Shown: piece by piece, positions 1 through 64,000 of the stretch
Layout of the letters: every line of letters starts with the position of its first letter
Position numbering within the stretch: the stretch's first letter is position 1
DNA from: an uncultured Bacteroidales bacterium
Lineage (GTDB): Bacteria > Bacteroidota > Bacteroidia > Bacteroidales > UBA932
Reading direction: 5' to 3'
DNA: 64,000 bases
NCBI GenBank assembly: GCA_945487035.1
Contig: CALYTI010000005.1
Location: forward strand, 41,950 to 105,949
Position numbers and translations under genes: made by a program
The notes under the pieces: model-generated
Told to the model about the DNA's origin: nothing
What the model saw: only the letters and a program-made list of their open reading frames with translations
Database searches by the model: none

Positions 1-1140
1 TTTGGAGTTGTCAATGAGAGTTTCCATCTCCACTTTTGCATCCCACTCGGCAAGGAAGTCGAGAGGAGGGTCGCAGGCAGGGATATAGGAAATGGTTCCG
101 AAGCCCTTGATGGCCTCAAGGGAGTTCTTGGCAGCCCAGGATTCTGTGTTATAATTGAGCAGGCCTGCAGTCTTTGCGCCAGCACCGTTAGCCCATACTA
201 CCGGGTATGGAATGAGTGTTTCATCAACCCCGGCATCGGTAATCCTGGTAATAATGAGGGCTGGATTCTGCTCATAAACTCCTACATAGTAACCGTAAGC
301 CACGATTTTGTGGAGGTTCAGGGCTGCGAGGTCCTGAGTCAAGAGCACGAGGTCGAGCCTCTTCTCCTTGTCCGCAAAACGCATCTGGGAACCTACAAGC
401 GAGCCTGAAACCTCGAGGTATTCCGAGCTTGCGCCTGCATACTCCTCAACATCGGTGAGAGCCTTAGGCTCCGGATAGGTAACCTTCCCGTCTGTAGCTG
501 TAATTTCGAAGAGCTCGACATCGAGATTGATGGCAGGAATGCCGTAGGTGGAAACGCGGTCACCAGTGAGCTTCACGGTATCACCCGGCTTGATTTCAGC
601 CTCAACAGCACCATAGACAATAATATTGGAAGTGCCGTCCGAAATCACAAAGGCATCCTTTGCGACAGCCACAACGGTGGAAACAGGAATCTGGGCCACG
701 CGATTGTCCTCAAGCGCGAGCGCCTCGGTAACGGTGACATCCTTGGTTCCCTTGTACTTATTTCCCTTCTGGGACACGGTAACGGTAAAATTCTTTCCCG
801 ATTTCTCGAGTCCGGCCTTGAGCAGCACCTTGGCCTCGCGAGGGAAGTCAGGCTCTCCGTCAAGGATATTGTCAGTAACGGATACGGTCAATTCCATATT
901 GCCCTGTCCGCTCAAGCGGTCGAGTGTAATCCATTCGGCATCGCACTCGACAGTCCAAAGACCATCGGAGTAAACAGGAAGAACCACTGGCTCATTCTGC
1001 TCCACTTCGAAAGTCAGGCTTGCAATCTCTGATCCGACTATGGTCGAAGGCAGGAGTTCTTCCGTCTTCTTGCAGGCGGAAAGCATTCCGAGTGCAAGAA
1101 GGGAAGCAGCCATTATTCTGACTATTCTGTTAGTTTTCAT
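1..1140 (-). CDS. BACON-domain-like secreted lipoprotein, partial (runs off window start)
   Basis: Open minus-strand frame from ATG at 1140; N-term MKTNRIVRIMAASLLALGMLSACKK (lipobox), then a BACON-like stretch (TFEVEQNEPVVLPVYSDGLWTVECDAEWITLD). Adjacent to susD/susC. Confidence 0.75.
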   Translation of the reverse strand, partial: MKTNRIVRIMAASLLALGMLSACKKTEELLPSTIVGSEIASLTFEVEQNEPVVLPVYSDGLWTVECDAEWITLDRLSGQGNMELTVSVTDNILDGEPDFPREAKVLLKAGLEKSGKNFTVTVSQKGNKYKGTKDVTVTEALALEDNRVAQIPVSTVVAVAKDAFVISDGTSNIIVYGAVEAEIKPGDTVKLTGDRVSTYGIPAINLDVELFEITATDGKVTYPEPKALTDVEEYAGASSEYLEVSGSLVGSQMRFADKEKRLDLVLLTQDLAALNLHKIVAYGYYVGVYEQNPALIITRITDAGVDETLIPYPVVWANGAGAKTAGLLNYNTESWAAKNSLEAIKGFGTISYIPACDPPLDFLAEWDAKVEMETLIDNSK

Positions 1141-1157
1141 TTTCTGTACCCATTAGA

Positions 1158-2966
1158 TTAGTAATCCAGACCGTCAACCCAACCAGGATTCTGTGCGAGT
1201 TCCCTGTTAAGCTCACGCTCTTCTGTAGGAATAGGATAGAGATAATCCCTGTTCTCGTTGAATATGTGCTCTATCTTCTCGTGGAAGTGAACATATCCGC
1301 TCGTTCCTTCGGTAAGGATAATCTCAGGAGCATCTCCGCCAATCTTGTAAACCTGAACCTTGTCCTTCGGCTTGTCACCTTTTTCGTAAAGGATGAAGTC
1401 AACAGCACCGTCACCACTGAGGTCATAGCGGCCGGCACCCTTGAAGTAAGGTCCATAGATGGCCTGCTCGATACACTTTCCTTCCCTCCAGCGCATAAGG
1501 TCATCCCAACGGCGTCCCTCCTGGGCGAGCTCAATGGCGCGCTCACGACGGATTTCAAGAATGACACCCTTGTTCTTCTGGGCGGCGGCGAGAATCGGGC
1601 TGGTGTAGCCGTACTCTGCACTGAGCAGGTAAGGGTCCGGATTTGCATTGGCTGCGGCCATATCCATATGAGGCATACCGACGCGATCGCGAAGCAGGTT
1701 GACGGAAATGTCAAGGTCATCCTGGGTGAGGATTCCGAGCTCAGCCTTGGCCTCGGCATAGATGAGATAGATCTCACCAAGCCTGTAGATAGGCAGGTCG
1801 TTGAAAGACATATCGACGCGGTCCTGATTGGAGTTGGCCGGGTCCATCACGAACTTCACAAGCTGGAAACCGGTGCAGGACACACCATAATCAGGAGCAA
1901 GGACTTCTGTGGAATTGATGCGGGTGTAGCCCGGAGTGCGGGTGATGCAGGCAAGGCGAGGGTCCCTGTCCTTAACCTCATCATTGAACTCAAGTGTCTC
2001 CCAGCCTTCCTGGTCGGTGAAGCGTGAGCCGTCCTTCATAAGGAAGCTGTCCACGAACTTCTTGGTAAGGCCAGGCATACCCTGGTTGGATACAAGCGCA
2101 AATGCGGTAGTGTTGTTCCTCCTGTCCATAGCCTGTTCGAAGCGCATTGCGAGAATCATCTCGTCCGTATCGGCTTCAGGCTCAGCAAAGAGCTGGAGGT
2201 AATCATCCTTGAGTTTGTATTTGCGGCTGTTCATAATCTCCTCGGCGGCCTGATAGGCAAGGATGAGAAGATCCTCGGAAGACTCGTATTCCTTAGACCA
2301 AGGGGTAGCAGGGTCGTGTGAGATGTTTCCAGGATGGTATTTGCGGAAAGTTCCCTCATAGAGGCAGACCTGAGCCTTGAGAGCGAGGGCGCTCCACTTG
2401 TTGACCCTGTAAACGGACTTGGCATCGGAAAGGTTGGCTATTGCATAATCGAGATCCTCGATGATATGGTGTACAACCTCCTCCCTTGAATCCCTTGTCT
2501 TCTCATAGAGAATAGGGTCATCGTTGTCGATGATATGGTCCAGCCAAGGCACATCGCCGAAGCGCTTCACCTTCTCGAAATAGAAGTTGGCGCGGAAGAA
2601 GCGGGCAAGGGCAACATACTTTGTGCGGGCGGCCTCATCCGGGCAGTAGTCAATGTACTCGATGAGAGTGTTGATGCGGCGCAGCATGGAGTAGGACCAG
2701 CCGCCGCCGGATGCAGGCACCTGACGTGAATTGGTTCCGCGCATCTGTGCGGAAAGGTCCTTGTTCACGAAATGGTCGGTCTGCTGCTTGTAGAACCCGT
2801 CAATATCATTGTAAACGCCGTAGAAAGCATCGGAATACATTCTGAGATTGTCCTCCTGCTTGAAGAAAGTCTCCTTGTCAAGAGTAGCCTCAGGTTTGGT
2901 ATTCAGGATATTGCAGGATACTGCTCCCACCAGGAGCGTAGCCAGTATTGCAGTATATTTTTTCAT
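1158..2966 (-). CDS. SusD/RagB family nutrient-binding outer-membrane lipoprotein
   Basis: N-term MKKYTAILATLLVGAVSCN lipoprotein signal; SusD-type features (RFFRANFYFEKVKRFGDVPW; RRERAIELAQEGRRWDDLMRW); directly downstream of SusC. ORF extends to 2981. Confidence 0.93.
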   Translation of the reverse strand: MKKYTAILATLLVGAVSCNILNTKPEATLDKETFFKQEDNLRMYSDAFYGVYNDIDGFYKQQTDHFVNKDLSAQMRGTNSRQVPASGGGWSYSMLRRINTLIEYIDYCPDEAARTKYVALARFFRANFYFEKVKRFGDVPWLDHIIDNDDPILYEKTRDSREEVVHHIIEDLDYAIANLSDAKSVYRVNKWSALALKAQVCLYEGTFRKYHPGNISHDPATPWSKEYESSEDLLILAYQAAEEIMNSRKYKLKDDYLQLFAEPEADTDEMILAMRFEQAMDRRNNTTAFALVSNQGMPGLTKKFVDSFLMKDGSRFTDQEGWETLEFNDEVKDRDPRLACITRTPGYTRINSTEVLAPDYGVSCTGFQLVKFVMDPANSNQDRVDMSFNDLPIYRLGEIYLIYAEAKAELGILTQDDLDISVNLLRDRVGMPHMDMAAANANPDPYLLSAEYGYTSPILAAAQKNKGVILEIRRERAIELAQEGRRWDDLMRWREGKCIEQAIYGPYFKGAGRYDLSGDGAVDFILYEKGDKPKDKVQVYKIGGDAPEIILTEGTSGYVHFHEKIEHIFNENRDYLYPIPTEERELNRELAQNPGWVDGLDY

Positions 2967-2984
2967 ATTCCTGATCTCCATTGT

Positions 2985-5900
2985 TTAGAAAGTAATGTCG
3001 ATACCGAACATATAGGTCTTCTGCCAAGGATAGTACATCTGGTTGCGCGCGCTGTCGTTGGTGCTGTTCCTCTGGAATGCAGCTTCCGGGTCGAGGTGCT
3101 TTGTGACCTTGGTGAGCGGTGACCAGTAGTGAAGATTCTCGCCTGAGAAATAAACCCTTACCTTCTCGAGAGAAAGAACCTTTGTGATTTCCTTAGGGAT
3201 GGTGTATCCGACAGAGAGATTCTTCAGACGCAGGTAGCGGATGTTCTGCAGATACCTGTCGTTGACCAGCCTGAGCTGACCGCCGGTAGAAGAGTAGGCG
3301 CGTGGCCTTGGAAAGTATGCATCAGGATTGTCCTCGCTCCAGCACATTGTGGTGTAGAAGTCCCTTGGGATGAATGATGCATAGGAGTAGGCGTATGGAC
3401 CCCAGAAAGACATATTCATTCCGGCAGGATACCAGTAGTGGTCACCGGTTCCCTGGAAGAAGACGCTGGCATCAAAGCCCATATAGTCTATTGCGAAGGT
3501 AAATCCGTACTGCAGGCTTGCAAGGCTGTTTCCGAGGATTTCCCTGTCTCCTGGTTTCTCCGGAGTGTTATGTCCGATTCCCAGCTCCTTGTCGCCGTCG
3601 AGGTCAAGATACTTGAGGTCTCCGGCCATCACACCACCGCGCATACGTAAGGTTCCGATGTATGAAAGCTGATCGCAGACATTGGTGTTGTAGTCTATAG
3701 CCTCTTCGTCAGTAGCGAAGAATCCGTCGACCTTGAATCCCCAGATATCACCTATCCTCTGGCCTACATAGTAGTCGCCGAGCAGGTGCTCAGGATTGTT
3801 GTCGTACCTGGTCACATAGGTTGAGTAGTCACTGAGAGTTCCGCGCAGGGAGTAACCGAAACGCTCCCCTGCAAGTTCGAAGGAATCCCTCCAGCTGAGT
3901 GAGAGCTCATAACCCTTGGTTGAAAGGTCGGCTGAGTTCTCCTTCGGTGCGTCGGCTCCGTAGATTGCAGGAATCTTGCTTCCCTTTACAAGCATGTTGA
4001 GGGTGTTGCGGACATACACGTCACCGGTGAACTCGAGCCTGTTTCCGAACAGGGCGATGTCGATACCGAGGTCCAGCTGCTCTGCGGTTTCCCAAGTCAG
4101 ATTAGCGTTTACAGGAGCGGAGAGAGAGGCATATTTGCCGTTGATACTGCTCTCGCCGAAACTATAAGAGTAATGCTCCTTCGTATTGAAGTTGTAGAAG
4201 GACACTGCCTGGAGATAAGCGAAGTCAGCGACTTCCTGGTTGCCGAGGCGTCCGAAGGAAGCCCTGAGCTTGAAGTTGTCGAGAGTTCCCTTGAGATCCT
4301 CGAAGACAGGCTCCTCGCTGATACGCCAACCGGCTGAAGCTGAAGGGAAGAATCCCCAACGATGACCGGGAGCAAAGCGGGAAGAACCGTCATAGCGTCC
4401 GGAAACCTCAAGCAGGTAACGTCCCTTGTAGTCGTAGTTCGCACGTGCGAAGAAACCGAGCAGGGCATTGCTGGTTGCTCCTCCGGAAACGCTTGACACA
4501 ACCTCTCCGTTGGCATCGGTTCCGATGAGATTGAGGTCGTTGAGATAAGGGGTGGTGATATTCTGACCTGAAGCGGAAATGGACTTCCTGTGGTAGGTCT
4601 CGGCGTTCATACCTGCGGTAAGGGTAAAGTGATGGGCGTCAGCAAAGGTGTCCTCGTATGTTGCGAAGACATTGGCCGACTGCCTTACGTAGGTGGCAAC
4701 AGTCTCGGTGAGCTCGTTCAGACCGGCTCCGGTTGAATAGGACTCCAGAGCTGAATCAGGATATCTGCGGTAGGTGATAGGATAGAGCCTTCCGGTGTCT
4801 CTGTTCTGATAGAGTCTATAGGTGTAGTTCCCCACTATCGAGAGCTGCTCTACAGGCTTGATTGTCAGCTGAGTGGTGTTGGAGAAGTCGGTACGGACCT
4901 TGGTGTTCTTGTCTATTCCTTCTCCGAAGATGATCTGACGTCCGTTAGCGATGTTTTTTCCTGCGGCAATCATAGGAGTACCGTAGGTCCAGGTTCCGTC
5001 AGGGTTCTTCAGAGGGAAGCAAGCAAGCGCGTGGCGGGAAGCGTAAGCGAATGAGTCCTCGACATCACCTGCGCCGATCCAGTCGTAGCTGGAAGCGTAG
5101 AAGGAGGTATTGTTGGAAAGCCTTGCATACTTGTTGATCTTGAAATCAATCTTGCTGCGGAGGTTGTACTTCTGGAACACGTCAGGGTTGACCTTCACCA
5201 CACCGGTCTGACGGTCATAACCGCCGGAGATGTAGTACTTCACATCCTTGTTGCCGCCGCTGATGGAGACGGAGTGGGAAGTGATAGGGTGCTGGTCATT
5301 GTAGAGTTCGTGGTACCAGTCGGTGTTGCAGTAGTAAACCCACTGGTTGCGGCCCTTTCGGAAATCCTCGACTATCCAAGGACGAGAAGGATCCTCGGTC
5401 ACATCATTGATACGGGCGAGGAGCTGAATCATATCATCGTCCGTGTAGGCGGTGTAATTGGTGCCGCTGTCAGCATACCAGAACTTGTCCACGGTATAGG
5501 CTGCCCAGTAGCCTCGGGTCTCGTAGTCGGTGGAGGTGGTAGGCTCTTCCCAGCCCCAACGTCCGCTGTAACGGACTGTGGCCTTGCCGTCATCCCTCTT
5601 GGAATCCTTGGTGGTGACAAGCACTACACCGTAGGCACCACGGGCACCGTAAACGGCAGCTGCTGAGGCATCCTTGATAACTGAAATGCTGGCAACATCG
5701 GCAGGGTTGACACGGTTGATATCTCCCGGAACACCGTCGATGAGCACGAGCGGACTTGCCGCGTTGATGGAAGTTGTACCACGGATGTTCAAGGTTCCGG
5801 TGGAACCGGGATTACCCGTTGAGGTAGAGATATTGAAGCCGGCAACGGAACCCTGCAACATGGTTGACAGGTTGTGAGCCACACGGTCTTCAAGGTCTTT

Positions 5901-6296
5901 GGACTCGACTGCGGTCACCGCGCCGGTGAGGTTGACTTTCTTCTGGGTACCATAACCCACAACAACAGTCTCCTCAAGTACGGTGGAATCCTCTGAAAGG
6001 ACTACAGACACAGTCTTTGTTCCTGCAGGGACGCTCACCGTCTTGGACACATAGCCCAGTGAAGTGATTTCCAGGACAACGTCCGAGTCCGGAACCTGGA
6101 TGGCGAATGAGCCGTCAAGTTCGGTCACGGTACCGTTGCTCGTCCCTTGTTGAATCACTGCCACACCCATAAGGGCTTGTCCGGCCTCGTCCACAACCTT
6201 ACCGCTGACGGTACGGCCCTGGGCGGCTGCACCAAATGTGCAGCAGACGGAAAGCAGCAGTGTCAAACCAAGAATGCGAAATACTTGCTTAAACAT
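2985..6296 (-). CDS. SusC/RagA family TonB-linked outer-membrane transporter
   Basis: Carboxypeptidase-like N-terminal domain (GRTVSGKVVDEAGQALMGVAV), EETVVVGYGTQKKVNLTGAV, plug and beta-barrel; 1103 aa. Confidence 0.96.
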   Translation of the reverse strand: MFKQVFRILGLTLLLSVCCTFGAAAQGRTVSGKVVDEAGQALMGVAVIQQGTSNGTVTELDGSFAIQVPDSDVVLEITSLGYVSKTVSVPAGTKTVSVVLSEDSTVLEETVVVGYGTQKKVNLTGAVTAVESKDLEDRVAHNLSTMLQGSVAGFNISTSTGNPGSTGTLNIRGTTSINAASPLVLIDGVPGDINRVNPADVASISVIKDASAAAVYGARGAYGVVLVTTKDSKRDDGKATVRYSGRWGWEEPTTSTDYETRGYWAAYTVDKFWYADSGTNYTAYTDDDMIQLLARINDVTEDPSRPWIVEDFRKGRNQWVYYCNTDWYHELYNDQHPITSHSVSISGGNKDVKYYISGGYDRQTGVVKVNPDVFQKYNLRSKIDFKINKYARLSNNTSFYASSYDWIGAGDVEDSFAYASRHALACFPLKNPDGTWTYGTPMIAAGKNIANGRQIIFGEGIDKNTKVRTDFSNTTQLTIKPVEQLSIVGNYTYRLYQNRDTGRLYPITYRRYPDSALESYSTGAGLNELTETVATYVRQSANVFATYEDTFADAHHFTLTAGMNAETYHRKSISASGQNITTPYLNDLNLIGTDANGEVVSSVSGGATSNALLGFFARANYDYKGRYLLEVSGRYDGSSRFAPGHRWGFFPSASAGWRISEEPVFEDLKGTLDNFKLRASFGRLGNQEVADFAYLQAVSFYNFNTKEHYSYSFGESSINGKYASLSAPVNANLTWETAEQLDLGIDIALFGNRLEFTGDVYVRNTLNMLVKGSKIPAIYGADAPKENSADLSTKGYELSLSWRDSFELAGERFGYSLRGTLSDYSTYVTRYDNNPEHLLGDYYVGQRIGDIWGFKVDGFFATDEEAIDYNTNVCDQLSYIGTLRMRGGVMAGDLKYLDLDGDKELGIGHNTPEKPGDREILGNSLASLQYGFTFAIDYMGFDASVFFQGTGDHYWYPAGMNMSFWGPYAYSYASFIPRDFYTTMCWSEDNPDAYFPRPRAYSSTGGQLRLVNDRYLQNIRYLRLKNLSVGYTIPKEITKVLSLEKVRVYFSGENLHYWSPLTKVTKHLDPEAAFQRNSTNDSARNQMYYPWQKTYMFGIDITF

Positions 6297-6332
6297 GACT
6301 AGTACTTTTGGTTAATAATTATATTGGTTGGT

Positions 6333-8267
6333 TTATTTGTAATTGTCAACTTTGAAATCCAGAGGCCTTTGCATAGTCCGGGTATAAACCCTGCCTTCAT
6401 CATCCGTGACTTTGATTTCCACGGTTGAGCTTGCGGAAGATGCCGCAGCCTTGAACAGGTGGTTTGTCTTGCTGGAGTGCCAAGTCACACCGTTGTTCTC
6501 CAACAGTCTCGGGATGGTGTAGGCAATCAGGAAAGCAGGGTCATAGGAGCCGCTCATCTGACTGACTGTCAAGGCTTTGCCGTCCTCGAACATCTCCACC
6601 TTCCAGGACGGGTCCCAGTCCCACACATTGACAATCACCTCGTTGGCGCTGCTTGCGGTGCGGTATGAGCCGTAGTCCTCTTCAAAAAGTATGGACTCTC
6701 TTTCAGGCTGCACGCCGTAGTTTGCCGCATTGATGCAGATGGAGTTGCGGTCGTAGGCGCGGAACTGGTAGTCCTCAGGGCGTCCTATCGCCTTGAAAAG
6801 GCTGTTCTGCTCCTTGCCGCTTACCGAAGTGATGCGGTAGCCGTTCGGCGCACCGTCGGTCCCTATGTTGAAGGTAGGGTTATATTTCCCTGCCCACCAC
6901 CAGGCTGCGCAGACTGCTCCGCTGTTCTGCTCCACATACTTGCTCTTGACGACATTGTAAAGCACGTGGCTGTGGCCCGACACTATGGTGGTGTTGTAAT
7001 CGTAAATCAGGCTGAGGAATACGGAATTGTTGCCAAGACCGGCATTTCCGTTCCTGTCGTGCACAGGGGCGTGGAGAGTGACTACCAGAGGGGTGGTCTT
7101 GGACACGAAGGAAAGGTCCTTCTTGAGCCAGTCCAGAATCTCGGAGGTAAGGTTGTTCTTGTAGGACCTTACGCTGCCGTCCGTTGTGGATGCGGAAGCA
7201 TTGGTGCACTCGATGTCGTCCAGAACCACATAGTGAATGTCGCCCACATTGAAAGAATAGTAGTTGGGGCAAATCTTCTCCCTGAATTTTGCTACCGTAT
7301 AGAAGTCTCCGGTAGCATTCATATCGTGGTCGTGGTTTCCTATGGTATGGAAAATCTGCAGGCCCTCTATGGCATTCACATCGTTCAGATACTCGTCAAA
7401 GCCGTAGGCGTTGGTGTACCAGAACTGGTCCCAGGTCATATCGCCAAGTGTGATGGCATAGACCTTGGCAGCTGAGTTGGCCTTCATATACTCGTTGATT
7501 TCGGAGGTGAAAGTGCGGAACTGGGCCCTGTCCTTGGTGCGGTTGGCCATATGCATATCTCCGAAATAGAGCATAGTGTGGTTGGTCTGGTCTCCGCTCT
7601 CGTAGAGGCTGAAGTCTATGCGCTCGCAAACGTAAGCGGATTTGGCGACCTGTTTGTGGAACTGCGGCAGCACTCCGCGGGCAGCGACCTCGTAGCCGCT
7701 CGGAACGGAAATGAACACGTAGCCGTTCTGCTTGGCGGAATGCATCTGATAAACTCCCCTGGAGTCTGTAGCAACAACCTCCACGCCGTCTGAAACGACA
7801 ACTCCCGGAATGCCTTTGCCCTCACAGCTCACCAGGCCCCAGACGGTACTGCCTTCCTCCGGACCTATAGGATTGTCCTCGGAGCCCTGGGAGCCTTCCT
7901 GCACATAAGTCACCTTTCCGAAACCCCTCAGAGCCCCGTCCCTTCGAAGGCAGAAGCTGTAGGTGTCGAAATCGAACTGTTTAGGAAGCGTATAAGAGAA
8001 GGATGTCTTCTCCAGAGACTTTATCGGCAGGACGACATCGTCCAGGGACTCGCGTCTGAGAACGATTTCGTCAGTTGCCAAAGGGCCATAACCTGAGATG
8101 AAGGAACAACTCAGTGTCTGGCCGGCTTTGCACTCAATCGGAGACTTCGGATTGAGTTTTACCTGGCTGAGTTCGACTCCTATCTGCTCATTCGCAATCT
8201 TGCTGGTACAGCACAGACAGCAGCACATCAGCAAGGCTAAGGTTGGGATTATCAGTCTGGTTCTCAT
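6333..8267 (-). CDS. Calcineurin-like metallophosphoesterase, lipoprotein
   Basis: Motifs YFGDMHMANRT, ITLGDMTWDQF, TIGNHDHDM, VSGHSHVLYN; lipobox CCCLCCTS. Confidence 0.88.
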   Translation of the reverse strand: MRTRLIIPTLALLMCCCLCCTSKIANEQIGVELSQVKLNPKSPIECKAGQTLSCSFISGYGPLATDEIVLRRESLDDVVLPIKSLEKTSFSYTLPKQFDFDTYSFCLRRDGALRGFGKVTYVQEGSQGSEDNPIGPEEGSTVWGLVSCEGKGIPGVVVSDGVEVVATDSRGVYQMHSAKQNGYVFISVPSGYEVAARGVLPQFHKQVAKSAYVCERIDFSLYESGDQTNHTMLYFGDMHMANRTKDRAQFRTFTSEINEYMKANSAAKVYAITLGDMTWDQFWYTNAYGFDEYLNDVNAIEGLQIFHTIGNHDHDMNATGDFYTVAKFREKICPNYYSFNVGDIHYVVLDDIECTNASASTTDGSVRSYKNNLTSEILDWLKKDLSFVSKTTPLVVTLHAPVHDRNGNAGLGNNSVFLSLIYDYNTTIVSGHSHVLYNVVKSKYVEQNSGAVCAAWWWAGKYNPTFNIGTDGAPNGYRITSVSGKEQNSLFKAIGRPEDYQFRAYDRNSICINAANYGVQPERESILFEEDYGSYRTASSANEVIVNVWDWDPSWKVEMFEDGKALTVSQMSGSYDPAFLIAYTIPRLLENNGVTWHSSKTNHLFKAAASSASSTVEIKVTDDEGRVYTRTMQRPLDFKVDNYK

Positions 8268-8268
8268 G

Positions 8269-11007
8269 TTATTTCAGGTAGTGTTCAAAAAATGTCAGAA
8301 TTTCTTCGCAGGTATCCAGGTCTGCAAGATGCCAGGAATGCTTTCCGCCCCTGACTTCGTAGAGCCTGACCTCAGCCCCGCTCGGGCTGCCGAGCCACTG
8401 GTGGAGAACCACCTTTCGCGAGCGGCTGTCCTTTCTCGGAAGTACGGTGGTCTTTTCGTATTCGCAGCCGCAGGCTGCAACTATGTTCCCTACAGCCACG
8501 GGCACTGAGAGATAAGGGCCCCAGCCGCCTTCTCCCTGAGGGTCTCCGTCCCACATCGAAGTCTTGTCGGCAGTGCCGTGCACCTCCATAAAAGGCACCG
8601 GGCCGTGAGCCTTGAGTTCGCGTGACATCCATTGGAACTCCAGACCGGCAACAGAAGCGATGGCGGAGAAAGCCTCCGGATGCTCGAGAGCAATGACGTA
8701 GGCCAGGTCTCCCCCGTTGGACATTCCGCTGAAGAAGAAGTTTTCAGGATTGAGGGCGAACTTGCCGCAGACTTCATCCTTGAGCGCAAGCATAAATGCC
8801 GCGTCGTCAGTAGGCATCTGCGCCTGGGAAGGATATCTCACGTTCCAGCCCGGCTTGTATTTGCCTTCCTCAGCCCAGCCTACAGGCACGCATACGGCAA
8901 AACCGTGGGCCTTGGCGGCGGCCAGCATCTCCGGACGATAGCCCTTGGCCTTTCCGCCGTAACCGTGCAGAAGCATAAGGCAAGGCTTGCCCGGCAGCAG
9001 GGTCTGAGGCACATAGAGATAATACTCGCGCTGCAGCCCGCCGAATTCGAAACAATGATGCGTAGCCTCTGACCAGAGGTCCTCAGCAGGCTCCCCGGCG
9101 GCACTGGCCACCTTCACAATCAGAGCGGAAACCGGTCCCATCGAAATCACATCTCCCTTGGAGCCGGCCTTGTAGGATACCTTTCCGGAAGAAAGTACGG
9201 TGCTGAGCACCTTGCGGTCTGCGCAGGCCGGAATCACGACCTTCTTTGCTGAAGAGGTAGGGTTGAGTGCTATCAGATATGTCTCCTTCCCGTCGGAACG
9301 CTTGTAAACCATAGGATAAGGCTGTCCCTTGGTCACAACGGGCTCCCAGCTGCTGCTGCCCCAGAAGGCAGGAGTGCTCTTGCGAAGGGCAATAAGGCTC
9401 CTTGTCCAATTGAGAAGCGAAGAAGGGTCGGCATCCTGGCTCTCCACGGTTATCATTCCCTTGGAGGTAGGATGCTTTGCGCCCTCGGCCTTCCACTGCC
9501 TGTACAGAGGCCAGGAAGTGGCAGGAGTCCATTCAGGGCATATAGGGAGATACAAATCTTCCTCAGCGCAGGTGCTGAAGCCAGCGTTCTGCGATGAATC
9601 CCACTGCATAGGTGTACGGGCACCTGCCCTCTCTTTGCCGTTATGGTTGGCGCCCTCCACATTAGGAAGGTCGGCAAGACTGCGCATACCGATTTCATCT
9701 CCATAATAGAGTATAGGCAGTTGCTGGGTAAGCACCCAAGCCATCATCACCTTGAGCTGGTCGGCGCTGTTGCGCGCACCGGTATTGAGACGCAGATGGT
9801 CGTGATTGCCGGTAATGGTAGCAAAGTAGCCCCAGTCCTTTGTCCAATCTATGCTTTCGGAGTAGCTGTCATAGTATTTGAGCAGCATAGCCTCGGCATC
9901 CATACTCCTGTCGATTTTGTCCTCCGGCCAAGGATTGCCGTAGAGGTCCTTAAGCGACTCCTTGCCTCCGTTGAGCGAGAAATATACTCCTCCGTCAGCC
10001 TGGTGCTTCTTGTCGAAGTACATACGGCGGTTGCTGGAGCCCGTGGAGTTGAGATACATATCCACATTGAAACCGGCAGCAAGGCAGTAGCGAGGATTGT
10101 TCCACTCGGCCATCAGCATCCTGTCCGGATAGTTCTCGTCCATCCAGCCGCGGATTTCGCGCCAGAAAGCGATGATTGCGCTCTTGTCCTTGTCGTTCTT
10201 GATGATGCTGTTTGCCATATCCACACGGAAGCCGTCCACGCCCTTGCTGAACCAGAAGGCAAGTATGTCCTTGAGCTCCTGCTTTACGGCAAGAGGCCCC
10301 GGGTCATTAACTCCCTGCTCCCAAGGATGGTTGGGATCAGGATTGGCAAAGCCGAAATTCAGGGAAGGCTGGCAGGCGTAGAAATTCTTCATATAGTATT
10401 TCGCACGCTCGGCGCCCGGGACCTCGGAGGCAAGCATCCACTTTCCTCTGGTATCCTGGAAAGGATTTTCGGAGGCGAGCATCTTCTGAAGATCCTTCTC
10501 AGCCTTCTCGTCAGGGAGCACATCGCTCCAGATGAAGTAGTCGGAGTACTGCTGGTTGGCGTCAGCCTGCATACTCTGCTTGAACCAAGGATGGTCCATT
10601 GAGGTATGGCCGGGTACCAGGTCAAGCAGGACTTTGATTCCGCGCCTGTGGCACTCGGATATGAGAGTCACAAGGTCGGTATTGGTTCCGAAACGGCTGT
10701 CCACCTTGTAGTAGTCGAGGATGTCATAGCCCCCGTCAATCCAGCCGGACTCGAAAAGAGGATTGAACCACACGACATTCACTCCGAGGCTCTCGATATA
10801 GTCGAGCTTGGAGAGCACGCCCGGGATGTCACCGATTCCGTTGCCGTCCGAATCTTTGAAGGAAGAAGGATAAACTTGATATATGACAGCATTCTCCAGC
10901 CACTGTGGTCCCTTCTGCCAGGTCTGTTCAAAGGAACCCGGCTTCGGCTGGGCAAATGCGGAAAATACAAGGAGAAGCGACGTCAAGGTCGCAAACAAAC
11001 GTTTCAT
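8269..11007 (-). CDS. GH13 alpha-amylase-like enzyme fused to a C-terminal alpha/beta-hydrolase (PHB-depolymerase/LpqC/CE1-like esterase)
   Basis: GH13 motifs (DLVPGHTS, GFRVDMANS, MAEWN, ITGNHDH); C-terminal third has LMLLHGYGG, nucleophile elbow GMSNGG and GKHSWH. Confidence 0.88.
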   Translation of the reverse strand: MKRLFATLTSLLLVFSAFAQPKPGSFEQTWQKGPQWLENAVIYQVYPSSFKDSDGNGIGDIPGVLSKLDYIESLGVNVVWFNPLFESGWIDGGYDILDYYKVDSRFGTNTDLVTLISECHRRGIKVLLDLVPGHTSMDHPWFKQSMQADANQQYSDYFIWSDVLPDEKAEKDLQKMLASENPFQDTRGKWMLASEVPGAERAKYYMKNFYACQPSLNFGFANPDPNHPWEQGVNDPGPLAVKQELKDILAFWFSKGVDGFRVDMANSIIKNDKDKSAIIAFWREIRGWMDENYPDRMLMAEWNNPRYCLAAGFNVDMYLNSTGSSNRRMYFDKKHQADGGVYFSLNGGKESLKDLYGNPWPEDKIDRSMDAEAMLLKYYDSYSESIDWTKDWGYFATITGNHDHLRLNTGARNSADQLKVMMAWVLTQQLPILYYGDEIGMRSLADLPNVEGANHNGKERAGARTPMQWDSSQNAGFSTCAEEDLYLPICPEWTPATSWPLYRQWKAEGAKHPTSKGMITVESQDADPSSLLNWTRSLIALRKSTPAFWGSSSWEPVVTKGQPYPMVYKRSDGKETYLIALNPTSSAKKVVIPACADRKVLSTVLSSGKVSYKAGSKGDVISMGPVSALIVKVASAAGEPAEDLWSEATHHCFEFGGLQREYYLYVPQTLLPGKPCLMLLHGYGGKAKGYRPEMLAAAKAHGFAVCVPVGWAEEGKYKPGWNVRYPSQAQMPTDDAAFMLALKDEVCGKFALNPENFFFSGMSNGGDLAYVIALEHPEAFSAIASVAGLEFQWMSRELKAHGPVPFMEVHGTADKTSMWDGDPQGEGGWGPYLSVPVAVGNIVAACGCEYEKTTVLPRKDSRSRKVVLHQWLGSPSGAEVRLYEVRGGKHSWHLADLDTCEEILTFFEHYLK

Positions 11008-11017
11008 AAGGAAAATT

Positions 11018-11848
11018 CTACTTTCTTGCTTCTTCGAGCAGATTGCCCAGTTCTTCTATGTCACGGCAAATCAGGGTAGGTACCACATCGGAAGCCCGGG
11101 CAATTTCCATAGTGGTCTCTCCGCTAAGCACCAGCACCCCGACAGCGCCGGCATTGATTCCGGTTTTCACATCAGTATAAATCCTGTCTCCGACCATAGC
11201 TGCTTCTTCAGGCTTGAGGCCCTTTTTGTCGAGTATGCCGTAGAGTATGTCAGGATTCGGTTTGCCTATAACCACATCCGGTTTGCGGCCGGTGGCAGCC
11301 TCTATGCAGGCGCAGATGGAACCGCAGTCTACAAGTATTGTCGGCTGGTCGGTAGGACAAACCCAGTCAGGGTTTGTGGCAATGTATGGGACTCCCTGGG
11401 ACACCCACCAGGCGCAGCGGCAGAGCCTGTCGTACTGCAGAGTCATATCGAAGGCTGCCACGACAACATCAGGCCTGTCTTCGGGCTCCACAGAGCAGGA
11501 TCGGAAGCCGGCCTGTTCGAACTGCTCAATCATTGAAGGTGTACCGAGAAGGAAAAGACTGCGTGCCTCGGGAAAGTGCGTGCGGATGTAGTCAACAGTT
11601 GCTACGGCGCTGCTGTACATCTGGTCAGGCCGACAAGGGACTCCCCTCTTCCGAAGGTTTTCCAGATAGGCATCTATAGATTTAGTAGGATTATTGGTAA
11701 GGAACGAATAGCCTATCCCCATCCTGTCGAGTTTCTCGAGGAAAGGTACTGTGTATGGGAACAGGGTGGAACCAAGGTAGATGGTTCCATCCATATCCAA
11801 TGCAACGTGCTTAACTTCGCGCAATCTTTGTTTCAGCTCGTCAGTCAT
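11018..11848 (-). CDS. HAD-superfamily hydrolase, NagD-like (subclass IIA)
   Basis: DMDGTIYLGSTLFPYTVPFLEKL, FLTNNPTKS, GKPNPDILY, MVGDRIYTDVKTG. MTDEL start at 11848 overlaps the MFS stop. Confidence 0.85.
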   Translation of the reverse strand: MTDELKQRLREVKHVALDMDGTIYLGSTLFPYTVPFLEKLDRMGIGYSFLTNNPTKSIDAYLENLRKRGVPCRPDQMYSSAVATVDYIRTHFPEARSLFLLGTPSMIEQFEQAGFRSCSVEPEDRPDVVVAAFDMTLQYDRLCRCAWWVSQGVPYIATNPDWVCPTDQPTILVDCGSICACIEAATGRKPDVVIGKPNPDILYGILDKKGLKPEEAAMVGDRIYTDVKTGINAGAVGVLVLSGETTMEIARASDVVPTLICRDIEELGNLLEEARK

Positions 11849-13331
11849 TCTTTTCGTTGAGTTTTGAGGTAAATTCCCTTGCGCGGTCGTAACCGTCACG
11901 AGGAGCCTTCCACATGGCAAGGAAAATCAGGGCTCCGATCAAGCCGACGGCGATGAAGGTGATGAACACCCAATTCCATCCGAAATGGTCAGCAATCAGA
12001 CCGACACCCAGAGCCGAGAGGGCGGAACCTACATAACCGCAGATACCGGCAAGTCCGTTCGCCGTCGCGGAAGCCTCCTTGGTGGCCTGGTTGGCGGAAC
12101 CGATTCCGATTAGGGCCTGAGGGCCGTAGATGCAGAATCCGGACATTGCAAGCACGAGGGTGGAGACAACTGTCGGCAGACCCGGAACGAGGGCGAAGAT
12201 TGCAAGGAAGAGGCAGGCGCCAATCATTGAGAAGAGGCACATACGGTGGCTCTTGCCCTTGAAGATATGGTCGGAAGCCCAACCTGCGAAAATGGTTCCT
12301 ACTATTGCGGTAAGCTCAAATACGGCAACGGACCAGGCGGCACCGTTGATGTTCATACCCCTGTCCTCGGTAAGGAACTTGGGACCCCAGTCAAGCACTC
12401 CCATACGGAGCACATAGACGAAGATATTTGCAATGGCGAGCATCCATACCCACTTGTTGCGGAATACCATATGTGCGAGAAATGCCTTGTGCGCACCCTT
12501 CTTGCCACCAGTCTCTTCCTTTCCGGTATGGGTTCCTTCCAGCTCGGGAAGACCCACGCTCTGAGGGGTATCCTTGAGGGCGAGAAGACTGATGGCGGCA
12601 CCACCTATGGCTACAATGCCAGGGATGATGAAGCACCAGCGCCATGCGCCCACGTGGGCGGCATAGCTCATGACCTTCGCACTCTGGTCGGCAGCGCTCA
12701 TAGTGTCCCAGCCCTTGATGGTGGCAGCCAGGTTGGCTGTAATGCGGGCAACCACAGAGCTGTCTCCGCTCATGTCGGCTCCCATATTGGTCATGATGAG
12801 ACCGCAAATCACCACAGCGCTGAATGCTCCTATGGAGTGGGAGGTGTTCCATATGCTCATCTTTGTGGCGAGCTCACCCGGAGCAATCCACTGCGGGAGC
12901 ATGCGGGCGCAAGGCGGATAGCCGAAGCCCTGGAAATACTGGTTGAGCACTATGGTAACACCCATGACCAGAATGAGCATGTTGACAAACTGAGGACCCT
13001 CGTGCACACCGGTAATCAGGTAGCTGAGGTCAACTCCGAAGCCGAATCCGAAATTGGCAAGGGCGCAGAGGAGCAGACCTATAGCCATAAAGACCTTGGT
13101 GCTGACCTTCTCCACGATGAAGCCGTTGACAAAACGGCTGAGGCCGTAAATCAGAGAGCCTATTGCAATGATGACACCGAAGCTGGTGTTGGAAATGCCA
13201 TACTCAGCCGTAAGACCCGGCATGGCAATGGAAAAATTCTTGCGGACGAAATAGTAGATGGCATAGACAATCATCGATACCACGATGGTATGCCACTGCC
13301 ACGCTTTGAAATTCTTTCTATTCTTACCCAT
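11841..13331 (-). CDS. MFS transporter, organophosphate:phosphate antiporter family (GlpT/UhpC-like)
   Basis: YFVRKNFSIAMPGLTAEYGISNTSFGVIIAIGSLIYGLSRFVNG is characteristic of the family; 12-TM-like hydrophobicity. Confidence 0.85.
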   Translation of the reverse strand: MGKNRKNFKAWQWHTIVVSMIVYAIYYFVRKNFSIAMPGLTAEYGISNTSFGVIIAIGSLIYGLSRFVNGFIVEKVSTKVFMAIGLLLCALANFGFGFGVDLSYLITGVHEGPQFVNMLILVMGVTIVLNQYFQGFGYPPCARMLPQWIAPGELATKMSIWNTSHSIGAFSAVVICGLIMTNMGADMSGDSSVVARITANLAATIKGWDTMSAADQSAKVMSYAAHVGAWRWCFIIPGIVAIGGAAISLLALKDTPQSVGLPELEGTHTGKEETGGKKGAHKAFLAHMVFRNKWVWMLAIANIFVYVLRMGVLDWGPKFLTEDRGMNINGAAWSVAVFELTAIVGTIFAGWASDHIFKGKSHRMCLFSMIGACLFLAIFALVPGLPTVVSTLVLAMSGFCIYGPQALIGIGSANQATKEASATANGLAGICGYVGSALSALGVGLIADHFGWNWVFITFIAVGLIGALIFLAMWKAPRDGYDRAREFTSKLNEKND

Positions 13332-13335
13332 TATA

Positions 13336-14136
13336 TCAGTTTTTGAATTCTTTGTCTCCCAAAATTTCCCTCAGCAACAGAGGCTCGTTTGTGGTAATCA
13401 CATCCACGCCCATTTCGATGAAATTGCGCATGTCCTTGGCCTTGTTGACAGTCCAGACATTTACGCTCATCCCCAGGTCGTGCGCCTCCTTAACCCACTC
13501 CGGATGCTCGTAGAGCACCTTGTATTTGTAGTCTATGCCGTTGATTCCGGCCTTGGCAAGATCGGCAGGTGCAATGTCACCGTTGAGATACTGGTTGGTG
13601 AATGCAGGAGCGAGCTTTGCCACAGTCTTGCAACTGCAGTAGCTGAAGGAGATGAAAGCAACCCTGGACGGGTCCCAAAGTCCGTGTTTGCGAATTTTCT
13701 TCATTGCCTTGCGTACAAGAGCCTTGTCCCTCTTGTCCGAGCCCTGTGACTTGAATTCCACGACAAGCACGGTCTTGGGCGCCTTTGCAGCCTGGGTGAG
13801 ATACTCGTCGAAAGTAGGTCGCTTCTCGCCGTTGGCCAGCAGATGGGAGGAGAGCTCGGAGTAAGTGTGCTCCGCTATCACCAGTCCGTCTATGTCGTGG
13901 TCGTGATTTACTATGATTTCCCCGTCGGATGTGAGGTGGATGTCACATTCACTACCCCAGAAGGAGTTCTCCTGTGCAAGTGTGAGACTTGCGATACTGT
14001 TCTGGCTGTTTACAGCCTGCTCGCATTTCCAAAAACCCCTATGAGCAGCGATGGCTATCTGCCCGTTGTGGCCGGTTTCAGGAAAAGAAGACGACAGCAC
14101 GGACAGAGCCGCGCAAATTGCTATTAGTTTCTTCAT
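13336..14136 (-). CDS. Glycerophosphodiester phosphodiesterase
   Basis: AAHRGFWKCEQAVNSQNSIASLTLAQE...ECDIHLTSDGEIIVNHD...INGIDYKY...VNVWTVNKAKDMRNFIEMGVDVITTNEP (GDPD signature). Confidence 0.92.
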   Translation of the reverse strand: MKKLIAICAALSVLSSSFPETGHNGQIAIAAHRGFWKCEQAVNSQNSIASLTLAQENSFWGSECDIHLTSDGEIIVNHDHDIDGLVIAEHTYSELSSHLLANGEKRPTFDEYLTQAAKAPKTVLVVEFKSQGSDKRDKALVRKAMKKIRKHGLWDPSRVAFISFSYCSCKTVAKLAPAFTNQYLNGDIAPADLAKAGINGIDYKYKVLYEHPEWVKEAHDLGMSVNVWTVNKAKDMRNFIEMGVDVITTNEPLLLREILGDKEFKN

Positions 14137-14226
14137 TTTTTTCGTGGCTATGAGGGCACGAAATTAGCACTTTAGCGCATAAAACGCAAATAATTGCGCA
14201 AAAAGTTACATTTTTTGTCCAAAGTG

Positions 14227-14260
14227 TAAAAAGCCCCTCAGAAGCGGTTCTGAGGGGCTT
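14227..14260 (-). terminator. Rho-independent-like terminator downstream of the GH3 gene
   Basis: Perfect inverted repeat AAGCCCCTCAGAA/TTCTGAGGGGCTT followed on the minus strand by a T-run (TTTTTACAC). Confidence 0.8.
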
Positions 14261-14280
14261 TGGGATATGCAAGAGGATAA

Positions 14281-16572
14281 TTACTCGACGCAGTTAAGCA
14301 TAAGCGACTGATTACCAATTGCAAGACGGAACTCGCCCGGTTCGAGGGTCCACTCCAGGTCATGACCTACAAAAGCGAGGTCCTCAGCCTTGAGGGAGAA
14401 GCTGACCGTCTTGGTTTCACCAGCTTGCAGCTCAATCTTGGTGAAATCGCGAAGGCGCCTTGCCTCCGGAGTGACTGAAGCGGTCAGATCGGAGCTGAAC
14501 AGCAGCACAGGCTCCTTGCCGGCACGCTTTCCGGTGTTGGTCACATCCACGCTCAGATTGATTACGTCTCCGGCCTTGAACTCGGTCTTGTCAGCCTTCA
14601 TATTGGAGTACTCGAAAGTGGTGTAGCTCAGACCGTGAGCGAATGACCACTGGGCCTCAATGGTTGCATCGTAGTTGTAGAGACCTCCCATGGTGGTCCT
14701 GTTCTCCGAAAGCTTGTAATCGTAGGTGTTGAGCCTGTTGGTGTACTTAGGATAGGTGAAAGGAAGCTTCGCACTGAAGTTCTCTTCCCCGCAGAGCAGG
14801 GCTGCAAGTGCATCTCCTCCATAATTGCCCGGAAGAATAATGTCAACGACGGCCTTGGCAAGAGGCTCTATTTCGCGCACGATGCGAGGACGACCCTCAC
14901 CCAGAACGAGAACTACGGGCTTGCCGGTCTTGGCAAGGGTCTGCACCATCTCGATCTGGTTACGTGAAAGTGTGAGCTCGTTGATGTTGCCCACGGTCTC
15001 GCAGTAGGAGTTCTCTCCTATGCAGGCGACAATCACATCGCAGCCTACGCTTGCAGCGAGAGCTTTTGCCATATTGCCTTTCTTCTCTGCCTGGAAGTCT
15101 CCGGCAGGGTCGTATTCGAGCACAGGTACATAGGTTACCTTGTCGAACTTCTGCTCAAGAGCCTCGCGTATGGTATTGTACTGGCCGGTGAACTGAGGGT
15201 CGTTGGCAGCATCTCCCTGCCAGCTGTAGTTCCAGCCGCCGCCCAGAGGACGCATCACATCGGCATTAGGACCTACGAGCAGGATGCGGGTATCCTTGCT
15301 GAGAGGAAGAATATTGCCCTCATTCTTGAGGAGAACCTCGCTCTCAACGGCTGCATTGTAAGCAATCTGGCGGAATTCCTCGCAAGCAAACTTGGAGTAG
15401 TCGCCCTTCAGGCCGTACGGATCATCGAAGAGTCCGAGACGGAACTTCACCCTGAGCACGCGGCGGCAGGCGTCATCGATGCGGCTCATAGGCACCCTTC
15501 CTTCCTCAACGAGTTCGCGCAGAAGGTCGAAGGCGCGGCAGTCGTACGGCTCCATAATCATATCCACTCCCGCATTGATTGCAAGGCAGAGGGCGTCCTT
15601 GTAGTCAGCTGCCACGTGGTCCCTCTCCCAGAGGTTGCGGATGTCTGCCCAGTCGGTCACTATCATTCCGTCCCAGCCGGTAGATTCCTTGGCCCAGCCG
15701 GTGAGGAGCTCCTTGCTGGCGTGGAGCATCTCTCCGTCATTGGAGGAAGAATTGACCATAAGGGTGAGTGCGCCGGCTTCGATGCAGGCCTTGAAAGGCG
15801 CGAAATATTTCTCCTTGAGCTCGCGCTTGGATACCATTGCAGGGGTGCGGTCCTGGCCGGAGATGGAAGCGCCGTAGGCCATAAAGTGCTTGATGGAAAC
15901 GGCTACGTGCTCTCCGTCGATATGGTTAGGGTCAGGTCCCTGGAGGCCGAGGGTCTGCTGCACGCCCATTCTGGCCTGCACATAAGGGTCCTCGCCGTAG
16001 CTTTCCCACATACGCGGCCAGCACTGGTTGCGGCTCAGGTCGAGGGTTGGAGTGAATACCCAAGGCACATTGCAGGCCCTGGTCTCATAGGCACAGATGC
16101 GTCCCATCTCGTAGGCAAGCTGATCGTTGAATGAAGCTGCGAGAGTAAGTTCCTGAGGGAAGAGTATGGCACCGGTGGTATATGACGCTCCGTGAATCTG
16201 GTCCAGACCGTAGAGGCAAGGGATGCCGGTTTCCTCAAGGGAAATCTGCTGGATTTTGCCTATGAACTCACGGTAAACCTCAGGAGTGGAGGCAGTGCCG
16301 TGAAGAGTGTTGAGAATGGATCCTACCTTGTACTTGCGAAGCACTACATCGGCAGCAGGCGAAAGCTCGGTAGAGCCCGGAAGCAGAATGATGTCGGCAT
16401 TGATTTGGCCCATCTGGCCGATTTTCTCGACAAGGGTGAGATTCTTCATTACGGAATCGATTCTGCGCTCGATTTCCTTGTCCTGAGGGATGGCCCTCGT
16501 AGTTGCCGCCTTGGGGCAGCAGGCTCCGGCAAGCAGAATTGTGCCGAGGAGCAGTGCGAATGCTTGTTTCAT
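14281..16572 (-). CDS. Glycoside hydrolase family 3, beta-glucosidase-like
   Basis: GH3 motifs (KHFMAYGASISGQDRT, GMIVTDWADIRNL) and fibronectin type III-like C-terminus; signal peptide. Confidence 0.92.
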   Translation of the reverse strand: MKQAFALLLGTILLAGACCPKAATTRAIPQDKEIERRIDSVMKNLTLVEKIGQMGQINADIILLPGSTELSPAADVVLRKYKVGSILNTLHGTASTPEVYREFIGKIQQISLEETGIPCLYGLDQIHGASYTTGAILFPQELTLAASFNDQLAYEMGRICAYETRACNVPWVFTPTLDLSRNQCWPRMWESYGEDPYVQARMGVQQTLGLQGPDPNHIDGEHVAVSIKHFMAYGASISGQDRTPAMVSKRELKEKYFAPFKACIEAGALTLMVNSSSNDGEMLHASKELLTGWAKESTGWDGMIVTDWADIRNLWERDHVAADYKDALCLAINAGVDMIMEPYDCRAFDLLRELVEEGRVPMSRIDDACRRVLRVKFRLGLFDDPYGLKGDYSKFACEEFRQIAYNAAVESEVLLKNEGNILPLSKDTRILLVGPNADVMRPLGGGWNYSWQGDAANDPQFTGQYNTIREALEQKFDKVTYVPVLEYDPAGDFQAEKKGNMAKALAASVGCDVIVACIGENSYCETVGNINELTLSRNQIEMVQTLAKTGKPVVLVLGEGRPRIVREIEPLAKAVVDIILPGNYGGDALAALLCGEENFSAKLPFTYPKYTNRLNTYDYKLSENRTTMGGLYNYDATIEAQWSFAHGLSYTTFEYSNMKADKTEFKAGDVINLSVDVTNTGKRAGKEPVLLFSSDLTASVTPEARRLRDFTKIELQAGETKTVSFSLKAEDLAFVGHDLEWTLEPGEFRLAIGNQSLMLNCVE

Positions 16573-19289
16573 ATCTTGTTTTCTCTGATGAATATTTCTT
16601 TGAGGAAACGTCCGGTTACGGACGCTTTGTCTTCCGCTATTTGTTCCGGGGTGCCGGTAGCGATTACCTGCCCACCCTTTCGACCCCCTTCGGGGCCCAT
16701 GTCTATGAGGTAGTCCACGCTCTTGAGTACATCCAGGTTGTGTTCTATTATGATTACCGTGTTGCCCTGGTCAACCAGCTTCTGGAGCACTTCCATCAAG
16801 GTCTTGATGTCCTGGGAGTGGAGCCCGGTGGTAGGCTCGTCAAGCATGTAGAGAGTGTTGCCGGTGGCTTTGCGGAAAAGTTCCGCGGCAAGTTTCATCC
16901 TCTGGCTCTCTCCTCCCGAAAGGGTGACGCAGGACTGGCCGAGATGGATGTATCCCAGGCCCACGTCCAGCAGGGCCTTGAGCTTGGGAGCGATTTTGGG
17001 ATGGGTCTTGAAGAACTCGTAGGCCTCTTCGACGGACATCTCCAGCACATCATTGATGTTTTTGCCCTTGTAGCGCACTGCAAGGGTGTCTTCCTTGTAT
17101 CTCTTGCCCCCGCAGGCATCGCACTGGACATTGACCGAAGGCAGGAAATTCATCTCTATCACCTTGATGCCGGCTCCCTTGCACTCCTCGCAGCGGCCAC
17201 CTTCGACATTGAAGGAGAAGCGCCCGGCCTTGAAGCCGCGCACCTTGGCGTCCTGAGTCTGCTCGAAAAGGGCGCGGATGTCGCTCCATACGCCGGTGAA
17301 AGTGGCAGGATTGGAGCGCGGGCTGCGGCCTATGGGGCTCTGGTCCACCTCCACCACCTTGTCAATGTTTTCAATGCCTAGAAGCTCATCGTAGGGCAGA
17401 GGCTTCTGGGCGAGATGATAGAACTTGCCCTTGAGTATGGGCATCAGGGTCTCGTTTATCAGGGTGGATTTGCCGCTGCCGGACACTCCGCTGATGCCCA
17501 CGAGGCAGCCCAGAGGGAAATCCACATCTATGTTTTTCAGGTTGTTGCCGCGGGCTCCCTTCAGAGTGAGGAAACGCCCGCTGCCGGGACGGCGCTGCTG
17601 CGGAACGGCCACAGCGCTGCCGAGTTGTCTGGCAGGGCCGCAGTAGCAGAGCTCTCCACCCTTCTCCCCCGCTCCCGGTCCTATGTCCACTATCCAGTCG
17701 GCGGCGAGCATGGTCTCTTCGTCGTGCTCGACCACAATCACCGTGTTGCCCTCGTCGCGCAGCTTCCTGATGGAAGCGAGCAGCTTGCGGTTGTCCTTCT
17801 GGTGAAGGCCTATGGACGGCTCGTCGAGTATGTAGATTACGTTCACCAGCCTGGAGCCTATCTGGGTGGCGAGGCGTATGCGCTGGCTTTCTCCTCCGGA
17901 AAGGGAGGCGGTAGGGCGGTCGAGGGTGAGGTACTCCAGGCCCACATCCAGCAGGAACTGCACCCTGTCGCTGAGTTCCTTGAGCACATCGTGCGCGACG
18001 GCGGCAGCCTTGCCGCTGAGCTTGCCTTCCAGAGAGTCAACCCAGGCCTTGAGCTCGGTCATTTCCATCGCGCTTACCTCGGCTATAGTCCTGCCGTCGA
18101 TCTTGAAGCAGTTGGTCTCTTCGCGAAGGCGGGTGCCGTGACAGACGGGGCATACCACCTTCTCGTCTATGTCATCCACCACTCCCGGCCAGGTAACCAT
18201 CTCTGTCTGAAGCCCTTCGCCTATACGGAAATAATCATCCGAGCCGAAGACCAGAAGGCTCACGGCCTCGTCCGGCAGTTCCTCTATCGGATCGTAAAGG
18301 GAAAATCCGAGCTTTCGGGCTATGGCGCGGACTATTTCGAACTTGCGGGTCTGACGGAGCTTGCCCAGAGGCACGATGCCGCCGTCCGCTACACTTTTGC
18401 CGCGGTCGGGGATGATTGTGTCCATGTCGACATCCACTATCATCCCGAGGCCCTTGCAGTGAGGGCAGTAGCCTTCAGGGGAATTGAAGGAGAAGCTGTG
18501 CGGAGCAGGGTCGCGCAGGGACACTCCGCTTTCCGGATCTATCAGATGCTTTGAGAAATGCCTCAGCTCCCCTGTTTCGAAGTCAAGCACAGCCACTGAG
18601 CCCTTTCCAACGCCCAGGGCATTGGAGACTGAATTGCGCACCCTCAGGGTGTCCCCCTCTTCGGGTTTGAGCTTGTCCACGACAAGCTCTATGAAATGGT
18701 TTTTGTAGCGGTCCAGCTGCTCGACTTCGGCCAGTTCGCAAATCTCGCCGTCAATTCGTATCTGGGTGTAACCCTTGCGGCGCATTGTGTCGAAGAGCTC
18801 GCGGTAATGGCCCTTTCGGCCCCTGACCAGGGGCGCCAGGAGCAGGCACTTGCGGCCCTCGTACTCTCTCAGTATCAGTTCCACGATTTTTTCGTCGGTG
18901 TAGCGCACCATCTCCTTGCCCGTGACGGGAGAGTAGGCGGTGGATGCGCGGGCGAAGAGCAGGCGCAGGAAATCCGAGATTTCGGTTATGGTGCCGACTG
19001 TGGAACGCGGGTTGGTGCCCGTGGTTTTCTGTTCTATTGCAATGATGGGGCTGAGCCCTTCTATGCTTTCGACCTTGGGCTTTTCGAGTATTCCTATGAA
19101 ATGCTTGGCATAGGGGGACAGGGTGTTGAGATAGCGCCTCTGCCCTTCGGCGTAGATGGTGTCGAAGGCGAGAGATGATTTGCCGCTGCCGCTCAACCCG
19201 GTGATAACCGTGAACTTGTGACGCGGTATGTCCACGTCAATACCCTTGAGATTATGAGCCGAAGCTCCCCTGATTTTGATGTACTCCAT
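16569..19289 (-). CDS. uvrA: Excinuclease ABC subunit A
   Basis: MEYIKIRGASAHNLKGIDVDIPRHKFTVITGLSGSGKSSLAFDTIYAEGQRRY; two ABC signatures and zinc-finger cysteines. Confidence 0.98.
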   Translation of the reverse strand: MEYIKIRGASAHNLKGIDVDIPRHKFTVITGLSGSGKSSLAFDTIYAEGQRRYLNTLSPYAKHFIGILEKPKVESIEGLSPIIAIEQKTTGTNPRSTVGTITEISDFLRLLFARASTAYSPVTGKEMVRYTDEKIVELILREYEGRKCLLLAPLVRGRKGHYRELFDTMRRKGYTQIRIDGEICELAEVEQLDRYKNHFIELVVDKLKPEEGDTLRVRNSVSNALGVGKGSVAVLDFETGELRHFSKHLIDPESGVSLRDPAPHSFSFNSPEGYCPHCKGLGMIVDVDMDTIIPDRGKSVADGGIVPLGKLRQTRKFEIVRAIARKLGFSLYDPIEELPDEAVSLLVFGSDDYFRIGEGLQTEMVTWPGVVDDIDEKVVCPVCHGTRLREETNCFKIDGRTIAEVSAMEMTELKAWVDSLEGKLSGKAAAVAHDVLKELSDRVQFLLDVGLEYLTLDRPTASLSGGESQRIRLATQIGSRLVNVIYILDEPSIGLHQKDNRKLLASIRKLRDEGNTVIVVEHDEETMLAADWIVDIGPGAGEKGGELCYCGPARQLGSAVAVPQQRRPGSGRFLTLKGARGNNLKNIDVDFPLGCLVGISGVSGSGKSTLINETLMPILKGKFYHLAQKPLPYDELLGIENIDKVVEVDQSPIGRSPRSNPATFTGVWSDIRALFEQTQDAKVRGFKAGRFSFNVEGGRCEECKGAGIKVIEMNFLPSVNVQCDACGGKRYKEDTLAVRYKGKNINDVLEMSVEEAYEFFKTHPKIAPKLKALLDVGLGYIHLGQSCVTLSGGESQRMKLAAELFRKATGNTLYMLDEPTTGLHSQDIKTLMEVLQKLVDQGNTVIIIEHNLDVLKSVDYLIDMGPEGGRKGGQVIATGTPEQIAEDKASVTGRFLKEIFIRENKI

Positions 19290-19312
19290 AGCGCCCCTTC
19301 AGAACAGAGTTC

Positions 19313-19343
19313 CAAAGTTAACTATTTTTGACTCTTCATCAAA
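19313..19343 (-). promoter_or_regulatory. Bacteroidota-type promoter of uvrA (TTTG-N19-TAACTTTG)
   Basis: Minus strand TTTG ATGAAGAGTCAAAAATAGT TAACTTTG: -33/-7 boxes with a 19-nt spacer. Confidence 0.6.
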
Positions 19344-20934
19344 GTGCAAGTATATGGTTGTTCATCCAGGCAAGGCGTTTGGTGTAGTTCTCCAGCAGCC
19401 AATCGACCTCTCCCTTGTATGAGCCGGTTACCTTGTAATTAGGCCATACATAGGTGTTGAGTATGTTCCAGCGGCTGAAATTGCGCGCCGGAGCCTCCCC
19501 CATTATCTTCACTTCATCCTCTATCCACTGCGGGATGGTCTGCAGCTGCGGATAGACCTCCTTCCAGCGTGCCTTTACCTCGCTGACGAAGTTCGGGTCC
19601 ATGAAGAGGCGGTAGTACCATCCGTGGTAGCGGCCGTTGCAGCCCTGGTCCTTGATCCACCATCCTTCCCAAGGCTTGAGGCCGTCGCCGTAATAGTCGC
19701 AGTTGCCCATGGAGATGTCGAAATCCCAGACGAAATACATTTCCAGCTTGCCGTCTTTCGGGAGAGTGAGGTAGCTGCTCTTGCGCAGGTTTCCGTCAAC
19801 GTTTTTGGTAAGTTCCTGGATGATGAAGTAGTCTATGAAGGAGGCCTTGTCGATGTACTGGCTGTACACCTTGGTGAATTCCTTGTTCCAGAGAGCCGTT
19901 TCGAAGTCCCTGAAGAACTGCTTTGCGAAGTCGATCTGCTCCTGAGTCGGCTCATCCGGGTCGGAAAACATCATAGGGCAGCCGTGGTCGGTCCACCAGC
20001 AGACAATTTCGTCCTGCTGCTGTTCGATTTCAAAAAGTATGTCTCCGGCATCGACATCTATGTTCACACGCTCGGATGAGACTTTCTTGTGCTCGCAGAA
20101 ATTGTATACTCCGTCATATCTTCCGTTCAGATATACTTCCACCGGGACCATCTTCGGGGTCCAGCTGAAGCCGAGCCTGCGGGAGATTTCCATTGCGGTG
20201 AGGTTGCGCACAAGGGATTTGTCGCAGTAGTTGGCAAGCAGGCACCACTCTTTGTCGCTGGACATGTCAAAGAGGCGTGCCTTTTCGTCGAGTTTGATTT
20301 TGTAAGGCTTCTTCGGCATTCCCCAGGTGGAGTTGCCGCGGCCGCGTATGCGCATAGTGGCGCTGAACTCTTCCGTTTTCCAGAATTTGTGGTCCGGGTC
20401 CTTGATTACTATCTTTCCGGTTTTGTATTCTTCCTTGCTGTAGATGCCGCCGCCGTCATCCGTGGTCAGATAGACCTTGGGGATGTCGCAGAATTTGTAG
20501 ACGAAGACATTTCCGTTGCTGACATAGACTCTCAGGTCAGCTCCTTCGGCGTAGGTGATGTAGAATGGGATGGCCTGAGAATCAAGCAGTTTGTCATCCT
20601 TTGGGATTTTCGTGGAGACGCCTCCCACCATCCAGCACCCTTGTGAATCGACGGCGGTGACTTTCGGACTTGAGCCGCTGACATCCTCTATGAAAATGTT
20701 CTCAAGGCTCATCGCCGCGGTAAACGGCTGGTTGGGACCTCCGTCGAAAGCAACGCGTATGCTGTCCGTGCTTACAGAGAGTTCAGAGTACCCGTACCCT
20801 GCGGCGTAGGCAGTCTGGAAACGGGAATAGCCTTCCGGCTGCTGAGGTTTGTAGTTGTCCGCTGAGGGATCTAACTGGTCACATCCCGTCATAAGGACTG
20901 CCAGAAGTAACAGTATCTTGAAAAATTGCTTCAT
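19339..20934 (-). CDS. CotH kinase-like family lipoprotein
   Basis: MKQFFKILLLLAVLMTGC lipobox; MRIRGRGNSTWGMPKKPYKIKLDEKA; YNFCEHK; YFVWDFDISMGN (CotH motifs). Confidence 0.85.
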   Translation of the reverse strand: MKQFFKILLLLAVLMTGCDQLDPSADNYKPQQPEGYSRFQTAYAAGYGYSELSVSTDSIRVAFDGGPNQPFTAAMSLENIFIEDVSGSSPKVTAVDSQGCWMVGGVSTKIPKDDKLLDSQAIPFYITYAEGADLRVYVSNGNVFVYKFCDIPKVYLTTDDGGGIYSKEEYKTGKIVIKDPDHKFWKTEEFSATMRIRGRGNSTWGMPKKPYKIKLDEKARLFDMSSDKEWCLLANYCDKSLVRNLTAMEISRRLGFSWTPKMVPVEVYLNGRYDGVYNFCEHKKVSSERVNIDVDAGDILFEIEQQQDEIVCWWTDHGCPMMFSDPDEPTQEQIDFAKQFFRDFETALWNKEFTKVYSQYIDKASFIDYFIIQELTKNVDGNLRKSSYLTLPKDGKLEMYFVWDFDISMGNCDYYGDGLKPWEGWWIKDQGCNGRYHGWYYRLFMDPNFVSEVKARWKEVYPQLQTIPQWIEDEVKIMGEAPARNFSRWNILNTYVWPNYKVTGSYKGEVDWLLENYTKRLAWMNNHILAL

Positions 20935-21160
20935 ATATGTGGTTTCCGTTCTTTCCGGCTGCAAGGTACGAATAATTTTCCAAGCAATTGCATTTATTAC
21001 AGCAAGCCTCCCATATACAGAGGAAAATATATTACACCATTCCAAGGGTTTGATATGGCACATAAATACACCATTCCAAGGGATAAATGCAAACGGCATT
21101 GGGATTATATGGGATTATAGTTGAATTTGCTAAATTTGCAGTTTCATTACCGTCTTCATT

Positions 21161-22021
21161 ATGTGGCTGTATCTGGCATTGGGTTCCGCGTTTCTTCTTG
21201 GTCTGTATGATGTGGCCAAGAAGCAGGCCGTAAGCAAAAACGGAGTCCTGAGCGTACTGCTGCTCGCAACCGCCCTCTCTACCCTGCTGCTCAGCCCCTG
21301 CCTGTTCATTTACAAGGGCACTCTGTCAGAGCATCTTGCGCTGATGCTAAAGGCTGTGATAGTCACTACCGCATGGATTTCCGGAATGGTGGGACTGAAA
21401 CTGCTGCCGATTACCACAGCCTCGATGATAAAGGCTTCGCGCCCCTTCTTCGTGGTGCTGCTTTCAATTCTGATTTTCGGAGAGCGCCTCAACTGGCAGC
21501 AATGGACGGGAGTAGGGCTCGCGCTGCTGAGCCTCACCCTGCTCTCGCTAGGCAGCCGCAGCGAGAGCGGAAGTCCTTCCTACAGCAAGGGAGTGACGGC
21601 AATGGTGATTTCCGTTGTTGCCGGAGTGGGCAGCGCCCTATATGACAAAGTCATAATGAGCACCCTGCAGCTGCATCCGCTTTTCGTGCAGAGCTGGAGC
21701 AATTTCTATATAGTCATATGCCTTGCTCTTTGCATTGCGCTGCGGCTGCTTGCGGGCAGGCGCGAGAGTACTCCGCTGCGCTGGGACTGGACTCTGCTGC
21801 TGATAGCGGTGCTCATTACAGCGGCAGATATGCTATATTTTGTTGCACTGCGCCAGGAAGGTGCGCTGCTCTCCGTCATTTCGCTTCTGCGACGCTGCGC
21901 CGTAATTGTAACATTTGCCGTAGGCGCAATATTTTTCAAGGAAAAGAAAATCAAGGCCAAGGCCTTCGACCTTGCGATTCTGCTTGCGGGTATGGTCTTC
22001 CTTCTGCTCGGTTCGCGATGA
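21161..22021 (+). CDS. EamA/DMT-family transporter
   Basis: About ten TM segments; EamA-like repeats (TTASMIKASRPFFVVLLSILIFGERLNWQQWTGVGLALLSLTLL). Confidence 0.82.
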   Translation: MWLYLALGSAFLLGLYDVAKKQAVSKNGVLSVLLLATALSTLLLSPCLFIYKGTLSEHLALMLKAVIVTTAWISGMVGLKLLPITTASMIKASRPFFVVLLSILIFGERLNWQQWTGVGLALLSLTLLSLGSRSESGSPSYSKGVTAMVISVVAGVGSALYDKVIMSTLQLHPLFVQSWSNFYIVICLALCIALRLLAGRRESTPLRWDWTLLLIAVLITAADMLYFVALRQEGALLSVISLLRRCAVIVTFAVGAIFFKEKKIKAKAFDLAILLAGMVFLLLGSR

Positions 22022-22668
22022 GACAGAGCCTCGAATTCATAGTGCTTGCCGCTACGAAGGTGGGCGAAAGCTCGATGGTCCTGCATACGCTAAGCTCCGG
22101 GTTCGGCAGGCGCAGCTTCATCTGCTCCGTGGGCAAGAGCACGCCGACGGCGCTGTTCCAGCCGCTGAGCATACTCAGCGGAGTATATACCGAAAACACC
22201 AAGTCGGAACTATGGCGTCTGGGGAGCCTGAGGGCGGAGTATCCCTTGCTTGGCGTGCGCACAAGCGTGGGGAAGAACGCTATGACTATGTTTCTGGGAG
22301 AGGTGCTGTTCCGCGCGCTGCGTGACGGGGTGAACGAAGAGGGACTGTACGAATGGCTGAGGGGGAGCCTGCTGACCCTTGATGCCCTGGATGGTGATTG
22401 GGCAAATTTTCACCTGCGCTTCCTGCTGGAGCTGTGCGGCGCGCTGGGGTTCAGCCCAACGATTCAGGACCTGGCGCCTTTTGTGGGAGAGCGCTACTCT
22501 CAGGTTAGCAATCTGCTAAGTTTGAGTTATGAGGAGAGCCTGCTGCTGCCGCTGAGCGGGGAAATGCGCAACGAAATCGCCGGGATGCTTCTCGATTACC
22601 TCGGCTTTCACCTCGAAATGAACCTGAACATCCGCTCGCTGCGCGTTCTGCGGGAGTTGTTCGGGTAA
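22018..22668 (+). CDS. recO: DNA repair protein RecO
   Basis: LEFIVLAATKVGESSMVLHTLSSGFGRRSFICSVGKS...FQPLSILSGVYTENTKSELWRLGSLRAEYPL resembles Bacteroidota RecO; ATGA overlap with the preceding CDS. Confidence 0.8.
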   Translation: MRQSLEFIVLAATKVGESSMVLHTLSSGFGRRSFICSVGKSTPTALFQPLSILSGVYTENTKSELWRLGSLRAEYPLLGVRTSVGKNAMTMFLGEVLFRALRDGVNEEGLYEWLRGSLLTLDALDGDWANFHLRFLLELCGALGFSPTIQDLAPFVGERYSQVSNLLSLSYEESLLLPLSGEMRNEIAGMLLDYLGFHLEMNLNIRSLRVLRELFG

Positions 22669-23270
22669 GGTTCCAACACCTTGCTGGCTAATGCCCACTG
22701 GTAATTTCCTGATGTGACAGATCAGGAGCTAAAAGTGCGTGGAAGGCCGTTTTTCATCCTGATGTGACACATCAGGAAAACAGGGATGGGCCACAGTGAC
22801 CACCGGGAAGAGCAACACAGGGGCGGGAAGTGCCTTGTACCAAAACGTTTGGTGACGAATGTGCCCTGCAGGGCCTTCCAGAGGGGGTGGTTTCACCAAA
22901 CGCGGCAAAATTGGCGAGTTTGGTGACGAATGTGCCTTGCAGGCCTCTCTAGGGGGGTACTTTCACCAAACGATTTGGAACAACTGTCATAAGAGCACAA
23001 CAAGGCATTCAGGCAGTTCCCGACGTTACACGTCCGGAGCTAAAAGTGCCTGGGAGGCCTATTTTCTTCCTAACGTGTAACGTCAGGAAAACCGGAAAGT
23101 GCCACTAAAGGGCCTGGAAGGCACATTGGCAATTTCCTGACGTGACAGGTCAGGAGCAAAACTAGCGTGGGAGACCGTTTTTCATCCTAACGTGTAACGT
23201 CAGGAAAACGGGAAGTGTCGTCAGCCGTAGCAAGCACGATTAGGACACACTCGATGAAACACTACCGTCA
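22614..23270. repeat. Composite intergenic repeat copy 1 (recO 3' end, hairpin units A-C, double-hairpin element G)
   Basis: Blocks of this segment recur at 28340, 32919 and 37563 (recO tail; GCCCACTGGTRATTTCCTGA; CCTAACGTGTAACGTCAGGAAAA; AGCAAGCACGATTAGGACAYACTCGATGAAACACTACC). Confidence 0.85.
22840..22978. repeat. ~140-bp double-hairpin element G (arms CGTTTGGTGA/TCACCAAACG)
   Basis: Two tandem hairpins with arms at 22846/22893 and 22919/22963 and outer CCAAAACG...CGATTTGG; GGCC-containing cores. Confidence 0.8.
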
Positions 23271-23300
23271 CCCGGGAAGAAGGATATAGGAATGTCACAT

Positions 23301-23350
23301 AAAAAGTCAGCCAAAACCACGCAAAAGTGTTGATTTTGGCTGACTTTTTT
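23301..23350. terminator. Perfect hairpin upstream of the ATPase gene
   Basis: AAAAAGTCAGCCAAAA...TTTTGGCTGACTTTTTT; arms recur downstream of the gene at 24862-24903. Confidence 0.6.
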
Positions 23351-23400
23351 GATGCATAAAATATATTAATTATATTTGCAATCAAGCAATTGTGTTTACA

Positions 23401-24849
23401 ATGAGAACAACTGACATTATAGGAAGAAAACCAGAACTTGAGACACTCAAGTATCTGTATGAGTCTCAGAAATCTGAGTTTCTTGCCATCTATGGAAGAC
23501 GCCGAGTCGGCAAGTCATTCCTGATTGAAGAGGCTTTTGAGGGTAGGATATCCTTTACTGCTGTCGGAATCTTCAAGAAAGACACCGACTCTTCCACATA
23601 CAAGAAGACACAGCTGGTGCATTTTCATGAGTGCTTGATCGAATACGGACTCAACCGTGAGGACACTCCTGTTCCTGATTCCTGGAGAGAGGCTTTCGCT
23701 CTTCTGAGGAAACTACTGTCCAGCAAGCGAGCCGGAAAGAAAGTCGTATTCCTTGACGAACTGCCTTGGCTTGCCGGTCCGCAGTCTTCTGAGCTTGTGG
23801 AGGAACTCGGCTGGTTCTGGAATGAGTGGGCAAGAAAGCAGAAGAACATATTTCTGATTGTCTGCGGATCATCCACCAGCTGGATGCTTGACAACGTAAT
23901 CAGGGATTATGGAGGACTCCACGCCCGCCTTACAGAAAAGATACACCTACAGCCGTTCTCTTTGAAGGAGTGCGAGGAATTCTTCTCCAAAAGAGGTTTC
24001 CATATGTCAAGGTATGAGATTGCATTATGCTACATGACCATCGGAGGAATCCCTTATTATATGGACAAGCTCAGGCCGAACAGAACCCTTGCAGAAAACA
24101 TCGACTCCGTATTTTATAACAGGAACGACGTTTCACAGGAGTTCAAGGATGTCTATACAGGTCTGTTCACTTCATCAGATAGATACATCGATATAGTAAA
24201 GGCACTCGGCAAGAAATTCTACGGAATGACACGAGCAGAAATCGAGAGCCATCTCAAGATTAAAGGCGGAGGAACGCTCAGCAAGATGCTTGACAACCTA
24301 ATTGAGTCAGGAATCATCAAGACTTACAAACGCTACGGTGAAGATAGAGTGACTACGGTATATCAGTTGAAGGATTTCTTCTCCCTGTTCTACCTGAGAT
24401 TCATTGAGGCATCATCGAAGTACACTCAGTGGCGCTCACTTCAGAGAACTCCCGCCTTCTTCACCTGGGCAGGAAACAGTTTCGAGCTGCTTGTTGCTGA
24501 ACACATCCCGCAATTGTGCGAGATCCTGCGAATCAAGGATCCAGCAGAATCATACTGCTGGACAGGCTGGACTCCTGATGAAAAGAACGTGCAGATCGAC
24601 CTTCTTATTCCTGCACCGATGGAGAGGACCGACTACCTATGCGAGATTAAGTTCTCGGAGAATACGTACAGTATCTCTGCAGACTACGAGGCCTCTTTGA
24701 GGAACAAGCTGGATGCCTTCATTAATTCGAAGCAGCACAAGAAGACCCATTCGCTTCAGCTTGTCATGGTAACTTCCTTCGGTCTAAGCAAATCAATTCA
24801 TAACGGCTCAGTAAACAGCATCATTTGTCTGGATCAGCTTTTCAACTAA
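23401..24849 (+). CDS. AAA ATPase of the archaeal-type ATPase / DUF234 family
   Basis: Walker A YGRRRVGKSFLIEEA; VVFLDELPWLAG; LIVCGSSTSWM; C-terminal nuclease-like LCEIKFSENTYSI. Confidence 0.85.
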   Translation: MRTTDIIGRKPELETLKYLYESQKSEFLAIYGRRRVGKSFLIEEAFEGRISFTAVGIFKKDTDSSTYKKTQLVHFHECLIEYGLNREDTPVPDSWREAFALLRKLLSSKRAGKKVVFLDELPWLAGPQSSELVEELGWFWNEWARKQKNIFLIVCGSSTSWMLDNVIRDYGGLHARLTEKIHLQPFSLKECEEFFSKRGFHMSRYEIALCYMTIGGIPYYMDKLRPNRTLAENIDSVFYNRNDVSQEFKDVYTGLFTSSDRYIDIVKALGKKFYGMTRAEIESHLKIKGGGTLSKMLDNLIESGIIKTYKRYGEDRVTTVYQLKDFFSLFYLRFIEASSKYTQWRSLQRTPAFFTWAGNSFELLVAEHIPQLCEILRIKDPAESYCWTGWTPDEKNVQIDLLIPAPMERTDYLCEIKFSENTYSISADYEASLRNKLDAFINSKQHKKTHSLQLVMVTSFGLSKSIHNGSVNSIICLDQLFN

Positions 24850-25176
24850 ATCACCTCACACCAAAAGTCAGCCAAAATCCACTTTTTAGCGTGATTTTGG
24901 CTTCTCAACAACTGTTTTACGCTTGGAAGGCACGATTGTTCATAACTTTTTCACTTTTTCTGTATAGATTTTTCGTGCTCGTTCGTTTATTATATATATG
25001 CAAAATGAACGAGTTATGAATAAAGCCCATGTGGTCGCTTGAGGATGCCATGCTCTCTCTGAAGGAACTGTCGAAGCATTCTCGAAATGAGGGAATGCGA
25101 GGAACACGGCCATAAGCACCTGTATGGCGCTTGCAGAAATGCCAACAAAGTCTTAACTTTATGAAAACAACTATTT

Positions 25177-25329
25177 ATGCCACTGAAAATCTATCTCGAT
25201 AAGAGACAAAACAAGCACGGAGAAGCCCCTATCCGCGTTGCCTGGTCATTCAACGGAGACCGGTACCAGACCACGATGGGCTTCAGCATCCCTCCCAAGC
25301 CTTGGGATGACGCTGCCGGATGGGACTGA
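25177..25329 (+). pseudogene. Truncated N-terminus of a Bacteroidota tyrosine recombinase/integrase
   Basis: ATG at 25177 encodes MPLKIYLDKRQNKHGEAPIRVAWSFNGDRYQTTMGFSIPPKPWDDAAGWD*, resembling an arm-type DNA-binding N-terminus; stops after 50 aa with no catalytic domain downstream. Confidence 0.6.
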
Positions 25330-25370
25330 GGTGGAAAGGTTTAAGGAAATAACTATAAACGAGGTATAAT

Positions 25371-26219
25371 ATGGCCAGAGAACTTAGTATCGCCCATCTT
25401 TCGATGTACAAACCGAAAGGTAAACTGTTTGTCCTATTTAATACAATTACTGCTGATCCTGAACTTTCTTTTGAAATCAGGATTCACGATGAGGTTATTG
25501 TATACTACAACAAGAAAGCAATCTTAACCGTCACAAAAGGTAATAAGATTAAACCTCTTAGTGAGAAATATTATAAACAAGGAGAGGGCCCGACTGTTGA
25601 TATCAGTAATCCTGCTGTGTGGCAATCTGCAAAAGAAATAGAGAAATATCTTAAAGAAGCTAAATTGATTGCTTATCGCCATAGCATGAAAAGAGAATTT
25701 CAGCTTCAGCAGAACATTGCGATGGGTAATCATGATTGTGCCAACCGATTTCTTGCAATAGACATGGAGTGGCAGTTCGCCCAAGATATTATAAAAGATG
25801 AAAAAGACAGAATAAAGAAGACAAGAATTGACTTAGTCATTGTTGATCTGACCCCTAATGCTCTAGGAGTGAATGATATTTACCTTACTGAAGTCAAATT
25901 GGGAACCGAGGCTTTGAAAGGTGATTCAGGCTTACAAGGACATGTCAACAGTACCAGTATAATCGCTAATTCACCATACGCATGTCAAGGACTTATTGAT
26001 GATGTAAAGTCAATTCTTGCTCAAAAGCATGAGTTGGGCATTATCACGGGAGAATTTCCGAAATTGCATTTGGCTCAAAAGCCAAAGATGCTCTTTATTC
26101 TTGGACATAGAGGAACTCAAGAGAGGAAGGAACTGGAAGATGAAATGTCCAAACTAAAGATTCCAACAGGACTTGATGAGCCGATTGTGATGTACCAGGA
26201 CACCTTGATAAGACTATGA
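25371..26219 (+). CDS. Hypothetical protein with a PD-(D/E)XK-nuclease-like motif
   Basis: RIDLVIVDLTPNALGVNDIYLTEVKLG fits D-x(n)-ExK; no other recognisable domain. Confidence 0.6.
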   Translation: MARELSIAHLSMYKPKGKLFVLFNTITADPELSFEIRIHDEVIVYYNKKAILTVTKGNKIKPLSEKYYKQGEGPTVDISNPAVWQSAKEIEKYLKEAKLIAYRHSMKREFQLQQNIAMGNHDCANRFLAIDMEWQFAQDIIKDEKDRIKKTRIDLVIVDLTPNALGVNDIYLTEVKLGTEALKGDSGLQGHVNSTSIIANSPYACQGLIDDVKSILAQKHELGIITGEFPKLHLAQKPKMLFILGHRGTQERKELEDEMSKLKIPTGLDEPIVMYQDTLIRL

Positions 26220-27559
26220 AAATCACCCTTCATCGTCCCCATCAAATTGGCGGCTGCATCACGGAGATTGAATCCAATGCAGGCACCAGGATTTTCATAG
26301 ACCTGGGGCATCTGCTTCCGGACGGAGACAAACCCTCCGACGATAAATTGGCCACAAAAGATGCCATCGACAAGCTGACAGTTGGCGCTGCTGCCATCCT
26401 GTACACGCACAATCACGGGGATCACGTAGAATTGTTTAACCTGGTGGATGAAAGCATTCCCCAGTATATCGGTAATCTTGCTGCAGATTTAATGGGGCGC
26501 AAGTACCAGCGTCTATCCTGCCTGGATGACCAGCATGAGGAATGCATGTACCGGTTGAAGAAACTGGAGAACTTCCATTTTTATCACGCAGGAAAGCCAC
26601 TTTATTTCGGCAAAAGGAAAGACATTACGGTGACACCCTTCTATGTCAGCCATTCGGCCACTGATTCCTATCTATTGAAGATTCAGTGTGATGGAAAGAC
26701 GGTCATCCATACCGGTGATTTTCGTGAACATGGATACCTGGGCGATGGCCTGCGCAAAGTGATTGACAAGTTCCATATTGCCGGCAATGTTGATGTATTG
26801 ATTGTTGAGGGAACTAATGTCGGCCAGCCTTACAAACCAGTAAAGAGCGAACAGGAGGTTTGCGACTGCTTCAAGGAAATAATGGCTAAGCGCAAGAATG
26901 TTTTTGTTTTGTGTTCTTCTCAAGATGCAGACCGCCTGGAGTCCATCTATCAGGCCAATTATTCTACGGAGCCATGGCGTCCATTAGTTTGTGACAGCTT
27001 CCAGGCAGAGACGATAGAAAGGATTAAAAGGGAATATAAAGGACTTGGGCCTCATTACCAGTTTAACAAGGGGAAAGCCTATATCTATGATTATGACCCG
27101 ACGAAAAACGAAGGGCTTGTAGCTAAGATGAAGGACTGTGGCTTTACAATGCTTATCCGCTGCAGTGATAAGTTTGCAGAATGGATAGATGATATCCTTA
27201 AGTTCTGTAATAAAGAAGAAACCTCCTTCGTCTATTCCATGTATCGTGGCTATGTAGAAAAAGGCTGGGGCGGATATAATGAGAAAACTGACGCCTTTAT
27301 TCAGCCCCTGGTCGCAAGCTCTACACCATGCCTGAAAGGAAGCAAGAGATACGACTACAACCATACGTCTGGCCATGCATCTATTCAATCTCTTAAGGAG
27401 ATCTGTGAACTAATTGGCCCGAAGACAGCCATCATACCCATCCACCACAATCCGGATGCCGATTTCCACACTGTTGGACTGAGGAAAGATTTGGATGACA
27501 AGATTGTTGAGGCTGAGACTGTAATTGACGGAATAACTATTTCTTTCAATAAAGCGTAG
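26216..27559 (+). CDS. MBL-fold metallohydrolase, RNase J / beta-CASP-like
   Basis: YTHNHGDHVE (HxHxDH), VIHTGDFREHG, HTSGHASIQSLKEI...PKTAIIPIHHNP; ATGA overlap with the upstream ORF. Confidence 0.75.
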   Translation: MKITLHRPHQIGGCITEIESNAGTRIFIDLGHLLPDGDKPSDDKLATKDAIDKLTVGAAAILYTHNHGDHVELFNLVDESIPQYIGNLAADLMGRKYQRLSCLDDQHEECMYRLKKLENFHFYHAGKPLYFGKRKDITVTPFYVSHSATDSYLLKIQCDGKTVIHTGDFREHGYLGDGLRKVIDKFHIAGNVDVLIVEGTNVGQPYKPVKSEQEVCDCFKEIMAKRKNVFVLCSSQDADRLESIYQANYSTEPWRPLVCDSFQAETIERIKREYKGLGPHYQFNKGKAYIYDYDPTKNEGLVAKMKDCGFTMLIRCSDKFAEWIDDILKFCNKEETSFVYSMYRGYVEKGWGGYNEKTDAFIQPLVASSTPCLKGSKRYDYNHTSGHASIQSLKEICELIGPKTAIIPIHHNPDADFHTVGLRKDLDDKIVEAETVIDGITISFNKA

Positions 27560-27561
27560 CA

Positions 27562-27768
27562 ATGACAGACAAGCTTACTGCCAGTATGAAATCCTGGATC
27601 AAGCAGGATTACCAGGACATCTGCGAAAGCCCGGCCGAGTACGGCATTTCCTATGCGGAGAAAGAATTCGGCAAGATAGTGGACATCATTGAGGAAGATG
27701 TCAATGCCAAGTTTGAGATGACGATTCCGAGATTGCTAATCGAAGATTACTTGAGAGAAAATGACTAA
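27562..27768 (+). CDS. Small hypothetical protein (68 aa)
   Basis: In-operon ORF between and overlapping neighbours; acidic. Confidence 0.6.
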   Translation: MTDKLTASMKSWIKQDYQDICESPAEYGISYAEKEFGKIVDIIEEDVNAKFEMTIPRLLIEDYLREND

Positions 27769-28240
27769 ACTTGTTTTCCTTGACATAGACGGTGTACTGG
27801 ACACCTACAAATCCCGCTATCAGCTTGATCCGGAACTGATGGCGCATCTGGGTACTCTTCTGGAGAAAACAGGCGCCAGCATAGTTATTTCATCATCTTG
27901 GCGTGCTCAGGATGTGCCCGGCACAGTTGAATTTATGACTGATTCGGACAATCCTAGCGTTGGTGGGCATCCCTTCCCTTTCACCGACAAGATTGTTGGC
28001 GTTACTCCCATCCTGTTCTCCGTAATTGACGGTGATATTGACCGTCCTGCAACTCGAGGAGAGGAAATCGCGGCATACCTGAAAGTTCATTCCTGCGACA
28101 ACTATGTCATCCTGGATGATTGTGACGAGATGCTTCGCGAACAATGGCCGCATCTGGTCCTTGTCAACGATGAGGTGGGATTAACGGAGGCCGATGTAGA
28201 GAAGGCAGTTGGAATCTTGAAACAGACACAAGACAACTGA
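27761..28240 (+). CDS. HAD-like protein (similar to HAD domains of Swiss-Army-Knife RNA-repair proteins)
   Basis: MTKLVFLDIDGVLDTYKSRYQ...ASIVISSSWR...YVILDDCDEML; overlaps the upstream ORF by 8 bp. Confidence 0.75.
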   Translation: MTKLVFLDIDGVLDTYKSRYQLDPELMAHLGTLLEKTGASIVISSSWRAQDVPGTVEFMTDSDNPSVGGHPFPFTDKIVGVTPILFSVIDGDIDRPATRGEEIAAYLKVHSCDNYVILDDCDEMLREQWPHLVLVNDEVGLTEADVEKAVGILKQTQDN

Positions 28241-28339
28241 CACCGCTCTGCCAACCTCACCGGAGGGAGTGTCCTGCGGATGCGCTGGGTCAGTGTTTCT
28301 TCGATGGTCTTGCACGAGGTGATGTTTTCTGCGTATTAA

Positions 28340-28459
28340 TTCCATCACATTGCCGGCTAATGCCCACTGGTGATTTCCTGATGTAACAGGTCCGGAGCAA
28401 AACTAGGGTGGGAGGCCGATTTTCTTCCTAACGTGTAACGTCAGGAAAACAGGAAGTGT
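28340..28459. repeat. Composite intergenic repeat copy 2 (hairpin unit D)
   Basis: TTCCATCACATTGCCGGCTAATGCCCACTGGTGATTTCCTGATGTAACAGGTCCGGAGCAAAACTAGGGTGGGAGGCCGATTTTCTTCCTAACGTGTAACGTCAGGAAAAC matches units at 22.68-23.21 kb; abuts the stop of the ion-channel gene. Confidence 0.85.
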
Positions 28460-28460
28460 G

Positions 28461-29243
28461 TTACTTAGAGAGCTTATCTATCTTTTCTTCGAGGCGGCGA
28501 AGCTGTTCTTTGACGTCGTCGTTGTTGTCCTCAACCATTGCGTCAACCATGATGGAGTTGATGAGGGACATTCCGAGGATGCCGCCACAGAAGAGGAGGA
28601 CGATAAAGTAGATTCGAACTGCTGTTTGGCCGAAGGCTCCCATTCCTGCCATCACTGAATCTGGAATTTCGTACCAGCCTTCAATGGTGAAGAGTCGGAA
28701 GGTGGACCAGACTGCTTCTGTTGGGGTGCCGAAGAATTCCGGGCTGTATTTTCCAAAGAAGGCGCATGATATGAGCGCTGACACTACGAGCAATACCACG
28801 AATGCCACAACGACTACGTATGCTGATTTAACGGCTCTTTTGACGCCCGCAAGAATCTTCTCGATGTCCGGGAGGAATCGAACTACACGAATGCTCTTGA
28901 ATACCCTAAGAACACGAAGGGCACGGAGTACAAGGATTACCGAGACCTCTCCGATACCCACTCCAAATGGAGCTAGCAGTGACGGCAGGGCAATGGCAGT
29001 GATGATGAAGTCAAAGCGATTCCAAGACTCACTCCAGTAGTCCTTCCAACCAAACACCCTGATTTTGCAGATTGCTTCTGCAACGAATGCAAGTGTGAGG
29101 AGTGCATCAACAATTGTGAGCCATTCAGGCGCACATTCTGAGAACTGCCACCATATTGTGGCGGTATTAAGAATGATCAGAAGGAGTATGACTCCATCAT
29201 TCAAAAGGGGATTGCGTGATTGTATCTGTGTGTTCTTCTTCAT
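28461..29243 (-). CDS. Voltage-gated-type ion channel (single-domain ion_trans family)
   Basis: S4-like RALRVLRVFKSIRVVRFLPDI, pore-like STFRLFTIEGWYEI, C-terminal coiled coil DDVKEQLRRLEEKIDKL. Confidence 0.85.
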   Translation of the reverse strand: MKKNTQIQSRNPLLNDGVILLLIILNTATIWWQFSECAPEWLTIVDALLTLAFVAEAICKIRVFGWKDYWSESWNRFDFIITAIALPSLLAPFGVGIGEVSVILVLRALRVLRVFKSIRVVRFLPDIEKILAGVKRAVKSAYVVVVAFVVLLVVSALISCAFFGKYSPEFFGTPTEAVWSTFRLFTIEGWYEIPDSVMAGMGAFGQTAVRIYFIVLLFCGGILGMSLINSIMVDAMVEDNNDDVKEQLRRLEEKIDKLSK

Positions 29244-29266
29244 GTCGGCTTATATGATTCTATTTC

Positions 29267-30007
29267 TCATAAAAAACGTCTGCTGTAACCCCAGCCGGAA
29301 CTGTAAGTGTGTGATTCATGGCTGTTAGCCTTTGCTCGTGCTGCGAGATTAATCTGGGCCTGACGAATTTCAGGGTCACGGCCATTACGAACGCCTTCTG
29401 CGAGGACTTTGGCAACCTCATGTTTATTACCGTACTCTTCAGGAGGAAGGCTCAAGATATGTTTGATGAGTTCAACAACCTGTGTATTGTAGATGACACG
29501 GACTCTACCGGTTGGATCATATTCAAGTTCTTTAAACTCACAATTACCGTAGAATACCACGACGTTGAAAATAGGAACATCTGAGTTATTTGGCAGGAGT
29601 TTGCGTAGAGCAGTAATGTGGGTGCGATTCTGCCAAATTGGATTGTAGAACTGATGTTTCTCCTCTCCGAATGCGAGTATCTGCATCCAGTATTTGCTAT
29701 TCCCATTTCCGAAAATCCAACCGCTGTAATCCTTGACCTCGAATACAATAATGCCCTGAGGGGTAGTAACGGCAAGATCTATCTGAGTGTATGTGCCATT
29801 CTCCTTACGGATGTAGAGGTCATGGTAGATTGCTCGCTGGTCGATGCCACATTTGTTGAGAAGCAAGGGGATAAGGTCCCTCTCTGACCAAGTGCCTCTA
29901 TCGAGAGATGTAACTGACTCGACCTGCTCACGATACTTCTTGGCCTTGATGATACGGCGTGCAATCAAGGCGATAAAGCAAATGGCTACAAGAACTATGA
30001 TGAGCAT
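29267..30007 (-). CDS. NERD-domain protein (nuclease-related), N-terminal TM anchored
   Basis: TM-like MLIIVLVAICFIALIARRI then TQIDLAVTTPQGIIVFEVKDYSGWIFG. Confidence 0.8.
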   Translation of the reverse strand: MLIIVLVAICFIALIARRIIKAKKYREQVESVTSLDRGTWSERDLIPLLLNKCGIDQRAIYHDLYIRKENGTYTQIDLAVTTPQGIIVFEVKDYSGWIFGNGNSKYWMQILAFGEEKHQFYNPIWQNRTHITALRKLLPNNSDVPIFNVVVFYGNCEFKELEYDPTGRVRVIYNTQVVELIKHILSLPPEEYGNKHEVAKVLAEGVRNGRDPEIRQAQINLAARAKANSHESHTYSSGWGYSRRFL

Positions 30008-30017
30008 TTCGGTTATT

Positions 30018-32792
30018 CTATTTGTCTGTGAGGTCTTTGTACATCTTCATCAGAGCTGCGACGATGTCGGATTCCGTGAATGTCTTTGGGAATCCATATG
30101 CGGCCATGACTGCAGCATCGTTTGCCTGGTGGGCCTTGCGGAGTTCGATAGGCATGGTCAGCTCATCATACAAGTCTGCAAGGCTACTATCTGGGTAAAG
30201 GGCGCGGGCATCGAGAATTGCCTGTGCGGTCTGTTCAATCTTAGCCTTCTGTTCTTCGGAAGGAGTTGGCCATGGGAAGTTGTTGTAGACAATTGTATTT
30301 GAATAACTGTAGTCACTCTTCAATCTGCCGCAGATTGCCCTCATCCAAGCCATATGAACATTTGATTCCATTATTCCAAAGTGGTAGAGCGAGGCTTCCT
30401 GCATTGTAAACAACTTGTCTCCGGGAATAATATCTTTTGACAAATAGTCCATCGGGATATAGTGACGATTCTCTGAGGATACTTTTGGGATAGCGACATA
30501 ATCGCTGGAACATTCAAACGGTGCACCAAACAGCATCGGATTTTCGGCCGCCTTTATTGTGCTTGTCCTATTGCTTGCAAGTCTGAATGTCCTGACATTT
30601 TCTATACGCCTTAATACTTCTGGACATTTTCTGATTATCGACGGATCAATCCCTTTCAACCATAAACAATAGCGTGGTTTTCTGTCGATAAAGTCCTTTC
30701 CCATCATATAGAAACGCAAGCAAGGCTCAGCCTGTGCTTCTTTTTTGAGCAATGTATCTTTCTCTTCTTCGGTCAAAGTCAGATTACCATCATCAATAGG
30801 CTGGCCGCCAAGACAAATTTCCGGAACATCGGAAATAGGCTTCATTCGTTTTTCAATGAAAATGTTCGGGGCATCAAGCAAGTATCCGTTTATTGTTGAT
30901 GCAACCTTCGCACTCTCTACAGATGAGAAAATAATTTTCTGCTTTGTCGAAGGACAGAGTGAAAATCCGACTATCACGCAGTGCACTTGAGCCTTGATAC
31001 TAGCTTCGCTGTCCCACCGGAATGTCCTCCAAGCGAAATCGATGTGAACACCGTAATCTTCCATCAACGGTTTCCAAAGATTTGCAACTGCACCACCCTG
31101 GGTTATCGAGTTGGTGGAAACGAGCGCACACCGTATGTGCGTGTCTTTGATATAGTCCGTTGCTTTCTTGTACCAGCAACATACATAGTCCAAGTCTCCA
31201 ACACCGGGCCACTTTGCTCCGAAAATCTCAAGCACATCATCTTTCTGTTCCTTACCCATCCAACGAGCACCCACGAACGGTGGGTTACCCATTATGTAAT
31301 TCAGCCTTGTTGCAGGAACCACATCATTCCAGTCAATATGCAGTGCATTCCCTTCGATGATATTCTGGTACGATTCAAGAGGGAAGTAGCTCAGAGGCTC
31401 GGCAATGATGTCCTCGGTGTTCTTTTGCATCTGAGCCTCGCTGATCCATAGTGCGGTGCGGGCAACAGTCACGGCAAAGTCGTTGATCTCGATACCGTAG
31501 AACTGCTTGATGTTGACCTTAATTGGGCTGAACTCTGCACCCATATTGAGCTGTGGACCATCACCGTTACGGAGTACACGGATAATCTCGTTCTCAAGTT
31601 TGCGAAGTGACAAGAACGTCTCTGTAAGGAAGTTACCGGAGCCGCAGGCAGGATCGAGGAATGTGAGTGATGCAAGTTTGTCCTGGAGCTCTTTCAGTGT
31701 CTTCTCACGCTTGCTTCTGACAGGGATTGCAAGGGCATCCTCGAGTTCTTTCTTGAGATCATCAAGGAAGAGAGGGTCGATGAGTTTGTGAATATTCTCA
31801 ACAGAGGTGTAGTGCATTCCGCCGCTACGACGTGTCTCTGGGTTCAAGGTTGATTCGAAAACAGCACCGAATATAGTAGGAGAAATGCCGGACCAGTCAA
31901 AGTCAGCAGAACAATCCTTTTCAATAAGGGTTATGATTTCAGGGGTGAAACGAGGAATCTCGATATCCTCGTCTGAGAATAGATCTCCATGCACGTAAGG
32001 GAAGGCCGCGAGATCTTCGTCAAGATACGGATCACGTAGGGATTCCATAGTGTCAAGCACCTTGAAGAGTTCCTTGAGCGCGGAGCGTACAGTATTGCTG
32101 TGCTTGCGAAGGTAGTTGACGAACATATTCTTCTTTCCGAACAGGCTCGCATCTTCGGCATACATACAGAACACGAGACGTACGCAAAGGATGTTGAGAG
32201 AACGAAGTGTATCCGGTGAAGTGGGGTCTGCGTACTGGGCAAGGAGCATATCGTAAAGTCTGCCCACGAGGCGACCAGCTTCGATGGACAGTTCTTTTTC
32301 ACGGATGATCTTTTCGTCAGTCTCTTCGACAAGGAAGTTCAGAAGATGGTAGTCTTTGTCCAGGTTCTCCAGAAGGACGGAGAGAGGGTCATCGTGCGGA
32401 TGTTCGAGATCATAAACAAGGAACTCCTGGAAGTTGCATACGACAATCCAGCGAGGGCGCTGAGAGTTTGGGAGTTCGTTCGCATAGCGCTTTGCCTGCT
32501 CGAATGGAGTGAGCATCTTGCCATCTGACTGAGCTGCTGCCTTGCGAAGGTCTTTGCCGAGACTCTTCTGTTCAATCATCACCTTGGTTGAGCGAATATG
32601 ACCGTCGATGAAGGAAGTGTGGTCGAGTTTGACCTGCTCTTCGAATGATATGAAAGATTCAGGGTGTGCGATGCCATAAACGTCTCTGAGGAGTGAAGTC
32701 CAGAATTGCTGGCCTTCGCCTTTCTCATATCCCCTGCCACTCCAGAATTCGGCGAAGGATCTTGCTGCGTTTCTTTGCTGTACGTCGGTCAT
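30018..32792 (-). CDS. Class I SAM-dependent DNA methyltransferase, MmeI-like (single-polypeptide type IIL/IIG R-M)
   Basis: LDPACGSGNFLTETFLSLRKLE (motif I), IMGNPPFVGARWMGKEQ (motif IV), N-terminal VMIEQKS nuclease-like motif; 924 aa. Confidence 0.88.
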   Translation of the reverse strand: MTDVQQRNAARSFAEFWSGRGYEKGEGQQFWTSLLRDVYGIAHPESFISFEEQVKLDHTSFIDGHIRSTKVMIEQKSLGKDLRKAAAQSDGKMLTPFEQAKRYANELPNSQRPRWIVVCNFQEFLVYDLEHPHDDPLSVLLENLDKDYHLLNFLVEETDEKIIREKELSIEAGRLVGRLYDMLLAQYADPTSPDTLRSLNILCVRLVFCMYAEDASLFGKKNMFVNYLRKHSNTVRSALKELFKVLDTMESLRDPYLDEDLAAFPYVHGDLFSDEDIEIPRFTPEIITLIEKDCSADFDWSGISPTIFGAVFESTLNPETRRSGGMHYTSVENIHKLIDPLFLDDLKKELEDALAIPVRSKREKTLKELQDKLASLTFLDPACGSGNFLTETFLSLRKLENEIIRVLRNGDGPQLNMGAEFSPIKVNIKQFYGIEINDFAVTVARTALWISEAQMQKNTEDIIAEPLSYFPLESYQNIIEGNALHIDWNDVVPATRLNYIMGNPPFVGARWMGKEQKDDVLEIFGAKWPGVGDLDYVCCWYKKATDYIKDTHIRCALVSTNSITQGGAVANLWKPLMEDYGVHIDFAWRTFRWDSEASIKAQVHCVIVGFSLCPSTKQKIIFSSVESAKVASTINGYLLDAPNIFIEKRMKPISDVPEICLGGQPIDDGNLTLTEEEKDTLLKKEAQAEPCLRFYMMGKDFIDRKPRYCLWLKGIDPSIIRKCPEVLRRIENVRTFRLASNRTSTIKAAENPMLFGAPFECSSDYVAIPKVSSENRHYIPMDYLSKDIIPGDKLFTMQEASLYHFGIMESNVHMAWMRAICGRLKSDYSYSNTIVYNNFPWPTPSEEQKAKIEQTAQAILDARALYPDSSLADLYDELTMPIELRKAHQANDAAVMAAYGFPKTFTESDIVAALMKMYKDLTDK

Positions 32793-32918
32793 ACTATCGT
32801 GCGTAATCTCGGTTAAACTTGTAAAGTTAAGATATTTTTGGCGAACAGAATGCTATTATTGTCCCACAGGCCTTCGATATTTAAGAAAGTGAGTATATGG
32901 GATTCTTAATGAAATCCC

Positions 32919-33070
32919 TTCGCTGCGCGTGCTGCGGGAGTTGTTCGGGTAGGGTTCCATCACATTGCTGGCTAATGCCCACTGGTGATTTCCTGACGTG
33001 AGGTCAGGAAAACGGAAAGTGCTGTCAGCCGCAGCAAGCACGATTAGGACATACTCGATGAAACACTACC
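32919..33070. repeat. Composite intergenic repeat copy 3 (recO 3'-end fragment, short unit E, terminal block)
   Basis: TCGCTGCGCGTGCTGCGGGAGTTGTTCGGGTAGGGTTCCATCACATTGCTGGCTAATGCCCACTGG repeats the recO 3' end; the final block matches 23222-23266. Confidence 0.88.
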
Positions 33071-33160
33071 CAGTTTGTGTCAGTACGGCAAAAGAAAGCC
33101 ATTCTTACACAAATTGAAAAATTACTTCGTCGGATGCTTACTGTGAGACGCCAAATTATA

Positions 33161-33200
33161 GCAAGTGGCAGCGTGCTCTCAAAAGCAGCTGCCACTTTGC
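33161..33200 (-). terminator. Hairpin downstream of the BspA-like gene
   Basis: GCAAGTGGCAGC...GCAGCTGCCACTTTGC; weak T-tract on the minus strand. Confidence 0.45.
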
Positions 33201-33216
33201 ATATTAACGTCCGCTG

Positions 33217-35730
33217 TTACAGCGCGTTTGAATAGTCATAGCCGACGATACGCGACGCGTAGGACGGCCAGCTGGCCTTATAAGCTTCTTCTGAACCTAA
33301 CGGCACATAAATCGTAACTGGACATTCGGAGAATGCATATTCACCATAAGTGCTTAGCGATATGGCCTTTATATATGTGCTTGTCATGCTGCTGCAACCA
33401 AAGAATGCACCATACATAATCTTTTTAACGCTTTCTGGAATAGTGATACTTGTCAGTTTTGAGCAGTAATAGAATGCAAAGTCATTAATCTCAGTAACGC
33501 TTTCCGGAATGGTTATGCTCGTCAGGCTGCTGCATCTAGAGAATGCACCATTCATAATCTTTTTAACGCTTTCTGGAATAGTGATACTTGTCAGTTTTGA
33601 GCAGTTATAGAATGTATGTTCATTAATCTCAGTAACGCTTTCCGGAATGGTTATGCTTGTCAGGCTGGTGCAATAGTAGAATGCCTCACTTCCAATCGAA
33701 GTTATGCCTTCGTTCATCACAACGGCGGTTAAATTACTACATTCCTTGAAAGCTCTGTTTCCAATAGACGTGATACTATTTGGGAAAGTGATTTCTTTCA
33801 AACTTTCACAAGAGCTAAAATATGAATACGGTATGGTCTTTACTGACGTGAAATACTGGAACTCGTTGAAGGTCTGGAAGGTCTTATTTGACAAGGTCAT
33901 TCTGTACAAGTCGGTGACGGCGGCAGCTTCGGCGTAAGAGAGTTCACCGTCTTTGTCGGTGTCGAAAGCAGTTAGACATAGTTCCTTCATTTCGTCGTCT
34001 TCAAAGATAACGTATTTTGCGAGTTTCCAACAGCCGACGATACGCGACGCGTATTCCGGCCATCCGGCCTTATAAGCTTCTTCTGAACCTAACGGCACAT
34101 AAATCGTAGCTGGACAATTGGCGAATGCATTTGAGCCATAAGTGCTTAGAGATGTGGCCTTAAAATATATGCTTGTCAGGCTGGTGCAATCAGCAAATGC
34201 AGTAAACTCAATCGTAGTAACGTTTTCCGGAATAGTAATGCTTGTCAGGCTTGTGCAATCTTCGAATGCAGATCCCATAATCTGAGAAACGCTTTCCGGA
34301 ATAGTTATGCTTGTCAGGCTTGTGCACTTATAGAATGTATAATTAGTAATCTCAGTAACGCTTTCCGGAATGGTTATGCTCGTCAGGCTGCTGCATTCTG
34401 AGAATGCACCGTAGTCAATCGAAGTAACGCTTTCCGGAATGGTTATGCTTGTCAGGCTGGTGCAATAGTAGAATGCCTCACTTCCAATCGAAGTTATGCC
34501 TTCGTTCATCACAACGGCGGTTAAATTACTACATTCCTTGAAAGCTCTGTTTCCAATAGACGTGATACTATTTGGGAAAGTGATTTCTTTCAAACTTTCA
34601 CAAGAGCTAAAATATGAATACGGTATGGTCTTTACTGACGTGAAATACTGGAACTCGTTGAAGGTCTGGAAGGTCTTATTTGACAAGGTCATTCTGTACA
34701 AGTCGGTGACGGCGGCAGCTTCGGCGTAAGAGAGTTCACCGTCTTTGTCGGTGTCGAAAGCAGTAACACATAGTTCCTTCATTTCGTCGTCTTCAAAGAC
34801 AATGTTCTCTGTTCCGGCGGAGGTAATAGGGACGGTAACAACAGGCATTTTCAGGACTGAAGACCTTTTGATTTCATTTGAAACAGAAGCTTTTATAGGC
34901 ATCACTTTGCCTTCTGTATCAACGACCTTTACGGTAAAGCCGTTGCTGAAGACGGTAGGAGGAACGGAGATGATGAATAGTGTCGGAACGGCAGGGTCCA
35001 ACTGGACACCATCGCCGCAGTCCAGCGTAATGGTCCCGGTAGCCTCTGCGCTCATTGTTATGCTCGGAACTTTCGCTCCGGGATAAGCAGTAATGGATGA
35101 CGAGCCCGCAAGCTTTTCATTATTATTGCCTTTCAGTATTATTCTTTTCACCGCACACTCTCCGCAAAGCTGAAGTTTCAACGCTCCGTTAACGTTCTTG
35201 AACTTCAGGGAGTGATCGGATACCGAATTTGTCACCGCAACCATTGCAAACGATTCCTGCGCGAATGAATTCGCCTGATACTGCTGTGAGGAAGGGAATT
35301 GGAAGCCGGAAATGGTGTAGAATGTTGACTCCACTCCGCCTTCGGAGACGGTCTTACTGCTGCAGCCGAGGCCGTCAGAATACGGATAGACTGCAATATT
35401 TGCCGGTATCTCCATTCCGGAGGAGAATTCTCCGTTGACTTCGCTATTGTCACTTATCAAAGTAAAGATACCGCTGGAAGTTCCGTCGCATTGTTCCTTG
35501 ACCTGGTAGGTGTCAGCGACCGTTGCGCCCTGGAAAATCGCGATTTGGTCTCCTTTCGTCCAGACTATGCTGTTTTCCTCGGTCATCGAAGTCTTTGTTG
35601 GTCCATCGAAGCATTCGAGGCTGGCCACAAATTCTTCGCCCGTGTTTTGCACTGGGTTTTCGAGTATTATTTCTTGCTGGCAGGCAACGGACAATGCGAT
35701 GCCTAACGACAATATGAATATCTTTTTCAT
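33217..35730 (-). CDS. BspA-like leucine-rich-repeat (LRR_5) surface lipoprotein with EF-hand-like segments
   Basis: MKKIFILSLGIALSVACQQE lipobox; repeated CTSLTSITIPESVTSI...; DTDKDGELSYAEA twice. ORF extends to 35853. Confidence 0.88.
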   Translation of the reverse strand: MKKIFILSLGIALSVACQQEIILENPVQNTGEEFVASLECFDGPTKTSMTEENSIVWTKGDQIAIFQGATVADTYQVKEQCDGTSSGIFTLISDNSEVNGEFSSGMEIPANIAVYPYSDGLGCSSKTVSEGGVESTFYTISGFQFPSSQQYQANSFAQESFAMVAVTNSVSDHSLKFKNVNGALKLQLCGECAVKRIILKGNNNEKLAGSSSITAYPGAKVPSITMSAEATGTITLDCGDGVQLDPAVPTLFIISVPPTVFSNGFTVKVVDTEGKVMPIKASVSNEIKRSSVLKMPVVTVPITSAGTENIVFEDDEMKELCVTAFDTDKDGELSYAEAAAVTDLYRMTLSNKTFQTFNEFQYFTSVKTIPYSYFSSCESLKEITFPNSITSIGNRAFKECSNLTAVVMNEGITSIGSEAFYYCTSLTSITIPESVTSIDYGAFSECSSLTSITIPESVTEITNYTFYKCTSLTSITIPESVSQIMGSAFEDCTSLTSITIPENVTTIEFTAFADCTSLTSIYFKATSLSTYGSNAFANCPATIYVPLGSEEAYKAGWPEYASRIVGCWKLAKYVIFEDDEMKELCLTAFDTDKDGELSYAEAAAVTDLYRMTLSNKTFQTFNEFQYFTSVKTIPYSYFSSCESLKEITFPNSITSIGNRAFKECSNLTAVVMNEGITSIGSEAFYYCTSLTSITIPESVTEINEHTFYNCSKLTSITIPESVKKIMNGAFSRCSSLTSITIPESVTEINDFAFYYCSKLTSITIPESVKKIMYGAFFGCSSMTSTYIKAISLSTYGEYAFSECPVTIYVPLGSEEAYKASWPSYASRIVGYDYSNAL
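33631..33972. repeat. Near-identical internal duplication in the BspA-like gene (partner 34423-34764)
   Basis: The ORF track gives the identical 77-aa antisense peptide at 33704 and 34496 (792-bp offset); flanks extend the identity. Confidence 0.9.
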
Positions 35731-36090
35731 TGTTATAAAGGGAATTTTAGATTTGTGATTGTTAGGACCAGCTGCCGTTTTCTTCTTCGACGCGCTCAAG
35801 GGTGCTCGTACTCTGGCAAAGAACATTCTGGCAGTCCAATTCAAGCTCCTCACATTCGGGAGCAGAGTAGTGTAAGGTTTTCATTCGCGTAGGGTGTAAT
35901 TTAGTTATTGTTTACTTTTGCGTCTCGATTACCAACTCTTTCGATACTTTCTATACACCTTTTATCATTATGCAATTATCAAAATGGCGAAAGGTACGAA
36001 AGAGATTCACGCTATGCTAAACGTGCTGGAGCAGACGCTTTCTCATTTTATATTATTGTCAAAGTGAAAACAAACAAATTGGAGAATCCA

Positions 36091-36597
36091 TCATAATCCA
36101 GACATCGTTTCGCCGATTATTCTAAATGAGCGGCCATTAGGTTCAGCACTGTAGTAATACTCAAATTTGCCTCCCTTGGGATAATAGCTTAGTGACTCCG
36201 AATCTTTGTTCTCTGAAATGATAGCTGCAAAATAACCGACTATCTGCTTGTCAATTAACATGTCATGTGACTCTTTCAAGAAAAGGGCAATATTATCCTC
36301 ATATTGTTTTACAATCTCCTTTGACGTAGCAGAAAAGGCATTCACATGTAATTCATTGAATAGAGCGACACGAATTGGATTCCGTTCTATGGGTTCCACA
36401 ATGAATGGTACATTTATCTTAGCTACACTATGAATAGTCCATCCATCAACGCTACATAAATTGTTCAATGCTGTAACATGCAAATCCAAGTCAGATTCAA
36501 TTTTGTGGTCTGAAGAAAGTGTTCTGACAATTCTAGCCAATTCCCTGCTAATAGGATGGTCGACTCCAATGTTTTCAAAATAACCCATAATTTCCAA
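36091..36597 (-). CDS. Hypothetical protein (168 aa)
   Basis: Longest ORF in an AT-rich stretch; no motif recognised. Confidence 0.5.
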   Translation of the reverse strand: MEIMGYFENIGVDHPISRELARIVRTLSSDHKIESDLDLHVTALNNLCSVDGWTIHSVAKINVPFIVEPIERNPIRVALFNELHVNAFSATSKEIVKQYEDNIALFLKESHDMLIDKQIVGYFAAIISENKDSESLSYYPKGGKFEYYYSAEPNGRSFRIIGETMSGL

Positions 36598-36615
36598 TTT
36601 TTTATTTATGCCTAT

Positions 36616-36930
36616 CTATATTTGTTTGCCATCTCCTGAATGCGCACTTTCTGCCTCATTAGATAATGTCCATAAGAAATCATAGCTTGTCTTGAGATAG
36701 CGCCATTCGGTTTCGCTCATTTTTAGGGTGATTTTTTTGGCCTGTTCAATGCTGAGTATATCCCTCTGCAGCGTGCGTATAGTGTAATTGATGCCAAATT
36801 CCGACAATCCGCCCATTGCATCTATCAACTCTTCGGCGGGGATATAATTCCTGCGTCCGCTCAATTTGTTGATAATGCGGCTATATCTCGTCAGTTGGTT
36901 CATTTTTGCCATAGGGCGCAAAGTTGGCAA
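36616..36930 (-). CDS. HTH protein resembling the N-terminus of WYL-type regulators, possibly truncated
   Basis: TRYSRIINKLSGRRNYIPAEELIDAM...YTIRTLQRDI resembles WYL-regulator HTH regions; no WYL domain follows. Confidence 0.45.
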   Translation of the reverse strand: MPTLRPMAKMNQLTRYSRIINKLSGRRNYIPAEELIDAMGGLSEFGINYTIRTLQRDILSIEQAKKITLKMSETEWRYLKTSYDFLWTLSNEAESAHSGDGKQI

Positions 36931-36996
36931 CCATTGGCGACAAAATGTGTCGTTATTTAGCCTTAGTGTTCGTAATCTCCCTAGACGAACGGGTAC

Positions 36997-37318
36997 AAAA
37001 AAGACGTGGGAGTTTTACTCTTGCTTATCCCAGATCCAGGCCTTCGCTGCCAAACTCAAAGGATAAGCAACGTAGCTAGCCCACGTCAGGGATGATATAC
37101 AGTAATCTCCACGCCCAGATAACAGCGCGGATGACCGAATCGTCATCACCAGTGGACGCTCCCGTTGCGCTATCTTCTTTGAGTTTCAAATTGCGAAGTT
37201 TGGATCTAGAAGATAAACGTCAAGTAACGTCTTCGTATGTCTTTTGCCCACCCAACCCTGCAACCAGTTCCCAGAAACGGAAGTCTCCGAAAAATCCGGC
37301 CGCTGGGCTAGCTAAGCA
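36997..37318 (-). ncRNA. Putative structured ncRNA or leader RNA, ~320 nt
   Basis: Minus strand: TATATTTG -7 box at 37323-37330; 5' TAGCTAGCCC (37305-37314) complementary to GGGCTAGCTA (37073-37082); 3' hairpin GACGTGGG..TTGCTTATCC..GGATAAGCAA..CCCACGTC then TTTTTT; no good ORF. Confidence 0.55.
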
Positions 37319-37562
37319 AAGGCAAATATATGAAAATAAATCTTACAATCTCGTAAATATAAAAAAAATAGTTCGTTGCATTTATTCGCATCATAATAGG
37401 GTAGTATTTCATCGAGGGTATCCGGAGGCGGCCCTCGGGCCTCCACCACATAGTCCGCCTGTGGCGAACCACAGGAATACCGAGAAGGAAACGCGACAAA
37501 TCCATTCTTTGGCGTGTAGTTCTGCAGCCTGTTCTAATACTTCAACAGGTGGTAGTGATAGT

Positions 37563-37896
37563 TGAAATGAATGTGAACATCCGCTCGCTGCGCGTTCTGC
37601 AGAGTTGTTCGGGTAGGGTTCCATCACATTGCCGGCTAATGCCCACTGGTAATTTCCTGATGTGACAGATCAGGAAAACCGGAAGCGTCTCTGCAATTAA
37701 GTGACATCAGGAACTGCCTAATGTGCCTTTTTTGTGCTCTCAGGGCAGTTGTTCCAAATCGTTTTGGGATTAACCCCTCGTAGAAGGCCCTGAAAGGCAT
37801 GTCCATCCCAAAACGACGACTTTTTGCCTCGTTTTGGGATTCACCCCTTCTGAAAGGCCCTCCAGGGCACACCAATCCCAAAACGATTTGGAACAA
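37563..37896. repeat. Composite intergenic repeat copy 4 (recO 3'-end fragment, unit F, inverted linker and double-hairpin element H)
   Basis: GTGAACATCCGCTCGCTGCGCGTTCTGCAGAGTTGTTCGGGTAGGGTTCCATCACATTGCCGGCTAATGCCCACTGGTAATTTCCTGATGTGACAGATCAGGA matches the recO end and downstream. Confidence 0.9.
37749..37896. repeat. ~148-bp double-hairpin element H (arms CGTTTTGGGAT/ATCCCAAAACG)
   Basis: TTGTTCCAAATCG...CGATTTGGAACAA outer arms (13 bp, perfect) and two inner hairpins; GGCCC cores. Confidence 0.85.
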
Positions 37897-38117
37897 GGCT
37901 TTTCGGCCATTCTCATCACGGCCAAAGCACAAAGAACACCCCCGCAATTGCCATTTTCTGAAAAATTAGCAAAAATAGGGGGGGTAGAATTGCTATTTGA
38001 CCCTCAAGAAAGGCGAAATGGCAAAAAACAGGGGTCGGAATAAATGCTTCTATTTGTGCAGTACTAACAAAGACAACAGGTACCCACAAACAAACCAAGT
38101 ACCCACAAACCCAGATT

Positions 38118-38765
38118 ATGCTGAAAGACAACGACTACCGGCAGATACTCGAGGGCATTCGCGACGATGTCAAAGAATTCTCTTACGAAGGCAAACAGGC
38201 CGACTACATCCCGGCATTGGCACGCGTGAATCCCAACCAGTTCGGAATGTGCCTCAGACTGGTGGACGGAAAAGAATTCGCTGTAGCCCAAGCAGATACG
38301 GCATTCTCCATCCAGAGTATCTCCAAAGTCTTCGCACTCGCGATGGCAATATCCCTCAAAGGTGAAGGCATATGGTCCAGGGTCGGCAAAGAACCCTCCG
38401 GCACAGCCTTCAACTCCCTCGTGCAGCTTGAAGCCGAAAAAGGACTCCCGCGAAACCCCTTCATCAATGCCGGGGCCATGGTCATCGCCGACGTGCTCCT
38501 CTCCTCCCTGCCGGATGCCAGACAGAGTTTTCTGGACCTGATGAGGGAAATCAGCGACAACCCCGACCTGTCCTACGACGAGGAAATCGCCCTCTCCGAA
38601 AGGGAATACGGCTATCTCAATGCAGCAATAGTCAATCTGCTCAAATACCCCGGACGCTACTCCGTAGCAGTCTGGAGCCCGAGACTCAACAGCAAAGGCA
38701 ATTCGGTGATGGGAATGAAAGCCCTCGAACTGCTGACAACCAGAACGAAGGAATCCATATTCTAA
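38118..38765 (+). pseudogene. glsA: Glutaminase with an apparent in-frame internal deletion
   Basis: Glutaminase motifs AFSIQSISKVFALAMA, FINAGAMV, DEEIALSEREYGYLNAA then directly YSVAVWSPRLNSKGNSVMGMKALELLT; 215 aa versus ~300+ aa typical. Confidence 0.7.
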
Positions 38766-38775
38766 AAAAGGAGGA

Positions 38776-39357
38776 CTACTCAGCCATAAGGTACTTCGCC
38801 ATCAGACGAAGTGCCGCTCCGCGGTGGGATATGGCATTCTTCTGCGAGGCGGAGATTTCCGCAAGAGTGTGGTCAGGATACTCACGCGGGATGAACACAG
38901 GATCATAGCCAAAACCCTGACGGCCTTCGCGATGCAGGGCAATCTTCCCTTCCAGGCAACCGTCGAACTGGCGCACTTCGCCTCCACGGATGAGGGTGAC
39001 CACACAGCGGAAACGGGCTGTGCGGGGACCTCCCGCCTTCGCCATTTCGGCAAGCAGCTTCTCCATATTGTCGTCAAAGTTGCAATGCGGTCCTGCATAG
39101 CGCGCAGTATAGACCCCGGGAGCTCCTCCCAGACAATCCACCTCAAGTCCGGTATCATCAGCAAAACAGTCCAGTCCGGAGGCATCATAGATGGCACTCG
39201 CCTTAATCAGACTGTTCTCGGCAAGGGTACTTCCCGTCTCCTCGATATCGTCGTCCAGGCCGAGGTCGGCCGGTGTAACCAACTCATAATCAAGCCCAAG
39301 TATCTCCTGAGCCTCGGCAAGCTTGCCTCTGTTTCCCGTAGCAAAAACCAGTCTCAT
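38776..39357 (-). CDS. rdgB: XTP/dITP diphosphatase (RdgB/HAM1 family)
   Basis: MRLVFATGNRGKLAEAQEILG...ASGLDCFADDTGLEVDCLGGAPGVYTARYAG. Confidence 0.96.
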   Translation of the reverse strand: MRLVFATGNRGKLAEAQEILGLDYELVTPADLGLDDDIEETGSTLAENSLIKASAIYDASGLDCFADDTGLEVDCLGGAPGVYTARYAGPHCNFDDNMEKLLAEMAKAGGPRTARFRCVVTLIRGGEVRQFDGCLEGKIALHREGRQGFGYDPVFIPREYPDHTLAEISASQKNAISHRGAALRLMAKYLMAE

Positions 39358-40841
39358 ATCAGTGGCGAACTCAAAGCTTCCTTCAACTCAGTATCATAGC
39401 GCAACCGCAGCTCAACAGCTGCAGCCTGGAACCAATACCTCACAACTATCTCGCTTTCAAGCAGCTGGCACATCTCTTCCCGGTTCAGTTCGTCGAGTTT
39501 GCCAGCATCCTTCATCTTCGGCTTAAGGTACTCGATAAAGCCGTCCCAGTCGTCGAAATGGTAATCCTTTGCCGGAGCTATGCTCTCGTGAGCCCTCACA
39601 TAATCCAGGACATATTCCTCCATCAGCCCTGACATCGCGATGGAATAAACCAGGTCGCTGAATTCGAATTTCTGCAGCTTCACATCCGGAGTGATGCCGC
39701 CACCATCCCTGACCTCGCGCCCGCGCGAGGTGTAGAACACGTGGGTAAGGGAATCCGGAATATGTCCCACGCTTCCGTCCTCGTTGCGGTTGCTGTAGTC
39801 GATAGCCTGCACGCAGCGCCCTGACGGGGTGTAATATTTCGCAGTAGTAATCTTGAGCTGCCCTCCGTAAGGCAGGGGGCGTATGGACTGCACCAGACCC
39901 TTGCCGAAGGTACGCTGGCCCATAATCGTAGCCCTGTCCATATCCTGAAGCGCTCCGCTGACGATTTCGGAAGCCGATGCGCTGCCCGAATCCACCAGCA
40001 CTACAATAGGCAGTTTCAGGTCAATAGGGTCCCTGTAGGTCTTATAGGTAACCACATCCTTTGGATTGCGCCCCCTGGCAGTCACCACCACCGAGCCCTT
40101 AGGCACAAAGAGGGACACTATTTCCACAGCCTCCTGCATCAGACCGCCTCCGTTCTGGCGCAGGTCCAGCACGAGTTTCTTCATTCCTTCGGACTTGAGG
40201 CGAAGCACTTCCTGACGCATCTGCGCAGCCACCCCTTCGGTAAATCCGGTCTGGTAGATATAGCCCGTCGTTCCGTCGTCAAGCATCCCTGCATACTGTA
40301 TGTCCGGAATATGAATCAGTTCCCTGACCACCGAGACCTCAACGGTATCGCGGGTACGCAGCTTTTTCACCAGAAACTTCACCTCGGTGCCCGGCTGCCC
40401 CTTCATCCTTGAAGAGCACTCTGCCGAATCCTTGCCTTTCACGCTCTCGCCGTTGATTTCCAGAATCTCATCTCCGCACACAAGGCCGGCTTTGGCGCAC
40501 GGCGAGCCGGCATAAGGTTCATTGATTACCACATTTCCGTCCTTCTCGGGCTTGAAGATGATGGCACCTATTCCTCCGTAGGCCTTCTCGATTTGCATAC
40601 GGAAGTTGTCATTCTCCTCGGCTGGCACATAGACCGTGTAAGGGTCGAGGGTCTCCAGCATAGCGTCTATTGCCGCCTTCTGCATACGCTCGACCGGCAG
40701 GGAATCCACATAGGAACGGTTGAGTTCCCTCAGTATTGCGTTCTGTATCTCCACGAACTTTCCGAGCTGGAAGTTGCTGGACTGAGCCGAGGCACCCGCT
40801 GCGAGCGTCAGGGCCAATATTGCTGCAAATATTCTTTTCAT
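39354..40841 (-). CDS. S41-family C-terminal processing peptidase
   Basis: PDZ domain (YGGIGAIIFKPEKDG...), LDLRQNGGGLMQEAVEIVSLF, VLVDSGSASASEIVSGALQD. Confidence 0.93.
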   Translation of the reverse strand: MKRIFAAILALTLAAGASAQSSNFQLGKFVEIQNAILRELNRSYVDSLPVERMQKAAIDAMLETLDPYTVYVPAEENDNFRMQIEKAYGGIGAIIFKPEKDGNVVINEPYAGSPCAKAGLVCGDEILEINGESVKGKDSAECSSRMKGQPGTEVKFLVKKLRTRDTVEVSVVRELIHIPDIQYAGMLDDGTTGYIYQTGFTEGVAAQMRQEVLRLKSEGMKKLVLDLRQNGGGLMQEAVEIVSLFVPKGSVVVTARGRNPKDVVTYKTYRDPIDLKLPIVVLVDSGSASASEIVSGALQDMDRATIMGQRTFGKGLVQSIRPLPYGGQLKITTAKYYTPSGRCVQAIDYSNRNEDGSVGHIPDSLTHVFYTSRGREVRDGGGITPDVKLQKFEFSDLVYSIAMSGLMEEYVLDYVRAHESIAPAKDYHFDDWDGFIEYLKPKMKDAGKLDELNREEMCQLLESEIVVRYWFQAAAVELRLRYDTELKEALSSPLI

Positions 40842-42079
40842 TGCGCTTCTACCCATTTGTAAACTTTGTCTCCTCGGTGGAGTTTCTGAGGAACAGCCAC
40901 CGAGCAGCGGGCGCCCTTGTCCGCAAGCTCTACGGACTGGAAGTTCACCCTCATATCTTCTATATCGAATTCAACCACGCCGGTGGTCTGGCCAATTGCC
41001 ATTGCCCTGTCTCCTTTGCAAAGCGGCTGGCTCTCAACGGTAATCTCGCATACTCCGATACGGTCGAACCAGTTGCTGACCTTGCCCACATAGACCTTGC
41101 GGAGCTTGGACTGGCTTCCGTAAACCTCGCTCCACTGGCCCATCTTCGCACCCTGGTAGTAGCCGTCCCAGAAGCCCCTGTTGAATACCTCGCTGAGGCG
41201 TCCTTTCAGCTGAGATGCAAGCTCCGGAGTATAAGTTCCCTCGCACACCGCGTCCGCCGCCTTGCGGTAGCATTCGGTGCAACGCTTGACATATTCGGCG
41301 CTGCGCGCCCTGCCTTCTATCTTGAATACCTTCACGCCGGACTCTATGATGCGGTCCATAAACTCTATGGTACACAGGTCCTTAGGGGACATAATATACT
41401 TATTGTCCACAAGCAGCTGATTGCCCGTGTCCAGGTCGGTGACCTCATAGCCGCGGCGGCATACCTGGAAGCAGGCCCCGCGGTTGGCAGAGGCTCCGTA
41501 GGCGTGCAGGCTGAGGTAGCATTTGCCGGAAATGGCCATACACAGCGCTCCGTGGGCGAACATCTCAATTCGGACGAGTTCTCCGCCCGGGCCTTTGATG
41601 CCTTCGCGCACTATGGTCTCGTAGATGGATTTGACCTGGTCCAGGTTAAGCTCCCTTGCGAGCACCACCACATCCGCAAACTGCGCATAGAAACGCAGCG
41701 ACTCGGCGTTGGATATGGACAGCTGGGTGGAAATATGTACCTCCATCCCTATCTGCCGGCAATAGGCTATCGCTGCCATATCGGAAGCAATCACGGCCGT
41801 AACGCCTGCCTTCCTGGCTGCATCGAGAGCCTCACGCATCTCCTCCAGGTCCTCGGGATATAGCACGATGTTGAGGGTGAGATAGGACTTCACCCCCGCC
41901 TCACGGCAGATGCGCACCACCTCCGGGAGGTCTTCCGGTGCGAAGTTGTTGGCGGAATGGCTTCGCATATTGAGCCTTCCGATTCCGAAATATACCGAAT
42001 CGGCCCCACCCTGAATCGCGGCGCGCAGGCATTCGAAATTGCCAGCCGGGGCCATTATCTCCAATTCTTTCTTGTCCAT
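40838..42079 (-). CDS. Peptidase U32 family protein
   Basis: ELEIMAPAGNFECLRAAIQGGADSVYFG...FAHGALCMAISGKCYLSLHAYGASANRGACFQVCRR. Confidence 0.94.
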   Translation of the reverse strand: MDKKELEIMAPAGNFECLRAAIQGGADSVYFGIGRLNMRSHSANNFAPEDLPEVVRICREAGVKSYLTLNIVLYPEDLEEMREALDAARKAGVTAVIASDMAAIAYCRQIGMEVHISTQLSISNAESLRFYAQFADVVVLARELNLDQVKSIYETIVREGIKGPGGELVRIEMFAHGALCMAISGKCYLSLHAYGASANRGACFQVCRRGYEVTDLDTGNQLLVDNKYIMSPKDLCTIEFMDRIIESGVKVFKIEGRARSAEYVKRCTECYRKAADAVCEGTYTPELASQLKGRLSEVFNRGFWDGYYQGAKMGQWSEVYGSQSKLRKVYVGKVSNWFDRIGVCEITVESQPLCKGDRAMAIGQTTGVVEFDIEDMRVNFQSVELADKGARCSVAVPQKLHRGDKVYKWVEAQ

Positions 42080-42136
42080 TTATGCATAGGGTCCGCCAAT
42101 TGCGGGCCAAAGCGCGAATTTACGAAGAATTTTATG

Positions 42137-42144
42137 TACTTTTG
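42137..42144 (+). promoter_or_regulatory. -7 box TACTTTTG upstream of the prenyl synthase gene
   Basis: TAnnTTTG match 20 bp before the ATG; -33 not clear. Confidence 0.35.
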
Positions 42145-42164
42145 GGAATCAAACGCATAATATT

Positions 42165-43145
42165 ATGGCTACACTCGAAAACATCACGGCCAGGACCGCC
42201 GGACTTTTCAGGAACATAAGTTTCACCGCAGAGCCTTCGGGGCTATATGACCCGCTTCGCTACATGATTGCAATCGGAGGCAAGCGTTTGCGCCCCGCCT
42301 TGTGCCTTCTGACTTATTCAATATATAAGGACAGCTTCGACGAGAGCATACTCGAGCCGGCCGCGGCGCTGGAGGTGTTCCATACCTTCACCCTCATCCA
42401 CGACGACATTATGGACCGCTCGCCCCTGCGCCGCGGCCAGGCTACCGTCTGGAAAAAATGGGATGAGGATACGGCCATTCTCAGTGGAGATGTGATGCAG
42501 ATTGATGCCTACAGACGAATAGCCAAGGCCCCGGCGGACAAACTTGCCGATGCACTCGCGCTTTTTACCGAGACGGCAGCACAGGTCTGCGAGGGGCAGC
42601 AGTACGATATGGATTTCGAGCATCAGGCAGAAGTCCCTATGGAGGATTACGCCAAGATGATCGGGCTCAAGACCGGTGTGCTGATTGCCTGTGCAGCCAA
42701 GATGGGAGCCCTGATTGCAGGAGCACCGCAGAAGGATTGCGAGGCTCTGTACCGCTACGGTTATGAGCTCGGTATGGCTTTCCAGGTGGCTGACGACTAC
42801 CTTGATGCCTTCGGAGACGAGAAGGTTTTCGGCAAGCCGATTGGAGGAGACATCATCCAGCGCAAGAAGAGCTGGCTTACCCTGCGGGCTCTTGAGAAAA
42901 CTGCCGATAAGCAGGCTCTGCTCGGGGCTCTTGACCTGCCGTCCGATACAGCAGAGCAGAAGACCGCCAAAATTGCTGCAGTGAAGGATATTTACTGCGA
43001 GCTTGGGGTTGACAGCGATGCCAAGGCCGAAGTCGTGCGCTACAATAGCCGTGCTCTGGATGCCGTCCGCTCGCTCGAACTCAGCCCTGAGGCTCTTGCC
43101 CTGCTCACAGCCTTTGCCGACCGCCTTGTCGGCAGAGCGAAATAG
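42165..43145 (+). CDS. Polyprenyl synthetase family protein
   Basis: GGKRLRPALCLLTY, LIHDDIMDRSPLRRG, FQVADDYLDAFGDEKVFGKP (DDxxD motifs). Confidence 0.94.
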   Translation: MATLENITARTAGLFRNISFTAEPSGLYDPLRYMIAIGGKRLRPALCLLTYSIYKDSFDESILEPAAALEVFHTFTLIHDDIMDRSPLRRGQATVWKKWDEDTAILSGDVMQIDAYRRIAKAPADKLADALALFTETAAQVCEGQQYDMDFEHQAEVPMEDYAKMIGLKTGVLIACAAKMGALIAGAPQKDCEALYRYGYELGMAFQVADDYLDAFGDEKVFGKPIGGDIIQRKKSWLTLRALEKTADKQALLGALDLPSDTAEQKTAKIAAVKDIYCELGVDSDAKAEVVRYNSRALDAVRSLELSPEALALLTAFADRLVGRAK

Positions 43146-43172
43146 AGGGCGGGACCGGGAATTCCCGTGAGC

Positions 43173-43312
43173 AAAATCACCTTCCACGCGACCCACTGCC
43201 AGACTGGCCTACAACCTTGCCCACCGTGGACGGTGCGGGCTTTTTCCCGCACCTTCCACGCAGCATCCCATCACAACACCTTCCGCGGCCTCCCACCGTG
43301 GAAGGTGATTTT
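43173..43312. repeat. ~140-bp double-hairpin element I (arms ACCTTCCACG/CGTGGAAGGT)
   Basis: AAAATCACCTTCCACG (43173-43188)...CGTGGACGGTG (43225-43235), GCGGGCTTTTTCCCGC centre, ACCTTCCACG (43251-43260)...CGTGGAAGGTGATTTT (43297-43312). Confidence 0.82.
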
Positions 43313-43340
43313 GATAACCGGCCGCCATGCGGGGATAAGC

Positions 43341-43410
43341 CGGATTTCAGACAATTTGTTTCCGGCAGGCAGGGATGGGTCGGATTTCAGACAATTTGTT
43401 TCCGGCAGGC
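43341..43410. repeat. 30-bp direct repeat duplicating the MATE gene 3' end
   Basis: CGGATTTCAGACAATTTGTTTCCGGCAGGC at 43341-43370 and 43381-43410. Confidence 0.95.
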
Positions 43411-44703
43411 GGTGAGCCAGATGGTTCGGGCGGCAAGGTGTGCGAAATATGCCGCCAGCAGCAGGTCCATCGACGGGCCGAAGACCAGCTCCCCGCCGAA
43501 CCACAGCACCAGAAAAGCCACCATAGCCGCCATCATCGAATTGCGGATAGGGCGCGTCCTCGCAGCGCCGAGAAACAATCCGTCCCAAGTAAAGGCGGCG
43601 CATCCCAGCGGGGGCATAATCAGCAGCCACCACAGGTAGGACTTGCAGGTCTCCACAACGTTTGCGTCATCTGTAAGCAGCCTCAGAACAGGCACTCCGC
43701 CTATGTAGTAAAGTCCTATGAACAAGGTGGCTATTGCCATACTCCATACGAAGACATAGCGCACAGTCTTACGCACCATAGGCCTGTCTTCCGCTCCTAT
43801 GAATCGTCCTGTCAGCGCCTCTCCGGCGTAGGCAAAACCATCCGTAAAATAGGAGAAGAGCATCAGCAGCTGCATCATCACCGAAGAGCAGGCTAGCAGC
43901 TGGTCTCCCAGCCTTGCAGCGATAAGGGTGTAGCCGAGATATATGACCATAAAGCACAGCGAGCGAACGAAGAGGTTGCCGTTCATCTTCAGGTATGGCA
44001 GCAGTTCGTCGCGGGTAAAGGCGTGCTTGAGCTCCTTCAGCGGGAAAGAGGAAAGCAGACGGCGGTACTTGAGCGCTGCCACCACGATGCAGAAGAGCAG
44101 GCCGCAGTATTGCGCAATCACGGTGCCGAGAGCTATGCCGTTGAAGCCTATGAACTTGGAGAGCACTATGCTCGCCACAATGTTTACTCCGTTGACTATC
44201 AGGTCTTTCCACATCGAAGACATAGAGTCCTGCTCGCCTACGAACCAGCCCGAAAAGACCAGCAGCGAGAGGGTAGCCGGTGCGGCCCATATCCTTATCA
44301 GGAAATATTTCTGCGCAAGTGCCGTGACTTCCTGCGAGGCGTGGGTGACCAGGGTCGCGAGTTTGAGGAAGGGCCATTGGAGAATAAGCAGGACTGCCGC
44401 CACAGCGAGTGCGACGCCGAGCCCTCTCCACAGCATCTTGGCCGCTGTACGGTCATCTCCCGCTCCGTATGCCTGGGCCGTCAGTCCGCCGGTACCGGCG
44501 CGCAGGAAGGCGAAGTTCCAGTAGAGCAGCGACAGAAACATAGAGCCGACCGATACGGCTCCAATGGCCGCAGCGGCGCTTACTCCGTACAGATGCCCTG
44601 AAATGGCCGTATCGACAAAGCCCACGAGGGGCACCGATATGTTGGCCAATATGCTCGGCAGGGACAGGCGGAGTATCTCACGGTTAAGTTTCTTGTCCAT
44701 CAT
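43387..44703 (-). CDS. MATE-family efflux transporter
   Basis: LNREILRLSLPSILANISVPLVGFVDTAISGHLYG...; multiple TM segments. Confidence 0.92.
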   Translation of the reverse strand: MMDKKLNREILRLSLPSILANISVPLVGFVDTAISGHLYGVSAAAAIGAVSVGSMFLSLLYWNFAFLRAGTGGLTAQAYGAGDDRTAAKMLWRGLGVALAVAAVLLILQWPFLKLATLVTHASQEVTALAQKYFLIRIWAAPATLSLLVFSGWFVGEQDSMSSMWKDLIVNGVNIVASIVLSKFIGFNGIALGTVIAQYCGLLFCIVVAALKYRRLLSSFPLKELKHAFTRDELLPYLKMNGNLFVRSLCFMVIYLGYTLIAARLGDQLLACSSVMMQLLMLFSYFTDGFAYAGEALTGRFIGAEDRPMVRKTVRYVFVWSMAIATLFIGLYYIGGVPVLRLLTDDANVVETCKSYLWWLLIMPPLGCAAFTWDGLFLGAARTRPIRNSMMAAMVAFLVLWFGGELVFGPSMDLLLAAYFAHLAARTIWLTACRKQIV

Positions 44704-45644
44704 TGTCTGAATTTGCTGTCTTCTTCCAACATTCCGAGATATGAGTTATACCTTTCGGCAGATATTGCGCCTTCTTCCACCGCCTGCTTCACCGCACAGC
44801 CCGGCTCGTGGGTGTGGGTGCATGGCACAAAGCGGCACTGGTCCGCAACGCGCAGCATTTCGGGGAAATATTTCGCAATCTCCTCCTTTTCGAGGCCATA
44901 TAGCCCAAAGCCCCTAAGTCCCGGGGTATCAACTACATAGCCTCCGCTTCCCAGAGGATACATCTCATAGAGGGAGGTGGTATGCTTTCCCTGAAGGTGG
45001 GCCAGCGATATCTCTCCGGTCTTGGGGTTGAGAGACGGGTCTATCGCTTTGATTAATGAGGATTTGCCTACTCCGGATTCGCCGCTGAACAGCACAACCT
45101 GCCCCTTGCAGAGCTCGCGAAGGGTCTGAATGCCCTCACCGGTTCTCGCCGAGGTTTCGATGACCTGATATCCCGCGTCGGTATAGATGTGCTTGAAGCG
45201 TTCGACCTGCTCCGGGGCTTCATCCCGGTAGAGATCGACTTTGTTGAGGACTATGGTTGCAGGGATTCCGAAGACAGCGCAGCTCACGAGCTGGCGGTCG
45301 AGGAAAGGAAGTTTGATTTCGGGAAAATAAAGGGTGACGACAAGGAAGGCCCTGTCCAGATTCGCCGCGATGACATGGGACTGGCGCGAGAGGTTGGTGG
45401 ACTTGCGTATCAGGTGGTTTTTCCTGTCGAGAATTTCGGTGATTACAGCAGGATGGGTCTCGTCAGGCTCCTTTTCGTACTCGAAGCGGACGCGGTCTCC
45501 GACAGCAACCGGATTTGTCGAGTTTCCGGCCGCAAGACGCACTTTACCACGGAGAACTGCGGGAAAGAGATTCCACTCGGGAAGGCAGCTCAGCATAAAG
45601 TGACTGCCCGCATTTTTAACAACTGTGGCGATTCCTTGTATCAT
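44700..45644 (-). CDS. rsgA: Ribosome small-subunit-dependent GTPase A
   Basis: Circularly permuted GTPase: VLNKVDLYRD, GESGVGKSSLIKAI, VDTPGLRGFGL; zinc site CRFVPCTHTHEPGCAV. Confidence 0.95.
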   Translation of the reverse strand: MIQGIATVVKNAGSHFMLSCLPEWNLFPAVLRGKVRLAAGNSTNPVAVGDRVRFEYEKEPDETHPAVITEILDRKNHLIRKSTNLSRQSHVIAANLDRAFLVVTLYFPEIKLPFLDRQLVSCAVFGIPATIVLNKVDLYRDEAPEQVERFKHIYTDAGYQVIETSARTGEGIQTLRELCKGQVVLFSGESGVGKSSLIKAIDPSLNPKTGEISLAHLQGKHTTSLYEMYPLGSGGYVVDTPGLRGFGLYGLEKEEIAKYFPEMLRVADQCRFVPCTHTHEPGCAVKQAVEEGAISAERYNSYLGMLEEDSKFRQ

Positions 45645-45650
45645 TTCGGG

Positions 45651-45668
45651 CAAATATAACTATATTTG
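45651..45668. promoter_or_regulatory. Divergent palindromic -7 boxes (CAAATATA-AC-TATATTTG)
   Basis: Back-to-back TATATTTG boxes between rsgA (-) and the 45689 gene (+). Confidence 0.55.
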
Positions 45669-45688
45669 TCGGGATAATATTATCGGTT

Positions 45689-46408
45689 ATGAAACATCTG
45701 CTTACAGTTTTGGCGGTTTTGTTCGGCTTTTGCGCACAAATGTTGGCGTTCAATCCGGACCCCGCGAACTTGAGCCGCAAAGCTCTTGGATTTGAAGGGA
45801 ATGTAAGCAAGGCGGTACTCAAGGAATATACGGCCCCGGACAAGACTGTCCTCAAGGGCACCACGACTTATGTGTTCAACAGGCAGGGAGAAATCCTGAC
45901 GGTCAGATATGACAACGCCGCCGGGACCTATTCGAGGCTGCTTTTCTTCCAGAGGGACGGGAATGGCGCGCTGCAGCGTCTGACCATCGCCGAGAACGGA
46001 AAGCTGGACAGCTATGTGGTCTATGGCAAAGGTGTGGAATCTCTCTATGGCAGAGGGGATTATCTGGTATCGCTTACCGTTGATTACAATGGCGAGAGAT
46101 ATATGTATGACGCTACTGAGAAAGACAATTACCTCAGTCATCCGGAGAGGTATATTTCCCGCAGCGAGCGCCATTGCGATTCTTTCGGGCGGCTGGTGAA
46201 GGAAGTGGTCTATACTCTCGGCGAAGAAGCTGAGCGCAAGGAGTTTACCTACGATGTTTTCGGTCATCTTGTCCGCACGGTTTCCTACCTTGACCGCGAA
46301 CTCGAATCCGTCACCGAATTCACCTGCGACCGCAGCGCCACCCTCACCGTCGATGCCTCAGGTCAGGTTCTGAATTTCACCGCCATCTCCCTGGAGTATT
46401 TCGAGTAA
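45689..46408 (+). CDS. Hypothetical secreted protein
   Basis: Signal peptide MKHLLTVLAVLFGFCAQMLA; RHS-like strand pattern (TYVFNRQGEILTVRYDN, FTYDVFGHLVRTVSYLD). Confidence 0.7.
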   Translation: MKHLLTVLAVLFGFCAQMLAFNPDPANLSRKALGFEGNVSKAVLKEYTAPDKTVLKGTTTYVFNRQGEILTVRYDNAAGTYSRLLFFQRDGNGALQRLTIAENGKLDSYVVYGKGVESLYGRGDYLVSLTVDYNGERYMYDATEKDNYLSHPERYISRSERHCDSFGRLVKEVVYTLGEEAERKEFTYDVFGHLVRTVSYLDRELESVTEFTCDRSATLTVDASGQVLNFTAISLEYFE

Positions 46409-46415
46409 TCAGGTA

Positions 46416-48446
46416 TCAGTCCACCACAAGTTCGAAGTCGAGAAGGCGCTGGTCGAGATTGGCGCGGGAGACGCGGATGCGCACCGGGTCACCGAGGCGA
46501 TAGACCTTGTGGGTGCGGCGGCCGCGCAGGAGGTATTTCTCCTCTTCGAAGACAAAGAAATCCGTCTTGATTTCCCGAAGGGAAACCATTCCCTCAATGT
46601 GGGTAGGCTCGATTTCCACATACATTCCCCATTCTGTCAGTCCGGAGATATGACCGTCGTACTCCTCGCCCAGGTGTTCCTGCATATACTCCACAAGCTT
46701 GTACTTGACACTGGTGCGCTCGGCATCCGCTGCTACATTCTCGCGCACGGAAGCGTGGTCGCACTGCTCCTGATAGTAGTCCTTGTCCTCACTCTTGCCG
46801 TTCTCCAGATATCCCGCGAGCAGGCGGTGAACCATAAGGTCAGGGTAACGGCGGATAGGAGAAGTGAAATGGGTATAGTCCGCGAAAGCGAGACCGAAGT
46901 GGCCTATGTTGTCGGTGCTGTATTTGGCCTTGGCCATGGAGCGCAGGGCAATCTCCTTGAACGGAGCCGCCTCAGGCTTGCCATCGGACTCGGAAAGCAA
47001 CTTATTGATAATCACCGCCGATTTTGCTCCGGTCGGGTCCTTTTCCATCTTATAGCCGAAGCCCTTGGCGAAATTGCGCAGGCCCTCGAGTTTCTCCAGA
47101 TTAGGCATATCGTGGATACGGTAAACGAAGGTCTTCCCCGTTCCGCTCACAAACTCCGCAACGCTGCGGTTCGCAAGCAGCATAAACTCCTCGATGAGCC
47201 AGTTGGCTTCGAAAGAGTGCTTCTGATAGATTTCCACCGGGCGGCCGGACACATCGCAGCGCACCTTCATCTCCGGACGGTCGAAATCGATGGCTCCTGC
47301 CTTGCGGCGGCGGCCCTTGAGAATCATAGCCAAAGCATTGGTCGTGCGTATTGCCTCAACCAAAGAGGCGCTGAAACCGGTGGAGGAAGCAATCTGTTCA
47401 TCGGTACCCTCCGCCTTGATTACGGCCTGGGCCTGGTCATAGTCCAGGCGCCAATCTGAATTGATGACCGTACGGCCTATCCACTTCTTTCTGACCTTAG
47501 CGTCAGGAGTGATTACAAAAACCGCTGAGAAAGTAAGCTTATCCTCGTGCGGACGCAGGGAGCACAGCTTGTTGCAGAGCTTCTCCGGAAGCATAGGCAC
47601 GGTCCTGTCCACCAGATAGACAGAAGTGCCGCGCTCCTGCGCTTCCTTGTCCACCGGAGTGCCCGGACGCACATACCAGGACACATCGGCAATATGCACT
47701 CCCACTTCGTAATTGCCGTCAGGCAAAGCCCTGAAGGAAAGTGCATCATCGAAGTCCTTGGCATCGGACGGGTCAATAGTGAAAGTCAGGACATCCCTGA
47801 AATCCTTTCTGCCTTTCAGGTCGGTCTTTTTTATCTTTTCGGAAATCTTGTCCGCGGCATTCTCCACCTCCGGCTCGAAACGGTACGGGAGGTTGAATTC
47901 CGCAAGAATTGCGTGCATCTCGGTATCGTTGTCCCCCGGCTCTCCGAGCACATCGACTATGTGGCCACGCGGACAGTTGTCTCCCCTGTCCCAGCGGTCC
48001 ACCAGGGCAGAAACCTTGAAGCCCTGCTGCGCTCCCATCTCTTCCGCCTGAGCAGGATCCACTTCTATGTCATAAGGCATATTGCGGCTCTGCATCAGCA
48101 CCCAGGCACTGGCTCCAACCATATGGAATATGCCCACAAAAGGCTTGGTGGAGCGCTCTATGATATCTACTATTTCGCCTTCCCGGCGGGACGCCCTTTC
48201 ACTGCGGGCCTTGGAGCGTCCTTCGCTTGTTACGGCCACACGCACGGTATCCCCGTTCAAGGCTCCCCTGGTCTTGGAAGCGCGGACAAAAACATCTTCC
48301 TGCTCGTCTTCGATGATGACGAAGGCAAATCCCTCACGGGTCATCTGCACCTTGCCTATGAACTGGGGGAACACTTTCCTGCCCTGCCTGCGCCTGCGCT
48401 GCTGGGGCTTCTTCCTCTGCTGCTTTTTAGTAATTTTTGTTTTCAT
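46416..48446 (-). CDS. rnr: Ribonuclease R
   Basis: RNB motifs (TIDPSDAKDFDDALSFRAL, HIADVSWYVRPG, HFTSPIRRYPDLMVHRLL) and C-terminal S1 domain; MKTKI start at 48446. Confidence 0.94.
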   Translation of the reverse strand: MKTKITKKQQRKKPQQRRRRQGRKVFPQFIGKVQMTREGFAFVIIEDEQEDVFVRASKTRGALNGDTVRVAVTSEGRSKARSERASRREGEIVDIIERSTKPFVGIFHMVGASAWVLMQSRNMPYDIEVDPAQAEEMGAQQGFKVSALVDRWDRGDNCPRGHIVDVLGEPGDNDTEMHAILAEFNLPYRFEPEVENAADKISEKIKKTDLKGRKDFRDVLTFTIDPSDAKDFDDALSFRALPDGNYEVGVHIADVSWYVRPGTPVDKEAQERGTSVYLVDRTVPMLPEKLCNKLCSLRPHEDKLTFSAVFVITPDAKVRKKWIGRTVINSDWRLDYDQAQAVIKAEGTDEQIASSTGFSASLVEAIRTTNALAMILKGRRRKAGAIDFDRPEMKVRCDVSGRPVEIYQKHSFEANWLIEEFMLLANRSVAEFVSGTGKTFVYRIHDMPNLEKLEGLRNFAKGFGYKMEKDPTGAKSAVIINKLLSESDGKPEAAPFKEIALRSMAKAKYSTDNIGHFGLAFADYTHFTSPIRRYPDLMVHRLLAGYLENGKSEDKDYYQEQCDHASVRENVAADAERTSVKYKLVEYMQEHLGEEYDGHISGLTEWGMYVEIEPTHIEGMVSLREIKTDFFVFEEEKYLLRGRRTHKVYRLGDPVRIRVSRANLDQRLLDFELVVD

Positions 48447-48456
48447 TTTGACTTCG

Positions 48457-48483
48457 CAAAGATAAGAAATAGAGTTATATTTG
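48457..48483. promoter_or_regulatory. Divergent -7 boxes TATCTTTG (-) and TATATTTG (+) between rnr and the phosphodiester glycosidase gene
   Basis: CAAAGATA at 48457-48464; TATATTTG at 48476-48483. Confidence 0.5.
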
Positions 48484-48505
48484 TAAAATACAGAAAATAC
48501 CGGAT

Positions 48506-49576
48506 ATGAAAAGAATTTACCTGTCACTGCTTGCTGCAGCCGCAGCAATCGCAGCCTTTTCCTGCACTCCGCAAAATGAAGACGGCAAGCAGGATGAAAA
48601 ACCGCCTATAGACATCAACGAAGGAGGGAACGAAGAGGAGGAAGAAGAATGGACCGGTGATTATCCGAAAGGAGTCAGCGTCGAGCCTTTCAGCGATACC
48701 TTCAGCGATGGAAAAACAGTTAACGGATGGGTTGCCACCATAGATTTCAAAGCCAATCCGAGACTTAAGTTCAACACCCTGCAGGGTTCCAAAAGGAAGG
48801 CTCCTACCGAGTTCTTCAGGGACTTCAACCCGGACAAGGGAACGCCTTACATCTGCGTAAACGCAGGTTACTTTGCCGGAAGCACCTCGGTGAGCCTGTG
48901 CATCATCGACGGCAAGGTCAGGTCGATTTCCTTCGTGGATATGAACTGGCCCAACGACGAGAACTGCGAAAGGGTGATTCACCCTGTGCGCTCCGCCCTC
49001 GGCCAGCAGGAAGACGGCAGTTTCGATATCGAGTGGGTGTTCTGCACCAACAAGCCTGCAAGGACCCAGACCGTCTTCCCCAACACTATGGGCAACAACG
49101 AAAAGACCAGAACCTTCATCGAAGACCCGCCTTCAGCCGACTACCCGGGAGCCTATACCTGGACTCCGCAACAGGCAATCGGAGGAGGTCCGCGTCTGCT
49201 CAAGGACGGCGTGGATGTTGCCGTGGACAGCTACTGGGAGGAATGCCTCGACTCGGGAGGAACCGCAGGTCTGAGCCGTCAGCCGCGCACTGCAATGGGT
49301 CTTACCGAAGACGGGAAGCTCATAATTCTCGTCTGTGACGGACGCGGAATGGGCGGCAGTGCAGGAATGACACTCAAGGAGGTGGCTGCGAAGCTCAAGA
49401 GCCTGGGAGCCGTCGATGCGATGAATTTCGACGGAGGAGGCTCATCCCAAATTGTAGGTTTCGAAGGCAAGATTCTCAACCTGCCGAGTGATGCCGGAGC
49501 TGGCAGCACCGAGATAGTGGAACGCAAGGTTGTGACAGCCGTTGTCATATCCGAACTTCCTAAAGGAAATCAATGA
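48506..49576 (+). CDS. Phosphodiester glycosidase (NAGPA-like) family lipoprotein
   Basis: CVNAGYFAGSTSVSLCIIDGKVRS, TAMGLTEDGKLIILVCDGRG, GAVDAMNFDGGGSSQIV. Confidence 0.87.
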   Translation: MKRIYLSLLAAAAAIAAFSCTPQNEDGKQDEKPPIDINEGGNEEEEEEWTGDYPKGVSVEPFSDTFSDGKTVNGWVATIDFKANPRLKFNTLQGSKRKAPTEFFRDFNPDKGTPYICVNAGYFAGSTSVSLCIIDGKVRSISFVDMNWPNDENCERVIHPVRSALGQQEDGSFDIEWVFCTNKPARTQTVFPNTMGNNEKTRTFIEDPPSADYPGAYTWTPQQAIGGGPRLLKDGVDVAVDSYWEECLDSGGTAGLSRQPRTAMGLTEDGKLIILVCDGRGMGGSAGMTLKEVAAKLKSLGAVDAMNFDGGGSSQIVGFEGKILNLPSDAGAGSTEIVERKVVTAVVISELPKGNQ

Positions 49577-49585
49577 TTTTTTGAC

Positions 49586-49593
49586 TATCTTTG
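49586..49593 (+). promoter_or_regulatory. -7 box TATCTTTG at the head of the dcw cluster
   Basis: TAnnTTTG match 26 bp before the rsmH ATG. Confidence 0.45.
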
Positions 49594-49618
49594 CGCGATT
49601 GTATAAGAACCTGTTCCT

Positions 49619-50521
49619 ATGTCCGAATATCACAATCCCGTCCTCCTCTCCGAGAGTGTGGATGCCCTTGTCCAAAACCCTGACGGCATCTACGCTGACG
49701 CCACTTTCGGCGGCGGTGGACACTCGCGTGCAATTGTGGAGAGACTCTCCGGGAAGGGACGGCTGATTGCCTTCGACAGGGACGCCGATGCGGCAGCGAA
49801 CGCCATTGACGACAAGAGGTTCAAACTCATCCGGAACAACTTCCGTTTCATCCACAACTACACCCTTCTTGAAGCTCCGGAAGGGCTGGACGGGGTGCTT
49901 GCCGACCTGGGCGTGTCCTCCCACCAGTTCGACACTCCCGAAAGGGGTTTTTCCTTCCGCTACAGTGCTCCGCTGGATATGAGGATGAACACCCGGGGAG
50001 GAATTACGGCAGCGGAAGTGGTAAACACCTATTCCCAGGAGGAACTGGAGAAGATATTCCGCCTTTACGGCGAGGTTGACAATGCACGCAGGGTGGCCCA
50101 ACTGATAGTCAGTGCAAGGGAGGCAGCGGCAATCACGACCACCGACGGACTGGACAGGGCAATAGCCCCGGCAGTACCTTCCTTTGCGGAGCACAAATAC
50201 CTGGCAAAAGTATATCAGGCCCTGAGGATAGAAGTCAACAGGGAGATGCGCTCTCTGGAGAAGTTTCTGGAAGGTGCCACCAAAGCCCTCAAGCCGGGAG
50301 GCCGGCTGGTCGTCATCACCTACCACTCCCTTGAGGACAGGATGGTGAAGAACTGGATTAAGGCGGGAAACGTGGAAGGAATACTCGAAAAGGACATCTA
50401 CGGACGTTCCCGGGCCCCTTTGCAGTCCATAGGGCGCAAGCCAATCCTGCCGGGAGAAGAAGAAATATCGTCCAACACGAGGGCGAGGAGCGCCAAGCTC
50501 AGGATTGCGGAGAAAAGCTGA
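49619..50521 (+). CDS. rsmH: 16S rRNA (cytosine(1402)-N(4))-methyltransferase
   Basis: YHNPVLLSESVDAL, YADATFGGGGHSRAI, LADLGVSSHQFD, VITYHSLEDRMVK. Confidence 0.97.
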   Translation: MSEYHNPVLLSESVDALVQNPDGIYADATFGGGGHSRAIVERLSGKGRLIAFDRDADAAANAIDDKRFKLIRNNFRFIHNYTLLEAPEGLDGVLADLGVSSHQFDTPERGFSFRYSAPLDMRMNTRGGITAAEVVNTYSQEELEKIFRLYGEVDNARRVAQLIVSAREAAAITTTDGLDRAIAPAVPSFAEHKYLAKVYQALRIEVNREMRSLEKFLEGATKALKPGGRLVVITYHSLEDRMVKNWIKAGNVEGILEKDIYGRSRAPLQSIGRKPILPGEEEISSNTRARSAKLRIAEKS

Positions 50522-50522
50522 T

Positions 50523-50876
50523 ATGGAGGAGAAAAAGAAGTTCCGTTTCAAGGATTTGTGGTCACTTCTGAAAAACAGTGTCCAGGCCATACTCAAGGGG
50601 GAGTTCCTGCTCCGCCTCAACATAGGACGATACTTTATCCATATCGCGTCCTGTTGCACCGTGGTAGCTCTTACGATTTGGATAAGCCTGCTGATCGACA
50701 GCACCTTGACCAAGGTTCAGAGAAACCGCAAGACAATCGAAGAGCAGCAGAACGAGATAGCTGTGCTCACTTATGAGCTGTCCAAGGCGACCAGGCGCAC
50801 CGAAGTTGAAAGGAAATTGGAAATATTGGGGTCGGACCTTAGGGATGCGACCAAACCGGCAAAACAGCTCAAATAA
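50523..50876 (+). CDS. FtsL-like cell-division protein
   Basis: Short protein, single TM then coiled coil, positioned between rsmH and the PBP gene. Confidence 0.75.
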   Translation: MEEKKKFRFKDLWSLLKNSVQAILKGEFLLRLNIGRYFIHIASCCTVVALTIWISLLIDSTLTKVQRNRKTIEEQQNEIAVLTYELSKATRRTEVERKLEILGSDLRDATKPAKQLK

Positions 50877-52741
50877 TGGCAAAGATGAAGTCAAACAACA
50901 GAGGAAGGGTAGGAATGGTACTGTACGTTTTCTACCTGTGCATACTTGCCGTCAGCCTGTTTGTCATTGGCCGGGTGCTGTATATCCAATACGGCTGGAA
51001 GCCGAACCCGGAGATTGCGGGCAAGCTTACCCAGCCGGTCAAGCCGGTTATCCTTGAGCCTGCACGGGGAAACATTCTTTCGGACGACGGAAGACCGCTT
51101 GCCCTGTCCTTCCCCCGCTACCAGGTCTATATCGACTGCGGAGCCCGCCAGTCCGAATTCGCCAAGCTGAGCGCGGAGGACCGGGCAGACAGCATAGCTG
51201 CCTGGAAGCGCAAGGCAACGCGTCTATCCAAAGGTCTTGAAGAGGCTTTCGCCCCTACGGGCAGGAGCGCCGCGTGGTTTGAACAGAAGCTTTGGTCTTC
51301 CTTCGACAAGGGAAGCCGCTACCTCAAACTGGGCAAACCGATAGAAAAAGAGCAGTGGGATAAGCTCTCGACCTATCCTCTCGCCAACGAAGGAAAGTTC
51401 AAGGGCGGAGTATGGGCAGAGCCCGTCCCGACACGCAGATACCCATACGGTGAACTTGCCCGCAGGACATTGGGCAGCGTAGTGGAGAACGACGATAACA
51501 GCTACTACAGCGGAATAGAAGGCAAATTCAACTACGCACTCCACGGCACCCCTGGCAAGTACTACATCAAGAAGAGCGACAGGGGCTACATACGCGACTA
51601 CGACAGCACCTTCGTGGCATCGGTGGACGGCAATGACATACGCACAACACTCAACATAGATTATCAGGACATTGCCGACAAGGCACTGCGCCGCTACGTT
51701 CTCGACGAACAGGACCTTGAAGCGGCGTGCTGCGTACTGATGGAAGTGAAGACCGGAGCCGTAAAGGCTATGGTAAACCTCCAGAGGGACACGATAACGG
51801 ACAGATTCTCCGAGTGCAACAATGTGGCGGTACTCAGACGCGGAGAGCCCGGTTCGGTGTGGAAAATCACCACCCTGATGACAGCTATCGAAGACGGCAC
51901 CGTCAAGTCCCTTGACCAGACCATACCCTGCAACGACGGCTATGTCAAGGGCTATGAGAAGGTCTATGGTCAGGACAAGCATCTTCTGGACTACAAGAGG
52001 GAGCATCATACTGAAAACATACCCCTGCGCTACTGCGTGGCCGTTTCCTCCAACAACGCCTTCCGTCAGCTTGCAATTTCAGGCTACGAAGACAAGCCGG
52101 AGGAATTCATAGGCAGGCTGTTCCAATACCAGCTCGGCACCTCCTTCGACTTTGATGTGTACGAACAGATTACCACCCCGAGCATACGCAAGCCTTCGGA
52201 CAAGGGCTGGAGCAAAGTCGATCTCGGTCAGGTAGCCATGGGATACGGAGTAGGAGTAACACCTATGCATCTTCTGACTTACTACAACGCCATCGCAAAC
52301 AAGGGAAAGATGATGAAACCCTATCTGGTGGAGGACATAGAGAAGAACGGCAAGGTGCTCCAAAAATTCGGACCGTCAGTGCTCAATCCCTGCATATGCA
52401 AGGAAAGCACGGCGGAAATGATCACCGAAGCGCTTTCGGCTGTCACCGACAGGGAGGGTACTGCCTGGAGGCTCAAGAACGCAAAATGTCCGGTTTCCGG
52501 AAAAACCGGCACCGCATATATAGCCGTAAAAGGAAAATACCAGAGCCCTCAAGGGCACAAGCAGCAGGGTACTTTCGTGGGTTTCTTCCCTTCCGAAGAC
52601 CCTCAGTACACGATAATCTGCACCATCTACTCCAAGATGACCAAAAAGGAATTCTACGGTGGAGTAATCCCTGTAAAGGTGGTCAGGGACATAATAGACA
52701 GTATTTACGACATTGACCCGTACTGGAATGAGAATATCTGA
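50876..52741 (+). CDS. ftsI: Penicillin-binding protein / FtsI-type transpeptidase
   Basis: EPARGNILSDDGRPLALS, LRRGEPGSVWKITTLMTAIEDG, SSNNAFRQLA, SGKTGTAY. Confidence 0.92.
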   Translation: MAKMKSNNRGRVGMVLYVFYLCILAVSLFVIGRVLYIQYGWKPNPEIAGKLTQPVKPVILEPARGNILSDDGRPLALSFPRYQVYIDCGARQSEFAKLSAEDRADSIAAWKRKATRLSKGLEEAFAPTGRSAAWFEQKLWSSFDKGSRYLKLGKPIEKEQWDKLSTYPLANEGKFKGGVWAEPVPTRRYPYGELARRTLGSVVENDDNSYYSGIEGKFNYALHGTPGKYYIKKSDRGYIRDYDSTFVASVDGNDIRTTLNIDYQDIADKALRRYVLDEQDLEAACCVLMEVKTGAVKAMVNLQRDTITDRFSECNNVAVLRRGEPGSVWKITTLMTAIEDGTVKSLDQTIPCNDGYVKGYEKVYGQDKHLLDYKREHHTENIPLRYCVAVSSNNAFRQLAISGYEDKPEEFIGRLFQYQLGTSFDFDVYEQITTPSIRKPSDKGWSKVDLGQVAMGYGVGVTPMHLLTYYNAIANKGKMMKPYLVEDIEKNGKVLQKFGPSVLNPCICKESTAEMITEALSAVTDREGTAWRLKNAKCPVSGKTGTAYIAVKGKYQSPQGHKQQGTFVGFFPSEDPQYTIICTIYSKMTKKEFYGGVIPVKVVRDIIDSIYDIDPYWNENI

Positions 52742-54134
52742 CATAATAACGGGAAGCAAGGCTTCCCTGCTGTGCGGTGAGCCTCAGACTGAAGTCAGCG
52801 CTATTTGCTGCGACTCCAGAAAGGCTGTCCCGGGGTCCCTGTTCATCGCAGTGAAGGGAACTGCGGCGGACGGACGCAGTTTTGTGGGCGACGCGCTCGC
52901 AAGAGGAGCCGCAGCTGCCGTAGAAACCGACCGTGAGGGCCTTGCCCGTATGGCAGACATTTTCTACGGCCACCCGTCACGGCAGCTCAGGCTGGTCGGG
53001 ATAACCGGAACCAACGGCAAAACCACTACCGTAACCCTGCTCTACCAGCTGTTCAGGGCAATGGGCTACGAATGCGGACTGCTGTCCACAATAGCCAACT
53101 ATGTCGGCACCAGGGAAAGCGAAGCGCTCAACACCACCGCTGACCCCATCACCATCAACTCCCTTATGGCCGAGATGGTGCAGGCAGGATGCGAATTCTG
53201 TTTTATGGAGGTAAGTTCTATCGGAGTGGAGCAGCACCGCACGGATTTCCTGGACTTCAATGTGGGGATATTCTCAAACCTTACCCACGACCACCTCGAC
53301 TACCACGGCAGCTTCGCCGAATACCTCAGATGCAAGAAGCTCTTCTTCGACCGGCTGCCGAAAGGCGCCGTTGCAATAGTCAACGCAGATGACCGCAACG
53401 GTATGGTAATGGTCCAGAACACGGAAGCGGGCGTTGTGAGCTATTCGCTGCGCAGGGCTGCTGACCATAGCGCCCGCATTGTGGAGCAGAGTATGGAAGG
53501 GATGCTGCTGCGTCTGGACGGCACCGAGGTATGGACCAGACTCATAGGCGAGCACAACGCTTACAATATTCTTGCGATATATTGCGCCGCCCTGGCGCTC
53601 GGGGCAGACAGGGAGGAAACTCTGGTCGGCATCAGCGCCCTGCGTTCCGCCCGGGGCAGGCTGGAGACCCTCGCCGGCCCGTCCGGCAAGACGGTAGTGA
53701 TTGACTATGCCCACACTCCGGATGCCCTGGAGCACGTGCTTCAGACCCTGCGTGAAGTGGAGCCGGGACGGGAGCTGGTTTGTGTCTTCGGCTGTGGAGG
53801 CGAGCGCGACCGCAGCAAACGCCCGGAGATGGCCGCCATTGCCGAAAAACTCGCGGACAGGATTATTGTCACCTCCGACAACAGCCGCAGCGAGAAAACG
53901 GAAGATATTATGGCCGAAATCTGCACGGGATTCTCCCCTGCCGGAAGGGCCAAAGCCATCTGTATGGCCGACCGCAGGGAGGCCATAAGGGCAGCGCTGT
54001 GTTTTTCCGCTCCCGGTGCGGTTATTCTGCTTGCGGGCAAGGGACACGAGACTTATCAGATAACGGAAAAAGGAAAAGAGCACTTCGACGAAAGGGAAAT
54101 TTGCGCCGAAGTGCTTAAACAAATGAGCAATTAG
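52728..54134 (+). CDS. murE: UDP-N-acetylmuramoyl-L-alanyl-D-glutamate ligase (MurE)
   Basis: GITGTNGKTTTVTLLYQLF, DYAHTPDALEHVL, CGGERDRSKRPEMA, AGKGHETYQ. Confidence 0.95.
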   Translation: MRISDIITGSKASLLCGEPQTEVSAICCDSRKAVPGSLFIAVKGTAADGRSFVGDALARGAAAAVETDREGLARMADIFYGHPSRQLRLVGITGTNGKTTTVTLLYQLFRAMGYECGLLSTIANYVGTRESEALNTTADPITINSLMAEMVQAGCEFCFMEVSSIGVEQHRTDFLDFNVGIFSNLTHDHLDYHGSFAEYLRCKKLFFDRLPKGAVAIVNADDRNGMVMVQNTEAGVVSYSLRRAADHSARIVEQSMEGMLLRLDGTEVWTRLIGEHNAYNILAIYCAALALGADREETLVGISALRSARGRLETLAGPSGKTVVIDYAHTPDALEHVLQTLREVEPGRELVCVFGCGGERDRSKRPEMAAIAEKLADRIIVTSDNSRSEKTEDIMAEICTGFSPAGRAKAICMADRREAIRAALCFSAPGAVILLAGKGHETYQITEKGKEHFDEREICAEVLKQMSN

Positions 54135-54137
54135 GAT

Positions 54138-55367
54138 ATGCTATACTATCTTTTCGAAAAACTCAAGGATTTCGACATACCTGGACAGGGATTGATGAAC
54201 TACCTGTCCTTCAGGGCTATTGCAGCCAATGTGATTGCAATGCTGATGGCCCTGTTCTTCGGCAAGAAAGTGATTGCCTGGCTTCAGCGCAAGCAGATAG
54301 GAGAAACCATACGCGACCTCGGACTGGAAGGCCAGATGGCGAAGAAAGGCACCCCTACGATGGGAGGTATAATCATTCTCGTTGCCCTTCTCACTGCGGT
54401 GCTTCTGCTTTGCGACCTCGGCAATATCTACATCCAGCTGCTGCTCCTGACCACAGTCTGGTGCGGAGCGCTGGGTTTTGCCGACGACTACATCAAGGTC
54501 TTCAAGCACAACAAAAACGGCCTCAGCGAGGGGCGCAAGCTTGCCGGCCAGTTTCTGCTCGGAGTAATCGTTGCCGCGACCGTATGCTTTTCACCCAAAA
54601 TCGTAGTGCGCGAGCAGGTGACACAGGCTTCGGCTGATGAGCAGACCGAAGTGGTGGAAGGCCAGACGGTGCAGGAGGATGTCATCAAAAGCACCAAGAC
54701 CACAATCCCTTTCGTGAAAAATCACGAATTCGACTACAAGTACCTGTCCCCGTTCAAAGGCACTCTCGGATGGTACTGCAAATGGGCTATCTATGCTCTT
54801 GTCATCATTTTCATCCTTCTTGCCTGCTCCAACGGAGCCAACCTCACGGACGGCATGGACGGTCTGTCTGCCGGAACATCTGCTATAGTGGCGGTAGTCC
54901 TGGGTATTCTCGCATGGCTCGGAGGCAATGTGCTCAACGCCTCATACCTCAACATAATGTACATACCGGCATCAGGAGAGATTGCGGTATTCCTTTCCGC
55001 CTTCGTCGGAGCGCTTGTCGGTTTCCTGTGGTACAACACCTACCCTGCCCAAGTCTTTATGGGTGATACGGGCAGCCTGATGGTGGGAGGAATCATCGGA
55101 GTCAGCGCCGTGCTCATCAGAAAGGAACTGCTGCTGCCTATCCTGTGCGGCATCTTCCTGGTGGAGAGCGTTTCCGTCATTCTGCAGAGGAGCTGGTTCA
55201 AATATACAAAAAAGAAATACGGAGAAGGCCGGAGGCTGCTGCTGATGGCACCTATCCATCACCATTACCAGAAACAGGGCATACCGGAACCGAAAATCGT
55301 AACCCGTTTCTGGCTTGTCGGAATAGTGCTGGCTGTCAGCACGCTTGCTTTATTGAAAATCAGATAA
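54138..55367 (+). CDS. mraY: Phospho-N-acetylmuramoyl-pentapeptide-transferase
   Basis: KKGTPTMGGIIIL, GFADDYIKV, NLTDGMDGL, FMGDTGSL. Confidence 0.97.
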   Translation: MLYYLFEKLKDFDIPGQGLMNYLSFRAIAANVIAMLMALFFGKKVIAWLQRKQIGETIRDLGLEGQMAKKGTPTMGGIIILVALLTAVLLLCDLGNIYIQLLLLTTVWCGALGFADDYIKVFKHNKNGLSEGRKLAGQFLLGVIVAATVCFSPKIVVREQVTQASADEQTEVVEGQTVQEDVIKSTKTTIPFVKNHEFDYKYLSPFKGTLGWYCKWAIYALVIIFILLACSNGANLTDGMDGLSAGTSAIVAVVLGILAWLGGNVLNASYLNIMYIPASGEIAVFLSAFVGALVGFLWYNTYPAQVFMGDTGSLMVGGIIGVSAVLIRKELLLPILCGIFLVESVSVILQRSWFKYTKKKYGEGRRLLLMAPIHHHYQKQGIPEPKIVTRFWLVGIVLAVSTLALLKIR

Positions 55368-55369
55368 AA

Positions 55370-56710
55370 ATGTCCAGAATAGCAGTACTTGGAGGAGCAG
55401 AAAGCGGCGTGGGTGCCGCTGTCCTCGCAAAAGTCAAAGGCTTCGATATTTTCCTTTCAGACAACGGGAAAATCAAGCAGGAATACAGGGATATCCTCGA
55501 CCGTTGGGAGATTCCCTATGAGGAGGGCGGCCATACTGAGGAACTCATACTGAGCGCAGATGAGGTAATCAAGAGCCCGGGTATTCCCTACTCCGTTCCC
55601 ATTGTGAAAAAGCTTGAAGCACAGGGGACACACGTCATATCCGAAATCGAGTTCGCGGCGCGTTATGACACCGCGAAGAAAATCTGCATCACCGGGTCCA
55701 ACGGCAAGACCACCACTACTTCCCTCATCTACTATCTCCTGCAGCAGGCAGGACTCAATGTAGGCCTGGGAGGCAACATCGGCAAGAGCTACGCCCTTCA
55801 GGTAGCAACCGAGCACCACGACTACTATGTTCTGGAAATCAGCAGTTTCCAGCTGGACGGATGCTTCGATTTCAGGCCCGACATCGCAATCATCACCAAC
55901 ATCACTCCTGACCATCTGGACAGGTACGACTACAATCTTGAGAACTATGTGAAATCCAAGTTCCGCATCATACGCAACCTCGGACCGGATGACTGCTTCA
56001 TCTTCGACTCCGACGATGCCGTGACGATAGGACACCTGGACAAAATCATCACTCAGGCTAAGATGCTGCCTTATTCCCAGGAAAAGGAAGTGGAGCAGGG
56101 CGCCTATGTGCAGGACCGCAAGATTGTGATGAAATACAAAGAGGACGAGTCGGAGATTTATCTCAACGAACTCGCCCTCGGAGGAAAGCACAATCTCTAC
56201 AATTCGATGGCGGCCGCTCTTGCAGCCAAGGCTGCGGGCATAGGAAGCGGAGTGATACGCAACTCCCTGAAGACCTTCCAGCCTATCGAGCACAGGCTCG
56301 AACCGGTGCTGAGCATCAAGGATGTACTCTATATCAACGACTCCAAGGCAACCAATGTGGACGCAGCCTGGTATGCCCTTGACTGTCAGACCAGACCTGT
56401 GGTCTGGATTGTGGGCGGCACCGACAAGGGCAACGACTACAGCGTGCTGAACGAGCTTGTAAGACAGAAGGTCCGCAAGATAGTATGCCTCGGAGTTGAC
56501 AACAGGAAAATCCACGAGGCCTTTGAAGGCATAGTAGGTGCAGAAAACATAGTTGACACCCGCTCTGCCGAGGAGTGCGTGAAGACCTGCGCGAGTCTCG
56601 CAAATCCGGGGGATGTCGTGCTGCTCAGCCCTTGCTGCGCAAGTTTCGACCTGTTTACCTGCTACGAGGACCGCGGAGAAAGATTTAAGGACGCAGTACG
56701 CAATCTGTAG
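55370..56710 (+). CDS. murD: UDP-N-acetylmuramoylalanine--D-glutamate ligase
   Basis: ATG at 55370 (MSRIAVLGGAESGVG); CITGSNGKTTTTSLIYYLL, INDSKATNVDAAWYAL, LLSPCCASFDLF. Confidence 0.96.
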   Translation: MSRIAVLGGAESGVGAAVLAKVKGFDIFLSDNGKIKQEYRDILDRWEIPYEEGGHTEELILSADEVIKSPGIPYSVPIVKKLEAQGTHVISEIEFAARYDTAKKICITGSNGKTTTTSLIYYLLQQAGLNVGLGGNIGKSYALQVATEHHDYYVLEISSFQLDGCFDFRPDIAIITNITPDHLDRYDYNLENYVKSKFRIIRNLGPDDCFIFDSDDAVTIGHLDKIITQAKMLPYSQEKEVEQGAYVQDRKIVMKYKEDESEIYLNELALGGKHNLYNSMAAALAAKAAGIGSGVIRNSLKTFQPIEHRLEPVLSIKDVLYINDSKATNVDAAWYALDCQTRPVVWIVGGTDKGNDYSVLNELVRQKVRKIVCLGVDNRKIHEAFEGIVGAENIVDTRSAEECVKTCASLANPGDVVLLSPCCASFDLFTCYEDRGERFKDAVRNL

Positions 56711-56713
56711 AAT

Positions 56714-58081
56714 ATGACTAGCTCAGCATCAAAGAAAATATGGAACTTTATGGACCACGTCAAGGGCGACAAGGTGGTATGGATTATCGTGCTGCTGTTG
56801 ATGCTCCTTTCCGTTGTGTTCATTTTTTCATCTTCTTCCCGTCTCACAACCGATGAAATCAGCAGGCTTGACATAGTCAAGGACCAGCTGCTGGTAATGC
56901 TGATCGGACTGGTGCTGCTTCTGCTGACCTATTTCTTCATAGGACCGGACTTCCTCAGAAAATGGTCCTGGCTGGGCTTTGTGCTGTCCTTCCTGCTGCT
57001 TCTGATTCTGGATATGGAAGGAATAGGCCCGATTAAGGCCCCGAAAATCAACGGAGCTGTGCGTTTCCTCTCCATCGGAGGCAAACAGCTGCACGTGTTC
57101 GAGGTGGTGAAGGTGGCGATGGTAATGTATGCTGCCTGGGGAGTGGACAAACTGAAAAACGGGCAGTGCAAACTGCTCGACAAACTCTCGGAGCTGAAGA
57201 ATATGGCCTGGCTCAAGAATGGCTTTGTGCGCAGGATGATTTTGCTTTACCTTCCGCTGGGCATTATCTTCGTAATGGTAATGCAAGGTTCCAACTCCGC
57301 AGCTGTCTTTATCGCCGGCATCCTGCTTGTGACTATGGTAGTAGGCACAGGAGAATGGAAAGAGGCCCTGCTGATTGTCGCTGCGCTGGCTGCGCTTGTT
57401 CTTATAATGTTCGGTATCAACAGAATAGCAGCCAAAGCAGGTATGGAGAACCCTCCTTTCGGCCGCATCAACACCGCGATTTCACGACTGACCCCTCACA
57501 ATTACGAAAAGGAATACCTGCTTGCTACCGATGCCGAGACCAGAAAGAATGCCAAGGACAAGCTGCATCAGCCTTACAGTGCCAGAATAGCCATTCATCA
57601 GGGAAGGGGGCTTGGCAAGGGCCCGGGACAGAGCACCCAGAGATATGTGGTGCCGGATATGTCCGAGGACTATATGTTCAGCTTCATAGTGGAGGAATAC
57701 GGCATATTGGGTGGACTTATCGTGATGATACTCTACATCTCGCTTGTGGCGAGAGGCGTGCTCATTGTCAAGAGCTGCGGCAACAACCTCTTCGCGCAAT
57801 GTGCGGTGTTCGGTCTGGTGCTGCTGATTTCGGGGCAGGCATTTATGCATATCCTTGTGAATTGCGACCTGGGCCTGCTGACAGGTCAGACCCTTCCTAT
57901 GCTGAGCCACGGAGCTTCGGCCTTCATCTGCTTCAGCATAGCCTTCGGCATCATTCTGTCCATCAGCCGGACCACTTCCAAGAAAGTTGACCAGATGACC
58001 AAGAACGCGGATCCTCTGGTAAATCTGATTTCCGATCTTGAGGACCAGCTCCTCGAAAAAGACGAATACAATGGAATATAG
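56714..58081 (+). CDS. ftsW: FtsW/RodA/SpoVE family peptidoglycan polymerase
   Basis: Multi-TM SEDS protein in dcw context; NGAVRFLSIGGKQLHVFEVVKVAMVMYAA, GILGGLIVMILY. Confidence 0.93.
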   Translation: MTSSASKKIWNFMDHVKGDKVVWIIVLLLMLLSVVFIFSSSSRLTTDEISRLDIVKDQLLVMLIGLVLLLLTYFFIGPDFLRKWSWLGFVLSFLLLLILDMEGIGPIKAPKINGAVRFLSIGGKQLHVFEVVKVAMVMYAAWGVDKLKNGQCKLLDKLSELKNMAWLKNGFVRRMILLYLPLGIIFVMVMQGSNSAAVFIAGILLVTMVVGTGEWKEALLIVAALAALVLIMFGINRIAAKAGMENPPFGRINTAISRLTPHNYEKEYLLATDAETRKNAKDKLHQPYSARIAIHQGRGLGKGPGQSTQRYVVPDMSEDYMFSFIVEEYGILGGLIVMILYISLVARGVLIVKSCGNNLFAQCAVFGLVLLISGQAFMHILVNCDLGLLTGQTLPMLSHGASAFICFSIAFGIILSISRTTSKKVDQMTKNADPLVNLISDLEDQLLEKDEYNGI

Positions 58082-59198
58082 GAAACTGAGAGTAATAATA
58101 AGCGGTGGCGGCACGGGAGGACATATCTTCCCCGCCATCTCGATTGCGAACCGCTTCAAGGAGGTGAATCCGGAAACGGAAATCCTCTTTGTGGGCGCGA
58201 ACGGCAGGATGGAAATGGAAAAGGTTCCTGCTGCGGGCTACCGCATCGTAGGTCTTCCGATTTCAGGACTGCAGCGCAAGCTCAGCCTCAAAAACATACT
58301 TCACGACATAGCCCTGCCTTTCAAAACCCTCTACAGCAGGGCCAAGGCCCGCAAACTCATACGGGAATTCAAGCCGGACATAGCCGTAGGCGTGGGAGGA
58401 TATGCGAGCGCCCCCCTGCTGATGGCTGCAACGCGCGCCCACATTCCGTCCCTGATTCAGGAGCAGAACGGCTTTGCCGGGCTCACCAACAGGATGCTCG
58501 GAGGAAAGGTGGACAGGATTTGCGTTGCCTACGAGGGTATGGAGCGCTTCTTCCCTGCCGATAAGCTGGTGATGAGCGGCAATCCTATCCGTTCTTCGAT
58601 ACGTCCCGCTACACCGGAAGTCAGGGCGCAGGCTCTTGCATACTACGGACTGGATGCTGCGAAGAAGCATCTGCTGATAGTAGGCGGCAGCCTTGGCTGC
58701 GGCACCCTCAACCGCACCTTAATGGCCTGGATTGAGGCCGGATGCCCTGGAGGCGAAGATGTGGAGATACTCTGGCAGTGCGGCAAATATTACGAGAAGG
58801 AGGTAGCCGCCTTTATGCAGGGACGCGAGCTGCCTGCCATCCGCTGGTCCGCCTTCATCGAGAGGATGGACTATGCCTACGCTGCGGCAGACCTGATTGT
58901 TTCGCGCTCCGGCGCTTCTTCGGTTTCGGAAATATGCGCCTGCGGCAAGGCCTGCATCTTCGTACCTTCACCTAATGTGGCCGAAGACCACCAGACCCAC
59001 AATGCAATGGCCCTGGTGAGCAGAAGTGCAGCCGAAATGGTGCGCGACGCAGATGCCCCGAAGCAGCTTATGGACAAGGCTCTTGCCCTCGTGCACGATA
59101 AGGCTCGGATAGCAGAAATGGAACAGAATGCATTCGCGATGGCATTGCCGGACGCAGCGGCGACCATCGTGGACTGCGCATACGGGATATTGAGATGA
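58071..59198 (+). CDS. murG: UDP-N-acetylglucosamine--N-acetylmuramyl-(pentapeptide) pyrophosphoryl-undecaprenol GlcNAc transferase
   Basis: VIISGGGTGGHIFPAISIA, IQEQNGFAGLTNRML, ADLIVSRSGASSVSEICACGKACIFVP. Confidence 0.96.
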   Translation: MEYRKLRVIISGGGTGGHIFPAISIANRFKEVNPETEILFVGANGRMEMEKVPAAGYRIVGLPISGLQRKLSLKNILHDIALPFKTLYSRAKARKLIREFKPDIAVGVGGYASAPLLMAATRAHIPSLIQEQNGFAGLTNRMLGGKVDRICVAYEGMERFFPADKLVMSGNPIRSSIRPATPEVRAQALAYYGLDAAKKHLLIVGGSLGCGTLNRTLMAWIEAGCPGGEDVEILWQCGKYYEKEVAAFMQGRELPAIRWSAFIERMDYAYAAADLIVSRSGASSVSEICACGKACIFVPSPNVAEDHQTHNAMALVSRSAAEMVRDADAPKQLMDKALALVHDKARIAEMEQNAFAMALPDAAATIVDCAYGILR

Positions 59199-60547
59199 AG
59201 CAAGTATATTTCATAGGAATTGGCGGAATAGGGATGAGTGCCATCGCCCGCTACTTCAAGTTCAAGGGGCTTGAGGTGTCAGGCTACGACCGCACCCCAA
59301 GCGAACTTACCCGCGAACTTGAGAAGGAGGGCATTGCCGTCCACTATGAGGACCGCCCGGACCTGATTCCAAAGGATAAAGAAGGGACCCTGGTGGTCTA
59401 TACCCCTGCGATTCCCCAGGAGCTCGGAGAGCTGCGCGCTGTCCGGGAGGGCGGCTACAAAGTGGTGAAACGCTCGCAGATTCTGGGCGAAATCACCCGC
59501 GGCCAATGCTGCCTGGCGGTTGCAGGAACCCACGGAAAGACTACGACATCCACTCTGGTGGCGCATATTCTCACCTCCTGCGGTGAGGGCTGTTCGGCCT
59601 TCCTCGGAGGCATTTCACGCAACTACGGCACCAATATGCTGATGAGCCACAATCCCGTGGTTGTAGCCGAAGCGGACGAGTTCGACCGCTCCTTCCACCA
59701 GCTCCACCCGCAGATTGCAGCGATTACCGCTATGGACGCAGACCATCTCGACATATACGGAGACCTGGAGCACGTGCAGCAGGCCTACAGGATTTTCGCT
59801 TCGCAGGTCAGCGATGTGCTTATCCACAAGCTCGGACTGCCTCTGGAGCGCAGCGTGACGGGGGCAAAGATGTACAGCTACCATACGGACGACAGCAGGG
59901 CCGATTTCAGGGCGGAACGCCTGAGGCTCTCCTCCGACGGCCACTACACTTATGACCTTGTGACCCCTCAAGGTACTGTGGAGGACATAAGGGTCGGAAC
60001 CCTGGGCAAGCTCAATGTCGAGAACAGCATTGCTGCCGCAGCCATAGCCCTGTGCCACGGAGTGGCTCCGGAGGATGTGCGCAAGGCCATTGGCAGCTAT
60101 ATGGGAGCGAAGCGCCGCCTGGAGGAGTATGTCAACTCTCCAAAGCTGACCTTCATTGACGACTATGCCCACCATCCGGCGGAACTTGCCGCAAGCATCT
60201 CCTCCATCAGGGAAATATTCCCGGGCAGGAAGCTGACAGCCATCTTCCAGCCTCACCTCTACACCAGGACAAGGGACTTCGCACCGGAATTTGCCCGCGC
60301 CCTCAGCCTTGCTGACAGGGTAGTTCTGCTGGACATATATCCCGCAAGGGAACTGCCTATAGAAGGTGTAAGTTCGGAGATGATTTTCAAAGATGTGACT
60401 GCCCCGCAAAAAGTGCTGCTCTGCAAAGAACAGCTGCTCGAATGGGTTGAGCAGGACAATCAGGCTGATGTGGTGGTGACCTTCGGTGCCGGCAACATAG
60501 ACAGGCTGGTGGAGCCTATTGCAGAAATACTCCGAAAAAGGATTTAG
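59195..60547 (+). CDS. murC: UDP-N-acetylmuramate--L-alanine ligase
   Basis: FIGIGGIGMSAIARYF, VAGTHGKTTTSTLVAHIL, IDDYAHHPAEL. Confidence 0.97.
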   Translation: MKQVYFIGIGGIGMSAIARYFKFKGLEVSGYDRTPSELTRELEKEGIAVHYEDRPDLIPKDKEGTLVVYTPAIPQELGELRAVREGGYKVVKRSQILGEITRGQCCLAVAGTHGKTTTSTLVAHILTSCGEGCSAFLGGISRNYGTNMLMSHNPVVVAEADEFDRSFHQLHPQIAAITAMDADHLDIYGDLEHVQQAYRIFASQVSDVLIHKLGLPLERSVTGAKMYSYHTDDSRADFRAERLRLSSDGHYTYDLVTPQGTVEDIRVGTLGKLNVENSIAAAAIALCHGVAPEDVRKAIGSYMGAKRRLEEYVNSPKLTFIDDYAHHPAELAASISSIREIFPGRKLTAIFQPHLYTRTRDFAPEFARALSLADRVVLLDIYPARELPIEGVSSEMIFKDVTAPQKVLLCKEQLLEWVEQDNQADVVVTFGAGNIDRLVEPIAEILRKRI

Positions 60548-60550
60548 CTT

Positions 60551-61291
60551 ATGAAACGCGCAGTCAGAATCACATTGCAGAGTCTTTTCTTCCTGGTGTT
60601 CCTGGCCGGGATGGGAACCCTTCTGTACTTGTCTGCACAGAAGCGGCACCGGATTTCCTGCTCGGAGCTGCGCGTCAACATAGTGGATGGCGAGAAATTC
60701 GTTACCGCGCAGCAGATTGACGCTTTCATTCTCCGTGCCTACGGCGTATGCCGCGGTGAAAGAATCGATTCCATAGGACTGGACAGGATTGAGCGCCTGA
60801 TTTGCAGCAGAGACGAGGTGAAGGGATGCGAAACCTGGGTTACGGAAGACGGAGTGCTCCACGTGGATGTGCTGCAGCGCACTCCGGTGATGCGTTTCAA
60901 CAAAAATGGAGAAGGCTACTATGTTGATGCCGAAGGCTATATCTTCCCTCTCGGAGACAACTACGAAGCGCCTGTGCCGGTAATCGACAGCGACCTCAAG
61001 AAAGGCTTCGACTCGGACTGGCTTCACAGCGCCATTGCTCTGGTTACAAAAATGAGCGCAAGCCCGGTGTGGAAGGACAGAATCGTGGGCTATGAGGTGG
61101 ATGACCGCGGGGATTTCATACTCCGTTCGGAGCAAACCTGCTTTATATGGGGCGATTTCTGCGATGGCGCCCGTAAACTCTCCTGTCTCGAAAAATATTA
61201 CAACCGCATACTGCCCGGATGCAGTGCGGATGAACCATATACTACCGTGAATCTAAAATATAAAGGACAAATAATATGCAGGAAAGATTAA
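60551..61291 (+). CDS. ftsQ: FtsQ-like cell-division protein
   Basis: N-terminal TM, position between murC and ftsA, FtsQ-like size. Confidence 0.82.
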   Translation: MKRAVRITLQSLFFLVFLAGMGTLLYLSAQKRHRISCSELRVNIVDGEKFVTAQQIDAFILRAYGVCRGERIDSIGLDRIERLICSRDEVKGCETWVTEDGVLHVDVLQRTPVMRFNKNGEGYYVDAEGYIFPLGDNYEAPVPVIDSDLKKGFDSDWLHSAIALVTKMSASPVWKDRIVGYEVDDRGDFILRSEQTCFIWGDFCDGARKLSCLEKYYNRILPGCSADEPYTTVNLKYKGQIICRKD

Positions 61292-62730
61292 TTGCGGCTG
61301 TCGATCTCGGGTCTTTCAAGACCTCCTTGTCCGTCAGCAAGGTCGAGAACGGCGGAACCCAGGTTCTCTATTACAGGGAACTGCCTTCGGAGGGTGTGCT
61401 CAGGGGCAATATCTTCAATCCGAAGAAGGCGTGCGGACCTCTGCGCACGCTCATTGCCGATGCGCAGGAATCCCTCGGAATCAACATCAGCAGCATTGCA
61501 GTGGCGCTTCCGAGATGGAATGTAAAGGCGGAAAGCGTGGAGTTTTCCACCGACAGGAGCGATGCTGACGAGTTTATCAGTGAAGAGGAAGTTGCTGCCC
61601 TCAAGGAAATGGCACGCAACGACTACAGCGGGAAGCTGCCTGCCGACTGCCAGGTCTATGGGGCTGTGGCCCAGTCATTCTCTACCGAAGACTTGTTTCA
61701 GGTGAGCGAAGATGATGTAGTAGGCGTAACCGGAGCTATGCTGACCGGACGCTTCCTCATATTTTCCGGGCCAAAGAAGCCTATCAGCAATATTGACAAG
61801 CTTGCAAACGAACTCGGACTCGCCGTTTGCGAAGAGCTGTTCGTACCGGAAATCGAGGCCGACTGCGTGCTGACCGAGGATGAAAAGGAGCACGGAGTTG
61901 CCCTTGTGGAGATAGGAGGAGGCATTACTTCCGTTGCCGTGTTCTACCGCGGCATAATGCGCAGCTATGCGGCCTTCCCGTTCGGAGGCAAGTCCATAAC
62001 CAATGACATACGTCAGGAATGCGGCATTCAGGAAGCCCTTGCGGAGAACATCAAGCTCGGCTACGGCGGCTGTATGCCTGACAGGCTGCTCTCCCTTGGT
62101 GAAAAAATACTCCAGATTGAAGACGGCAGGACCGGTGACTGCCAGCAGCTGCCGGTGAAATATCTTTCCGAAATCATCGGAAGCCGTATGCACGAAATTG
62201 CGGAGGCCGTCCTGCACCTTATCGGGGAAAGCGGCTATTCCGACAACCTGCGCGGAGGCATAGTTCTGACCGGAGGTGCGAGCGAACTGCTCAGCTGCTC
62301 TTCCCTCTTTGCGGACATGTCGGGAGTGAACTGCCGCATCGCATACCCTCACGGCAACGGAGTGCTGACCGAAGGCTGCGAAGACATCGAAAGCACCTCG
62401 GCTGCAGCCCAGATGGCAATGGTTTCTGTGCTTAAGGACTACACCCACATCAACTGCGGTGCAGAGCTGAAGGAGCAGGAAGAACCGACTCCGGCCCCTG
62501 AAATCAAGGAGGTTGAAATAACTGCCGATACCGGGGACGGCACCCTTTTCCAGCACGATGAAGCCTATCAGGAGGCGAAGGTCAATAAGCCTGAGAAAAA
62601 GGATGTCAAACCCAGGAAGAAGCCAAATACAAAAAACCGCGTAGTCAACTTCTTTGACAAGTTGGCGGGAAATGTGGGCTCAATGTACGACAACATGGGA
62701 AAATCCAGCGAAGAACAAGAGGAGAAATAA
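61276..62730 (+). CDS. ftsA: Cell-division protein FtsA
   Basis: AAVDLGSFKTSLSVSKVE, VEIGGGITSVAVF, GGIVLTGGASELL. Confidence 0.94.
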   Translation: MQERLIAAVDLGSFKTSLSVSKVENGGTQVLYYRELPSEGVLRGNIFNPKKACGPLRTLIADAQESLGINISSIAVALPRWNVKAESVEFSTDRSDADEFISEEEVAALKEMARNDYSGKLPADCQVYGAVAQSFSTEDLFQVSEDDVVGVTGAMLTGRFLIFSGPKKPISNIDKLANELGLAVCEELFVPEIEADCVLTEDEKEHGVALVEIGGGITSVAVFYRGIMRSYAAFPFGGKSITNDIRQECGIQEALAENIKLGYGGCMPDRLLSLGEKILQIEDGRTGDCQQLPVKYLSEIIGSRMHEIAEAVLHLIGESGYSDNLRGGIVLTGGASELLSCSSLFADMSGVNCRIAYPHGNGVLTEGCEDIESTSAAAQMAMVSVLKDYTHINCGAELKEQEEPTPAPEIKEVEITADTGDGTLFQHDEAYQEAKVNKPEKKDVKPRKKPNTKNRVVNFFDKLAGNVGSMYDNMGKSSEEQEEK

Positions 62731-62733
62731 GCT

Positions 62734-63963
62734 ATGACAGAAGACAATATAATGATAGCTCCGGTTGATTGGCCTACCTCTGATGCAATTATCAAAGTGC
62801 TCGGAGTCGGAGGAGGCGGCTGCAATGCAGTCAACTATATGTACCGCAAAAACATCCAGGGATGCAGTTTTGTGGTCTGCAACACCGACGCCCAGGCTCT
62901 CGGACGCAGCGATGTCCCTGTGAAGGTGCAGATGGGCAAGGGTCTGGGAGCAGGCACCAACCCGACCAAAGGTCGCAATGCGGCCATAGAGAGCCAGGAC
63001 GAAATCGCCCTCAAGGTGCTGGACGACAACACCAAGATGCTGTTCATTACAGCCGGAATGGGAGGCGGCACCGGCACGGGCGCCACACCTGTCATCGCCA
63101 AGCTGGCCAAAGACAAGGGCATACTGACCGTAGCCGTTGTGACCCTGCCTTTCCGCAATGAGGGTCGCGAAGTGCTTTCCAGGGCTGTGGACGGCATACA
63201 CGAGCTCGAAAAGAATGTGGACAGCCTCATTATCATCAATAATGAGAAACTCTACGAGTTCTTCGGAGACCACCTGATTCAGGACGCCTTTCCGAAGGCC
63301 GATGAGGTGCTCGCAACGGCAGTGAGGGGCATCATAGAAATCATCAAGAAGCCGGGCTACATCAATGTGGACTTCGAAGATATCCAGACTATGATGCGCG
63401 GCAGCGGAATGGCCCTGATGGGCTGCGGTACCGGAAGCGGACCGAACCGCATCGACGATGCCATCAAGCAGGCTTTCGAGTCTCCGCTCCTCAACGACTT
63501 CGACCTGAAGACCGCCAAGAATGTGCTTATCAACATCACTTCCGGCAACAATGAGAAGGGGCTGACGATGAACGACCTGAGCCAAATCAACGAAAAAATC
63601 GCAAGCTACACCGGAGGTGCCAACAATTTCAAGCACGGTCTCATCTGGGATGACGACCCTGAAATAGGGGATACGATTCACATTACCGCCATCGCAACCG
63701 GCTTCAGAATCAATGCAGTGCTGGGCCCGGATGTGGATGCCGGAACCATTATTTCAATTCCTGCCGACTATGTTTTTGACAAGTCCGGAGGAAAATCCGG
63801 AGAGATTCCGCTGGACACTACTTCACACATAGGATTCAATACGGCTGCCAACAAGTCCAGGTTCAAATACGACCCTGAAAACCCGCCGGTACTTCTAACC
63901 GGTGAGGAAAGCAAGCTCAACGAACTGGAAATCACACCTGCAATCAGAAGAATACAGAAATGA
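62734..63963 (+). CDS. ftsZ: Cell-division protein FtsZ
   Basis: GVGGGGCNAVNYMY, FITAGMGGGTGTGATPVIAKLAKDKGILTVAVVTLPF. Confidence 0.98.
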   Translation: MTEDNIMIAPVDWPTSDAIIKVLGVGGGGCNAVNYMYRKNIQGCSFVVCNTDAQALGRSDVPVKVQMGKGLGAGTNPTKGRNAAIESQDEIALKVLDDNTKMLFITAGMGGGTGTGATPVIAKLAKDKGILTVAVVTLPFRNEGREVLSRAVDGIHELEKNVDSLIIINNEKLYEFFGDHLIQDAFPKADEVLATAVRGIIEIIKKPGYINVDFEDIQTMMRGSGMALMGCGTGSGPNRIDDAIKQAFESPLLNDFDLKTAKNVLINITSGNNEKGLTMNDLSQINEKIASYTGGANNFKHGLIWDDDPEIGDTIHITAIATGFRINAVLGPDVDAGTIISIPADYVFDKSGGKSGEIPLDTTSHIGFNTAANKSRFKYDPENPPVLLTGEESKLNELEITPAIRRIQK

Positions 63964-64000
63964 GAAAGACAAGAGTAAGATTTGCGCCATCCCCGACCGG
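63960..64000 (+). CDS. gltX: Glutamyl-tRNA synthetase start (partial, runs off window)
   Basis: ATG at 63960 in an ATGA overlap; MRKTRVRFAPSPTG is the conserved class I GluRS N-terminus. Confidence 0.85.
   Translation, partial: MRKTRVRFAPSPT

Follow-up and report, generated by a model that had tools for sequence, protein, structure and literature searches.

Element G, a double hairpin in the 64,000-nucleotide stretch of Bacteroidales DNA analysed here (the window), and two further elements of the same anatomy in the window are, with a probability that we put at roughly 85%, non-autonomous REPIN-type mobile repeats moved by a RAYT (REP-associated Y1/HUH tyrosine transposase). It is very probably a RAYT of the same genome that spreads the repeat. 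The elements form a family, their ends are precise, no target duplication accompanies them, they are associated with RAYT genes whose catalytic-type residues are conserved, and in most cases the sequences of their arms match those of the elements beside the RAYT of their own genome.

Anatomy of the elements and their copies in the host genome

G has two hairpins of about 57 nt in direct orientation, separated by a 15-nt linker and placed inside a 21-nt terminal inverted repeat (Table 1). A preliminary description made from the sequence of the window had presented G as a double hairpin and a member of a repeat family. The structure is as described there and multiple copies were found; the true ends lie 5 nt further out on each side (22835 and 22983), since the terminal inverted repeat is TTGTACCAAAACGTTTGGTGA / TCACCAAACGATTTGGAACAA. 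H shares the layout of G, has a perfect terminal repeat of 23 nt and occupies exactly the interval that had been assigned to it, and the third element is probably the one that was called I. The general plan is conserved tag, arm, core, arm', linker, arm, core, arm', tag, so with its four arms one strand can form either two adjacent hairpins or one long hairpin. Scanning the window for the four-arm pattern returned G, H, the third element and one joining of two other palindromes (23016-23206), and 10 shuffled windows gave 0 matches. The DNA folding z-scores relative to shuffled sequence are -4.9 for G, -8.8 for H and -6.8 for the third element.

Table 1. Positions of the elements in the window, of the parts of G, and of additional RAYT-like genes in the host genome (contig:positions)
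Feature	Position	Strand	Locus	Remarks
Element G, complete, 149 bp	22835-22983	.		G-type arms CGTTTGGTGA
Left terminal inverted repeat of G	22835-22855	+		includes outer arm A; 90% complementary to 22963-22983
Hairpin 1 of G	22846-22902	+		arm CGTTTGGTGA, core GTGCCCTGCAGGGCC.., arm TCACCAAACG
Linker of G	22903-22917	+		CGGCAAAATTGGCGA; nearly palindromic; motif type common to whole genus
Hairpin 2 of G	22918-22972	+		direct repeat of hairpin 1, 85% over 40 nt
Right terminal inverted repeat of G	22963-22983	+
Element H, 148 bp	37749-37896	.		H-type arms CGTTTTGGGATT, same type as copies beside RAYT gene
Third element	43165-43320	.		same anatomy, arms ACCTTCCACG; four genome copies, no cognate RAYT found
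RAYT-like gene	C6:20162-20998		L210	flanking hairpins GTGCGCAAAA..TTCCTGCGCAC
RAYT-like gene	C14:25009-25785		L211	flanking hairpins of TTTTTTGCTTTTGG type
RAYT-like gene	C20:3265-4089		L212	flanking CGTACAGGAGAAGGGCCTCTGGTGTAC arrays
RAYT-like gene	C22:33614-34516		L120	flanking hairpin TTTCGTATGGGT..ACCCATACGAAA

The window contains several other repeats. Two 40-bp direct repeats (43322-43401) abut the third element. A second palindromic family (22705-22784, 23016-23095, 23133-23212, 28340-28453 and 37653-37684) has a core, GTGCSTGGAAGGCC, similar to the G/H cores and flanked on either side by palindromes such as TTCCTGACGTGACACGTCAGGAA; no transposase was found for this palindrome family. 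A 40-bp inverted repeat (88%; 23309-23348 and 24863-24902) brackets an archaeal-type ATPase gene (23392-24849), which looks as if the gene itself were a mobile unit. Finally, a 69-bp periodic repeat (33240-34544) lies within a long reverse-strand open reading frame (33217-35853) whose protein has 23-residue repeats.

In the 1.94-Mb host genome (G000) the G/H family comprises about 17 full-length copies (148-150 bp) and about 10 partial or single-hairpin copies, all intergenic; these numbers were obtained by searching with G, H and the pattern of the ends and are lower bounds, and several copies lie at contig ends, so that some are surely missing from the count. A 16-nt end pattern matches the genome 47 times with at most 2 mismatches, compared with 1 match for the reversed control. 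Copy ends are exact and the flanks mostly unrelated between loci; no target duplication was present at the 19 sites examined (0-2 nt), and no empty site was found for these elements. Divergent, tandem and convergent gene pairs alike surround the copies, which are not confined to gene 3' ends.

Two arm types occur in the family, a majority type, CGTTTTGGGATT, and CGTTTGGTGA, which is carried by G, by C4a and by two 79-bp single-hairpin forms (C1 and C8). The latter have both ends intact (L113:5808-5886 and L115:8046-8124) and have likely lost one hairpin between repeated arms, or are single REP-like units. C4a is the first element of a local array of three (C4a, C4b and C4c; L114:629-778, 1999-2148 and 3986-4135), the third of which, C4c, combines an arm of one type with an arm of the other, a hybrid with mismatched outer arms; in copies C10 and C29 the inner arms are broken. 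A truncated G-type element also has beside it a degenerate tandem array of units about 22 nt long (GARNGCCTTGTGCCACTGCNG-like; G000:C50, L008 ~1411-1500). The arms of the third-element type (type I) are nearly equal to those beside a RAYT of another genome, G141, which suggests that the source of type I was lost or that it was acquired horizontally.

RAYT genes and the matching of arms

A Y1-type (Y1/HUH) transposase gene, a RAYT, is present in the same genome at C9:58599-59573. An H-type copy begins 46 bp past its stop codon; a second one is found 1.5 kb upstream, separated from the RAYT gene by queH and a GHMP-kinase gene. A close copy is present on one side only. The sole Pfam match of the protein is PF01797 and its sole NCBIfam match is 'REP-associated tyrosine transposase' (NF047646), both weak and below cut-off, and a sequence profile search of the PDB returned no homologue. 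Among 18 aligned RAYTs of the clade, the HxH motif, the tyrosine of CYxxKN and the WSS motif are invariant, and 57 residues (H77 to Y134) separate HxH from the tyrosine. On their outer sides the two H-type copies have flanks (L116 6870-6898 and 9769-9797) that are reverse complements of each other over about 29 nt, which suggests inversion or conversion between the two copies. Four more RAYT-like genes of the genome (Table 1) each have their own flanking hairpin repeats, and the genome seems to hold five REPtron-like units. The C22 gene was rejected as the transposase of the G/H family; it has a hairpin of its own and just half an H element adjoining.

Homologues of the C9 RAYT were found in 102 of 200 relative genomes, all of one genus. 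The members of its clade are about 45-55% identical and are mostly bracketed by repeats of 143-167 bp that have the same anatomy and different arms. Every one of the 19 clade loci examined has an element in the fetched neighbourhood, as detected by script, by flanking-repeat comparison or by a covariance model (R1), and three of these loci (L152, L158 and L159) are outside the R1 training set. The elements share conserved AAATTC-type tags, four matching arms and a AAAATTGCC-type linker. More distant RAYTs mostly lack elements (none at L161, L163-L170 and L173, weak ones at L171 and L172). The four-arm pattern was present in 26 of 62 RAYT flanks and in 5 of 1240 shuffled flanks.

A nucleotide search of 100 relatives with H gave zero matches beyond its own genome because the arms are too divergent; success came with the structure model alone. 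R1 detected elements in 52 of 160 genomes, usually in multiple copies and often with at least 18 matches (both strands counted), and none of its matches in the 160 genomes fell outside the genus. About a dozen of the 52 genomes had contributed training sequences; positive genomes outside the training set include G017, G022, G027, G033, G059, G121, G133 and G138. Some genomes, for example G059 and G124, have elements and no detected clade RAYT. A genome-wide pattern scan matched four other Bacteroidales bins. At L081 (G103) and L082 (G104) the element flanks are shared with copies in the host genome; these bins may stem from the host species or one very close to it, or hold mis-binned contigs, and both were excluded as independent occurrences. 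A cyanobacterial match (L083), in which the second end is absent, was set aside as a chance match.

The arms look like keys that fit the transposase of their own genome. For 42 dispersed copies the mean arm difference to the elements of the own genome's clade RAYTs is 0.25, compared with 0.50 when genome labels are permuted, and 0 of 10,000 permutations reached the observed value. Where a genome has two clade RAYTs (G141, G106 and G001), two types of arm are present and each also occurs in dispersed copies. Exceptions, dispersed families that are unmatched to a clade RAYT of their own genome, are type I in the host genome, families in G022 and G135 and part of those in G036. Between families the tags differ at 39% of positions (73% expected), the linker at 50%, and the arms and cores at 63-64% (74-75% expected). 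Arm distance does not correlate with RAYT distance (Mantel r = -0.02); stepwise co-evolution of arm and RAYT is thus unsupported, and turnover of the arms appears to be fast and not coupled to that of the RAYT protein.

Could the elements instead be host-domesticated sites (terminators, protein-binding sites or recombination sites) that merely cluster near RAYTs and are spread by recombination and not by transposition? The hybrid in the C4 array and the mirrored flanks at C9 do show recombination acting on the elements. We nevertheless find this very improbable: at many loci the copies share precise ends while their flanks are unrelated, the arms are specific to the RAYT of each genome, and the copies are not restricted to gene 3' ends.

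Covariation and the folded form

The preliminary description took the paired arm changes between G and H to be compensatory and to imply selection on a folded RNA or single-stranded DNA form, and it tied that proposal to the existence of further copies and of statistically supported covariation. Within the G/H family of the host genome, two-sided change is present at just two outer-stem pairs, in 2 of 19 sequences and as one arm dimorphism; the observed covariation score was reached by 16 of 500 shuffles and the observed number of two-sided pairs by 175 of 500. Thus the arms do change pairwise, but within this family not clearly above shuffled sequence, and the inference from G and H alone was too strong; uncompensated or hybrid copies (C4c, C10 and C29, described above) occur as well. 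Across the genus the situation is different. Of 37 pairs compared over 31 elements, 34 show changes on both sides, and 83.7% of cells are paired, compared with 57% in shuffled and 34-45% in slid controls. When RNAalifold was given 27 elements outside model building, its unguided prediction was the long hairpin, and 31 of the 32 pairs had support. Covariation is therefore weak within the genome and overwhelming, indeed decisive, genus-wide, and further copies exist in this and in related genomes.

The two-hairpin pairing scores as well as the long-hairpin pairing, and since all four arms change together they do not discriminate between the two folds. The tags and the linker, however, are paired solely in the long hairpin, which is therefore favoured as at least one of the forms. 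What stands of the original proposal is that a folded single-stranded form matters; its RNA side fares less well. A cis-regulatory or small RNA whose fold is under selection would agree with the strong genus-wide covariation and the stable fold, yet Rfam covariance models gave no match in the window at gathering threshold, and the elements are near-palindromic, so that the model scores both strands. Moreover, copies sit at unrelated loci in every orientation of the neighbouring genes, they are numerous, their arms are genome-specific, and a transposase adjoins them. An RNA role is unlikely, and we regard structured RNA as a very improbable explanation of the elements.

Still less probable is a MITE derived from a conventional DDE insertion sequence with the same terminal repeats. 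Perfect 23-nt terminal repeats, a length of about 150 bp and an intergenic, non-coding nature would all suit such an origin, but it is at odds with the zero target duplication across 19 sites, with the four-fold arms, and with the RAYT near copies at every clade locus examined; moreover, no longer element with TTGTTCCAAATCG ends was found in the surroundings of the fetched copies. Integron attC sites, whose consensus is RYYYAAC/GTTRRRY, were dropped as candidates, as the arms do not fit it.

Proposed mechanism and comparison with known systems

By analogy with TnpAREP biochemistry (PMC8266576), from which we infer the single-stranded DNA substrate and its binding, cleavage and transposition by the RAYT, mobilisation of the repeats by a RAYT might proceed as follows. 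When DNA becomes single-stranded during replication or repair, the element strand would fold; the cognate RAYT would bind the folded strand, reading both the arm sequence and the conserved AAATTC/AAATCG tag at its foot; its tyrosine would nick the hairpin strand; and the RAYT would excise or copy the hairpin and re-insert it between genes without target duplication. The weak PF01797 and NF047646 scores, the negative PDB profile search, the close copy on just one side of the C9 RAYT, the failure to find an empty site, the lack of correlation between arm and RAYT divergence, the unmatched families and the elements in genomes with no detected clade RAYT are points against RAYT mobilisation. More speculatively, the clade might be a RAYT class of its own that belongs to none of the TnpAREP subclasses described so far. 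In this genus-wide set of transposase/hairpin pairs the tags, the linker and the anatomy would stay fixed, and the four arms would act as exchangeable specificity keys with a faster turnover than the protein, possibly preventing cross-mobilisation by co-resident RAYTs.

It is an open question in the field by what means TnpAREP proteins recognise their repeats when the GTAG signal is missing. In this genus there are well over a dozen RAYT/hairpin pairs that keep one anatomy and differ in their arms, a natural library that includes genomes with two RAYTs and two arm types, so that the recognition code is directly testable. In addition, the covariance model makes it possible to annotate a class of repeats that is common in the genomes of uncultured Bacteroidales and has so far gone unannotated; this class may explain frequent assembly breaks at such places.

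REPIN/REPtron systems with a RAYT (TnpAREP) are described in E. coli, Pseudomonas and Stenotrophomonas (PMC3116915, PMC6006769, PMC8266576). The elements resemble them as multi-copy intergenic hairpin pairs that flank a gene for a single-strand-type HUH/Y1 transposase, with one repeat type per transposase and several types per genome. The two hairpin units can form one long hairpin, the neighbouring gene is of the TnpAREP HUH/Y1 type with family scores below the curated cut-off, and a unit of about 57 nt is at the long end of the 21-65 nt range of REPs (PMC6006769). They differ from standard REPs in lacking the GT[AG]G foot, in place of which there is AAATCG or an AAATTC-like sequence plus the AAAATTGCC-type linker, and in being longer (hairpin about 57 nt, loop region about 34 nt, whole element about 148-167 bp); the RAYTs, mostly 305-341 aa, differ from REPtron RAYTs in falling below family cut-offs.

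Two other kinds of repeat are comparable in part. TIRtrons, according to the portion of PMC3733652 consulted, are RAYT-like (TIRYT) genes flanked by long, partly self-complementary terminal repeats that also form dispersed families. Their inverted repeats are unrelated to REPs and come from other species, and that portion reports neither the four-arm anatomy nor genus-wide turnover of arms. BrickBuilt and other Porphyromonas MITEs are likewise small, dispersed inverted-repeat elements of Bacteroidales; BrickBuilt is minisatellite-based and is set apart from the present elements by its description in the part of PMC4596501 consulted. In the literature searched, which covered few subscription journals, we found no precedent for the four-arm anatomy, the genus-wide arm turnover or the lock-and-key evidence.

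The closest known relatives are the 'atypical secondary structures' of Bacteroidetes TnpAREP, beside which our elements are set by description, as the main text of PMC6006769 gives no detail of them. These structures were found by hand flanking RAYTs of subclass 2.6 (Bertels group 5) and have copies in the genome (PMC6006769). The likeness lies in the Bacteroidetes host, the lack of a GT[AG]G tag, and a RAYT flanked by unusual structures that are copied elsewhere in the genome. The motifs of subclass 2.6 are NH[LIV]H, WQ and YIH[QN]NP, whereas the clade studied here mostly has [NT]HxHF and CYxxKN[PA], with no conserved WQ between HxH and Y, and the median HuH-Y spacing of about 82 residues (PMC6006769) compares with 57 here. 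Since the clade departs from the 2.6 signature in both motifs and spacing, it may be a sister subclass. The preliminary description recognised no named repeat family in these elements, which holds for the exact sequence; the RAYT-associated, REPIN/REPtron-like kind is itself known, and the elements are a new variant of it.
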